Shown: positions 1 through 44,471 of the stretch, one piece after another
How the letters are laid out: each line of letters starts with the position of its first letter
How positions within the stretch are numbered: the first letter of the stretch is position 1
Assembly: GCA_024640545.1 (NCBI GenBank)
Contig: JAHEEU010000003.1
Location: 1-44,471, forward strand
Source: Geobacteraceae bacterium
GTDB taxonomy: Bacteria > Desulfobacterota > Desulfuromonadia > Desulfuromonadales > BM103
Length of the DNA stretch: 44,471 nt
Reading direction: 5' to 3'
Program-made: the position numbers and the translations under genes
Notes under the pieces: model-generated
What the model saw: the letters and a program-made list of their open reading frames with translations, nothing else
Told to the model about the DNA's origin: nothing
The model's database searches: none

Positions 1-2
1 GC

Positions 3-626
3 GCCGAGCTGTTTGACATCACCGGCCTGACGGAACTCTACGGCCCCGGAACCGGCATCGAATGCCGGCAGCATGACTGCATCCACTACTGGGGCGACTA
101 TTACCTGTTGGAGATTCTCGACCCGGCCACCCTGGAACCGGTCGCCGAGGGGGAATGGGGCGAGATGGTGGTCACCACGCTCTGCAAGGAGGGGGCGCCG
201 CTGATCCGCTACCGGACCCGCGACATCACCCGGCTGATCCCCGGGCGCTGCACCTGCGGCAGCGTCCTGCCGCGGCACTCGCGCATCAAGGGACGCACCG
301 ATGACACCATCAAGTTCCGCGGGGTCAATATCTACCCGAGCAGCATCGACACCATCCTGTCCGCGGTCCCCGGCCTCGGCTCCGAGTACCAGATTCACCT
401 GACCCGTGACCCGGCCGGCCGTGACCACATGCGCCTGTTGGTGGAGCGGGCCGCCGGAGTTCAACCCGAGCGCAATGCCGAGCTGATCCATGAGGCGGAG
501 CACCAGATCAAAAAACAACTGCTGGTCTCCGCTGAACTCGAGCTGATGGGCTACGGTGTTCTGCCCCGCTCGGAACGCAAGAGTCAGCGGGTGTTCGACT
601 CGCGGATCACCGACGACATCGTCTGA
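3..626 (+). CDS. paaK: Phenylacetate-CoA ligase family protein, C-terminal part (5' end outside window)
   Basis: Adenylate-forming ligase that activates phenylacetate or a related aryl acid to its CoA thioester with ATP in the cytoplasm. The reading frame is open from the first bases of the window; about 207 residues, roughly the last half of a usual 430-residue PaaK, are present. Visible are the LTELYGPGTG segment that binds the adenylate, the IRYRTRD stretch with the conserved Tyr-Arg and Asp, CTCGS, and the hinge/C-terminal subdomain around IKGRTDDTIKFRGVNIYPSS. A periplasmic binding protein gene follows 128 bases downstream on the same strand. In related bacteria paaK commonly lies beside indolepyruvate ferredoxin oxidoreductase and branched-chain-type ABC transporter genes, so a role in aromatic amino acid or aryl acid turnover is likely. 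The exact acid cannot be read from this part. Confidence 0.93.
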   Translation, partial: AELFDITGLTELYGPGTGIECRQHDCIHYWGDYYLLEILDPATLEPVAEGEWGEMVVTTLCKEGAPLIRYRTRDITRLIPGRCTCGSVLPRHSRIKGRTDDTIKFRGVNIYPSSIDTILSAVPGLGSEYQIHLTRDPAGRDHMRLLVERAAGVQPERNAELIHEAEHQIKKQLLVSAELELMGYGVLPRSERKSQRVFDSRITDDIV

Positions 627-754
627 CCGCCGGCCAGACCTTTGCCGAGGGGAATTTCCTTCCAAATGGAAGAGTCATCGCTTAATATTCTTGAAATGCA
701 ATGACCTGATCGACAGAACGGCCACTGGCCACTTTCATGTAAAGGAGACCTGCC

Positions 755-1909
755 ATGCGAAAGATCCTTGTAAGCCTGCTCGGACTACTGCTGACCGCTG
801 CCCCGGCACTGGCAGCCGACACGATCAAACTGGGGGCGTTCTTCGACCTCTCCGGGCGCGCCGCCTTCATCGGCACCCCGACCAAGCTGGTGGCGGAGAT
901 GGTGGTCGCCAAGATCAACGCCGAGGGGGGCATAAACGGCAAGATGCTCGAGCTCGAGGTCGGCGACACGGAAGCGAATCCGGCCAAAGCCGCCTCCATT
1001 GCCAAGAAATTCATCTACAAGGACAAGGTTGTCGCCATCATCGGTCCGACCCTGACCGATACCGGCATGAACGTGAAGAAAATTGCCCATGAAGGGAAGG
1101 TGCCGATTTTCATGACCGTCGGCGGCGACCCGGTCATCATGGGAGGCGAGAAGTTCGGGCCGTTCGACTGGGTCTTCAAATCCCCGCAGCGCTCGAGCAC
1201 GGCCGTTGAACGGCTCTTCATCTATCTCAAGGAGAAAGGGCTGACCAGGGTCGCGCTGCTGACCGCCGCTGATGGCTTCGGCAAGGACGGCGCCCGCTGG
1301 ATGAAGAAGCTGGCGCCCGATTACGGCATAGAGATTCTCGGTGAAGAGTCGTTCGGCACCAGAGATACCGACATGACCGCCCAGTTGACCAAGGCCAAGA
1401 ACCTTAAGCCCCAGGCGCTGATCGCCTGGACGATCGGTCCGGCCGGATCCATCGTCGCCAAAAACAAGGTGCAGCTGGGCATCGACCTGCCGCTGTTCCA
1501 GTGTCACGGGCTGCCCGATCCCAAGTACATCGAACTGGCTGGTGCGGCCAGCGAGGGGGACCGGATGCCGGCCACCAAGCTGATGGTCGCCGACGCCCTG
1601 TCGGACAGCGACCCGCAGAAACCGGTGATCGAGGAGTTCATCAAGCTCTACAAGGCGAACGGCTATGACAAGCAGTTCCCGATCAACACCCACTCCGGCT
1701 ACGCCTGGGACGCCATCATGATCGTCGCCAACGCCATCAAGCAGGCCGGCACTGAGCCGGAAGCCCTACGCAAGGCGATCGAGGACACGAAAAACTACGT
1801 CGGAATTTCCGGGACTTACAACATCACCCCGGAAGACCACAACGGCCTCGGGGTCGATTCGATGGTCATGGTCGAAGTCAAGGACGGTAAATTCGTCATG
1901 GCCGAATAG
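755..1909 (+). CDS. Periplasmic substrate-binding protein of a branched-chain-amino-acid-type ABC transporter
   Basis: Extracytoplasmic binding protein of the LivJ/LivK type (Peripla_BP_6), 384 residues, the usual family length. The N-terminus is a Sec signal peptide (charged start, Leu-rich core, cleavage after APALAA near residue 21). The mature start, IKLGAFFDLSGRAAFIGTP, is typical of the family, as are VVAIIGPTLTDTGMNV near residue 100 and the C-terminal GLGVDSMVMVEVKDG. The start is supported by an AAGGAG ribosome site 8 bases upstream. No permease or ATPase gene follows: a terminator lies directly behind it, so the partners must be upstream of the window or elsewhere. Given the paaK neighbour the ligand may be an aromatic acid or amino acid instead of leucine; this is inference from context. 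Confidence 0.92.
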   Translation: MRKILVSLLGLLLTAAPALAADTIKLGAFFDLSGRAAFIGTPTKLVAEMVVAKINAEGGINGKMLELEVGDTEANPAKAASIAKKFIYKDKVVAIIGPTLTDTGMNVKKIAHEGKVPIFMTVGGDPVIMGGEKFGPFDWVFKSPQRSSTAVERLFIYLKEKGLTRVALLTAADGFGKDGARWMKKLAPDYGIEILGEESFGTRDTDMTAQLTKAKNLKPQALIAWTIGPAGSIVAKNKVQLGIDLPLFQCHGLPDPKYIELAGAASEGDRMPATKLMVADALSDSDPQKPVIEEFIKLYKANGYDKQFPINTHSGYAWDAIMIVANAIKQAGTEPEALRKAIEDTKNYVGISGTYNITPEDHNGLGVDSMVMVEVKDGKFVMAE

Positions 1910-1930
1910 CCAGACGGTTCAGGTTCAGAC

Positions 1931-1971
1931 GCAAGGGCCCGGAGAGATTTCTCCGGGCCCTTGCTTTTTTT
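1931..1971 (+). terminator. Rho-independent terminator after the binding protein gene
   Basis: A perfect 14-bp stem (gcaagggcccggag at 1931-1944 with ctccgggcccttgc at 1951-1964) closes a 6-base loop and is followed by a run of seven T. It lies 22 bases after the stop codon of the binding protein gene and ends the paaK-side transcription unit. Confidence 0.93.
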
Positions 1972-2045
1972 GTCATTGTCCCGGGCCTTGAGCAACTTGA
2001 GAGGACGCTCGAGCAGGGGCTCGCGGACCGAGCCGCTCGGCAGGG

Positions 2046-2618
2046 CTACTTCCTGATGCGCAGCGCCCGGAAAGGCACCATCCCCCGGCCGGTCACGGGC
2101 GGAACGAAAGCTTCCTTGACGAAGCGCACGTCCTCGATCGTGTAGAAGGCCTGCGGGTTGAAGCGCTTGATGACGCCGATGATGGTTTCGAGCTTGCGCC
2201 GCCTGGCGACGGTGAAGAGCAGCTTGACCGGACCGTCATCGCCTTCGGCGTCGATACTGGTCACCCCGTGGCCGCTCTCCCTGAGGAAATCGACCAGCTC
2301 GGTGGCATCGTGACGGGTAATGATGCGGATGATCTGGTTACCGATGGCAATGCGCTCCTCGAGCAGCATTCCCACGTAGTTGCCGACCGCGAAACCGAGC
2401 GCGAAGGAGGCATAGGTCACCCAGTTGTCCATGTGCTTCATCACCTGGCTGACCGCCAGGATCCAGACTAGCGACTCGAAGAAGCCGAGCAGGGCCGCGT
2501 AATTCTTGAAGCCCTTCGAGACAAAGATGATGCGCAGCGTGCCGACGCTCACATCGAGGATCCGGGCGAGAAAGACCAGGATCGGAATCGAGATCAGGGC
2601 CAGGGTATCTGCAGACAT
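2046..2618 (-). CDS. UPF0316 family membrane protein (DUF5698/DUF2179)
   Basis: Integral membrane protein of 190 residues, function unknown. The first half has about three hydrophobic segments (ALISIPILVFLARILDVSVG, then YAALLGFFESLVWILAVSQV and VTYASFALGFAVGNYVGMLL), matching the UPF0316 N-terminal domain. The second half is a soluble DUF2179-like domain (GHGVTSIDAEGDDGPVKLL, FNPQAFYTIEDVRFVKE). The frame is open further upstream, but the start at 2618 is preferred because GGAG lies about 9 bases before it and the family begins here. The same-strand flavin reductase gene ends 176 bases upstream. The family is widespread but has no established function. Confidence 0.85.
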   Translation of the reverse strand: MSADTLALISIPILVFLARILDVSVGTLRIIFVSKGFKNYAALLGFFESLVWILAVSQVMKHMDNWVTYASFALGFAVGNYVGMLLEERIAIGNQIIRIITRHDATELVDFLRESGHGVTSIDAEGDDGPVKLLFTVARRRKLETIIGVIKRFNPQAFYTIEDVRFVKEAFVPPVTGRGMVPFRALRIRK

Positions 2619-2793
2619 CGCGAACTTCTCCTTGAATGAGGCCTGAAACAGACGAAGGACCGCCGCGACAGCTTTGGGCTGCGACAGCTCAACAAATCTG
2701 TTGTTTAAGGTAACCGAGACCGGGGCCGGGCGGGAAAAGGCCGCCTGGCCGCAAACGAGCGATTTTTTCTGAGCAGGCCCCTCGCCGCGGGGG

Positions 2794-3330
2794 CTATTTC
2801 TTCCTGGAAGGCCGCTTGATGGTTTCGCCGGCCACCATGAACGCTCCTTTGCCGCGATGATGCAGCGTCCGCGGATCGCTGACCGCCGGGTCGATCCATG
2901 CCTTGCATCCTTCGAGGACAAAGAGGTTGTATACGTCGACCATCCCGGTGTCAACGACTTTACATTCGATGCTGGCGTAGCACTCCTCGATGAGCGGCGC
3001 CCCCACCCGGGCGGCGGGCGTGGCCGTGAGCGCAAAAATCTTGAACTTGTCGGTGGTGCGTCCGCTGCTGTTGCCGCAGCCGACGACCTGGTCGGCCAGG
3101 TCCACGGTCGGGATGTTGAGCACGCACTCCAGGGTGTCTGTCAGGATATCGAAAGTATGATTCTGATCGCTGATCACGCAGGCCAGGGTGGGTGGTTCGA
3201 ACTCCAGCATCGTCTGCCATGACATGGTCATGACGTTCTTCCGATCACCCTTGGCGGTGGTGAGCAGCAAAACCGGCCCCGGTTCGAGCAGGCCGTACAC
3301 CTTGGACAGGGGAAGCGGTTTTTTTGCCAT
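2794..3330 (-). CDS. Flavin reductase-like domain protein (flavoredoxin type)
   Basis: Predicted FMN-binding protein of the flavin reductase/flavoredoxin (DIM6/NTAB) family, 178 residues and cytoplasmic. Family features visible are the beta-barrel start GPVLLLTTAKGDRKNVMTMS near residue 17 (FMN phosphate region), ISDQNHTFDILTDTLECVLN, and the FKIFALTATPA region. Members transfer electrons from NAD(P)H or low-potential donors to FMN or metal centres; flavoredoxins of sulfate reducers belong here. The start was chosen for a GGAGG ribosome site 9 bases upstream; an in-frame extension reaches 3411 but lacks such support. It may be transcribed with the downstream UPF0316 gene. The electron partner is not evident. 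Confidence 0.88.
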   Translation of the reverse strand: MAKKPLPLSKVYGLLEPGPVLLLTTAKGDRKNVMTMSWQTMLEFEPPTLACVISDQNHTFDILTDTLECVLNIPTVDLADQVVGCGNSSGRTTDKFKIFALTATPAARVGAPLIEECYASIECKVVDTGMVDVYNLFVLEGCKAWIDPAVSDPRTLHHRGKGAFMVAGETIKRPSRKK

Positions 3331-3552
3331 GAAGTACACCTCCAGGAGTCGGCCGCGGACCGGAAGGCCTGATGGGTGAAAGGAAGTTCCCCGCAGCAGG
3401 GTGCAGCGCATTGCCCCGCTCGTCGACTAAACTCTTAGCACGGGCGCGGGGAAACGCAAGTCAACCCTGCCCTTCCAAAAACCCGGCACTTGAGGTACAA
3501 CAGTCTCTGAACGCTGCACATGAGGGCCCTGTCTGCTTGACGGCCATCCGCT

Positions 3553-4050
3553 ATGCCTGAAACCATGACCATTCAATACCGGCTCACCAGGGAGCTCTGG
3601 CGAAGCTTCTTCGAAGCTCACTACAGCGGTCAGCGCACCCTGCGGCAGCGCTACTTCTGGGGCGTGGTATGCATCATCATCGGCTGCCTCGGATTCGGCG
3701 GCTACTACTCATCGCCGCTGCTCGCGGCCCTGCTGCTGGCAACCGGGTTTTTCGCGGTCCTGTCGAAACCGCTCCTGATCATCAAGTCGCTGCGCAGCGC
3801 CTGCCGGCATCCCTTCTTCGACAAGGAGTTGACCGTGACGGCCGGGCCCAAGGAGATCGCGGTGCGCAGCGGCACCGCCGGTTATAGCCAGCCATGGAAC
3901 AATTTTTTCGGCTATCGCAGGCTCAAGCCTGGCCTGCTCCTCTACCACGACCGCAACGCCTTCTTTTTCATACCCGCGGCGGCCATGACGGGGGAGCAGG
4001 CGGAAGACCTGGAACGGTTGCTCGTCGCTGCCGGCGTGACAAAACTCTGA
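3553..4050 (+). CDS. YcxB-like membrane protein
   Basis: Small membrane protein of 165 residues with two transmembrane segments (YFWGVVCIIIGCLGFGGYY around residues 36-54 and LLAALLLATGFFAVLSKPLL around 57-76), followed by a cytosolic C-terminal domain. The C-terminal part, ending in a line like GLLLYHDRNAFFFIPAAAMT, is typical of the YcxB-like (PF14317-type) PH-like domain found in many small membrane proteins of unknown function. A second in-frame ATG at 3565 is an equally possible start; no strong ribosome site separates the two. The zinc-ribbon protein gene follows on the same strand after about 104 bases. Confidence 0.7.
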   Translation: MPETMTIQYRLTRELWRSFFEAHYSGQRTLRQRYFWGVVCIIIGCLGFGGYYSSPLLAALLLATGFFAVLSKPLLIIKSLRSACRHPFFDKELTVTAGPKEIAVRSGTAGYSQPWNNFFGYRRLKPGLLLYHDRNAFFFIPAAAMTGEQAEDLERLLVAAGVTKL

Positions 4051-4154
4051 GGGCACCTTACTCGCGCCAGCAATGGACCGCAGCACCTCACAGGAGTATT
4101 GAAGTACGGCCCCCGAAACCAGGTGTGTCAACCATCCAAAACGGCAAGACGATC

Positions 4155-4481
4155 ATGAAAAAGTGCCCCTTCTGCGCGGAAGATATTCAGGACCTAGCGA
4201 TCAAGTGCAAGCACTGCGGGGAATTTCTCGAGGGCTCCCCGCACCGGCATACTGTCGGGGCCAAGCGCCCCTGGTACTTCAGCACGACCTTCATCGTCGT
4301 GGCACTCTTGAGCGTCGGCCCCCTGGCCCTGCCCCTGATCTGGTGGCGGCCGCAGACATCGCCTGCCTGGAAGCTCGGCCTCACCGTCGTCATCCTGGCG
4401 CTCAGCTGGTTCCTGTACCAGGTCACGCTGGAGTCTTTGCGCAGCATCCAGGAATATTACAAGCTGCTTGAAACCCTCTAA
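4155..4481 (+). CDS. Small zinc-ribbon membrane protein
   Basis: 108-residue protein beginning directly with a zinc ribbon: CPFCAEDIQDLAIKCKHCGE, two C-x2-C knuckles at residues 4-7 and 17-20, which should bind one Zn. Two hydrophobic segments follow (FSTTFIVVALLSVGPLALPL near 40-60 and LGLTVVILALSWFLYQVTL near 76-94), then a short charged tail. The layout is that of UPF0547/zinc-ribbon plus transmembrane hairpin proteins, which have no assigned function. No good ribosome site precedes the ATG. An in-frame extension to 3894 overlaps the previous gene in another frame and is not credible. Confidence 0.75.
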   Translation: MKKCPFCAEDIQDLAIKCKHCGEFLEGSPHRHTVGAKRPWYFSTTFIVVALLSVGPLALPLIWWRPQTSPAWKLGLTVVILALSWFLYQVTLESLRSIQEYYKLLETL

Positions 4482-4540
4482 CTACACCCTGTTCCTGTTC
4501 TAATTTCGACCAGTCGAACCTGCTTCCGCCTGCCACCGTG

Positions 4541-4578
4541 CCATAGGCGGCCGGAGCCTTATTCTCCGCCCCCTATGG
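4541..4578. repeat. Inverted repeat upstream of the transglycosylase gene
   Basis: ccatagg (4541-4547) and cctatgg (4572-4578) are perfect complements, with an inner ggag/ctcc pair (4553-4556 with 4564-4567) inside them. No T run follows on the plus strand, so it is a weak terminator candidate and could instead be an operator, since it sits about 20 bases upstream of the predicted -10 element of the next gene. Confidence 0.4.
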
Positions 4579-4594
4579 TGTGAGCCGGTTGCGG

Positions 4595-4603
4595 TGCTAT
4601 AGT
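4595..4603 (+). promoter_or_regulatory. Extended -10 promoter element for the transglycosylase gene
   Basis: The string tgctatagt is an extended -10 motif (TG-N-TATAGT). Its distance to the ATG at 4610 would place transcription initiation at or within a few bases of the start codon. No ribosome site is visible between it and the ATG, so the message could be leaderless. A -35 box is not obvious. Confidence 0.4.
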
Positions 4604-4609
4604 TAGTCC

Positions 4610-5599
4610 ATGGAAAACTTCACTCGGTTCATGCTGATGCTCGTCTGTCTCTGGGGACTGGCCGTGCCCACGGCCCTGGCGCAGAACACGCCCCCGGATT
4701 TCGCCCAATGGCTCGAACAGCTGCGCGCGGAGGCCCGTGCCGCGGGGATTTCTCAGTCCACCCTGGATAAGGCCCTGGCCGGTATCGAAGCGCCGCAAAA
4801 GGGGGTGCTCGACAGTGACCGGGCGCAGCCCGAGAAGGTCCAGTCGCTGGCCGACTACGTCGCCGCCCGGGTCACCCCGGAACGCATCGCCGAGGGGCGG
4901 CAGGTGCTGCTCCGCTACCCGACCTGGCTCGGCCGCGTCGAGCGAAAGTACGGGGTGCAGCGTCGCTTCATCGTCGCCCTGTGGGGGATCGAGAGCGGCT
5001 ACGGCCGGCACACGGGCAAAATCCCGGTCGTCCCGGCACTGGTCACCCTGGCCTTCGACACCCGCCGCAGCGACTACTTCCGCAAGGAACTGCTCGATGC
5101 GCTGCGCATCCTTGATGCCGGGCGGATCGCCTTGCCGCAGATGCAGGGCTCCTGGGCTGGGGCCATGGGGCATTTTCAGTTCATGCCCTCCTCCTACCGC
5201 CAATTTGCGGTCGACGGCGACGGCGACGGCCGTATCGATCTCTGGAATTCGATCCCCGACGCGCTGGCCTCGGCGGCCAATTATCTGGCCCAAGCCGGCT
5301 GGCAGGACGACCAGACCTGGGGCCGTCCGGTCAGGCTGCCGAAACAATTCGATCGGTCCCTGGCCGGGCTCAAGACCCGGCTTACCCTGGCTCGCTGGCA
5401 GTCACTCGGCGTGCGCACCAGCAGCGGCCACGCCCTACCCCGTCGCAACCTGCAGGCCTCGCTGATCATCCCCGAAGACGCTGGCGAACCTGCCTATCTG
5501 GTCTACGACAATTTCCGGGTGCTGCTCAGGTGGAACCGCGCCAATTCGTTTGCGGTCGCTGTGGGCAGCCTCGCTGACAGCTATACCAAAGGGAAATGA
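4610..5599 (+). CDS. mltB: Lytic murein transglycosylase, MltB family
   Basis: Periplasmic peptidoglycan-cleaving enzyme that cuts between MurNAc and GlcNAc with formation of 1,6-anhydroMurNAc. 329 residues with a signal peptide (hydrophobic core, cleavage after PTALA near residue 24) and no lipobox Cys, so it is probably soluble. The SLT_2 catalytic domain fills the rest: the motif ALWGIESGYGRHTGK carries the expected catalytic Glu at residue 128, and MGHFQFMPSSY and the Asp-rich DGDGDGRIDLWN loop are classic MltB features. The C-terminal peptidoglycan-binding domain of some homologues is absent. The gene stands alone; see the extended -10 element and inverted repeat in front of it. Confidence 0.92.
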   Translation: MENFTRFMLMLVCLWGLAVPTALAQNTPPDFAQWLEQLRAEARAAGISQSTLDKALAGIEAPQKGVLDSDRAQPEKVQSLADYVAARVTPERIAEGRQVLLRYPTWLGRVERKYGVQRRFIVALWGIESGYGRHTGKIPVVPALVTLAFDTRRSDYFRKELLDALRILDAGRIALPQMQGSWAGAMGHFQFMPSSYRQFAVDGDGDGRIDLWNSIPDALASAANYLAQAGWQDDQTWGRPVRLPKQFDRSLAGLKTRLTLARWQSLGVRTSSGHALPRRNLQASLIIPEDAGEPAYLVYDNFRVLLRWNRANSFAVAVGSLADSYTKGK

Positions 5600-5646
5600 T
5601 CAAACAGGCTCCTGCCCTGGTGCCCTGCGGGCAGCCCATCGCACGA

Positions 5647-5675
5647 TTGACAGCCCCCGGGCAATCCGTTAAGGT
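5647..5675 (+). promoter_or_regulatory. Sigma-70-type promoter of the rhlE gene
   Basis: TTGACA at 5647-5652 is a consensus -35 box; 17 bases later TAAGGT at 5670-5675 is a moderate -10. This gives a leader of about 95 bases before the helicase ATG. The -35 lies in a 17-base word (cgattgacagcccccgg, 5644-5660) that recurs exactly in the lysR promoter at 8326-8342. Confidence 0.5.
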
Positions 5676-5776
5676 GCCCCGCTCATCCTTTTCTCTCCGT
5701 CAGCTTTGCAGCATGACGTTATCCCCTCCAGCTTGGTCCGGTATCAACGGACCGACTCTAGCCAGGATTCTGATCG

Positions 5777-7156
<1,380 letters not shown>

Positions 7157-7264
7157 ACCCAGGCAGGGCGGGGTGGCAGAATATGCAGACGCGAACTCGC
7201 AGCATGAGCGGCGCGTGGCAGGGTTAGTGGTGACCGCTTTCCCATGCCGCGCGCCGTTTGCTGT

Positions 7265-8275
7265 TTACAGCTCCTTGAAGCTGAACCGGTAGATGAAGCT
7301 CTTCGGTTCGTAGAAGTCGAGGGGCTTGCCGCCGACCTCGGCATAGGGGTAGCCGAAGGTGTTGAGCGGTTCGCCGGACTGGGCAGGATTGAGCACCAGG
7401 TCGCGGCCGCTGGCCAGCTTGAAGCGGTAGGCATCGATGCCTCCCCAGAAGTAGTCGCGCAGCGTGACGATGCCCGGGCTGGTGAGTTGAAGTTTCTCTA
7501 CCAGCATCGCCTTGAGCACATCGGCCGGATCGGCGGGGACCCAGCCTGCGCCGGGGAGGAAGAACTCGGCCCAGCAGTGCTGCCAGGAAGTGATGTCCTG
7601 TTCGGCCTGTTTGCCGAGGCGCAGGCCGAAGACCTCACGGGCCGGGACCCCCGCCGCGCGGCAGAGGGCGACGAACACCGAGGAGATGTCAGTGCACTTG
7701 CCGCCCGGCCTGATCAGCAGGTAGCAGACGTCCCCCTTGCCGCAGCCGCGGGTCTCGGGATCGCGGTACATATTCTCCACGGTCCAGTCGTAAATTGCTC
7801 TGGCCCGTTCCAAAACGGTCGTTTTGCCGGCGGTGATCTTGTCCGCCAGTTCCTTGACGGCTCCATCGGTCGGCCCGATACGGGTGGGACCCAGGTAGGC
7901 GGCGTAGTCGGCCGGGTTCCAGACCGGCTCCCGGTCCGGGTGCTCGCCGCGGCGCAGCTCGTTGCGCGTCACTGTGAAGGCGAGGGTCAGTTTGCGGCTT
8001 TTGCTGCTTTGGGGCCATTCGGCGTACAGCAGCGGCGTGCCGTTGTCGGGGACGGTGTAGACGCCCGCTGCAGCATAGTCTCCAGCGAACCGGATGCTGC
8101 CGATCAGCTGATCATGGTCGGAGACCGGGTAGGGGATCCAGAGCCGGGCCGTTTCACCCGCCGGTTGAGAGCTCAGGTCGAACTCCATGGTCACCTGCCC
8201 GGAGCGGGTTTGGGCCCAGGCGGGCAGGGCACACAACACAGTTACGGCAACAAGTGCCAGCAGCAGTCTCTTCAT
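7265..8275 (-). CDS. Secreted transglutaminase-like protein
   Basis: 336 residues with a signal peptide (MKRLLLALVAVTVLCALPAWA) and a transglutaminase/protease-like core. The catalytic triad of the superfamily is present: Cys194 in GGKCTDISS, His233 in SWQHCWAEFF and Asp249 in WVPADPADV. The N-terminal 120 residues form a beta-rich domain of the kind seen before the core in bacterial transglutaminase-like proteins. Such proteins are usually cysteine peptidases or amidases of the periplasm, not cross-linking enzymes; the substrate is unknown. It is divergent from the LysR gene, sharing a 126-base promoter region, which makes control by that regulator plausible but unproven. Confidence 0.88.
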   Translation of the reverse strand: MKRLLLALVAVTVLCALPAWAQTRSGQVTMEFDLSSQPAGETARLWIPYPVSDHDQLIGSIRFAGDYAAAGVYTVPDNGTPLLYAEWPQSSKSRKLTLAFTVTRNELRRGEHPDREPVWNPADYAAYLGPTRIGPTDGAVKELADKITAGKTTVLERARAIYDWTVENMYRDPETRGCGKGDVCYLLIRPGGKCTDISSVFVALCRAAGVPAREVFGLRLGKQAEQDITSWQHCWAEFFLPGAGWVPADPADVLKAMLVEKLQLTSPGIVTLRDYFWGGIDAYRFKLASGRDLVLNPAQSGEPLNTFGYPYAEVGGKPLDFYEPKSFIYRFSFKEL

Positions 8276-8318
8276 GGACGGGGGCCCCCTTGAATTTCAG
8301 TTTGGCAAAGCGGTTGAA

Positions 8319-8357
8319 TTGTCAACGATTGACAGCCCCCGGTCAAATTGATAATTT
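8319..8357 (+). promoter_or_regulatory. Promoter and palindromic operator candidate of the LysR gene
   Basis: TTGACA at 8329-8334 and TAATTT at 8352-8357, with 17 bases between, form a sigma-70-like promoter giving a leader of about 38 bases. The -35 box is the right arm of a near-perfect palindrome, ttgtcaa-cga-ttgacag (8319-8335). A regulator bound there would block this promoter and could act on the divergent transglutaminase-like gene. Confidence 0.45.
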
Positions 8358-8401
8358 CCATAAAAGCGATTAATGATATCGGTAACACCAATAGGGGTGC
8401 C

Positions 8402-9313
8402 ATGAACTTGCGTCAACTTGAAGTGTTCGTCGCCGTAGTCGAGACGGGCAGCTTTTCACGCGGGGCCGAGGCCGCTTCCTTGACCCAGTCGACTGTAAGC
8501 CAGCATATGGCCGCGCTCGAAGGCGAAGTCGGGCTTCGCCTGATGGACCGCACCGGGCAGGGAGTTCTGCTGACCGGGGCCGGCAAGCTGTTCCTGCGGC
8601 ATGCCCGCCAGGTGTTGGCCGAATGCGACTCCCTGCGCCAGGCCATGAACGGCTTTCGCGGGTTACAAAAAGCGGAGCTGATCGTGGGCGCCAGCAACAT
8701 CCCCGCCAACTACCTGGTTCCGGCCATTCTGCCACGACTGGCCGCCGAACACCCGGGGATCGCCTTGACGCTGCAGACCGGGGACAGCAGGGCGGTACTC
8801 GACCAACTGCTGGCCGAAAGTATCGAGCTGGCAGTGGTCGGCAGCCGTGGCAACGACCGGGACCTCGACTTCACCCCCTTGACTCATGACCTGCTGGTCC
8901 TGGCGGTCAACCCCCGACATCCCTGGGGTCGCTGCTCGGCGCTCACACTCGACGACCTGGTGGCGAGCCCCCTCGTCGTACGGGAAAACGGCTCCGGGAG
9001 CGACCAAGCCCTGCGCCAGGCCCTGCACCTGGCCGGGTTCGATCCGGCCCGCCTGCAGGTTGCCGTGCGCCTCGGCAGCAACGAAGCCGTTCGCCAGGCC
9101 GTCATCAGCGGGTTCGGAGCGGCGTTCCTCTCGGAGATCTCGATCCGGCAGGAGTTGCAACGCGGCGAGTTGGTCAAGGTCCCGGTTGCCGGTTTCAGCG
9201 TTCCGCGGCAGTTCTGGCTGGCGACCAGGAGCCGGCGGACAGCGTCGCCGGCAGCCCGGATTTTTACTGCCCTGATGCAGGAATGCTTTCCCGCAGCCGC
9301 AACCGGCTCATGA
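8402..9313 (+). CDS. LysR family transcriptional regulator
   Basis: 303-residue DNA-binding regulator. The N-terminal winged helix-turn-helix is typical (LRQLEVFVAVVETGSFSRGA, then LTQSTVSQHMAALEGEVGLR, residues 3-50). The substrate-binding domain starts near residue 90 (ELIVGASNIPANYLVPAIL) and contains VVRENGSGSDQALR and the GFGAAFLSE segment. The start at 8402 matches the family; an in-frame extension to 8348 would cover the -10 region. The effector domain resembles the CysB/CbbR-like group, which includes a class reported near selenium-metabolism genes. That link is only suggestive here, although a selenoprotein gene lies 12 kb away. A 71-residue protein gene follows 19 bases later and may be co-transcribed. 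Confidence 0.9.
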   Translation: MNLRQLEVFVAVVETGSFSRGAEAASLTQSTVSQHMAALEGEVGLRLMDRTGQGVLLTGAGKLFLRHARQVLAECDSLRQAMNGFRGLQKAELIVGASNIPANYLVPAILPRLAAEHPGIALTLQTGDSRAVLDQLLAESIELAVVGSRGNDRDLDFTPLTHDLLVLAVNPRHPWGRCSALTLDDLVASPLVVRENGSGSDQALRQALHLAGFDPARLQVAVRLGSNEAVRQAVISGFGAAFLSEISIRQELQRGELVKVPVAGFSVPRQFWLATRSRRTASPAARIFTALMQECFPAAATGS

Positions 9314-9332
9314 CCTTTCACGGAGGATGACA

Positions 9333-9548
9333 ATGTACGTCGACCTGGACCAACTGAGAACCCTGATCACCAAGCACAGCGATGCAATTGACCAGAGCGT
9401 TGCCGGAACCGGCTACCTGGCCAGAACTGTCATCGGTGTCGCCACCTACCTGCTCGACAACGAAGGCGACCTCGAGCTGCTGACCGCCAGGCAGAGAGCC
9501 ACGTTTGACAGATTTCTGGCACCGCTGATGCAGGAAACACCGAGATGA
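9333..9548 (+). CDS. Small hypothetical protein, 71 residues
   Basis: Short soluble protein with no recognised domain. It is predicted largely helical, with acidic N-terminus (MYVDLDQLRTLITKHSD) and a Pro/Glu/Arg tail. The start at 9333 is preferred over the ATG at 9327 because the GGAGG ribosome site at 9322-9326 needs the 6-base spacing. It lies 19 bases after the LysR gene on the same strand. Function unknown. Confidence 0.65.
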   Translation: MYVDLDQLRTLITKHSDAIDQSVAGTGYLARTVIGVATYLLDNEGDLELLTARQRATFDRFLAPLMQETPR

Positions 9549-9674
9549 TGACATTCTTTTTACAAATTACTGACCTCCTCGTGACGACATGAGTGTGAGC
9601 GGGTGATTTACTGGGCTCCACAGCAAACAGCCCATGTGATGCACCCGTCACGTCAACCCAGAGGAGGAAAGACC

Positions 9675-11015
9675 ATGCAAACCACAGCCAAGCTTTACAC
9701 CATGATGCTGACCCTGGCCGTCCTGTTTGGTGCCGTACCGGCACCTGCCGCGCCCCTGGTCGGATGCGACCTCACCCTCGATCGCACCATCCTGCCTGCC
9801 GGCCAGGCACAAAAAACCGTCATAAAGATCAACCTCGATGTGCCGGCGATTCCGGTCGAAACGGCCCGCCCGCCCGTCAACCTGGCCCTGGTCCTGGACC
9901 GCTCCGGTTCGATGTCGGGAGACAAGATCGCCAAGGCACGCGAAGCGGCAATTGCCGCCCTGCGCCGCCTCGGGCCGCAGGACCTTTTCTCGCTGGTCAT
10001 TTACGACCACAACGTGCAAACCCTGGTCCCACCGCAGAGTGCCGCTAACAGCGAATGGATCGAATCGCGCATCAACAGCATCCGCACCGGAGGCAACACC
10101 GCCCTGTATGGCGCAGTCAGCCAGGGTGCGGCCGAAGTGCGCAAGAATCTCTACGACCGCTATGTGCACCGGGTCGTCCTGCTCTCCGACGGCCTTGCCA
10201 ATGTCGGGCCGAGTTCCCCGGCCGACCTGGCCCGCCTCGGAGCGGCACTGATCAAGGAGGGGATCTCGGTCTCCACCATCGGCATCGGCACTGATTTCAA
10301 CGAGGACCTGATGACCCAACTGGCCGACCGCAGTGACGGCAACCATTACTTCGTTGAATCCAGCCTTGACCTGCCGCGCATCTTTGCCGCCGAACTCGGC
10401 GACATCCTCTCGGTCGCAGCCCGCAAGGTGATGATCGAAATCGACTGCCCGAACGGCGTCCGTCCGTTGCGGATCATCGGCCGCGAGGGGCGCATCCGCG
10501 GCAACCGGGTCGAGATTCACCTCAACCAGCTCTACGGCGGCCAGGAGAAGTATGCCCTGGTCGAAGTGCTGGTCGAACCGGGGCGCGAAGACGAGCTGAA
10601 GAAGGTCGCCGATGCCCGCTGCTCCTATGAAAATGCCCTCACCAATGCGCAGGAGAGTTCAGTGGCCGTTGCCCAGGTGCGCTTCTCGCAGCGCCAGGAG
10701 GAGGTTCGCCGCTCTGCCAGCAAGGCGGTGCAGAAGGCAGTGGTGGACAACGAGATGGCGGAGGTCCGCGACAAGGCGCTCGACCTCTACAATGCCGGCC
10801 GCAAGGATGAGGCGGTGCAGCAGCTGAAAGCAAAGAGCAGCGAGATCTCCTCGCGCAGCCAGGCCCTCGGTTTCGGCGACATCGCCCAGGAAGCGGAAGG
10901 CGCCCTGCAGCAGGATGCAGACACCTTTGCTGCCCCGGCACCGATGGCACCGGCGGAGAAGAAGCTGCTGCGCTCGGAAAGCTACAAGGTGCGCAAGCAG
11001 CAAAAGGAATATTGA
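9675..11015 (+). CDS. Secreted von Willebrand factor type A domain protein
   Basis: 446 residues with a signal peptide ending near APAAA (residue 26). A VWA domain follows: LVLDRSGSMSG carries the DxSxS metal-ion-dependent adhesion site (Asp75), IRTGGNTALYGA supplies the conserved Thr, and VVLLSDGLANVG the conserved Asp. The remainder has a beta-rich middle and a charged helical region (about residues 330-420, likely coiled coil), ending in a basic tail. VWA proteins of this type act outside the cytoplasm as metal-dependent protein-binding modules; the partner is unknown. GAGGAGG stands upstream of the ATG. A hairpin follows 12 bases after the stop, then a sensor kinase/regulator pair 150 bases on. 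Confidence 0.88.
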   Translation: MQTTAKLYTMMLTLAVLFGAVPAPAAPLVGCDLTLDRTILPAGQAQKTVIKINLDVPAIPVETARPPVNLALVLDRSGSMSGDKIAKAREAAIAALRRLGPQDLFSLVIYDHNVQTLVPPQSAANSEWIESRINSIRTGGNTALYGAVSQGAAEVRKNLYDRYVHRVVLLSDGLANVGPSSPADLARLGAALIKEGISVSTIGIGTDFNEDLMTQLADRSDGNHYFVESSLDLPRIFAAELGDILSVAARKVMIEIDCPNGVRPLRIIGREGRIRGNRVEIHLNQLYGGQEKYALVEVLVEPGREDELKKVADARCSYENALTNAQESSVAVAQVRFSQRQEEVRRSASKAVQKAVVDNEMAEVRDKALDLYNAGRKDEAVQQLKAKSSEISSRSQALGFGDIAQEAEGALQQDADTFAAPAPMAPAEKKLLRSESYKVRKQQKEY

Positions 11016-11027
11016 TCCTTATGGTGA

Positions 11028-11054
11028 CCGGGGCGGGAAGTTTTCCCGCCCCGG
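11028..11054 (+). terminator. GC-rich hairpin after the VWA gene
   Basis: A perfect 12-bp stem (ccggggcgggaa at 11028-11039 with ttcccgccccgg at 11043-11054) and a 3-base loop, starting 12 bases after the stop codon. It lacks a following T run, so termination may be incomplete and may leave some read-through into the two-component genes. Confidence 0.55.
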
Positions 11055-11102
11055 ACTAAAACAGGAGTGGCAGCGGGCTGAATATGGAATCCCCGAGCCT
11101 TC

Positions 11103-11150
11103 TCCTGTATTCTGTGTTCTGTATTCTGTTTTCTGTGTTCTTTTTTCTTA
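11103..11150 (+). repeat. Degenerate tandem 7-base repeat, unit ttctgtN
   Basis: Seven consecutive near-copies in phase: tcctgta, ttctgtg, ttctgta, ttctgtt, ttctgtg, ttctttt, ttctta. It makes a pyrimidine-rich tract that ends 16 bases before the start codon of the sensor kinase gene. It could lie in the leader of that message or be a decayed intergenic repeat. Confidence 0.7.
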
Positions 11151-11166
11151 GTCCGATTGTTTACCT

Positions 11167-12836
11167 ATGACCCGACTGCGACTCATCACAACTTGGCTGC
11201 TCCTGCTGATCCCAACGCTGTTGTTGGGCCTGGGTGCGCTTTACCTGCTCAAGGGTGAGGAGACCCGCCTGGCCAGCAGCGCCAAGGCGGCGGCCGGCGA
11301 CCGCAGCACGGCGATCGCCGGCAATATCGATTTGGCCGTTGCCGAGGTCAAGGACGGCCTGCTCGAAACGCTGCGCACCCTGCCACGGGCAAGTCTGGCC
11401 AGGGAAGCTGACCAGCTTGAAGAGTGGAAGCGCGGCAACCCGCTGGTCCGCAATGTCTTTATCTGGGAGACCGGGCACGGTCTGCGCTACCCCGATCCGG
11501 AGATGCCGTCGAGCGACGAGGAGGCCGATTTCATCCGCCGCTACCGCGCCCTGTTCGCCAGCCAGACCCCCTGGCAGGGCCCGCCTGGCGACAGCGCCGT
11601 AAACAACAGCCCCGGCCAGGCGAGCAACATCCTGCTGGAACGCAGGGAACTACGCGAACTCGCCAAACAGGCCCCGGCAATGGCAGACGTCAGCGGAGCT
11701 CCGGCCTCGGACGCAGCCCCAGCCGTTACCAACGGCTGGCGGCCGTGGTTCGCCGACAACAGCCTGCACTTGATCGGTTGGTACGAGTGGACCGGCCGGC
11801 CGCTGCGGATCGGTGTCGAGGTCGAAATGATGGCTTTGCTGAGCCGCCTGCTCGGCAACTTCCCGGCCGAGCCTCCATACACGGAAACCTATGCGCTGCT
11901 CGATGGCAACGGCGCGGTATTCCACCAGGTCGGGCGCCTGGAAATCACTCCAAGCAGCCAGCCGCTGGCCACAGCCGCCATCGCCGGCCTGCCGCACTGG
12001 CGGGTTGCCGTCTATGCAAACAGCACGGACGGTGCCACTGGCGGCAGTTTCCTGCTGCTCGGCTCGCTGCTGGTCGGCATTTTCGTGGTCGCCATCCTGT
12101 TCGGTGGCTCGCTGCTGCTCTGGCAGGCCCACCGCAACCAGGTGGACGCCTGGCAGAAGACCTCTTTCGTCTCAAGCGTTTCTCACGAGCTGAAGACGCC
12201 GCTCACCACGATCCGCATGTATGCCGAGCTGCTTGGTGAAAAGCGCATAGAGGATCCCGACAAGCAGAGACGTTACCTGCAGGTGATCATCCGCGAGAGC
12301 CAGCGCCTGACCCGGCTGGTCAACAACGTGCTCGACTTCAGCCGGCTCGAACAGGGGCGTCGTAAGTTTACCAGGGAGGAGGTAGACCTGGCCGCCCTGT
12401 TGCACGGGCTGCTCGACAACCAGCTGGTACGCATCGAGGAGGCCGGCATGCAACTGGCGCGGCAGATTGAAGCTTCACCGGCTGTGGTTGAAAGCGACCG
12501 TGACGCGCTCGAGCAGATCGTGCTCAACCTGATCGACAACGCCATCAAGTATGCCGCGGCCGGCAAACTTTTGCGGGTTGAATTACAGCCGCAGCAAGGC
12601 TGTTGGCTGGTGCGCATCAGCGATCAGGGACCCGGCATCCCCAGCGCTCACCGCCAGCAGGTTTTTGACAAGTTTCACAGGGTCGACACGTCGCTGACCG
12701 CCCGCCAGCAAGGGAGCGGGCTCGGTCTGAGCATCGCCCGCCAGCTCGCCGAAGGGCTCGGCGGGGCCCTGGTCTTCTGTCCAGGCAGCAACGGCGGGGC
12801 CTGTTTCGAACTCACTGTGCCGATGGGAGGTGAAGC

Positions 12837-12840
<4 letters not shown>
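11167..12840 (+). CDS. Membrane-bound sensor histidine kinase
   Basis: 557-residue two-component sensor. A transmembrane helix at about 7-28, a periplasmic sensing region of about 260 residues with no recognised fold, and a second helix at about 290-318 (LLLGSLLVGIFVVAILFGGS) lead to the cytoplasmic kinase. HisKA shows SVSHELKTPLTTIRMY with phosphoacceptor His340; HATPase_c shows NLIDNAIKYA (N box), DQGPGIP (G1) and GSGLGLSIARQLAE (G2). No HAMP is obvious. The last four bases overlap the start of the response regulator gene (ATGA), so the two are translationally coupled. The VWA gene upstream may be a target or a sensed partner; inference from position only. Confidence 0.93.
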
Positions 12841-13541
<701 letters not shown>

Positions 13542-13550
13542 ACAGCCCCC

Positions 13551-16055
13551 TCACTGGCGGTTGAGCGTAGCATCTGTTTCGGGCCCGAAAGGTTTCAGCA
13601 GAACAATCAACTGCGGCAGCAGGGTCAGCGCCGCCAACAGGGCGATAACCATCGCCAGAACGGTGAGCACTCCGAAGTAGATGCTCGGGATGAAATTGGA
13701 GAGCACGAGGATCGAAAAGCCGATGATGATGCTCACCGAAGTATAGTACATGGCATAGCCGATGCTGCCGTGGCAGCGATGCATTGTCGCCAGGTAATGG
13801 CCGTCCCTGGCAAACTCCCGCCGGAAACGATGGATGTAGTGAATCGTGTCATCGACGGCGATACCAACGCTGATCGCCGCGATGGTGATGGTCATCATGT
13901 CGAGGGGAATCCCCACCCAGCCCATGAAGCCCAGCACGGTCACCACCGAAAGGAGGTTGGGGAAGATGGCAATGAGGGAGATCTTCAGCGAGCGGAAGAG
14001 GACCATGAACATCAGCATCAGCGCGACCACCACCGCGCCCATGGTCAGAATCTGCGAAGAGAACAGGCTCTGCAGCATGTTGTTGTACAGCAGCAGCAGC
14101 CCGGCCAGCTGCACGTCCTCCGCCGGCAAACCGAGGTCCCGGGTCAGCCCCAGCCGGATGGTCCGAAGCAGCTCGTTGCGCCGCAGCTTCTTGTCCGAAT
14201 CCTTGACGCGCATGGCGAAGCGCGCCTGGTTGTGCTCTACGGAGACGTAGGGGCTCAGGATGATCCGACGGTAGGTTTCCGGCAGTTCGTTGTAGACCAG
14301 GGCCAGTTGGAAGTTGTCCAGGTCCTGGCCCCGGTTGATGCGGCGCCCGACCTGGAGCATCGTGCCCAGGGAGAGGACCTTGCCCGTCTCCGGCAGGGCA
14401 TCGAGATAGTCGTGCACCGCTTCGACCTTGGCCATCTTACGGGCCGTGAACCAGTACTGGGCCTGGCCCTTGTCCGCCTCGAACTCCGCCTCGAGCTCTG
14501 CAAAAACCCCTGTCGGCACGCCGCCTGCCGACTCTTTCGGCGCAGCCTCGTCCGCGGGGAAGCTGACCAGGACATCCAGGGGCGTCGTCCCGCCCAGTTT
14601 CTCGTCGATCACTTTCATTCCCTGGTAAATCTCCGTCGACTCCTTGAAATAATCGATGAAACTGTTTTCCACCACCAGCCGCGAAGCGCCCAGGATACTG
14701 CCGATCAGCAGCAGAAGGCTGAGCGCTATGATCAGTCGGCCATGACTTTCGGTAAAACGCCCCAGGGTTTTGCTGATGGAAAAAGACAGCTGACAGGAGG
14801 TGGGGATGCTTGTGGGGATCAACATCATCAGTGCGGGGAAGAGGACGAAGGTCAAGAGCAGCGAGATGCCGATTCCGGCACTCATCATCCAGCCGAAGTT
14901 GATCACTGGCAGGATATCGCACAAGATCAGGGAGCTGAAGCCGGCCACCGTGGTGAGCACTGCGAAGCAACAGGGCTTGGCCATGGAATGGACGGTCTCC
15001 AGGACCAGCCGCCGCTGGTCCGCCCCCGGGTCCATGCAGATGAGCTCGCGGTAGCGGACGATCAGGTGGATAACCACCGACATGGTGATAATCAACTGCA
15101 GGGAGATGAAGTTGGAGGAGATGACCGTGACCTCCCAGCCGAACATACCCAGCAGGCCGCAGGTGGCGACCACCGAAAGAACGCTGCAGAGCAGGGGGAG
15201 GACAACCCAGTGCAGCTGCCTGAAGATCAACCACAGGGTCAATGCCAGCAGGGAAAGGACGCATAAGCCGAAGACCTCAAGGTCGCTCTTGATGAAGGAG
15301 ATCAGGTCGTCGGCAATCATGCTGACACCGCCGAGGAAGAGTTCGGCCGTTCCCCGATGCCTGGCCATGACGGCCCGAACTTCCTCGATATTGTGATGCT
15401 GGCTGAGCCGCATCGCGTCGCGGTGGACCTTGAAGCGCTCCTGGACGTCGTCCAGCTCGGTGCGCTCCGCCGCCGACAGGCCACTGGCGTCCGCCTTCTG
15501 GCGCAGCTGATTGCGCCGCTCGAGCAGTTGTTTGAAGAGCGGGTCGTCAGGCAGAATCACCTGCAGAGCGGTGGTGCGCAGGTCGGGGCTGACCAGAAGA
15601 TTGCGGTAAATGGGGCTTTTCTGGAACTCCCTGCGGGCCAACTCCCGGTCGACTCCCGCAGACTCGAGGGTCCTGACATCATAAACCAGCTCCTTGACCG
15701 GCCGCGGCGGACTTTCCAGCAGGGGGACATCGAGGATGGACGTGACCGACTCGACCCCGTCGAGGGCCTTGAGCTCGTCGCGCAACAGCGCCAGGTCGGC
15801 CAGGACCGCAGCCGAGAAGAGATCGTCGTGCGGAATGTAGGAGACGATCAGGAAATCCGAGCCGCCGTAGCGGTCGTTGACCAGGCGTGTGAATTGCAGG
15901 TCCTGGTCGTCCTCGAGGACCAGGGTCTCGGCCGAGGCGTCAATCTCGAGCTTGCGGGCCTGATTCGCCAGTGCGATCAACAGCAGCAGCATCACCAGCA
16001 GAACGGTTTTCGGATAGACCAGGATGAGCCGGTCGTAAAAGGCTTTCAACATCAC
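13551..16055 (-). CDS. RND/MMPL-family lipid exporter-like membrane protein
   Basis: 834 residues with the doubled RND layout: an N-terminal helix (TVLLVMLLLLIALANQA), a large periplasmic domain, five helices, then the same pattern repeated from about residue 425. Second-half transmembrane segments include ILTMGAVVVALMLMFMVLFR and DMMTITIAAISVGIAVDDTI, whose acidic pair VDD would sit in the proton-relay position. The half-size and lipid-type neighbours point to the MMPL/HpnN branch rather than drug efflux. The start overlaps the mlaC stop by four bases (ATGA), and mlaA lies just upstream. Together they suggest movement of lipids, possibly hopanoids or phospholipids, between inner and outer membrane. 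The substrate is inferred, not seen. Confidence 0.88.
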   Translation of the reverse strand: MMLKAFYDRLILVYPKTVLLVMLLLLIALANQARKLEIDASAETLVLEDDQDLQFTRLVNDRYGGSDFLIVSYIPHDDLFSAAVLADLALLRDELKALDGVESVTSILDVPLLESPPRPVKELVYDVRTLESAGVDRELARREFQKSPIYRNLLVSPDLRTTALQVILPDDPLFKQLLERRNQLRQKADASGLSAAERTELDDVQERFKVHRDAMRLSQHHNIEEVRAVMARHRGTAELFLGGVSMIADDLISFIKSDLEVFGLCVLSLLALTLWLIFRQLHWVVLPLLCSVLSVVATCGLLGMFGWEVTVISSNFISLQLIITMSVVIHLIVRYRELICMDPGADQRRLVLETVHSMAKPCCFAVLTTVAGFSSLILCDILPVINFGWMMSAGIGISLLLTFVLFPALMMLIPTSIPTSCQLSFSISKTLGRFTESHGRLIIALSLLLLIGSILGASRLVVENSFIDYFKESTEIYQGMKVIDEKLGGTTPLDVLVSFPADEAAPKESAGGVPTGVFAELEAEFEADKGQAQYWFTARKMAKVEAVHDYLDALPETGKVLSLGTMLQVGRRINRGQDLDNFQLALVYNELPETYRRIILSPYVSVEHNQARFAMRVKDSDKKLRRNELLRTIRLGLTRDLGLPAEDVQLAGLLLLYNNMLQSLFSSQILTMGAVVVALMLMFMVLFRSLKISLIAIFPNLLSVVTVLGFMGWVGIPLDMMTITIAAISVGIAVDDTIHYIHRFRREFARDGHYLATMHRCHGSIGYAMYYTSVSIIIGFSILVLSNFIPSIYFGVLTVLAMVIALLAALTLLPQLIVLLKPFGPETDATLNRQ

Positions 16056-16678
16056 TGCGCCCCCGGACGGCTCCCCGTGTCGACCGGAGCAGGGAGGGCA
16101 AAGCTGCCTTCGCTCTTGAGCTTGCCAAGCAGGTCGTCGATGGTGCCCTCGCTCAGGACCCCGTCAAACTGGGAGCGATAGGTCTGGATGACGCTCACCC
16201 CGCCGATCTCCACGTCGTAGATTTTCCATCCCTGGGCGGCGCGGTAGAACTTGTAGAGCATGCCGATACGGCTGTCCCTGGAAACCATGGTCGTCGGCAT
16301 ATGCACCGTTTTCCCTTGCGCCTGCGGTTCACCATAGAGGATTTCTTCGTCGGTGTAGAGGTCGAGCTTGTCGAGGTAGGAAGCCTGCAGACGCTTGATA
16401 AAGAGCTCGGAGAATTCCAGCTGCTTCGCCTGGCCGAGGCCGGGCCAGTACTTCGAGCCCAGGCTCAGTTTGGCCATGGTCTGGTAGTCGAAGATCGGTG
16501 AGACGATATCGAGAATCCGTTCGTTTCTGTGGACCTTGTCCAGCGTCTTGTCCTGCAGCAGCACCACCACTTTATCGACCTTCCCCTTGAGTAAATCGCG
16601 CACCTCGTCCAGGTCGCCGGCCAGGGCCGGCGTAACAGCAAGGCAGAGACAGAGAATGCCGGTTAACAGGAATTGCAT
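16052..16678 (-). CDS. mlaC: MlaC/Ttg2D-family periplasmic lipid-binding protein
   Basis: 208 residues with signal peptide (MQFLLTGILCLCLAVTPALA). The MlaC/toluene-tolerance Ttg2D fold is recognisable from RNERILDIVSPIFDYQTMAK, LGSKYWPGLGQAKQLEFSEL, and GWKIYDVEIGGVSVIQTYRS. In the Mla system MlaC carries phospholipids across the periplasm between MlaA and an inner-membrane partner. Here that partner is probably the RND-type protein whose start overlaps the stop codon. GGAG lies 6 bases before the ATG, at the end of mlaA; the intergenic gap is 9 bases. Confidence 0.9.
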   Translation of the reverse strand: MQFLLTGILCLCLAVTPALAGDLDEVRDLLKGKVDKVVVLLQDKTLDKVHRNERILDIVSPIFDYQTMAKLSLGSKYWPGLGQAKQLEFSELFIKRLQASYLDKLDLYTDEEILYGEPQAQGKTVHMPTTMVSRDSRIGMLYKFYRAAQGWKIYDVEIGGVSVIQTYRSQFDGVLSEGTIDDLLGKLKSEGSFALPAPVDTGSRPGAQ

Positions 16679-16687
16679 GAGTACTCC

Positions 16688-17491
16688 TTACTCCTCGATT
16701 TGCTTATTCCGTCGCTGTTCGTAGCCGTCCCTGAGGAAGGTATAGAGGTCGACAGCATCCTTTTTCAAGCTCTCGTACTCGCCGATATGCAGGGACGTGT
16801 AGTTCACCCGGTCATAGGCGCGTACGGCCAGCTGCACGTCGGTCTCTTCGATATAGCTGACCGGGTCAAGGAAATAATCAGGGATGAGGCCGAGAGTGTC
16901 GCGCAGGTTGGAGGGCCCCAACAGCGGCAGCACGAGGTGAAAACCGCTGCCGACGCCGTAGTGGCCAAGGGTCTGGCCAAAGTCCTCCGGGTAGGCCTGC
17001 AGCCCGAAGCGGTTGGCCGCCGGGTCGCCGAAACCGAGCACGCCAACCGTCGTGTTGACCAGGAAACGCGCCAGTTCGGTACCGGCCCGTTTCGGCTTGA
17101 GCTGCAGCAGGTTGTTGGCAAAGCGCACCGGCATCAGCAGGTTGCGGAAGAAGCGCCCCACCGCCAGCCTGGCCCCCTCCGGCACCACCGCACGATAGCC
17201 CTGGGCGACCGGCTTGAGCAGCCAGAAGTAGATCTTGTCATTGACCTGGGTCATCAGCCGGTTGTAGCCGATCAACGGATCACTGACCGGTTCGGTGGCG
17301 CCCGCCGTAAATTCTTCTTCAAGGGCGAAGGGATCCCCCCCGACCGCGGCAAGAGAACTCACCTCAGGCCCGGTGGCAGAAACAGGTTCGTGAACGGCAG
17401 CGGGATGAGCTGCACATCCTCCGGAAAGGAGCACCAGAATGGCCAGGAAAACCGGCAGCCTGGCGGGGGTTGTCCGGGGAAGGCTTGTCAT
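16688..17491 (-). CDS. mlaA: MlaA/VacJ-family outer-membrane lipoprotein
   Basis: 267 residues. A lipoprotein signal with lipobox LSGGC (Cys about residue 26) anchors it to the outer membrane. The MlaA core starts at SDPLIGYNRLMTQVNDKIYF and includes RFFRNLLMPVRFANNLLQ, RFLVNTTVGVLGFGDPA, YPEDFGQTLGHYGVGSG and LGLIPDYFLDP, all family signatures. MlaA sits with porins and removes phospholipids from the outer leaflet. The start at 17491 has GGAGG five bases upstream; the frame stays open to 18412, but that part is antisense to the AEC gene and is not coding. First gene of the mlaA-mlaC-RND operon; no mlaFEDB genes are nearby. Confidence 0.92.
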   Translation of the reverse strand: MTSLPRTTPARLPVFLAILVLLSGGCAAHPAAVHEPVSATGPEVSSLAAVGGDPFALEEEFTAGATEPVSDPLIGYNRLMTQVNDKIYFWLLKPVAQGYRAVVPEGARLAVGRFFRNLLMPVRFANNLLQLKPKRAGTELARFLVNTTVGVLGFGDPAANRFGLQAYPEDFGQTLGHYGVGSGFHLVLPLLGPSNLRDTLGLIPDYFLDPVSYIEETDVQLAVRAYDRVNYTSLHIGEYESLKKDAVDLYTFLRDGYEQRRNKQIEE

Positions 17492-17742
17492 GAGGCCTCC
17501 TGGTTGCGGACAGGGCTTGCCGGCGGCAAACGAATTATGCCGCATGTCCGGCACCGACATGATACAGCAAGCCCGGGTTGTCTGTAATTTTACCATGCGG
17601 CAGGCAAATCTTCTCGCCAACGGCGAATGCAGCCCCCTGCCTGCACAGGTCAGGGGAACACCCGCGCCGGCAGGCGGGAAGGAAACGGCGCCGTCAAGGC
17701 CGGTCGGCCGCACTGTTTCGAGGCGGTGAACAGAAGGAGGGG

Positions 17743-18648
17743 TTAGAGGATGACCATGATCAGGGTCAGGGTCACCAGGCTGGCCAGGGTTGAGACAAGC
17801 ACCACGGAGGTGACAAACTCCGGGACGATATTTTTCTCCTTGGAGATGATGGCAACCAGGATGGCCGTGGGCATGCCGGCCTGCAGGACCCCGGCAGCAT
17901 AGTCGATATGGGCCAGTCCGAAGGGAATCGCCACCAGGCATGCCAGGACCGGGGCCAGCAGCAGACGGATTGAGGAGGCGACCACGATATCGGCGGAGAG
18001 GTGGACCCGTTTCTGCTCGAGCAGCTGCAGCCCCAGGGCAAAGAGCATCACCGGGATCATGCCATCGGCCAGGAGGCCGATCAAGCGCGACAGCATCAGC
18101 GGGACCTCCAGGCCACCATTGGAGACGATCAACCCGGGCACCGCCGCCCACAGGGCAGGCGTTCTGAGCAGGCCGCTCAAGGCCCCGCGGCTGCCGCCGT
18201 GGGCCCATCCGGCGACGCCGACACAGACCGCGAACGCCGTGATGCTGATGGCGACGAAGTAAATGGTGGCCGGCGCGACGGCCGCGTCGCCAAGCCGAAA
18301 GCGGATCATGGCCAGCCCGTAATTTCCGACGTTGCCGAACACGGCGATCATCACGAAGGCGGCGATCGTCTCCCTGGAGCGCCCCAGCAGCCTGGCCACC
18401 CCGCCCGCGCACAGTGCGGTCAGCAGGTGGGTCGCCGCGATGAAGCAGATCATCTTGGCGGCGTTCTCCAGCGGTATGGCAGAACGGCCGATCGCCTGGA
18501 AGATAAATGCCGGCACGAACACGTAATAGGCCAGGCGAGTCAGGGTTTGGGCCTGCAGGGCCAGGCGGCCGCCCAGCAGGTAGCCGAGCAGGACGATGCC
18601 GAAAACCGGCATGATGACATTGAGAAAGACGTTGAAAAGTTCTGTCAT
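17743..18648 (-). CDS. AEC-family transporter (auxin efflux carrier type), copy 2
   Basis: 301-residue polytopic membrane protein with about ten helices in two repeats (for example LFNVFLNVIMPVFGIVLLGY at the N-terminus and SVVLVSTLASLVTLTLIMVI at the C-terminus). Conserved family segments are FGNVGNYGLAMIRF and LQAGMPTAILVAIIS. AEC carriers move organic acids, malate being a common substrate in bacteria. It lies 38 bases downstream of a second AEC gene on the same strand, presumably one operon. The two are paralogous but not close copies. The substrate is not deducible. Confidence 0.87.
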   Translation of the reverse strand: MTELFNVFLNVIMPVFGIVLLGYLLGGRLALQAQTLTRLAYYVFVPAFIFQAIGRSAIPLENAAKMICFIAATHLLTALCAGGVARLLGRSRETIAAFVMIAVFGNVGNYGLAMIRFRLGDAAVAPATIYFVAISITAFAVCVGVAGWAHGGSRGALSGLLRTPALWAAVPGLIVSNGGLEVPLMLSRLIGLLADGMIPVMLFALGLQLLEQKRVHLSADIVVASSIRLLLAPVLACLVAIPFGLAHIDYAAGVLQAGMPTAILVAIISKEKNIVPEFVTSVVLVSTLASLVTLTLIMVIL

Positions 18649-18686
18649 GGCACGCTAACGAAGAGGGGTCTCAGTTCCACGAGCCT

Positions 18687-19634
18687 CTAAATGAGGTTGC
18701 AAACGCGCAGCAGGAAAATCCCCAGCGTCGAGGAGACGATCGACCCCAGGGAGGTCGCAGCGATAATTGCCGCCGCCAGGTAATGGTTGGCGCCAAACGC
18801 CTGGGCCATGGGATAGCTGGCCGCTGCGGTGGGTGCCGAGGCCATCAGGAACAGGACACCCAGGCTTTCGCCGCGCAGGCCGATGGCGATGCCGCCAACA
18901 GTGATCAACAGCGGCACCAGGAGCAGTTTTCCCGCCGTGCCCCAATAGAGCGGCGGCGACGTCTGGAATTCCCTGAGACGGATGGCGGCCCCGGCACAGA
19001 GCAGGGCCAGCGGCAAAGTCATCTGGGCAAAATAGCTGCCCGTATTGAGGATAATCCGGGGGACCGCTATCCCGCTCAACGAAATGCCGACGCCGGCGGC
19101 GATTGCCAGGATCAGGGGGTTTTTGACAATCCCGTTGATGATGACCTGGACCCTTTTCCCGTTGGTTTCCTGTCCCTGGTGCCGGGTCAGGGTCATCACG
19201 GCCAGGACATTGTAGAGCGTGGTCACGAACGCCAGGTAGATCGAGGCAACCGGCAAGACCTTCTCACCGAAAGCGCTCAGGCAGTAGGCCAGTCCGATAA
19301 TCCCCATGTTGCTACGAAAGGCGCCCTGGACAAAAACACCCCGATCACGGTGATCGGCGATACGCGAACTGGCCAGTCTTTCCAGGAGGAAGTACACGGC
19401 CAGGGTGGCAACAACCGCATAAAGAAACAGCTGCGTATCTACAAGGTGCCTGAAATCGGTCTCGACCAGGTTGACGAACAGCAGGCAGGGCAGCGTTACC
19501 TTGAAGACGAGTTCCGAACCGGTCTTGGCAAATTCATCGGTGATCAAACCACGCCGCTTGAAGTAAATCCCCAGACCCAGGATGCAGAAGATCGGTGCGG
19601 TGATGTGAATGGCAAAGGATAAATCAGTTAGCAT
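18687..19634 (-). CDS. AEC-family transporter, copy 1
   Basis: 315 residues, about ten transmembrane helices. AEC features are visible: IFCILGLGIYFKRRGLITDE at the N-terminus, FRSNMGIIGLAYCLSAFGEK around residue 110, and the C-terminal SAPTAAASYPMAQAFGANH, which matches the substrate-side repeat of the family. The start at 19634 fits the family N-terminus; a longer frame to 19748 adds a hydrophilic stretch without a ribosome site. Tandem arrangement with the following AEC gene hints at a hetero-pair or two related carriers for organic acids. Confidence 0.86.
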   Translation of the reverse strand: MLTDLSFAIHITAPIFCILGLGIYFKRRGLITDEFAKTGSELVFKVTLPCLLFVNLVETDFRHLVDTQLFLYAVVATLAVYFLLERLASSRIADHRDRGVFVQGAFRSNMGIIGLAYCLSAFGEKVLPVASIYLAFVTTLYNVLAVMTLTRHQGQETNGKRVQVIINGIVKNPLILAIAAGVGISLSGIAVPRIILNTGSYFAQMTLPLALLCAGAAIRLREFQTSPPLYWGTAGKLLLVPLLITVGGIAIGLRGESLGVLFLMASAPTAAASYPMAQAFGANHYLAAAIIAATSLGSIVSSTLGIFLLRVCNLI

Positions 19635-19935
19635 ATTGTATTCTGGGTGAAAGGATTGGGGTTGAATTCTAGTAAACTTATGTTTTGACTTGTGGCATAA
19701 AAGGGTGACGGATGCTTCAGCACGAGTGTGGGTATTTGTCTGCCGCAAAGGCTGAAATGGCCAGGGTCAAAATGATCACGGACCCGACATCAAAGTGGTG
19801 AGGCCGCCAGCATGCGTCACCATCATGGCCCAAGACGGCAATCGTGTAAACAGTTTAGATCATGTATTATTCACCCGTTCGACTTGGGCGCCGAAACCGT
19901 CCGGCACCGGCAGATTCAACCAGGGCACGGTTGTT
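19635..19935. other. Intergenic region between AEC carrier and membrane protein gene
   Basis: About 300 bases holding the divergent promoters of the minus-strand AEC pair and the plus-strand membrane protein. A frame from 19795 is open into the next gene, but its first 47 codons show no family-like or membrane character and no ribosome site. No further element is recognised. Confidence 0.5.
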
Positions 19936-20463
19936 ATGCAGAAGAGACATGTCTATGCCTTGCTGTTCGGCGTCCCGGGGCTGTTCCTTGCCCTGATCGC
20001 GACCCTGCTGGTCATCGGGACAGTCAGCGGCTTTATGTGGCTGTATCTGTTTGGCGACCGACCGTGGCCGGCCGTAAGTGGAGATTTCCTGACTCTGTTG
20101 GCGGCCGCCACCTTCCTGCTGTTGTGGACGGCGACGGTCATCGTCGGCTATCGTACCGGCAAGCGGCTGGAAGCCTCCCCGGGGCTGAACCGACGGCATA
20201 TCCTGGCCTCTGCAGCACTGACGGTCGCCCCGTTGCTGCTCCTGGTCCTGCACCAGTGGAGCATCGGCAACCTCGGGAAGCGCTCGGACTCCCTGGTCTG
20301 CCGTGACCTCTGCCTTGCAAAGGGCTATTCGGCCAGCGGCATGCCGCCGGAAAACACCGGCGAGAAGGACTGCATCTGCTATGATTCAGGCTGGGAGGTT
20401 CTGCGCATGCCGCTGAACGCCAGTGTCTCCGACCAAGCAACTGACCAACAAGCCAAACAATAG
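19936..20463 (+). CDS. Three-helix membrane protein with periplasmic Cys cluster
   Basis: 175 residues, family not recognised. Three hydrophobic segments are clear: about 8-36 (LLFGVPGLFLALIATLLVIG), 51-71 (FLTLLAAATFLLLWTATVIV) and 90-107 (ASAALTVAPLLLLVL). Positive residues at the start and in GYRTGKRLEA/NRRH put the N-terminus inside and the tail outside. The tail, from about residue 118, has Cys in the spacing C-x3-C ... C-x-C (VCRDLCLAKGYSASG, then KDCICYD), enough for two disulfides. The C-x3-C/C-x-C pattern is that of cysteine-stabilised alpha/beta mini-domains; this likeness is inference from spacing alone. Its plus-strand neighbours downstream are redox proteins. Confidence 0.7.
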   Translation: MQKRHVYALLFGVPGLFLALIATLLVIGTVSGFMWLYLFGDRPWPAVSGDFLTLLAAATFLLLWTATVIVGYRTGKRLEASPGLNRRHILASAALTVAPLLLLVLHQWSIGNLGKRSDSLVCRDLCLAKGYSASGMPPENTGEKDCICYDSGWEVLRMPLNASVSDQATDQQAKQ

Positions 20464-20464
20464 G

Positions 20465-20605
20465 CCCGCCACGGAGACACTCAGGCGCCAAGGAGAATCA
20501 ATCGGTTTTGTCGGGTTGTAGAAATGCTTCCCGCTCAGGGCTGGGTTTTTCCCAAGAGAGTCTTTGCTTGGGGTCTTTGCGCCTTAGTGGCTGAATAACC
20601 TTTTT
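20465..20605. repeat. Imperfect inverted intergenic repeat
   Basis: Left part gccacggagacactcaggcg (near 20466-20485) and right part tttgcgccttagtggctgaa (near 20576-20595) are roughly complementary (…act-aggcgc-aa… against the reverse complement). Related words with aggcgcaaag/ccttagtggc are known as dispersed intergenic sequences in many bacterial genomes. The stretch between them shows no gene. Whether it is a mobile miniature element or a folded RNA cannot be decided here. Confidence 0.35.
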
Positions 20606-20661
20606 ATTGGCGATAGGGCTGCCAGGAAAAGGGCTGGCCTCCTTTTCCCGGGCAAAAGCCA

Positions 20662-20670
20662 TGTTATGAT
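20662..20670 (+). promoter_or_regulatory. Extended -10 promoter element for the selenoprotein gene
   Basis: tgttatgat is a good extended -10 (TG-N-TATGAT), 36 bases before the selenoprotein ATG. It is the same type as those before the transglycosylase and MgtC-family genes. No consensus -35 is seen. Confidence 0.45.
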
Positions 20671-20706
20671 TTACGGAAGACACCCCCGGACAGAAAGGAG
20701 CCTGTT

Positions 20707-21045
20707 ATGAAAGTCGATTGGGCCTACCTGCGTAAAGGTTGAACCTCCTGTAAAAATGCTCAAGAGTTTCTTGAGTCCAAGCAGGTCAGTGTCAAGGAAG
20801 TCGTCGATGCCAAGCAAACCCGTTTTGACGAGGATGCCGCCTGGGCACTGCTGAAAACGGCAAAGACCGTGACCGTTGCCAAGGGCAAGAAGGTCCAGAA
20901 CTTCACCACCGCGACCGACGATAAACAGGCGATCCTGCAGCAGGCGATGGGGCCGAGCGGCAACCTGCGCGCGCCAGCCTACCGTGCCAAGGACCGCTTC
21001 ATCATCGGCTTCAACGCCGAGCTGTATGAAGACTGGGTGAAGTGA
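20707..21045 (+). CDS. ArsC/Spx-like selenoprotein (Sec encoded by TGA at 20740-20742)
   Basis: The frame opened by ATG 20707 meets TGA at codon 12 and then runs on without interruption for 100 more codons to the TGA at 21043-21045, giving a 112-residue protein. The frame around the first TGA reads WAYLRKG-U-TSCKNAQEFLE: Sec at residue 12 replaces the first Cys of a U-x2-C redox motif at the start of a thioredoxin-like ArsC/Spx fold. The C-terminal half has the family-like GPSGNLRAPAYRAKDRFIIG, with the cis-Pro-like RAP near residue 93. AAGGAG lies 6 bases before the ATG. A hairpin follows the TGA at the distance expected for a bacterial SECIS. Families of ArsC-like selenoproteins with UxxC are known in selenium-using deltaproteobacteria. 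Probable cytoplasmic thiol or selenol oxidoreductase; substrate unknown. Requires selA/B/C/D elsewhere in the genome. Confidence 0.88.
20743..20786 (+). promoter_or_regulatory. Bacterial SECIS element for the selenoprotein
   Basis: Directly after the TGA, ctcaaga (20759-20765) pairs perfectly with tcttgag (20769-20775), closing a gtt loop at 20766-20768. The loop starts 23 bases after the TGA and begins with G. Both agree with the published description of bacterial SECIS elements (apical loop with an early G, about 16-37 bases from UGA). A weak lower stem may form from acct (20743-20746) and aggt (20783-20786). Expected to bind SelB with Sec-tRNA. Confidence 0.75.
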
Positions 21046-21052
21046 GCCGTCC

Positions 21053-21163
21053 ATCAAAAAGACCTTCGGCATAATCCTGATCTGCGTCATCGGCGGCTGC
21101 GTCGTCCTGGTGACGCTCGTCCTGGTGCTGCAGGTGGCCCTCTCCCTGATCGCTGCGGAATGA
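21053..21163 (+). CDS. Possible 36-residue single-pass membrane micropeptide with non-standard start
   Basis: Between the selenoprotein stop and the redoxin start a frame reads IKKTFGIILICVIGGC followed by a long Val/Leu run, ending ALSLIAAE. This is a lysine-capped transmembrane helix of exactly membrane length with two Cys in its first half. There is no ATG, GTG or TTG in a suitable place; an upstream TGA at 21038 confines the frame, and ATC at 21053 is the natural first codon by analogy with M-KK starts. Its TGA stop overlaps the ATG of the following gene (ATGA at 21160-21163), an arrangement typical of coupled real genes. It could use an AUC start, depend on re-initiation, or be a decayed or mis-sequenced gene. 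Confidence 0.4.
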   Translation: MKKTFGIILICVIGGCVVLVTLVLVLQVALSLIAAE

Positions 21164-22281
21164 GATCGAGCCCTGAAATGATGAAACTCCTGCTCCAACT
21201 GGCGGCGGTCCCACTGCTGGCCTTAGTGACCCTCGCCCCGGCGGCGGCCGAAGACCGGCAGCTGATCGCATTCGGTGACAACTTCCCGGAGTTGGAACTG
21301 ACGCTTGCCGGACCGGACCATGATCGCAGCTACCTCGGTCTCGGGGCCAGGTCCAGCTTCACGGCCAGCCAGGTCAGGGCTGATCTGCTCCTGGTGGAGC
21401 TGCTCAACGTGCATTGCTCCCACTGCCAGGAGCAGGCACCGGCCTACAACGAGCTGTTCAAGCTCATCGAGAAGACTCCGGCGACCCGCGGCCGCATCAA
21501 GCTGCTCGGCATTGCCGTAGGCAACCTGGCAGAGGAGGTCGAGGCGTTTCGCCGGGCCTACCAGGTGCCGTTTCCGATCGTCGCCGATCCGCGTTTTGCC
21601 GCCCATCGCGCGTTGGGCGGCAGTGCCACGCCCTTCTCCATTTATGTCCGCCAGGACAGCTCCGGTCGACCCGGCGTCGTAGCCGAGGCCCGCCTGGGTC
21701 TGAACACTGATGTCCAAAAGCTGTTTGCTGAACTGCAGCAACTCGCCAGCGCCGATGCCGCGGCCCTGCGGCGCCAGGGGGCAGCGGCCACACGTCAACG
21801 CACGGCGATCACGCCCCTCTACAGCGAGGAGCAACTGGCGGAACGGGTACGGCAGGCCTTTATCAAGACGGGGGGCCAGCTGGCCGGGTTCGGACCGGTC
21901 GAGCTGCGCAGCGGCCGGCGGATCTATACTGCGGTATTGCGCCGAGGGGAACAGAGTGGCCGGCTCTTTGCCGAAGTCGCCAGCCGCCAGACGGTCTGCG
22001 ACATCTGTCACGACGTACATTTCATCTACGTCTTCGATACGGCCACACGGATTGTCGGTTTTGAACCGCTGCAGGTCACCAAGTACGGCAACCTGGCGTG
22101 GAGCGACCAGGAGGTGGAGTGGATGCGCCGGCGGGTGGTGGGGCAGTACCTCACCGCGCCGCGCTCCTTCGACCCCAAAGTGGACGCGGTGACCTCGGCG
22201 ACGATCAGCTCGGCAATCATCTTCGACAGCCTCGCCCAGGGGGAGTCGCTGATCGAGGAGCTGCGCGCCAGGGGCTACTAG
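21160..22281 (+). CDS. Secreted thioredoxin-fold protein with CxxCH and flavinylation-like motifs
   Basis: 373 residues. A signal peptide (Leu/Ala core, cleavage after LAPAAA near residue 30) exports it. The N-terminal half is a TlpA/AhpC-type redoxin: ELLNVHCSHCQEQAPAYNEL with redox pair Cys86/Cys89, and a cis-Pro region ALGGSATPFSIYVRQ near 155. The C-terminal part is a separate domain: TVCDICHDVHF at 279-287 contains C280-x2-C283-H284, the form of a c-type haem site, and DAVTSATISS at 342-351 resembles the D-x2-[ST]-[GS]-A-T site where ApbE attaches FMN. All three motifs in one exported chain suggest extracytoplasmic electron transfer. Haem or flavin attachment is inference. The start overlaps the micro-frame stop; an alternative ATG is at 21178. 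Confidence 0.82.
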   Translation: MRSSPEMMKLLLQLAAVPLLALVTLAPAAAEDRQLIAFGDNFPELELTLAGPDHDRSYLGLGARSSFTASQVRADLLLVELLNVHCSHCQEQAPAYNELFKLIEKTPATRGRIKLLGIAVGNLAEEVEAFRRAYQVPFPIVADPRFAAHRALGGSATPFSIYVRQDSSGRPGVVAEARLGLNTDVQKLFAELQQLASADAAALRRQGAAATRQRTAITPLYSEEQLAERVRQAFIKTGGQLAGFGPVELRSGRRIYTAVLRRGEQSGRLFAEVASRQTVCDICHDVHFIYVFDTATRIVGFEPLQVTKYGNLAWSDQEVEWMRRRVVGQYLTAPRSFDPKVDAVTSATISSAIIFDSLAQGESLIEELRARGY

Positions 22282-22336
22282 CCTCCGTTACAGGCCGCCT
22301 GCCGTTACCGGCAGCAGCAGTCCGTGCCCGGCTTCT

Positions 22337-24439
22337 TCATCTCACCAGCACGACCACGGAACGACCCCGCACCCGATAACTGGCCTGCTCAGGCAGTGGC
22401 GGCTCTTCCCCCGGGTGGCAGCTGGCCTGCCCGGCAGCGAGCGCCGTGTCGACGAAACGCCGCCAGGGCCGCTGTGCGGCGGCTAAAGGCAGGGAAAAAT
22501 CCGCATCTTCCACGGCCGCGTTGGCGACCAGGTAGATCTCGGTCTCCTCCGGCTTGCCCTGCAGGTACATGCCCAGCGCCTGGGAGGCCTCCGACCAGTC
22601 CGGCTCATGCAATCTGCGCCCGTGCCAGGTCAGGCGCCGCTCGCCTCTCTCCTCCCCCTCGAAGTGACGCGGCCGCAACAAGGTGTACCTTTGCCGGAAG
22701 GCAATCAGGTTGCGGAAGAACTCAAACAGGTCGCGGTTGGCATCGAGCCTGGTCCAGTCGAGCCAGCTGGTGGCATTGTCCTGACACCAGGCGTTGTTGT
22801 TGCCCCCCTGGCTGCGGCCCATTTCGTCACCGGCCAGGAGCATCGGCACGCCGTGGGCGAGAATCAACAGGGCGGCAAAATTGCGCACCTGCCGGGCACG
22901 CAGCGCTTTGACGTCCGGGTCGTCCGTCGCTCCTTCGATGCCATGGTTGGCGCTGAAATTATGGTCGTCACCATCGGAGCCGTATTCGCCGTTGGCCTCA
23001 TTGTGCTTTTTCTCGTAGCTGACCAGGTCGGCCAGCGTGAAGCCGTCATGGCTGGTGACGAAGTTGATGCTGTGGTAGGGGGCGCGCCCGTCATCCTGGT
23101 ACAGGTCGGCACTTCCGGCCAGACGGGTTGCCAGCACCTGCACCATCCCGCGGTCGCCGCGAACGAAGCGGCGGAGGTCATCGCGGAATTTGCCGTTCCA
23201 TTCCGCCCAGCGGCCGAAGTTGGGAAAAGTGCCGACCTGGTAGAGACCGGCGGCGTCCCAGGCCTCGGCGATCAGCTTGGTGTCAGCCAGCACCGGAGTG
23301 CCGGCAATTCGCTCCAAAAGCGGCGGGTTGGTCAGCACTGTACCGTCGGAACCACGGCCGAGGATCGAGGCCAGGTCGAAGCGGAAGCCGTCGACGTGCA
23401 TCTCGGTGACCCAGTAGCACAGCGCATCGATGATCAGGTCGCGCACCACGGGGTGATTGCAGTTGACGGTGTTGCCGCAGCCGGAATAGTTGGCGTAATC
23501 GCCGCTTTGGGGGTTGACCATATAGTAGACGCTGTTGTCGAGTCCGCGCAGGGAGATAGTTCGCCCCTGCTCGTTGCCTTCACCGGTATGATTGAAGACC
23601 ATGTCGAGGATGACCTCGATGCCGGCGGCGTGCAGCGCCTTGACCATTTCCCGGAACTCGCGCACCTGGCTGCCGGGGAACATATCAACCGCGTAGGCCG
23701 CCTTCGGAGCGAAAAAGCTCAAGGGATGATAACCCCAGAAGTTATGCAGGGGGCTCCCGTCCTGGGGGTTTTTGCGGTAATTGTCCGCTTCGTCGAACTC
23801 GGTGACCGGCAGGAGCTCCACGGCGGTGATGCCCAGTTCCTGCAGGTAAGGGATCTTTTCGACCACGCCGCGATAAGTGCCCGGGTGGGCGACGTCCGAG
23901 GAAGCGGCTCGGGTAAAGCCGCGCACGTGCAGCTCGTAGATCACCGAGTCGGCCAGGTGACGGTTCAGCGGCCAGTCATGCTCCCAGTCGAAGTCGCTGT
24001 CCACCAGCAGGCCGCGCCAGTTGCCCTGGCGGGACGCGCACCGGCTGGACGTCCGCCACAGCGACGGCCCGGAAACCGCCCTGGCATAGGGATCAAGCAG
24101 TACCCGCCCAGCATCGAAACGGTGCACCGGCGAGCCATCTGCAATCTCCCGGCCCGCCCGGTAGCCGTACTCGAACCCGGGCTGCAGCCCCTGCAGGGCG
24201 ACATGCCAGACATCCCCGGTGCGGTTGATTTTCGGATCAAGGGGGATTTCGAGCAACGGTTCGGGATCGCCGGGGCGAAACAGGACCAGGGCGAGCACCG
24301 TGGCATGGCGGGAGAAGACGGCAAAGTTGACCCCTCCGACCAGGGGATTGACGCCAAAGGGCTGAGGATGGCCGCGCAATACGGAGAAATCCACGGCTAC
24401 GGCATCCAGCAGGCGGTTGTGATGTTCGGAGTGGGTCAT
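22337..24439 (-). CDS. glgX: Glycogen debranching enzyme, GlgX/isoamylase type
   Basis: 700-residue GH13 enzyme cleaving alpha-1,6 branches of glycogen or limit dextrins in the cytoplasm. An N-terminal CBM48-like domain (FGVNPLVGGVNFAVFSRHAT, residues 28-47) precedes the (beta/alpha)8 barrel. Conserved GH13 sites: DMVFNHTGEG (279-288), DGFRFDLAS with nucleophile Asp355, AEAWDAAG with acid Glu392, and FVTSHDGFT with Asp465. GDEMGRSQGGNNNAWCQD and a C-terminal beta domain follow. Length and motifs are those of GlgX. It is convergent with the redoxin gene (55 bases apart) and divergent from the MgtC gene; no other glycogen gene is nearby. Confidence 0.95.
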   Translation of the reverse strand: MTHSEHHNRLLDAVAVDFSVLRGHPQPFGVNPLVGGVNFAVFSRHATVLALVLFRPGDPEPLLEIPLDPKINRTGDVWHVALQGLQPGFEYGYRAGREIADGSPVHRFDAGRVLLDPYARAVSGPSLWRTSSRCASRQGNWRGLLVDSDFDWEHDWPLNRHLADSVIYELHVRGFTRAASSDVAHPGTYRGVVEKIPYLQELGITAVELLPVTEFDEADNYRKNPQDGSPLHNFWGYHPLSFFAPKAAYAVDMFPGSQVREFREMVKALHAAGIEVILDMVFNHTGEGNEQGRTISLRGLDNSVYYMVNPQSGDYANYSGCGNTVNCNHPVVRDLIIDALCYWVTEMHVDGFRFDLASILGRGSDGTVLTNPPLLERIAGTPVLADTKLIAEAWDAAGLYQVGTFPNFGRWAEWNGKFRDDLRRFVRGDRGMVQVLATRLAGSADLYQDDGRAPYHSINFVTSHDGFTLADLVSYEKKHNEANGEYGSDGDDHNFSANHGIEGATDDPDVKALRARQVRNFAALLILAHGVPMLLAGDEMGRSQGGNNNAWCQDNATSWLDWTRLDANRDLFEFFRNLIAFRQRYTLLRPRHFEGEERGERRLTWHGRRLHEPDWSEASQALGMYLQGKPEETEIYLVANAAVEDADFSLPLAAAQRPWRRFVDTALAAGQASCHPGEEPPLPEQASYRVRGRSVVVLVR

Positions 24440-24618
24440 GGGGCACTTTCGTCATACAGTCAGGAACGGTCGACAAGACTCAGTTTACCAGAGTCTCTGG
24501 CGTGAGCCATGTTGTTTTATCATCGCCCCGGCGCCACGGAGACCTTAGCCGGTGGACAGCGATGGTCAAGCGAAGGCCAAAGCAGACCGATTCGATTATG
24601 GTGGACTGGAGGGTTGTT

Positions 24619-24627
24619 TGCTATGAT
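24619..24627 (+). promoter_or_regulatory. Extended -10 promoter element for the MgtC-family gene
   Basis: tgctatgat is a near-consensus extended -10 (TG-N-TATGAT), 53 bases before the ATG. No good -35 box is visible. Confidence 0.45.
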
Positions 24628-24680
24628 ATACAGTAAGAAAGGTTAATAAATTACCACTTACGCGGATGTGAGGATCTGAC

Positions 24681-25382
24681 ATGTTTTTTGAGACTACCTT
24701 GCTTGGCAGCGTCGAGCTGGATGTGGCCGTCAAGCTGTTTCTCGCCGCCCTGGCCGGCGGCCTGGTCGGACTGGAGCGCGAGAAACACGGCCGTCCTGCC
24801 GGTTTGCGAACCAACCTGCTGGTTGCCGTCGGTTCCTGCGTCATGGTGATCGTCTCGGAAGCCTTCTACATCAAGTACGGAGGGTTCGATGCGCAATCGA
24901 CACTGCGTATCGACCCTTCACGGGTGGCGGCCCAGATCGTGACCGGCGTCGGCTTTCTCGGGGCCGGGGTCATTCTCAAGGAAGGCCCGTCGGTGCGCGG
25001 CCTGACGACCGCGGCCAGCCTCTGGACCGTCGCCGGGCTCGGTATGGCTTTCGGTATGGGCTTCTACAGTCTTGGCGCCATTGCGACCCTGCTGGTGCTG
25101 GTCAGCCTGACCTTTCTGAAAAAACTCGATCCGATCATCAGAAAGGATCGCTTCCTCACCCTGACGGTGACTGCGACCAATCGGGACGGGCTGCTTGAGG
25201 AGTTGCAGAAAGTCTTTGCCGAGCGCAACCTCGTGGTGACCGATATCAGTTCCAATCTGGACCTGGTCAACGACGAACTCTTTTACCAGCTAGTGATCAC
25301 CCAGCAGCAGAAGCGCATCGGCCACGAGTTGACCGCCAAGATCAGACAAATCGAGGGGATCAGGAAGATTCATTACCACTGA
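24681..25382 (+). CDS. MgtC/SapB family inner-membrane protein
   Basis: 233 residues. About five transmembrane helices make the MgtC domain: VKLFLAALAGGLVGLEREKH (residues 14-33), GLRTNLLVAVGSCVMVIVSE, and the signature RVAAQIVTGVGFLGAGVILK (75-94) and GLTTAASLWTVAGLGMAFG. The C-terminal roughly 85 residues form a soluble ACT-like domain (LTLTVTATNRDGLLEELQKV). MgtC proteins adjust membrane potential or F-type ATP synthase and Mg homeostasis in some bacteria; most homologues of this length are uncharacterised. A GAGGA ribosome site and an extended -10 precede it. A small zinc-ribbon membrane protein follows. Confidence 0.9.
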   Translation: MFFETTLLGSVELDVAVKLFLAALAGGLVGLEREKHGRPAGLRTNLLVAVGSCVMVIVSEAFYIKYGGFDAQSTLRIDPSRVAAQIVTGVGFLGAGVILKEGPSVRGLTTAASLWTVAGLGMAFGMGFYSLGAIATLLVLVSLTFLKKLDPIIRKDRFLTLTVTATNRDGLLEELQKVFAERNLVVTDISSNLDLVNDELFYQLVITQQQKRIGHELTAKIRQIEGIRKIHYH

Positions 25383-25451
25383 GGAACGGCGGTTCATGGT
25401 TAAAGGGCATGGGGGCCGCCCTTTTCCCGGCAAAAACTACGTGGAGGCCGA

Positions 25452-25769
25452 TTGAACGAGGAGAAGACCGACCTGCATCCCGGGCTGACCAAGGTGCGCC
25501 AGCGGCGCTGGATTCTCTGGGCCACCATTCTGATCTACGTGCCGGGGCTCTTGCTTGCCTTTCAGATGGACGTTGCAGGCGGAACCAAGGCAAAACTGTT
25601 TGTCGGCTGGGTCGGCCTGCTCTGTGTCGCGGTCGGCCTGGCCACGGTCGTCAAATGCCCCCGTTGCGGCCAGCAGTTCCATACCAACGGGCCGACCTTC
25701 CTGCCGCTGCGCAGATGCGTGCACTGCGGCCTGCCCCTCAATGCGGACCGACAATCCCGAGCAGGCTAG
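25452..25769 (+). CDS. Small membrane protein with C-terminal zinc ribbon
   Basis: 105 residues from a TTG start with GGAGG shortly before it. Two transmembrane helices (RRWILWATILIYVPGLLLAF, about 18-37, and LFVGWVGLLCVAVGLATVV, about 48-67) are followed by a zinc-ribbon pair CPRCGQQFH and RRCVHCGLPL (C-x2-C twice). This is the mirror image of the small protein at 4155, where the ribbon comes first. Function unknown. It follows the MgtC-family gene after 69 bases and may share its transcript. Confidence 0.75.
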   Translation: MNEEKTDLHPGLTKVRQRRWILWATILIYVPGLLLAFQMDVAGGTKAKLFVGWVGLLCVAVGLATVVKCPRCGQQFHTNGPTFLPLRRCVHCGLPLNADRQSRAG

Positions 25770-25930
25770 TTTTAGCCAAGCAATGCCGGCACAGAAGAGT
25801 CCTGTGCACGATTTCACCAAGCTTTCTGGGTGAGCGCAGCAAACGTTCGTACCGCTTGTCGGGCGCAGCTTGAGGGCCATGCCCTCTCTTTTAATGGGTG
25901 TGCCGGTATGGTTCCCATGTGCAAGGCAAC

Positions 25931-26320
25931 TTAATTTGCTCTGAGTTCCGACTCGATAAGCACCTGCTTCAGCCTTTCCAGGGTCATTTCCAGAATTCTG
26001 TTGTCCTGTGCGAGCAGGTTTTTCTCAGCTAGGCATTTGCTAAGGCCCTGATTTTCCTGTCGCTCCTTGGCATGCTGTTGTAATTTTTGTTCGGCCATAT
26101 CGATGATGCCCTCAGCCCTGTTTCGCCATTCTCCTTGCGGATATTGCTGCGGCAAGAGGTTCAACGTGGTCAGATCGCCGTTCGCAAGGTATTGGTCAAG
26201 CCCCTGCGCGAATAATTCTGCTTCATGCGCAGCGGGCTTGGACATAGGCAGGCCGCTGCACCCGATCAACGACAGGCAAACGAAGAGCCACAGGGACCAG
26301 CGGGTGATTGCCGTTGTCAT
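25931..26320 (-). CDS. Small lipoprotein paired with the diguanylate cyclase
   Basis: 129 residues with a lipoprotein signal: hydrophobic core WSLWLFVCLSLIGC with the lipobox LIGC (Cys about residue 21). The mature part is helical and hydrophilic (AEGIIDMAEQKLQQHAKERQ and the C-terminal LAQDNRILEMTLERLKQVLI), probably a coiled coil; no known domain. The start overlaps the stop of the GGDEF gene by four bases, so the two products are made together. It may be an envelope partner of that sensor; inference from coupling. Confidence 0.78.
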   Translation of the reverse strand: MTTAITRWSLWLFVCLSLIGCSGLPMSKPAAHEAELFAQGLDQYLANGDLTTLNLLPQQYPQGEWRNRAEGIIDMAEQKLQQHAKERQENQGLSKCLAEKNLLAQDNRILEMTLERLKQVLIESELRAN

Positions 26321-27645
26321 GATAGTTGCTTTCTGCGATCAATGAGGTAGTTGCTGTTCTTGAGCTGCTTGAGGTGCTCTTTCATCCTAGCACAATTGTG
26401 ACTGATGCTTAAAGGCGAGGGCTGTTCCATATTTTCGGAGAGGGTGATGGCAATGGAAATGCTCAGCAGCGGAAAGGAGCGTTTGATGCCGTACCTGTCA
26501 TAGCCGATGATAAAACCGGCGGCTAAATCTTTCTGATCGTAAAGCTCGGGGACTTGGCTGTCGAAGTTTTTGATGATGTCCTTGGCAAGCATTTCGGCCG
26601 ACTCAGGGTCCGACAAGATGACATAATCATCCCCACCTATGTGACCGACCAAATCGTTATCGCCGCCGTGCCGTGCAACAGCCTCGCGGAGCAGGTTGCC
26701 GACCCGGTTGATGACATCACTACCGGCTTTGTAACCATAGTGGTCACCGTAAGCCTTGAAATTGTCCAGATCGATGTAAAGATGAGCGAACGGCCTTTTT
26801 TCTGCAATGCGCTGTTCCAGTTCGCGGTCAATCGCCAGGTTCCCCGGCAGCCGGGTCAGGGGGTTGGCGTCCAGGCTCAGCTGTTCCAATTCTAAAAGCT
26901 TCCTCGCCATACTGGCAAAATCCTGGGCCAGCTGACCGAACTCGTCATTGCTGCGGATATCAATCGGAGTTTCGAATTTCCCAACCGCAATGTCCTGCGT
27001 GGCTTTTTGCAGGGCTTTGACCGAACCGTGGATACTGGCGATCACAGTGAGGGCGACGGGAGCCGAGAGAGCGATGCCGAAGAGCGTGATCAGCAGAGTC
27101 AAGCGGTAGGCTTTGCTGCTCTGCAGCGACAGTTCTTGTAAATCCTTATCCAGGGCGACCTGGTGCTGCGTCCAGAGATCGGAGAGTAATACAAGCAACT
27201 GGCTGCGGAGGGGCGTTGTCGTCGTCTCGGCAAGGTTCTCTGCTCGATCCCAGTCGCCCTTGGCAAGGAACTGCATGAGGAGACGGGCCTGTGAAGTATA
27301 GTTTTCGACTGCGGTAGGAAGTGCTGAGAAATAGACAGGTTGAAAAGAATCCTTCGTGCCAATGAGCAGGTTGTCGAGTTCTGCAGCGCGCCGTTCAAGT
27401 AACCCAAATAGCGTTGTGTCGCGCAGAATGAGGAGCTGTTTTTCAAGGTTCTCCTGGCCCAACAGGTTCTGCCGGAGATCTTGCAACAGGATAAAGGCAT
27501 GAAACTGACCGCCCACAAGCTGTTCAGTGCGGCGGTTATGGTCATGCAGGCTGACCAGGGCGTAGCCCAGTGCCAGCAGGCTGAAAGCTATGATGACCAG
27601 GTAGCCGAGGGCGACTTTTCTGGTTACCGTGAAATAAGAGCTCAT
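26317..27645 (-). CDS. Membrane diguanylate cyclase with HAMP and GGDDY active site
   Basis: 442 residues. The N-terminal helix (ALGYLVIIAFSLLALGYALV), a periplasmic four-helix-bundle-type sensor of about 145 residues, the second helix (LTLLITLFGIALSAPVALTV, 182-201) and a HAMP domain (SVKALQKATQDIAVGKFETP) lead to a GGDEF domain starting at NPLTRLPGNLAIDREL. The substrate/metal region YIDLDNFKAYGDHYG (290-304) is intact. The signature loop reads GGDDY at 337-341 instead of GGDEF/GGEEF. The RLPGN start belongs to a recognised GGDEF subset. Predicted to make c-di-GMP from GTP if the altered loop is active. First gene of a pair with the overlapping lipoprotein. Confidence 0.88.
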   Translation of the reverse strand: MSSYFTVTRKVALGYLVIIAFSLLALGYALVSLHDHNRRTEQLVGGQFHAFILLQDLRQNLLGQENLEKQLLILRDTTLFGLLERRAAELDNLLIGTKDSFQPVYFSALPTAVENYTSQARLLMQFLAKGDWDRAENLAETTTTPLRSQLLVLLSDLWTQHQVALDKDLQELSLQSSKAYRLTLLITLFGIALSAPVALTVIASIHGSVKALQKATQDIAVGKFETPIDIRSNDEFGQLAQDFASMARKLLELEQLSLDANPLTRLPGNLAIDRELEQRIAEKRPFAHLYIDLDNFKAYGDHYGYKAGSDVINRVGNLLREAVARHGGDNDLVGHIGGDDYVILSDPESAEMLAKDIIKNFDSQVPELYDQKDLAAGFIIGYDRYGIKRSFPLLSISIAITLSENMEQPSPLSISHNCARMKEHLKQLKNSNYLIDRRKQLS

Positions 27646-28160
27646 CGCTGCTCCTGTTCGGTGGACCAGAGCTTCATCTGGAATGGTTTATCTCTACCAT
27701 ATCCTGCCCCAGATATTCGTCTCCACTTCCACGCATATTCACATTTTTATGCCCTTTATCTTGAGCAGACAAGCGTTTTCGGCATGGGTTGAAGAACAGC
27801 AGGGTGGAAAGAATTGTTTGTAAGTATTGTCTCAAGGGGGATGAGCCAACGAGTATGACCCGTTTCCCGAAAACCTTAAAAAATAGTGCAACGCCTCCCG
27901 CTGTTCAAATCACCCTGCACATCCCCCCACATGCCTTGCAGCGTTCAATGAAAACAACTCTCAAGACCTCTGCAATTCAAGGCTCTGGATGCCGGCTTTA
28001 ATCCTGCCCTGCCGTGGTGACTATTTGGAACTGAGCATAGGCAACCATAATTATGTCCAGTTTGGTTCATCGTCAATGGAACCGTCATAAAAGGTCAAGG
28101 CTGGATTCCCCTCGCAGGCTTTTAAAGCTTTTCACGCTTCAGTTTCTTTAAATGAAGCGG
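27646..28160. other. AT-richer intergenic region, no gene recognised
   Basis: About 515 bases between the GGDEF gene start and the end of the acyltransferase gene. Short open frames (for example from 27789) have no ribosome site, no family likeness and unusual composition. It must contain the promoter of the GGDEF pair; I see no clear terminator, RNA or repeat. Confidence 0.5.
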
Positions 28161-28883
28161 TCAGATGCATCTATGCAGCAGCAAGCTCTGGGTCTCGTAG
28201 TACAAGGCAGGGTTATTTTTTTGGAGAGAGCGTTCGATACTTTCTAAGCTGATCAGATAAGGCGCCCGAATACCGTGGTAATCACGGGCTGGTCCAATTT
28301 GTTCGAAACTGATGCCCCAGCGCTTGAGAATCACATATAGCCCTTTGGCCATGACACTGAACCAGTGAGTCAGACCCATGCGCTTGCTCTCCCGGTACAA
28401 AGAGAGATACAAGCCACGCACCAGTTGTTGTTCGAACTTTCGGCTAAAAGCGCGAATATTTTCCTTTATGGGGTGAATATAATTGGCCAGAGCCTGTTCC
28501 GTGGCGAAAATTGCCCGTTCGATGGCACGACATCGAAACTCCTTGGACACGGCCAGGCGGGAAATTTCAGCAACCTGCTCACAGCGAACCCCCGGCGGGT
28601 ATTGATTGATGTCGAAATGCCGTTCGATCGGCAATGGCCGCTCGGAACCCAGGATAATCCTGGCGGCGCCGATCACTTCGTCAGAATGCTTCGGGATGGC
28701 ACAGAAGTGAATTGAATCTTGATCATATTCATCCTGTTCCAAGCCGTCCGGATGGTCATCCGGTCGTTCGAACCCCCATTCGTTCACATAAACCTGATAT
28801 CTCAACCGGCAAATATCCTTGAGAGTAGGAGTAAAGCCCTCCCTGCCGTCGATGACACTGTAAGTAAAAAGCTCACCGGTCAT
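28161..28883 (-). CDS. PEP-CTERM/exosortase system-associated acyltransferase
   Basis: 240-residue GNAT-like acyltransferase of the autoinducer-synthase/N-acyl amino acid synthase group. The N-terminal block ICRLRYQVYVNEWGFERPDD followed by HPDGLEQDEYDQDSIHF is characteristic of the family linked to exosortase systems. DEVIGAARIILGSERPLPIE and QVAEISRLAVSKEFR provide the cofactor-binding beta strands. The start at 28883 has GGGAGG 8 bases upstream; the frame extends 10 codons further to a TTG without a site. Members probably transfer an acyl group, perhaps from acyl-ACP, to an amine. No exosortase, PEP-CTERM protein or EPS gene is visible within the window. Confidence 0.85.
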   Translation of the reverse strand: MTGELFTYSVIDGREGFTPTLKDICRLRYQVYVNEWGFERPDDHPDGLEQDEYDQDSIHFCAIPKHSDEVIGAARIILGSERPLPIERHFDINQYPPGVRCEQVAEISRLAVSKEFRCRAIERAIFATEQALANYIHPIKENIRAFSRKFEQQLVRGLYLSLYRESKRMGLTHWFSVMAKGLYVILKRWGISFEQIGPARDYHGIRAPYLISLESIERSLQKNNPALYYETQSLLLHRCI

Positions 28884-29618
28884 AAAGGTTGCCTCCCTGA
28901 TTTCTTCCGACAACTGGGACGCCGCATGACTGGCCCAAAAACGGGGAGAGGGCCGGGAGGGGTTGGGTCAGCAAGCGTCCTATAAAGAATTTCAGATTCA
29001 CCATGATTATGTCTCTTCTGGTAGCTTCGTTACTTTAATTGTTTAGGTTGTGGTATGCATCCATGATGCCATTTTGGCGATGAATCGTCTGGCCAAATAG
29101 TGCCTTTAATAATCTAAAAATCCGGAATTAATAAAAAAATGACCTGTGGGAAAAAATTCTTATGGTGAGAGAAACCTGCACATGCGCTGTTTATGACTGT
29201 ATTGATGCACAGTGTCGGGTCGCCGCATCAAGAGTTTTGCCATCAATGGACAGCCTGGGCGTGGTTTTTTCGACACAGTGATCGTTATTTCACTTGGCGG
29301 TCGAAGGAACCGGCCGGTTTGGTTGTCGCCCTACTTTGACCGGTTGAGAGCAATCAGTATTGAGTTTATAGAAGACAGAAAATTTGCGGCTCACCTTGGG
29401 CACCGGAACTTATTCCGGATCTGGGGACTGGATTCACTTAATTGGACACGAATCAGGCCGCAGTCATTGCATGGCGCAGGAAACTGCGGGGAATCAACCC
29501 TTTCGGCGACTAAAAAATCGGCCCCGAGAACACTCCACCCCGACCGGGGATGGCCATTGTTATGTGGCCGCACTCAGAATCCTCCGATGCAATCTGAGGG
29601 CCTGCATGACATTGGTGG
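28884..29618. other. AT-rich intergenic region with possible gene remnants
   Basis: About 735 bases. The part 28990-29200 is strongly AT-rich and probably carries the acyltransferase promoter. From 29206 to about 29440 the plus strand has a frame resembling the start of a glycosyltransferase (see separate entry), and 29428-29509 in another frame ends in VIAWRRKLRGINPFGD before a stop. No intact gene is supported. Confidence 0.5.
29212..29445 (+). pseudogene. Possible degraded glycosyltransferase-like fragment
   Basis: The plus-strand frame reads FFDTVIVISLGGRRNRPVWL and then YFDRLRAISIEFIEDRKFAA. The order (hydrophobic strand, Leu, Arg-rich turn, helix, I-x-F strand) is that of family 25 glycosyltransferase N-termini, but only some 75 residues fit. 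The rest of the frame loses any likeness and runs into DNA opposite the histidine kinase. A frame-shifted piece may continue at 29428. This is a weak call based on pattern only. Confidence 0.2.
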
Positions 29619-30806
29619 TCATTCCACCACAGGAAGTTTGAAGATGAAGAGGCTTCCTTCATCAAGCTCGCACTCAACATCCACGGAGCCATTGAGTTTC
29701 TCCACGATACGCTTGACAATCGAAAGCCCGAGGCCGCTGCCTCCCGAAGGGTTCGCTCGCGATGAGAAAGGAATGAAAAGCTGCGACTTGTCGGCCTGCG
29801 ATAACCCCGGGCCGTTGTCTTTGACCCAGAACCTGGCATAACCATCTTCGGTCAATTCACCCCCCAGGGTAATTTTCGGGGAAGTCCCGCCATACTTGAC
29901 AGCATTGCTGATGTAATTGTACCAGACCTCCTCCACCCAGGGAGCGTAACCGAGGGCCGCAGGAAAATCCCTGCTCAAGGTGATTTCCGCCTCGCGTTCC
30001 TCGATCTTGTGCTTCAGGCGGAATAGCGCTTCGTGAATAAGGGGGACCATATCAAGGGGGGCGGCAACGACATCCTCTTTTCTTACGCTGGAGAGCAGCA
30101 GCAATTCATTGAGAACGTCAGACATCTTCCGGCCGATCCGACCAATCATATCGAGGGACTCCCGGACCTGTTCTTCACTGAGCGTCACCCCGCGATCATT
30201 CAGCAGTTCGCTGTAGCCGATCAGCGCTGCAAGAGAACCTCTCAGGTCGTGGGCGACCGTATGGGCAAAAGCGTCGAGTTCCTCGTTCCTGGACTCAAGG
30301 CTCTTCATGGCCTCCTTACGCAGAGTGATGTCCGTAATGAAGGCCATGGCCAGGTTGCCGCTGGACGTTTCCAGGTGGCTGAGGCTAATTTCAACGGGGA
30401 AGTCGCGACCGCTCTTGTGGCGCGCGGCAAGTTCCTTCTCCAGCCCCATGGGCCTGATCTTGGGTTTGTCAAAAAAACCGGTCACGTGCTTTGGATGAGC
30501 GGATTGAAATCTTTGCGGGAGCAGGATGTTCAGGGGGCGGCCAACGACTTCTTCCTTCGTGTACCCGAACAGCCTCTCCACTTGCCTGTTGACCAAAACT
30601 ATGGTCGCAGTGCTATCGATGATCACGACTCCTTCGGCAAGAGATTCCAGCAAGGTCCGAATGGTGACGTCACCCTGGAAGAGGTCTGCGGCAAAGGCGA
30701 CCCGTCGCTGAACATTGAGATCGCCATTGAGGCCGGTGATCTCCTTACAATGCTTCGGCGCCTCTGCTTTGTCGTGTCCAGACTTGTCAGGTCTATCCCA
30801 TTTCAT
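29619..30806 (-). CDS. PAS-domain sensor histidine kinase
   Basis: 395 residues, no transmembrane helix, so probably cytoplasmic. A PAS domain runs from about residue 50 to 165 (LLESLAEGVVIIDSTATIVL, VERLFGYTKEEVVGRPLNIL), followed by HisKA with the phospho-acceptor His in FAHTVAHDLRGSLAALIGYS and HATPase_c with YNYISNAVKYG (N box), VKDNGPGLS (G1) and GSGLGLSIVKRIVEKLNG (G2). The start at 30806 is preferred for GGAG about 10 bases upstream; a 12-residue extension to 30842 is possible. No response regulator gene adjoins, so it is an orphan kinase. The PAS ligand or cofactor is not apparent. Confidence 0.9.
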   Translation of the reverse strand: MKWDRPDKSGHDKAEAPKHCKEITGLNGDLNVQRRVAFAADLFQGDVTIRTLLESLAEGVVIIDSTATIVLVNRQVERLFGYTKEEVVGRPLNILLPQRFQSAHPKHVTGFFDKPKIRPMGLEKELAARHKSGRDFPVEISLSHLETSSGNLAMAFITDITLRKEAMKSLESRNEELDAFAHTVAHDLRGSLAALIGYSELLNDRGVTLSEEQVRESLDMIGRIGRKMSDVLNELLLLSSVRKEDVVAAPLDMVPLIHEALFRLKHKIEEREAEITLSRDFPAALGYAPWVEEVWYNYISNAVKYGGTSPKITLGGELTEDGYARFWVKDNGPGLSQADKSQLFIPFSSRANPSGGSGLGLSIVKRIVEKLNGSVDVECELDEGSLFIFKLPVVE

Positions 30807-31136
30807 ACTCAGCAGTCTCCATAAGGGGAAAATTGAACTCAAACGATGTCTATTTATAACAAATTTGGTGTGGATTCTAGCAGAAGTTTGCGCTTGAGGC
30901 TCCCCCTTTTTTTAGTCTGGCCCGAAATTGTGGCCGGTTTGTCGACCGGCAATAAAAACTACGGCCACCTGGCGGGACCGCCAGGTGGCCGTGGACTGTT
31001 TTCCTGCAATGCCCTGATCATCCGTTGATAAGGCGAGGAAACCCGCAGCTGACTGCGCAGAGGAGACGCCCTCCCCTGTGTTCGGCAGCAGCCTCAAGCC
31101 GGCCTCTGGTTGACGAGCAGCTCATGACTTGACCAA
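30807..31136. other. Intergenic region between kinase gene and repeat-protein operon
   Basis: About 330 bases. It holds the kinase promoter (AT-rich 30830-30880) and a strong hairpin at 30961-30992 listed separately. Nothing else is recognised. Confidence 0.5.
30951..30992 (-). terminator. Rho-independent terminator of the repeat-protein operon
   Basis: A perfect 14-bp stem, acggccacctggcg (30961-30974) with cgccaggtggccgt (30979-30992), and a 4-base loop. On the minus strand it is followed by a T-rich tract (complement of aataaaaa at 30951-30958). It lies 145 bases after the stop of the minus-strand gene ending at 31137. A short T tract on the plus side makes weak bidirectional action possible. 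Confidence 0.82.
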
Positions 31137-32279
31137 TTATACTCCAGGGTTGGCGACCACCACGAAGAGGTCTCCCTGCTTCTGGTAAAATATCCGGTCG
31201 AAGCGGTAGTAGGTCTGCCCCTGATGTTCAATCGCGACCGCATACTGTGGGATGGTCGGCACATGTGCCCCCGGGGGCGGGTCCACCGTGACGTACAGGG
31301 ACTGGCCGTTGCGGACGATCTTCTGGTAGAAGACGTGGTTGCTGATGTAGTAGTCCTGGCCGTTGACGACGATCCTGTGAGGCTCGGCGAGCGAGCTCAG
31401 TTCGCCGCCCGCCGGCGGCGAAGACACCACATATTTGACCTCCCCGGAGGTATAGGCCGGCTGGTACCACATCGAGTCGCAGTAGTAGTAGGTGGTGGTG
31501 CCGGCCGCCTGGTTGATCACCACCGTCTTCTGGCAGGGCGGGGTATCGTCGATATAGAAGGAGAAGGAGACCGTGCTCACCGGGTAGCCATACCACCAGC
31601 TCGAATGCCAGCGGTCATCCCAGTAGTCATGGTACTCATCCTCGTACCAGTCCTGCCAGTCCTCGCGGTTCTGGTCGCGCCAGTCCTGCCAGTCCTCGCG
31701 GTTCTCGTCACTGATGTCGCCAGGGAGCTGTTCTGGCTTGAGCCCTGAGTTTTCGTACTTCTGCCGCAGCTGATCCTTCTGCTCGGGGGTGAGATTGGCC
31801 ATCCGCTCCTGCAGCTGCTGTTTCTGTTCGGGAGTCCTGTTCACCGCCCGGTCCTGGACCTTTTGCTTCTGTTCAGGCGACAGGTTGGCCGCCTGGTCCC
31901 TGGCCTGCTGCTTCTGCTCCGGAGTCCTGTCCGCATTCCAGTCCTGAATCCGTTGTTTCTGTGCTGGGCTCATCTCTGCCGTCCGGTCCTGGACATTCTG
32001 CCTCTGCCCTGAGGACGTACGCCCCTGGTTGGGGAGACTGCCCCCCTGAGACGGCCTGGGGACATCACGCGGCGCCGCTCGGGAGAGGTCTCGCGTCGAG
32101 GGGCCGCCGCTGTTGCGAATCGAGCCGTAGCTGCCGCCCCCGCCACGGGAGGGCCCACCACCGCCACGGGAGAACCCGCCACCACCGCGACCGCCGCCGC
32201 GGGCATCAACGAGATCAGGCAGGGTCCAGGCCGCCAGGCAAATGGTTAGGGACAGGATCGTGAGGCTTCTCAGGTTCAT
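31137..32279 (-). CDS. Secreted Gly-rich protein with 15-residue repeats and DUF6515-like C-terminus
   Basis: 380 residues. A signal peptide ends near VDARG (residue 27). Next comes a Gly/Arg/Ser-rich low-complexity stretch (27-75), then about five tandem 15-residue repeats of the form TPEQKQQxQDxxANL (roughly 100-175), and two REDWQDW units. The C-terminal 150 residues carry three YY-x-Y-Q-hydrophobic repeats (TTTYYYCDSMWYQPAY, DYYISNHVFYQKIV, TYYRFDRIFYQKQG), each followed by a PP-G turn, the look of the DUF6515 domain. Envelope or cell-surface location is likely; function unknown. Its ATG overlaps the stop of the DUF2092 gene (four bases), so the two are coupled. Confidence 0.85.
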   Translation of the reverse strand: MNLRSLTILSLTICLAAWTLPDLVDARGGGRGGGGFSRGGGGPSRGGGGSYGSIRNSGGPSTRDLSRAAPRDVPRPSQGGSLPNQGRTSSGQRQNVQDRTAEMSPAQKQRIQDWNADRTPEQKQQARDQAANLSPEQKQKVQDRAVNRTPEQKQQLQERMANLTPEQKDQLRQKYENSGLKPEQLPGDISDENREDWQDWRDQNREDWQDWYEDEYHDYWDDRWHSSWWYGYPVSTVSFSFYIDDTPPCQKTVVINQAAGTTTYYYCDSMWYQPAYTSGEVKYVVSSPPAGGELSSLAEPHRIVVNGQDYYISNHVFYQKIVRNGQSLYVTVDPPPGAHVPTIPQYAVAIEHQGQTYYRFDRIFYQKQGDLFVVVANPGV

Positions 32280-33103
32280 TGCCCACCTCCCTTCCCGCTC
32301 CGCATCGAAACCGGCATCAGTATCTCGATGAACTCGGACCCGGCTGGGGCAGTAAATTGGAACTGCCCCTCGCTGAAGCGCTGCGGGGTCTGCCAGTCAT
32401 CGATCCAGGCGACGTACTGTGGCGCACCGGGCAGTTCACGATACCTGATCGCCAGCTTGCGGATGAAAGGTGTCCTGCCCTTCTCGACCCAAATCTGCCA
32501 GTCGACCGTCGCGCCGCGGAAAGCCAGATGGCGGCACGGCTGGCCATGAACCTGGCCGTCGCCAACGATATCGGCTTCCAAGGCCCGCTGCTCGAGGGGA
32601 CCGAGGTCGTTGTAAAGCAGGTCGGCCAGGGGCATCGGGTCATTGAGCAGGATCTCGAGCATGTCCAGCAACGCGTCGATGGTCGGGGGTGCCTTGATCT
32701 GGGTGTGCAGGTTGCGCGCGCGCTCGGCGATGCTGAGAGTCTTGCCGTCGAACCAGAACTGGCGGTGGCGGCCGTCATCGAGGAACACATCGGCAAAGAG
32801 ATGGTCGGGGCGCTGCAGGAAGATTTCACCGTGCTTCTCGAATTGCAGGGGCCGGCCATCTTCCTGGATCACATCATACGAGATGGTTGCCTTGAACTGA
32901 AAACGCGGCAAACCCGCGAGGAAATCCGTCGCTTGCTGCAAACTCTCCAGAGCCTCAGGGTTCCGTAGATTTTCCGCCGGCGGCACCCCTTGTTCGGCTA
33001 GGTTCGGAACGGGTTCAGCAGGAGCTGCAGCAGCCTGCATGGCTGGCCCCGGCCAGGACAGCACGCTGCAAAGGGACAATACCAGCCAAACTGTCCTTTT
33101 CAT
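32276..33103 (-). CDS. DUF2092 family periplasmic protein
   Basis: 275 residues with signal peptide (MKRTVWLVLSLCSVLSWPGP, cleavage after MQAAA). The DUF2092 domain follows: FKATISYDVIQEDGRPLQFE, EIFLQRPDHLFADVFLDDGR, QFWFDGKTLSI, CRHLAFRGATVDWQIWVEKG and PQYVAWIDDW. The fold is related to LolA/LolB-type lipoprotein-binding barrels, so binding of a hydrophobic ligand is possible, but no role is established. It is the upstream member of a coupled pair with the repeat-rich secreted protein, which suggests joint action in the envelope. Confidence 0.87.
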   Translation of the reverse strand: MKRTVWLVLSLCSVLSWPGPAMQAAAAPAEPVPNLAEQGVPPAENLRNPEALESLQQATDFLAGLPRFQFKATISYDVIQEDGRPLQFEKHGEIFLQRPDHLFADVFLDDGRHRQFWFDGKTLSIAERARNLHTQIKAPPTIDALLDMLEILLNDPMPLADLLYNDLGPLEQRALEADIVGDGQVHGQPCRHLAFRGATVDWQIWVEKGRTPFIRKLAIRYRELPGAPQYVAWIDDWQTPQRFSEGQFQFTAPAGSEFIEILMPVSMRSGKGGGQ

Positions 33104-33470
33104 GGTTCACCCTTTCGCCGATAACTGTTCAACTCGTGCAAACGACTTGCCTGGCATTTCAGAAAGTAAAGAGGCCGTCAAATATTACTTGTGAATGCCG
33201 GTTAAGCCACTACAAATTGCGTTTGTGAGTAAAAACCCAGGGCGGGTCAGCCTTGCCCGGCCGCGCAACCATCTGCTCACAAGTTTAGCAAATTGCGCAA
33301 TAAATATAAGCTCGTCAATTGATTTCTGCCCCTCAGGTCACCAGAACGCCGAAACCCCCACCGCAAGTCGACCCGAATCCTACCGGTCGATTCCTGGGTG
33401 AGGGTCCCGATGTAGGCAAACGTGACTGTCAAGTGACGATTGACCGGGGATCCAAAGCGATTTTGATCTG
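33104..33470. other. Intergenic region without recognised gene
   Basis: About 365 bases between the start of the DUF2092 gene and the end of the DUF4301 gene. A short frame (33195-33401) has no ribosome site or likeness. The AT-rich part near 33280-33325 probably carries the operon promoter; no specific element can be supported. Confidence 0.5.
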
Positions 33471-35000
33471 CTAGGCCTGGTGGGTCGGGCGCAACAGATC
33501 AAAAACCGTTTTCACCGGGTTGAACGTTTCCGGCGGCATCTCGACAAACAGGGTGTGCCAGCCGGCCATGCTGCCGTTCCACAGCCCGGGTCGCTCGAGG
33601 ACCCTGACCTCCCGGCCGGCCTGCATCTTGGTGGTGATGATCACGGCTTCTTTGTCCACGAAACGAGTCAGGTCGTAGGGCCTGCCACGCCAGTCGCTGA
33701 CTCCGCAGACCATGTCGACCGGATTGAAGTGGGTAGAACGTGCCAGGATGGCGGCTTGCTCCGGGTCGTGCCGATCGATCTGGGCCCCCTCGACGATCTG
33801 CCGCGTGACCCTGCCGTGGGCGTCACGTACCCAGAAAGGGCCGCCACCCGGCTCGCCGCTGTTGGGGACCATGCCGCAGACCCGCAGAGGACGGTCAAGC
33901 CGGTCGATCAGCATCTGAACGTCATCCCCGGCAGAGACGTCCTCCTGCAGCCGGCCGGCCAGGAACCCCGCTGCCAGCTCACGCAACAGCGGGTCGTCCG
34001 GCTGTTCATGCAGCGCCTTGAGCAAGGCATGCTGCTCCTCCTGCACAATCAGCAGCTGGCCGGCGAGCAGCCTGGTCCAGACCAGGTTGGCCTGTTTGAG
34101 TACATCGGGGACGACATTATCGATATTGCGCACCAGGATGATATCCCCGGCCAGGTCGTTGAGGTTTTCCAGCAGGGCGCCGTGCCCGCCGGGACGCAGC
34201 ACCAGGCGGCCAGCCACGTCGCGCAGCGGCTGGCCATCCGTGGTCAGAGCCAGGGTGTCGGTCGAAGGCTTCTGCATCGAGTAGCTCACCGTGAAGCGGC
34301 AGCCGTAAGTTTCTTCGAGAGTGCCGCGCCAGGCGGCAAACTGCGCCTTGAAGAGCGGCAGATGTTCTGCCGAGACCGTGAAGTGCAGGGCGACAGTGCC
34401 GTCCAGGCCATTGAGGAGCGCTGCTTCGGCCAGGTGTTCGATAAAAGGGGTGCGGGCACCGTCGGCTGCGGCATGAAAGGCCAGCAGCCCTTTGGGCAGG
34501 CAGGCATAGCCGAGGCCGCAGGGTTCGAGCAGGTAGCGGATGATCAGCCCCAGGTCGCGACCGGCAAGCGTCCGCTGCAGGTCGTGCCCTGCATCGGCCA
34601 TGGCATTCACCAGGTCGGGGTAAAAGGCGAAGGACTCCAGCTCGTCGAAGAAGTGGCGCAGTTCGCGTTCCGCCGCACCAGGCTGGAGTGCGGGGGAGAC
34701 GCTGCGACAGGCGGCCAGGACCGTGGCGTCGACCTGGAGCGGGCTGAACATGCGCGAGGCCGCTCCCGAAGCAGGGATGAAACGCTGCAGCCTGCTTGCC
34801 TCAACAGCGGCCGCAAAGGCCTTGTTCAGGTCAGCTTGATCGTCATGCTGAAGCTGCACGATGCCGTCTCCGGGAGTACAGGGCCGCTCCAGCCTGAGCG
34901 CGGCCTGCCCGCTGCGCAGCTGGGCCAGCTGATGAGCGGCAGCGTGAGGCTCGATGCATCGTTCACCGAGCAGTTTCAAATCGTCAGGAGAAAAGTTCAT
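33471..35000 (-). CDS. DUF4301 family protein
   Basis: 509 residues, cytoplasmic, whole length matching DUF4301. Recognisable blocks are RFIPASGAASRMFSPL near residue 90 (resembling a nucleotide-sugar transferase loop), RYLLEPCGLGYACLPKGLLA, VLRPGGHGALLENLNDLAGD, ILVRNIDNVVPD and the C-terminal NSGEPGGGPFWVRDAHGR. The ASG-A-SRM and GGHGAL motifs recall nucleotidyltransferases of the sugar-1-phosphate uridylyltransferase type, so nucleotide binding is a fair guess, but no activity is established for the family. A universal stress protein gene lies 26 bases upstream on the same strand. Confidence 0.83.
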   Translation of the reverse strand: MNFSPDDLKLLGERCIEPHAAAHQLAQLRSGQAALRLERPCTPGDGIVQLQHDDQADLNKAFAAAVEASRLQRFIPASGAASRMFSPLQVDATVLAACRSVSPALQPGAAERELRHFFDELESFAFYPDLVNAMADAGHDLQRTLAGRDLGLIIRYLLEPCGLGYACLPKGLLAFHAAADGARTPFIEHLAEAALLNGLDGTVALHFTVSAEHLPLFKAQFAAWRGTLEETYGCRFTVSYSMQKPSTDTLALTTDGQPLRDVAGRLVLRPGGHGALLENLNDLAGDIILVRNIDNVVPDVLKQANLVWTRLLAGQLLIVQEEQHALLKALHEQPDDPLLRELAAGFLAGRLQEDVSAGDDVQMLIDRLDRPLRVCGMVPNSGEPGGGPFWVRDAHGRVTRQIVEGAQIDRHDPEQAAILARSTHFNPVDMVCGVSDWRGRPYDLTRFVDKEAVIITTKMQAGREVRVLERPGLWNGSMAGWHTLFVEMPPETFNPVKTVFDLLRPTHQA

Positions 35001-35026
35001 AGGCCTTCTCGTGTTTCTCTGGTCGG

Positions 35027-35455
35027 TCAGAAGAGCAGGACCGAACAGGCAACGTTGTGCAGGACATAGTTGGCCACCGAGCCGAACAGCACGTCCCTGA
35101 TCTCACCGGTGCTCTCACGCCGGCCAAGGATCACCAGATCAAACCCGTCGCCGTTGGCCACCCGACAGATGATCTGGCGCGGCACGCCGAATTCCAGGCG
35201 GGACTCGACGCTGAAGCCGGCCTGCGCGAGCAGCGCGGCCTTGCCGTCGAGGAGCTGCTGCCCGGCCTGCCGGGCATTCTCGCGGATCATCTTGAGTTGA
35301 AAATCCGGGATCATGCGATAGGCGAGCTTATCGAGATCGACCACGTGCAGCAGAGTCAGCGCATGCGGAAAACGTTTTTTTTGAGCGATGATTTTATCGA
35401 GGGTGCGTTCTGCCGTAATCGAGCCATCAACTGGAACCAGGGTTTTCGTTGCCAT
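35027..35455 (-). CDS. Universal stress protein (UspA family)
   Basis: 142 residues, single Usp domain. It starts KTLVPVDGSITAERTLDKII and ends with the ATP-binding motif in ILGRRESTGEIRDVLFGSVA, the G-x2-G-x9-G-[ST] type of nucleotide-binding Usp proteins, then ACSVLLF. The start at 35455 has GGAGG five bases upstream; a 7-codon extension is unsupported. It is probably co-transcribed with the DUF4301 gene. Regulators are unknown. Confidence 0.92.
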   Translation of the reverse strand: MATKTLVPVDGSITAERTLDKIIAQKKRFPHALTLLHVVDLDKLAYRMIPDFQLKMIRENARQAGQQLLDGKAALLAQAGFSVESRLEFGVPRQIICRVANGDGFDLVILGRRESTGEIRDVLFGSVANYVLHNVACSVLLF

Positions 35456-35516
35456 AGCAACCTCCATCAGAACCAATGCAAAGTGCGACTATGTCCCATG
35501 CAGGACCGTTTGGCGA

Positions 35517-36809
35517 TCACGGTGACGGGTAGACCCATCTCGGCAGGAACAGCACCAGGTCGGGCCAGAACGTCAGCAACAGGAGGATCGCGACCTGGAT
35601 CAGCAGAAAGGGTATGACCGCTTTGGAAACGTAGATCAGGTCCCGATCGGCCACGGCTCCCGAGATATACAGGCTGACCCCAAGGGGCGGCGTACAGTAG
35701 CCGATCCCCAGGTTGAGGGTCATGAGCAGCCCGAAATGCATGGTGTCGATGCCGAAGCGGCTTAACAGGGGGAGGAAGATCGGCGTCAGGATCAGGGTGG
35801 CGGAAATGATGTCCATGAACATGCCGATGATCAACAACAGGATGTTCACCGCCAGCAGGAAAACCCAGGGGGTCCGGATGTTGTCGACCACCGCATTGGC
35901 AATCTGGCCGGGGATCTGTTCAAAGGTCAGGTATTCGCCGAAGACCGAGGCGCCGGCGACAATGACCAGCAGCGTGGCCGAGGTGATGGCCGAGGAGACG
36001 ACGACCTCCTTGACATCCCGCAGCTTGAGGTCGCGGTGAATGCAGATTTCTACGACGAACGCGTAAAAGCAGGCGACCACCGCCGCTTCGTTGGCCGTGA
36101 AGTAGCCGGAGTAGATGCCGCCGAAGATCAGCACCGGCAGCATCAGGGCCCAGAAGCTTTCGCGCAGGGTGGACAACAATTCGCCCAGGCTCGGCCGTTG
36201 CATGGTTTTGGTGCCCAGGCGTTTGCAGAAGAAATAGGCGTACAGGGACATGAAGATGATGATCAGCAGGCCGGGGACGAAGCCGGTCAAAAAGAGCGCC
36301 TCGAGGGGGTCGTTGCTGACCATGGCATAGAGGATCATGGAAATCGACGGCGGGATGATGATGCCGAGGATCGGTGCGGTCGTCATGATGCCGACGGAAA
36401 ACTGCTCGTCGTACTGCTCCTTGAGCAGGGCCGGGATCATGAAACCGCCGATGGCGACCACCGTGGCCACCGTCGACCCGGAAATGGCCCCGAAGAAACC
36501 GCAGGCCAGCACACCGGCTATCGCCAGCCCGCCGGGGAGGAAGCCGACCAGGGCATTGGCGGTCTTGATCAGCTTCGCGACGATGCTGCCGGTGGTCATG
36601 ATATTACCGCAGAGAACGAAGAACAGGACAACGATCAGGGCGAACTTGTCCATGCTGCGGTAGAGCACTTCCATGCAGATCTGTGCGTCGATGCCGGCAA
36701 TCCACACCAGGCCCACCAGGCCGGTGAAGAACAGGGCCATGAAGACCGGGATGGTCGAGGCCAGGCAGCCGACCAGCAAAGCGACGATTATCAGGTAGTT
36801 GGTGTCCAT
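35517..36809 (-). CDS. dctM: TRAP transporter large permease (DctM)
   Basis: 430 residues with about 12 membrane helices. It carries ALLVGCLASTIPVFMALFFT at the start, GCLxSxxP-like features of DctM, FGAISGSTVATVVAIGGFMI (about 108-127), and LNLGIGYCTPPLGVSLYISG near 375, the hallmark C-terminal repeat of the family. It is the ion-coupled transport subunit of a tripartite periplasmic transporter. It starts 2 bases after the dctQ stop. Order dctP-dctQ-dctM on the minus strand. The substrate, probably an organic anion, cannot be read from the sequence. Confidence 0.95.
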   Translation of the reverse strand: MDTNYLIIVALLVGCLASTIPVFMALFFTGLVGLVWIAGIDAQICMEVLYRSMDKFALIVVLFFVLCGNIMTTGSIVAKLIKTANALVGFLPGGLAIAGVLACGFFGAISGSTVATVVAIGGFMIPALLKEQYDEQFSVGIMTTAPILGIIIPPSISMILYAMVSNDPLEALFLTGFVPGLLIIIFMSLYAYFFCKRLGTKTMQRPSLGELLSTLRESFWALMLPVLIFGGIYSGYFTANEAAVVACFYAFVVEICIHRDLKLRDVKEVVVSSAITSATLLVIVAGASVFGEYLTFEQIPGQIANAVVDNIRTPWVFLLAVNILLLIIGMFMDIISATLILTPIFLPLLSRFGIDTMHFGLLMTLNLGIGYCTPPLGVSLYISGAVADRDLIYVSKAVIPFLLIQVAILLLLTFWPDLVLFLPRWVYPSP

Positions 36810-36811
36810 GG

Positions 36812-37333
36812 TCAGGGCACCTCGTCTTTAGCCGGAGGATCGGTCAGGGTGATGCCGGACCAGTCCTCCACCATGACGATTAGGGTGCGGATGAACATCA
36901 TGGCGCCCATGACCGGCAGAACGGCATAAAAATACCACTCCGGAATCTGCAATGAGGCGGTTTTGGCATACTGGTCCTGGTAGACCAGCGCAGTCAGCTG
37001 GTAGCCGAGCTTGACCATGATGCCGGCAAACACCAGCACTCCCAGGTGGCTGAGCAGCGTCAGTGGCTTCTTGATGATCGGGAAGAGCTGCGGCAGGGCA
37101 TCGATGCGGATCAGGGAGCGATTGCGGATCGCCGCGATGCAGCCGACGTAAGTGGTGAAAAAGATCGTCTTGCGCACCACTTCGTCGGACCAGTAGAGGT
37201 TGACGTCACTGGTCAACTTGCGCAGAGCGACATTGGCAATGGCCACGGCCAGGGCGACCATGACCGTGACGAAAAGGCTCCAGTCTTCGACAAAGGAGAA
37301 GATGCGGTGAATGTAGTAAATCAGCTTTTTCAT
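36812..37333 (-). CDS. dctQ: TRAP transporter small permease (DctQ)
   Basis: 173 residues with four membrane helices typical of DctQ: FVTVMVALAVAIANVALR (about 20-37), VVRKTIFFTTYVGCIAA (48-64, with the conserved region around the Trp/Glu of YWSDEVVR), LTLLSHLGVLVFAGIMVKL and FYAVLPVMGAMMFIRTLIVM. It scaffolds the large permease. It starts 125 bases after dctP with a hairpin in between, and is tightly followed by dctM. No strong ribosome site precedes it. Confidence 0.9.
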   Translation of the reverse strand: MKKLIYYIHRIFSFVEDWSLFVTVMVALAVAIANVALRKLTSDVNLYWSDEVVRKTIFFTTYVGCIAAIRNRSLIRIDALPQLFPIIKKPLTLLSHLGVLVFAGIMVKLGYQLTALVYQDQYAKTASLQIPEWYFYAVLPVMGAMMFIRTLIVMVEDWSGITLTDPPAKDEVP

Positions 37334-37396
37334 CGGAGCCTGTGGTTGTTCAGAGGCGCTGGATCCTTCGACGTTTGCGGCGGCACGGCAAAAAAA

Positions 37397-37425
37397 CGAC
37401 CGGGGAGAGTTTCTCTCCCCGGTCG
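37397..37425 (-). terminator. Intra-operon hairpin between dctP and dctQ
   Basis: A perfect 13-bp stem, cgaccggggagag (37397-37409) with ctctccccggtcg (37413-37425), and a ttt loop. On the minus strand a run of T (complement of aaaaaa at 37391-37396) follows. It lies 33 bases after the dctP stop and before dctQ, fitting a partial terminator that yields more binding protein than permease. Confidence 0.85.
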
Positions 37426-37457
37426 CAAAGCATAACGGGTTTCGCCTAAGGAATCAA

Positions 37458-38504
37458 TTATTTGAGAGCAGCCTGGACCTTTTTAAAGTAATCCAGGCCG
37501 ATCTTTTCGCCCCAGGCCTGGTAAACCGGTGCGGCCTCGTCGACCAATTTCTGCTGATCAGCTGCCGACAGCTTGAAGAAGGCGACGCCGGCCTCCTTGG
37601 CCTTGGCGACCTGATCGTCATGTTGCTTGCGGGTCAGTTCACGGGTCTTGGCGCTCTCTTCGACGATCGCCGTGATCAGGATCTTCTGCAGGTCGGCGGG
37701 CAGCTTGTCGTACCATTTCTTGTTCATCAGGTGGATGAAGAGCCCCTGGGCGTAGTCGAGTTCGGTGAAGTTCTTGGCGATGGTGAATTTCTTGGTGATG
37801 TTGCAGACGATTGCCGTGTGGTCGAGGCCGCTGATCACGCCGGTCTGCAGAGCCTGGGGGACGTCCGGCCAGGGCATGATGGTGAACTTGAGGCCCCAGG
37901 CCTTGTAGAAATCGGCATTGACAGGCGCCTCGGCGATGCGGAAGTTGACGGTCTTGGCATCTTCGAGATTTTTGACCGGGGTCGTGGTGGCCCAGCCGTA
38001 GGGGCCGTAACCGGTGACATCGACCGTCATGATCCCGCTGGGCAGGGCGCTGTCGGCAAAAGGCTTCCACAGTTCCGTGGTGTTGCGAAACTTGTCGAGC
38101 TTGTCGAAGGTATCAACGACGTACGGCAGGTTGACGATCCCGAGGGTGTCGGCCACGTTGGCCGCCGCCACCGAGGAGCTCAGCATGCCGTGGACGGCGC
38201 CGAGCTTGAGCTTGTTGATGACGTCCTTTTCACCGCCCAGCTGGGCGAGGGGGCGGAAGTCGACATAGAGACGGCCTTTCGAATCTGCCCAGACGCGGTC
38301 ACGCAGGCGGTAGCCGAAACCGACACCTTCGATGACTGGGTGGGAGATATTCGACAGGATGTAGGTGTACTCGGCGCCGCTCGGGTCGAAATTCGCTTTC
38401 CAGGCCGCGAGAGGGTCTTTTTTCTCCTCTGCCGCGAAACTCAGGCCAACCGTGGCGGCCAGGGCCACACAAACAACCAGAAACAACAGAACAGATCTTC
38501 TCAT
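37458..38504 (-). CDS. dctP: TRAP transporter substrate-binding protein (DctP)
   Basis: 348 residues, periplasmic. Signal peptide MRRSVLLFLVVCVALAATVG, cleavage after SFA. The DctP fold is clear from FRPLAQLGGEKDVINKLKLG, GIVNLPYVVDTFDKLDKF, VTGYGPYGWATTTPVKNLED, KTVNFRIAEAPVNADFYKAW (the family Arg that holds the ligand carboxylate lies in FRIAEAP), and TGVISGLDHTAIV. The start at 38504 has GGAG 8 bases upstream; a GTG three codons earlier is less likely. This first gene of the operon is separated from dctQ by a strong hairpin. The substrate is likely an organic acid. Confidence 0.94.
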   Translation of the reverse strand: MRRSVLLFLVVCVALAATVGLSFAAEEKKDPLAAWKANFDPSGAEYTYILSNISHPVIEGVGFGYRLRDRVWADSKGRLYVDFRPLAQLGGEKDVINKLKLGAVHGMLSSSVAAANVADTLGIVNLPYVVDTFDKLDKFRNTTELWKPFADSALPSGIMTVDVTGYGPYGWATTTPVKNLEDAKTVNFRIAEAPVNADFYKAWGLKFTIMPWPDVPQALQTGVISGLDHTAIVCNITKKFTIAKNFTELDYAQGLFIHLMNKKWYDKLPADLQKILITAIVEESAKTRELTRKQHDDQVAKAKEAGVAFFKLSAADQQKLVDEAAPVYQAWGEKIGLDYFKKVQAALK

Positions 38505-38763
38505 TGTTACCACTCCTTTTTTAGATTAAAAGTCCATAATCGCGGGTGAATTCCCAGTTTGCAGCATATTGGAGAATTTGCATTTTAGACAAACAGCGTT
38601 TTATTTGCAACCCTTTTCCGAGACGAATGTCCGCAGACCGCCCGTGGCCACTATTTGCTTGGAGGGCCTTAACTTTTGGCCAGAATATGTTAAATGTTAA
38701 AGACCTTGAAGAAACCAGAAATTAGGCTTGTATTTAATCATCTATATATCTATATTATTTAAC

Positions 38764-40110
38764 ATGATGAGACCTCTTCGTTATCTGATAATGGCCCTGA
38801 TGCTGCTCGGCTCAACGACCCCGGCCCGGGCCGTTGAGCAGGTGACTCTTACCGAGGCCCTGGCCGCGACCCTGAGCGAGCGCCCCATGCTGCAGGCCAG
38901 CGCTGCCGAGGTGGCCGCCGCGGAGGCCGCCGCAAAGGCGCAGACGAGCCGATACCTGCCTCGCCTGAGCCTGAGCGAACGCTTCGTGCGCACCAATGAA
39001 CCGGCCGGCAGCCTCTTTGCCAACCTGAACCAGAAGCGTTTTGAGTTGAGTCAGGATGCCGACGCATACAACGATCCGCCGGCACGCAGCAACTTCGAAA
39101 CCCGCCTGACCATCAGTCAGCCACTCTTTGATCCAGACCTCAAGTTTGACCGGGAGCGTGCGGCACTCGACCGGGATGCGACCAGCGCCCTGCACGGCCG
39201 GCACCGCGAGGAGGCGGTGCTGGCAACCCTGGTGGCCTACCTAGCCGTGCAGCAGGGCCACGCCCGGCAAGGGTGGGCCGAGCAGTCGCTGGCCGAAGCC
39301 GAAGAGTTGCTGTCCATGGCCCGTGAACGCGAGATGGCCGGGACGGGGCTGCATGCCGACACCCTGCGCAGCGAGGTCCTGCGCAACGACGGCCGCAGGC
39401 AGCTGCTGGCCGCACGCAACAGCGTGCAAAGCGCGCAGCGCCGTCTGGCTCTGACGATCGGCCGGGCCGGCGGGCTGGTCGATATCGCCGCAGCGGCACC
39501 AAACGACCTCATTCCTAGTCCCGATGCTGTGGCCGTCATGCAGCGTGGTGATCTTGCCGCCATGGCCAAGACCGTCGCCGGGGCCGAACTTGCGGCCCAA
39601 CAACAGAAGGCCACCTACCTGCCGCGCATCGGGCTGCAGGCGTCCTACTTCTGGAACGAGAACGACCTGAGCTTCTCCGACGAAGCCGACGCCTGGAGCG
39701 TCAGCGCCGGCCTGGAGTGGTTGATCTTCGATGCCGGTGAACGCTCCAGCGCCCTGGCCGGCGCCCGCGCCCGACAACTCGCCCTCGAGCACCGGCAGCG
39801 CGAACAGGATCGCCAGGCCCGGCTCGCCGTCGCCGAGGCCGTTCAACTGGCAGATGAAGCCGTGGCCCAGCTGGAGTTGGCGCAAAGCTCTCTGGCCGCC
39901 GCCGAGGCCAGCCGCGAGCTCGTCGCCCAGCGCTACGCCGCCGGCCTGGCCACGATGTCGGACCTGCTCGCCGTGCAGACCGAACTGGCCCGGGTACGCA
40001 GTGAACTGGCTGCGGCCGAAACCGGCCTGATCGCAGCGCGCGCGAATATTTACTATGAGCAGGGCACCCTGTTGCAGGCCCTGCTCCCCGAAAGCGAGGC
40101 CCGTCCATGA
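38764..40110 (+). CDS. TolC-family outer-membrane efflux protein
   Basis: 448 residues. Signal peptide (MMRPLRYLIMALMLLG core, cleavage after PARA). Two OEP repeats follow: VTLTEALAATLSERPMLQAS with a long helix, and again from about residue 235 (LAAMAKTVAGAELAAQQQKA). SYFWNENDLSF and LEWLIFDAGER mark the beta strands. It forms the trimeric outer-membrane channel of the efflux system whose other genes overlap downstream. The ATG at 38764 has no good ribosome site; the upstream DNA is AT-rich and promoter-like. The stop overlaps the next start (ATGA). Confidence 0.9.
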   Translation: MMRPLRYLIMALMLLGSTTPARAVEQVTLTEALAATLSERPMLQASAAEVAAAEAAAKAQTSRYLPRLSLSERFVRTNEPAGSLFANLNQKRFELSQDADAYNDPPARSNFETRLTISQPLFDPDLKFDRERAALDRDATSALHGRHREEAVLATLVAYLAVQQGHARQGWAEQSLAEAEELLSMAREREMAGTGLHADTLRSEVLRNDGRRQLLAARNSVQSAQRRLALTIGRAGGLVDIAAAAPNDLIPSPDAVAVMQRGDLAAMAKTVAGAELAAQQQKATYLPRIGLQASYFWNENDLSFSDEADAWSVSAGLEWLIFDAGERSSALAGARARQLALEHRQREQDRQARLAVAEAVQLADEAVAQLELAQSSLAAAEASRELVAQRYAAGLATMSDLLAVQTELARVRSELAAAETGLIAARANIYYEQGTLLQALLPESEARP

Positions 40111-41213
40111 TTCGACTGCTTCTCACACTGACCGCCCTGCTGACCATGACTGGCTGCGGAGAGCGCATCGAACCGGGGCAGACGACCGATCAGCCTGCGA
40201 CGGTGAGCGGGCTGACCACCACGGTGGTCGAGCCGGTTGCCGTGCCGGCGCGCTATGCTCTGCCGGGGACCCTCGAGAGCACCGACCGCGGACTGCTGAC
40301 GGCCAGGATTCCCGGTCAGGTAGACCAGATCTTGGTGAGCAAGGGGCAGGTCGTCAAGTCAGGCGACACCCTGCTGACCCTGAGCGGCGAAACGGCAAGC
40401 AGCGAGCTGCAATCCGCCGCATCCGCAGCAACGGCCGCCGAACGACGCCTGGCGGAAGCCGAAACCAATCACAAGCTGGCCGCAGCGACTTATGCGCGCT
40501 TCGTCAAGCTGCGCGACGCCCGTGCGGTCACCCCCCATGAGTTCGACCAGGTCGAGGCCGAGCGCGATGCCGCCGCAGAGCGGCTCGGTGCGGCCAAAGC
40601 CGCCCTGGCGGCCAGCCGGGCCCAGCGCGACAGCGCCCGGACCCTGGCCGAGCAGGCCAGGATCAGGGCTCCCTACGCCGCCACGGTCGCCGAAATCGTG
40701 GTCGACGCCGGCAGCACCGTGCTGCCGGGCTCGCCCCTGCTGCAGCTTGACCGCAGCGGGCCACTGCTGGTCCGGGTCGCGCTTCCCGAAAGCCTAGCCA
40801 CCCGCCATAAGCTCGGCGACCGTTTCCGGGTCGCGCTCCCGACCCTGAACAAGGAGTTGACCGGAACCCTCTCGGAACTGCTGCCGAGCGCCGACCCCGG
40901 CTCGCGCACCATCACGGCGTGGCTCGCCCTGCCCGAAGATCCCACCCTGAAAAACGGGCTGTTCGCCCGGGTGCTCATGCCCGAAGACACCGGCATGACG
41001 ACCCTCATGATCCCCATGCCGGCGGTCGTCACCCGCGGTCAGTTGACCGGGGTCTACGTGGTCGAGAGCGACATCCTGCATTACCGCCTGGTGCGGACCG
41101 GAACCGTGCACGGCGACCAGGTTGAAATTCTCTCGGGGCTTGAGGCCGGTGAAGAGATCGTCACCGGGGATTCGGCCAGGGCCCGTCACGGGGCACGCCT
41201 GGAGCGCAACTGA
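40107..41213 (+). CDS. RND efflux membrane-fusion lipoprotein
   Basis: 368 residues, periplasmic adaptor of an RND pump. The N-terminus is a lipoprotein signal (MIRLLLTLTALLTMTGC, lipobox Cys17). The biotinyl-lipoyl-like barrel starts near TARIPGQVDQILVSKGQVVK, a helical hairpin rich in Ala/Glu occupies about 90-175, then IRAPYAATVAEIVVDAGSTV returns to the barrel, followed by beta-barrel and membrane-proximal domains ending EEIVTGDSARARHGA. Overlaps its TolC-type neighbour by four bases and the permease ATG by one base: a translationally coupled pump operon. Confidence 0.93.
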   Translation: MIRLLLTLTALLTMTGCGERIEPGQTTDQPATVSGLTTTVVEPVAVPARYALPGTLESTDRGLLTARIPGQVDQILVSKGQVVKSGDTLLTLSGETASSELQSAASAATAAERRLAEAETNHKLAAATYARFVKLRDARAVTPHEFDQVEAERDAAAERLGAAKAALAASRAQRDSARTLAEQARIRAPYAATVAEIVVDAGSTVLPGSPLLQLDRSGPLLVRVALPESLATRHKLGDRFRVALPTLNKELTGTLSELLPSADPGSRTITAWLALPEDPTLKNGLFARVLMPEDTGMTTLMIPMPAVVTRGQLTGVYVVESDILHYRLVRTGTVHGDQVEILSGLEAGEEIVTGDSARARHGARLERN

Positions 41214-44200
41214 TGAGCAGTCAGAAGCACTCGCTGCCATCCCGAATCGTCGCCCGTTTCCTCGAAGGCAACCTGTCGACCATCCTGATCATCCTCTCGG
41301 TGATCGCGGGGGTTGTCGCCCTGGCCCTGACCCCCCGCGAAGAAGAACCGCAGATCGTCGTGCCGCTGGCCGACGTCTACGTGCATATGCCGGGCGCCAG
41401 CGCTGCCGAAGTGGAGAAGCAGGTCGCCACCCGCCTGGAGAAGCTGCTCTGGCAGGTCGACGGCGTCGAGTACGTCTATTCCATGTCCCGCCCCGACCTG
41501 GCGATCGTCACCGCCCGCTTCTATGTCGGCGAGGACCGCATCCAGTCTCTGGTCAAGCTGCACAACAAGATTTCCACGCACACCGACATCGTCCCCCCCG
41601 GGGTAGACGGCTGGGTCATCAAGCCGGTGGAAGTCGACGACGTGCCGATCGTCAACCTGACCCTCTTTTCCGACCAGGCCTCCGACCACGAGCTGCGCCG
41701 GGTTGCCGAAGAAGTCGTCGACCGGCTGCAGGCGGTCAAGAACACCTCGGTGACGACGATGATCGGCGGCCGGCCGCGCATGCTGCGGGTGGCCTTCGAT
41801 CCGGCGGCAGCCGCAGCCCGCCACCTCGACCTGTTGAGCGTCCACCAGGCCCTGGCCGGAGCCAATCTCGAGCTCCCCGCGGGGAGCTTTCAGCAGAACA
41901 ATGCCGAACTGCTCGTCCGGGGTGGAAGCTTCTTCAGCAACGCCGATGAGGTCGCCGACCTAGTGGTCGGCGTCCACGGCGACCGTCCGGTCTTCCTGCG
42001 CGATATCGCCAAAATCGAAGACTCCGCCGCCGAGACCACCAGTTATACGCGCATGCGCTTCGGCCCGGCCGCCGGCGTCAGCGAAGCGGCGGCTGATGGC
42101 TACAACGCGGTGCATATCGCCGTCGCCAAGCAGAAGGGCACCAATGCTGTGGTGGTGGCCGAAGATGTCATCACCGCGGTCGACAGCCTCAAGGGAGTGG
42201 TCATCCCGCCGGAGATCCAGGTCCGGGTGACGCGCAACTACGGCGAGACCGCCAACCACAAGGTCAACGAGCTGATGATGCACCTGACCATCGCCGTGGT
42301 GACCGTGCTGGCCCTGGTGCTGTTCGCCCTCGGCTGGCGCGAGGCGCTGGTGGTGGCCGTCTCGATCCCGATCATCTACTCCCTGACCCTGCTGGTGAAC
42401 TTCTGGTTCGGCTATACCATCAACCGGGTGACCCTGTTCGCCCTGGTGCTGGCCCTGGGCCTGCTGGTCGACGACCCGATCGTCGACGTGGAGAACATCT
42501 ACCGCCATTTCAAAATGAAGAAGGAGCCGCCGCGCGATGCGGTGCTGACTGCGATCGACGAGGTGCGGCCGCCGGTGATCCTGGCCACCCTGGCGGTCAT
42601 CCTGTCGTTTTTGCCGATGCTCTTCATCACCGGCATGATGGGGCCCTACATGCGGCCGATGGCGATCAACCTGCCGCTGACCATGCTCATGTCGCTGCTG
42701 GTCGCCTTCACCATCACCCCCTGGATGAGCTACCACGTCCTGAAAGGGGAGTACGGCAAAGGCGATCACGGCGAGTTCGTCCTCGAGGAGAGCCGCACCT
42801 ACCGGGTCTACCGAAAGCTGCTCGACCCCTTTCTGGCCAGCCGCGGCAAAGCCTGGCTGCTGGTCGGCACGGTGATCGTCCTGCTCTTCGCCTCGATGGC
42901 GCTCCCCGCCCTCGGTCTGGTGCCGATGAAGATGCTTCCCTTCGACAACAAGAACGAGTTCCAGCTGGTGGTCGATCTTGACGAGGGCCGCACGCTGGAG
43001 GAGACCGACCGTACGGTACGGGCCCTCGAGGACTACCTGGTGACGGTCAACGAGGTCACGGACGTGTCCTCCTACGTCGGCACCGCCAGCGCCATGGACT
43101 TCAACGGCATGGTCCGCCACTACTACCTGCGCCAGGCGCCCAACCTGGCAGACCTGCGCATCAACCTGGTCGGCAAGGGAGCGCGCTCCCAGCAGAGCCA
43201 TGACATCACCCTGCGCCTGCGCAACGATCTGACCCGGATCGCCGAAGCGCACGGGGCCCGCCTGAAGATCGTCGAAGTCCCCCCCGGTCCGCCGGTCATC
43301 GCCACCCTGGTCGGCGAAGTCTACGGCGATCCCGGCACCCCTTACAGCCGGCAGGTGGATGCCGCCGGGTTGATTGCCGCGCGCATGGCCGCCGAAGACA
43401 AGGTGGTCGACGTGGACGACACGGTAGAGTACCCGCAGCCCCGCTATCGCTTCGTGCCCGACCGCAGCAAGGCGGCCCTGGCCGGGGTCACGGACGCCGA
43501 GATTGCCCGGACCCTGCGCCTGGCCTTGAGCGGCGAGCAGGTGGGGACGCTGCACGTGCCGACCGAACGCAACCCCCTGCACATCGAGCTGCGCATGGAC
43601 CGGGCCGCTCGCTCCTCGCTGGAAGCACTGAACAGCCTGCAGGTGCGCGGCACCGACGGCAACCTGGTGCCGCTCGGCGAACTGGGCGTGTTCCAGGCGG
43701 AAACGCTGGAGCCGACCATCTACCACAAGAACCTCGAGCGGGTGGTCTACGTGTTCGGCGAGATGGCCGGGCGCAGCCCGGTCAACGCGATCCTGAACAT
43801 CGGCGGCCATTTCGACGACCATCCCCTGCCGGAGGGGACCCGGGTGGTCTGGAGCGGCGAAGGCGAGTGGAAGATCACCCTCGACGTCTTCCGCGACCTG
43901 GGGCTGGCATTCGGCGCCGCCCTGGTGCTGATTTACATCCTGCTGATCCTGGAAACCGGTTCCTACGCCATGCCGCTGATCATCATGGGTGCCATACCTT
44001 TGACCATGATCGGCATCATGCCCGGCTTCTGGCTGCTCAACCTGCTGCTCGACCACCCGGTGGGCGGCTACCAGACGCCGGTCTTCTTCACGGCGACCGC
44101 GATGATCGGCATGATCGCCCTGGCCGGCATCGTGGTGCGCAACTCGATCATCCTGATCGACTTCATCCACCATGCCCTCAAGCGCGGCGTGCCGCTGCGT

Positions 44201-44434
44201 GAAGCGCTGGTGGAAAGCGGCGCCGTCCGCCTGCGGCCGATCCTGCTGACTGCCGGAGCCGCCCTGCTCGGCAACTGGGTCATCACCCTCGACCCGATCT
44301 TCTCCGGACTGGCCTGGTCGATCATCTTCGGCGTCTTCGCCTCCACCGCGTTCACCCTGATCGTCATCCCCGTGGTCTACTGGCTGATCTACGGCCGCGA
44401 CCCGGAAACCCATGCAAGGAGATTCCAGTCATGA
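41213..44434 (+). CDS. RND superfamily efflux permease
   Basis: 1073 residues with the 12-helix RND layout and two large periplasmic loops. The start (LEGNLSTILIILSVIAGVVA) is the first helix; VYVHMPGASAAEVEKQVATR is the porter domain. The helix 4 proton-relay sequence LGLLVDDPIVDVENIYRH has both aspartates; helix 10/11 region GIVVRNSIILIDFIHHALKR follows the family. A docking-domain pair is visible as LEKLLWQVDGVEYVYSMSRP and ALEDYLVTVNEVTDVSSYVG. The subset is not that of AcrB-like drug pumps by length and loop sequence, but neither the heavy-metal CzcA signature nor a substrate is evident. Ends in a four-base overlap with the next gene. Confidence 0.93.
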   Translation: MSSQKHSLPSRIVARFLEGNLSTILIILSVIAGVVALALTPREEEPQIVVPLADVYVHMPGASAAEVEKQVATRLEKLLWQVDGVEYVYSMSRPDLAIVTARFYVGEDRIQSLVKLHNKISTHTDIVPPGVDGWVIKPVEVDDVPIVNLTLFSDQASDHELRRVAEEVVDRLQAVKNTSVTTMIGGRPRMLRVAFDPAAAAARHLDLLSVHQALAGANLELPAGSFQQNNAELLVRGGSFFSNADEVADLVVGVHGDRPVFLRDIAKIEDSAAETTSYTRMRFGPAAGVSEAAADGYNAVHIAVAKQKGTNAVVVAEDVITAVDSLKGVVIPPEIQVRVTRNYGETANHKVNELMMHLTIAVVTVLALVLFALGWREALVVAVSIPIIYSLTLLVNFWFGYTINRVTLFALVLALGLLVDDPIVDVENIYRHFKMKKEPPRDAVLTAIDEVRPPVILATLAVILSFLPMLFITGMMGPYMRPMAINLPLTMLMSLLVAFTITPWMSYHVLKGEYGKGDHGEFVLEESRTYRVYRKLLDPFLASRGKAWLLVGTVIVLLFASMALPALGLVPMKMLPFDNKNEFQLVVDLDEGRTLEETDRTVRALEDYLVTVNEVTDVSSYVGTASAMDFNGMVRHYYLRQAPNLADLRINLVGKGARSQQSHDITLRLRNDLTRIAEAHGARLKIVEVPPGPPVIATLVGEVYGDPGTPYSRQVDAAGLIAARMAAEDKVVDVDDTVEYPQPRYRFVPDRSKAALAGVTDAEIARTLRLALSGEQVGTLHVPTERNPLHIELRMDRAARSSLEALNSLQVRGTDGNLVPLGELGVFQAETLEPTIYHKNLERVVYVFGEMAGRSPVNAILNIGGHFDDHPLPEGTRVVWSGEGEWKITLDVFRDLGLAFGAALVLIYILLILETGSYAMPLIIMGAIPLTMIGIMPGFWLLNLLLDHPVGGYQTPVFFTATAMIGMIALAGIVVRNSIILIDFIHHALKRGVPLREALVESGAVRLRPILLTAGAALLGNWVITLDPIFSGLAWSIIFGVFASTAFTLIVIPVVYWLIYGRDPETHARRFQS

Positions 44435-44471
44435 CCGTCAACCGTTACCTGCGCCTGATCGCCGGCTTCTT
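44431..44471 (+). CDS. Start of a small inner-membrane protein, possibly DUF2892 (cut by window end)
   Basis: ATG at 44431 overlaps the permease stop (ATGA). Only MTVNRYLRLIAGFF is visible. DUF2892 (YgaP-like two-helix) proteins often begin in just this way (M-x-V-x-R-x-x-R-hydrophobic). Such genes commonly close RND pump operons. The call rests on 13 residues. Confidence 0.5.
   Translation, partial: MTVNRYLRLIAGF

Follow-up and report, generated by a model that had tools for sequence, protein, structure and literature searches.

A likely Mla variant in which an MMPL-type RND protein takes the place of the short-MlaD ABC module

When phospholipids are transferred between two membranes, the direction of the transfer and its energy source are an open question. 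The locus discussed here bears on both, for it places the genes of an outer-membrane lipid lipoprotein, MlaA, and a periplasmic lipid carrier, MlaC, next to one for a membrane protein of the RND type. Is this RND protein what MlaC works with at the inner membrane? If so, nature has swapped an ABC transporter for an RND protein while keeping MlaA and MlaC, and direction and energy coupling become testable. The locus lies in the window, by which we mean the whole stretch of 44,471 nucleotides that was analysed, and consists of the following features.

16688..17491, minus strand: mlaA, outer-membrane MlaA lipoprotein of 267 residues, Pfam PF04333 over residues 71-264
16679..16687, minus strand: mlaA-mlaC spacer of 9 bases, GGAGTACTC, with a ribosome-binding site, read from the sequence
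16052..16678, minus strand: mlaC, periplasmic lipid carrier of 208 residues, Pfam PF05494
13551..16052, minus strand: MMPL/RND gene, membrane protein of 833 residues from the ATG at 16052, Pfam PF03176
15030..15120, minus strand: TM4 of the RND protein, with an invariant SSNF and His329, and Ala or Ser325 at the position of HpnN Asp344
13830..13870, minus strand: TM10 of the RND protein, G-I-A-V-D734-(D/N)-T-I-H738-Y, with Asp734 and His738 invariant, a candidate proton relay

Pfam and direct reading of the sequence bear out the gene content, order, strand and coordinates that the first-pass annotation had given. The Pfam matches are far above their cut-offs for MlaA (232 bits against 25) and MlaC (120 against 26), as well as for the RND protein (95 against 20.5). 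The MlaA lipobox can be read directly, with Cys26 within LLSGGC and Ala as the +2 residue; AGGAGG at 17501-17496 is the mlaA ribosome-binding site, and a signal peptide is visible by eye in MlaC. Exactly 9 bases (16687-16679) separate the stop of mlaA from the ATG of mlaC. The ATGA overlap claimed for mlaC and the RND gene is not what the sequence holds: the junction is TGATG, in which the mlaC stop and the RND ATG (16052) share 1 base, or, if the alternative GTG start at 16055 is used, a 4-base GTGA overlap. Such a junction is suited to translational coupling. The RND protein is laid out as two halves of six TM segments with two periplasmic domains. We reject an ordinary drug-efflux RND, as the operon has no adaptor or outer-membrane channel gene. 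A true AcrAB-TolC-type pump is found elsewhere in the window, at 38728-44434.

The association of these genes is conserved. Scanning genome contigs turned up 80 homologues of the RND protein at 47-75% identity, or 81 loci with that of the window, carrying the labels of about six phyla (Desulfobacterota, SAR324/Lambdaproteobacteria, Campylobacterota, Planctomycetota including anammox bacteria, Nitrospirota, Lentisphaerae and others), although such labels may be affected by binning. In 59 of the 81 loci mlaC lies directly upstream of the RND gene on the same strand, which rules out chance adjacency; 75 of the 81 have enough upstream sequence, and 16 of these 75 are without mlaC there. The gene for MlaA is present as well in 51 of the 59 linked loci. 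The order is mlaA-mlaC-RND in 32 of the 81 and mlaC-RND-mlaA in 19, and because the order changes while the association persists, this argues for a functional link between the three genes. The first-pass annotation was thus right to tie mlaA and mlaC to the RND gene, and the tie is kept in several phyla and in either gene order.

The rest of the genome complicates the picture. The source genome is a MAG of 268 contigs, 87.6% complete, in which the only MlaC is the operon's and MlaA is present in two copies, one in the operon and one on contig C49. Searching it for mlaFEDB and hopanoid genes did return an ABC module: the sole MlaE of the genome lies on contig C128, followed by MlaF and MlaD in the order mlaE-mlaF-mlaD with no mlaC beside them, so a genome devoid of any ABC Mla is ruled out. 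The MlaD of C128 has 362 residues, which include a single MCE domain plus a long extension, and belongs to a type believed not to need MlaC. A large survey of Mla components reports that beta-barrel MlaD tends to co-occur with the absence of MlaA and MlaC (PMC10665443). A MlaC-linked MlaFED(B) module with a short MlaD is absent from the locus and was not found in the genome at its 87.6% completeness. The claim that the usual ABC partner is missing therefore stands for the locus and falls for the genome. That the RND protein stands in place of MlaFEDB holds for the MlaC-linked, short-MlaD cassette but not more broadly, since the genome retains a long-MlaD mlaEFD.

The genes on C128 could in principle use the operon's MlaC. 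This is what the standard model would say: MlaA and MlaC serve an unlinked MlaEFD, and the RND gene encodes an efflux protein that is co-regulated with them and carries something else. The published model for Campylobacter jejuni has this form, joining mlaA-mlaC (Cj1371-Cj1372) to an mlaEFD that lies apart from them (Cj1646-Cj1648) as one pathway (PMC6549495). Several lines of evidence speak against applying it here. MlaE is undetected in 18 of 50 triad genomes, taken over all phyla, and 42 of the 50 have a single MlaC, though most of the compared genomes are MAGs and absences may be assembly gaps. The SAR324 class shows a strong avoidance, with RND only in 28 genomes, MlaE only in 14, both in 4 and neither in 6 (Fisher p 5e-5, with shared ancestry ignored).

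The window's own family is the most telling case. There mlaA-mlaC-RND is found in 7 genomes, mlaE-F-D(short)-A-C in 5 and both in none (Fisher p 0.0013, computed with the genomes as independent and their kinship ignored), and one genus holds both cassette types. The MlaC-linked mlaEFD with a short MlaD is thus absent exactly where the RND protein is present. The long-MlaD mlaEFD occurs in RND-type and ABC-type genomes alike, where inspected, so the RND cassette replaces the short-MlaD Mla cassette and not the long-MlaD one. The same separation is seen among 146 genomes of the class, nearly all of them at least 90% complete: MlaC is RND-linked in every one of the 8 genomes that carry the close RND clade and MlaE-linked in none of them; elsewhere in the class 68 MlaCs adjoin mlaE.

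The phylogeny of MlaC tracks the link to the RND protein. Of the 65 RND-linked MlaCs, 64 group in a single clade (ultrafast bootstrap 100 in IQ-TREE), seen first by FastTree, in a tree that also holds 8 ABC-linked MlaCs from mlaEFD operons and 14 other MlaCs. The operon's MlaC falls within this clade, apart from the ABC-linked ones. Since the MlaCs of the swapped cassettes come from different clades, the exchange in the family probably involved entire cassettes. In one MAG of the Desulfobacterales, a classical mlaE-F-D-C-A operon (L090) coexists with a separate mlaC-RND-mlaA (L021); there the triad runs in parallel, with a carrier to itself. In our opinion the avoidance, the swap and the MlaC phylogeny make it quite unlikely that the operon's MlaA and MlaC simply serve a distant MlaEFD. 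The idea that the RND protein is the inner-membrane partner of MlaC is well supported by comparative genomics, that is, by the linkage, the private MlaC clade and the swap within the family.

Structural models agree with the family assignments. The model of MlaC (pLDDT 92) matches lipid-bound MlaC/Ttg2D and related structures, phospholipid-bound MlaC among them. The best Foldseek matches of the RND model (pLDDT 83, pTM 0.77) are MmpL5/MmpL4 and HpnN, with MmpL3 and NPC1-type proteins also matched; the E-value against MmpL5 is 9e-24. By sequence profile the RND protein falls below the MmpL3 cut-off and that of HAE3 (TIGR00921; 167 bits against 352). With residues numbered from the ATG at 16052, His329 in TM4 and Asp734 and His738 in TM10 are invariant across 28 aligned members, and all 28 have Ala or Ser at the position of HpnN Asp344. 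A proton relay through Asp734/His738 of TM10 is plausible, but with TM4 lacking HpnN's Asp the coupling may be weak or different.

The first-pass annotation had named phospholipids or hopanoids as the cargo. Of the known pairs of a carrier with an RND protein, HpnM-HpnN comes nearest, and HpnN is a lipid exporter (PMC12583986). If the operon were a hopanoid transport system of this type, one could point to the protein families it shares with hpnM/hpnN of hopanoid clusters, to the 107-bit match of its RND protein to the HpnN profile and to a strong squalene-hopene cyclase match in two planctomycete triad genomes. However, 107 bits is well short of the 751.9 at which TIGR03480 assigns HpnN, NF052374 gives 79 against 1100, and MlaC scores 57 against the 160 of TIGR03481 for HpnM. 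The Asp of TM4 is missing from the RND family. Squalene-hopene cyclase (PF13243) has no match in the source genome, 87.6% complete, and no match at all in 42 of the 50 triad genomes. The low scores and the rarity of the cyclase rule out hopanoids as the general answer; for this operon we regard them as an unlikely cargo, and a system of the HpnM-HpnN type as scarcely credible.

We believe the operon is probably an Mla variant in which an MMPL-type RND protein replaces the ABC module with a short MlaD (MlaFED) and drives phospholipid in the retrograde direction with protons. MlaA in the outer membrane would extract misplaced phospholipid and hand it to MlaC. MlaC would cross the periplasm and dock on the periplasmic domains of the RND protein; we infer a physical contact at this step. 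The RND protein would then take the lipid from MlaC and place it in the inner membrane, drawing energy from the proton gradient by way of Asp734/His738 of TM10. The hand-over of lipid from NPC2 to NPC1 resembles the proposed step from MlaC to the RND protein.

The direction of transport deserves separate consideration. The RND protein, MlaC and MlaA could instead move lipid outward. MmpL3 is an RND lipid exporter that works outward, and the precedent of HpnN and MmpL3 as exporters keeps an anterograde reading alive. HpnN is among the structural matches of the RND model, and in NCBIfam the operon's MlaC scores higher against HpnM (57 bits) than against E. coli MlaC (25 bits). Against this, in the Mla systems that have been studied retrograde transport starts at MlaA. 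The swap with mlaEFD-AC inside one family points to the same task for both cassettes. Two observations favor retrograde transport: the system that the RND cassette replaces is held to be retrograde, and an mlaA mutant of C. jejuni makes too many vesicles, the effect expected when retrograde transport is lost (PMC6549495). On the bare question of direction we lean toward retrograde, with a substantial minority of our confidence left to anterograde; as a full account of the operon, outward transport is possible but doubtful.

Little of this has been remarked on. The survey of Mla components finds that MlaA and MlaC are sparsely distributed and says nothing of RND proteins (PMC10665443), and a paper on a metagenomic clone lists MMPL and MlaC ORFs side by side without commenting on the pair (PMC8343002). 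We found no description of a triad of MlaA/MlaC with an RND or MMPL protein in the open-access literature. The results suggest that the RND triad is a second, little-noticed way to power outer-membrane lipid upkeep. The broader claim is that there is a widespread and previously unrecognised class of Mla in which the proton gradient acting through an MMPL/RND protein, and not ATP acting through MlaFED, moves phospholipids between MlaC and the inner membrane, and which in some lineages, such as much of SAR324, is the only Mla-type machinery. We consider the case for this evenly balanced. A swap of the ABC module for an RND protein would also account for the presence of MlaA and MlaC in bacteria with no MlaD other than the long one, which should have no need of them. 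Sulfurimonas and relatives within the Desulfuromonadales are tractable hosts in which direction and energy coupling could be tested.

It is useful to set the operon against the systems that are already known. It shares the MlaA and MlaC families and the MlaC fold with canonical Mla (MlaA-MlaBCDEF of E. coli), and sister genomes fill the same slot with mlaE-F-D(short)-A-C; the locus differs in having an MMPL/RND protein instead of MlaE, MlaF and MlaD, and an MlaC of a separate clade. With HpnM-HpnN it has in common an MlaC-family carrier, an MMPL/RND protein and an overall HpnN-like fold, but it scores below both NCBIfam cut-offs, its RND protein has the TM4 Asp replaced, it includes MlaA, and hopanoid synthesis was not found in the genome. 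NPC2-NPC1 and MmpL3/MmpL5 share the lipid-moving RND fold, as NPC1-type and MmpL structures match the RND model, yet sequence identity to the operon's RND protein is only 10-16% and cargo and partners differ. The mlaEFD of C128, with its one MCE domain and long extension, resembles the long-MlaD MlaEFD of Veillonella parvula, but that minimal system has no MlaA or MlaC (PMC10665443), whereas the source genome has both, together with the RND protein. In C. jejuni, too, mlaA and mlaC lie together, distant from mlaEFD, and their neighbor Cj1373 carries the annotation of an integral membrane protein. In the C. jejuni literature we examined, no placement of Cj1373 in the Mla pathway was found. The full mlaA/mlaC/RND triad is present in other Campylobacterota, and from the synteny in related genera Cj1373 is a candidate counterpart of the operon's RND protein.

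Among the other features that share the window with the mlaA-mlaC-RND operon are:

11167-13541, convergent with the operon: a sensor kinase and an OmpR-type response regulator
17743-19748, on mlaA's strand and upstream of mlaA: two tandem transporters of the auxin-efflux-carrier family (PF03547)
38728-44434: a tripartite efflux operon of the AcrAB-TolC type, with all its components present (ACR_tran pump, adaptor and outer-membrane factor)

The stop codons of the RND gene and the response regulator lie 9 bases apart.

On contig C49 (locus L002, 29-2100) the genome has a second MlaA gene, 2 bases after the gene for an alpha/beta-hydrolase-fold protein of 434 aa with an apparent signal peptide. 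Neither MlaC nor an inner-membrane partner is found at this locus, and the two genes are possibly a lipase-MlaA pair.

Three loci from family f2 of the window's own class (L108, L110 and L111) pair mlaA with mlaC and have no adjoining mlaE or RND gene; their genomes carry a divergent RND homologue at a separate locus (L109), without mlaC. The Nitrospinota-type loci L074, L076 and L084 are another arrangement of the RND-mlaC pair, with mlaC about 1.1 kb downstream of the RND gene on the opposite strand. At locus L085 (2401-3852), a gene immediately ahead of long-MlaD mlaEFD encodes a 483-aa protein, probably secreted, in which 'WPFF'-like motifs recur and which matches no Pfam family.

The RND protein of the mla operon is MMPL-type and distinct from the ACR_tran pump of the window's AcrAB-TolC-type operon.
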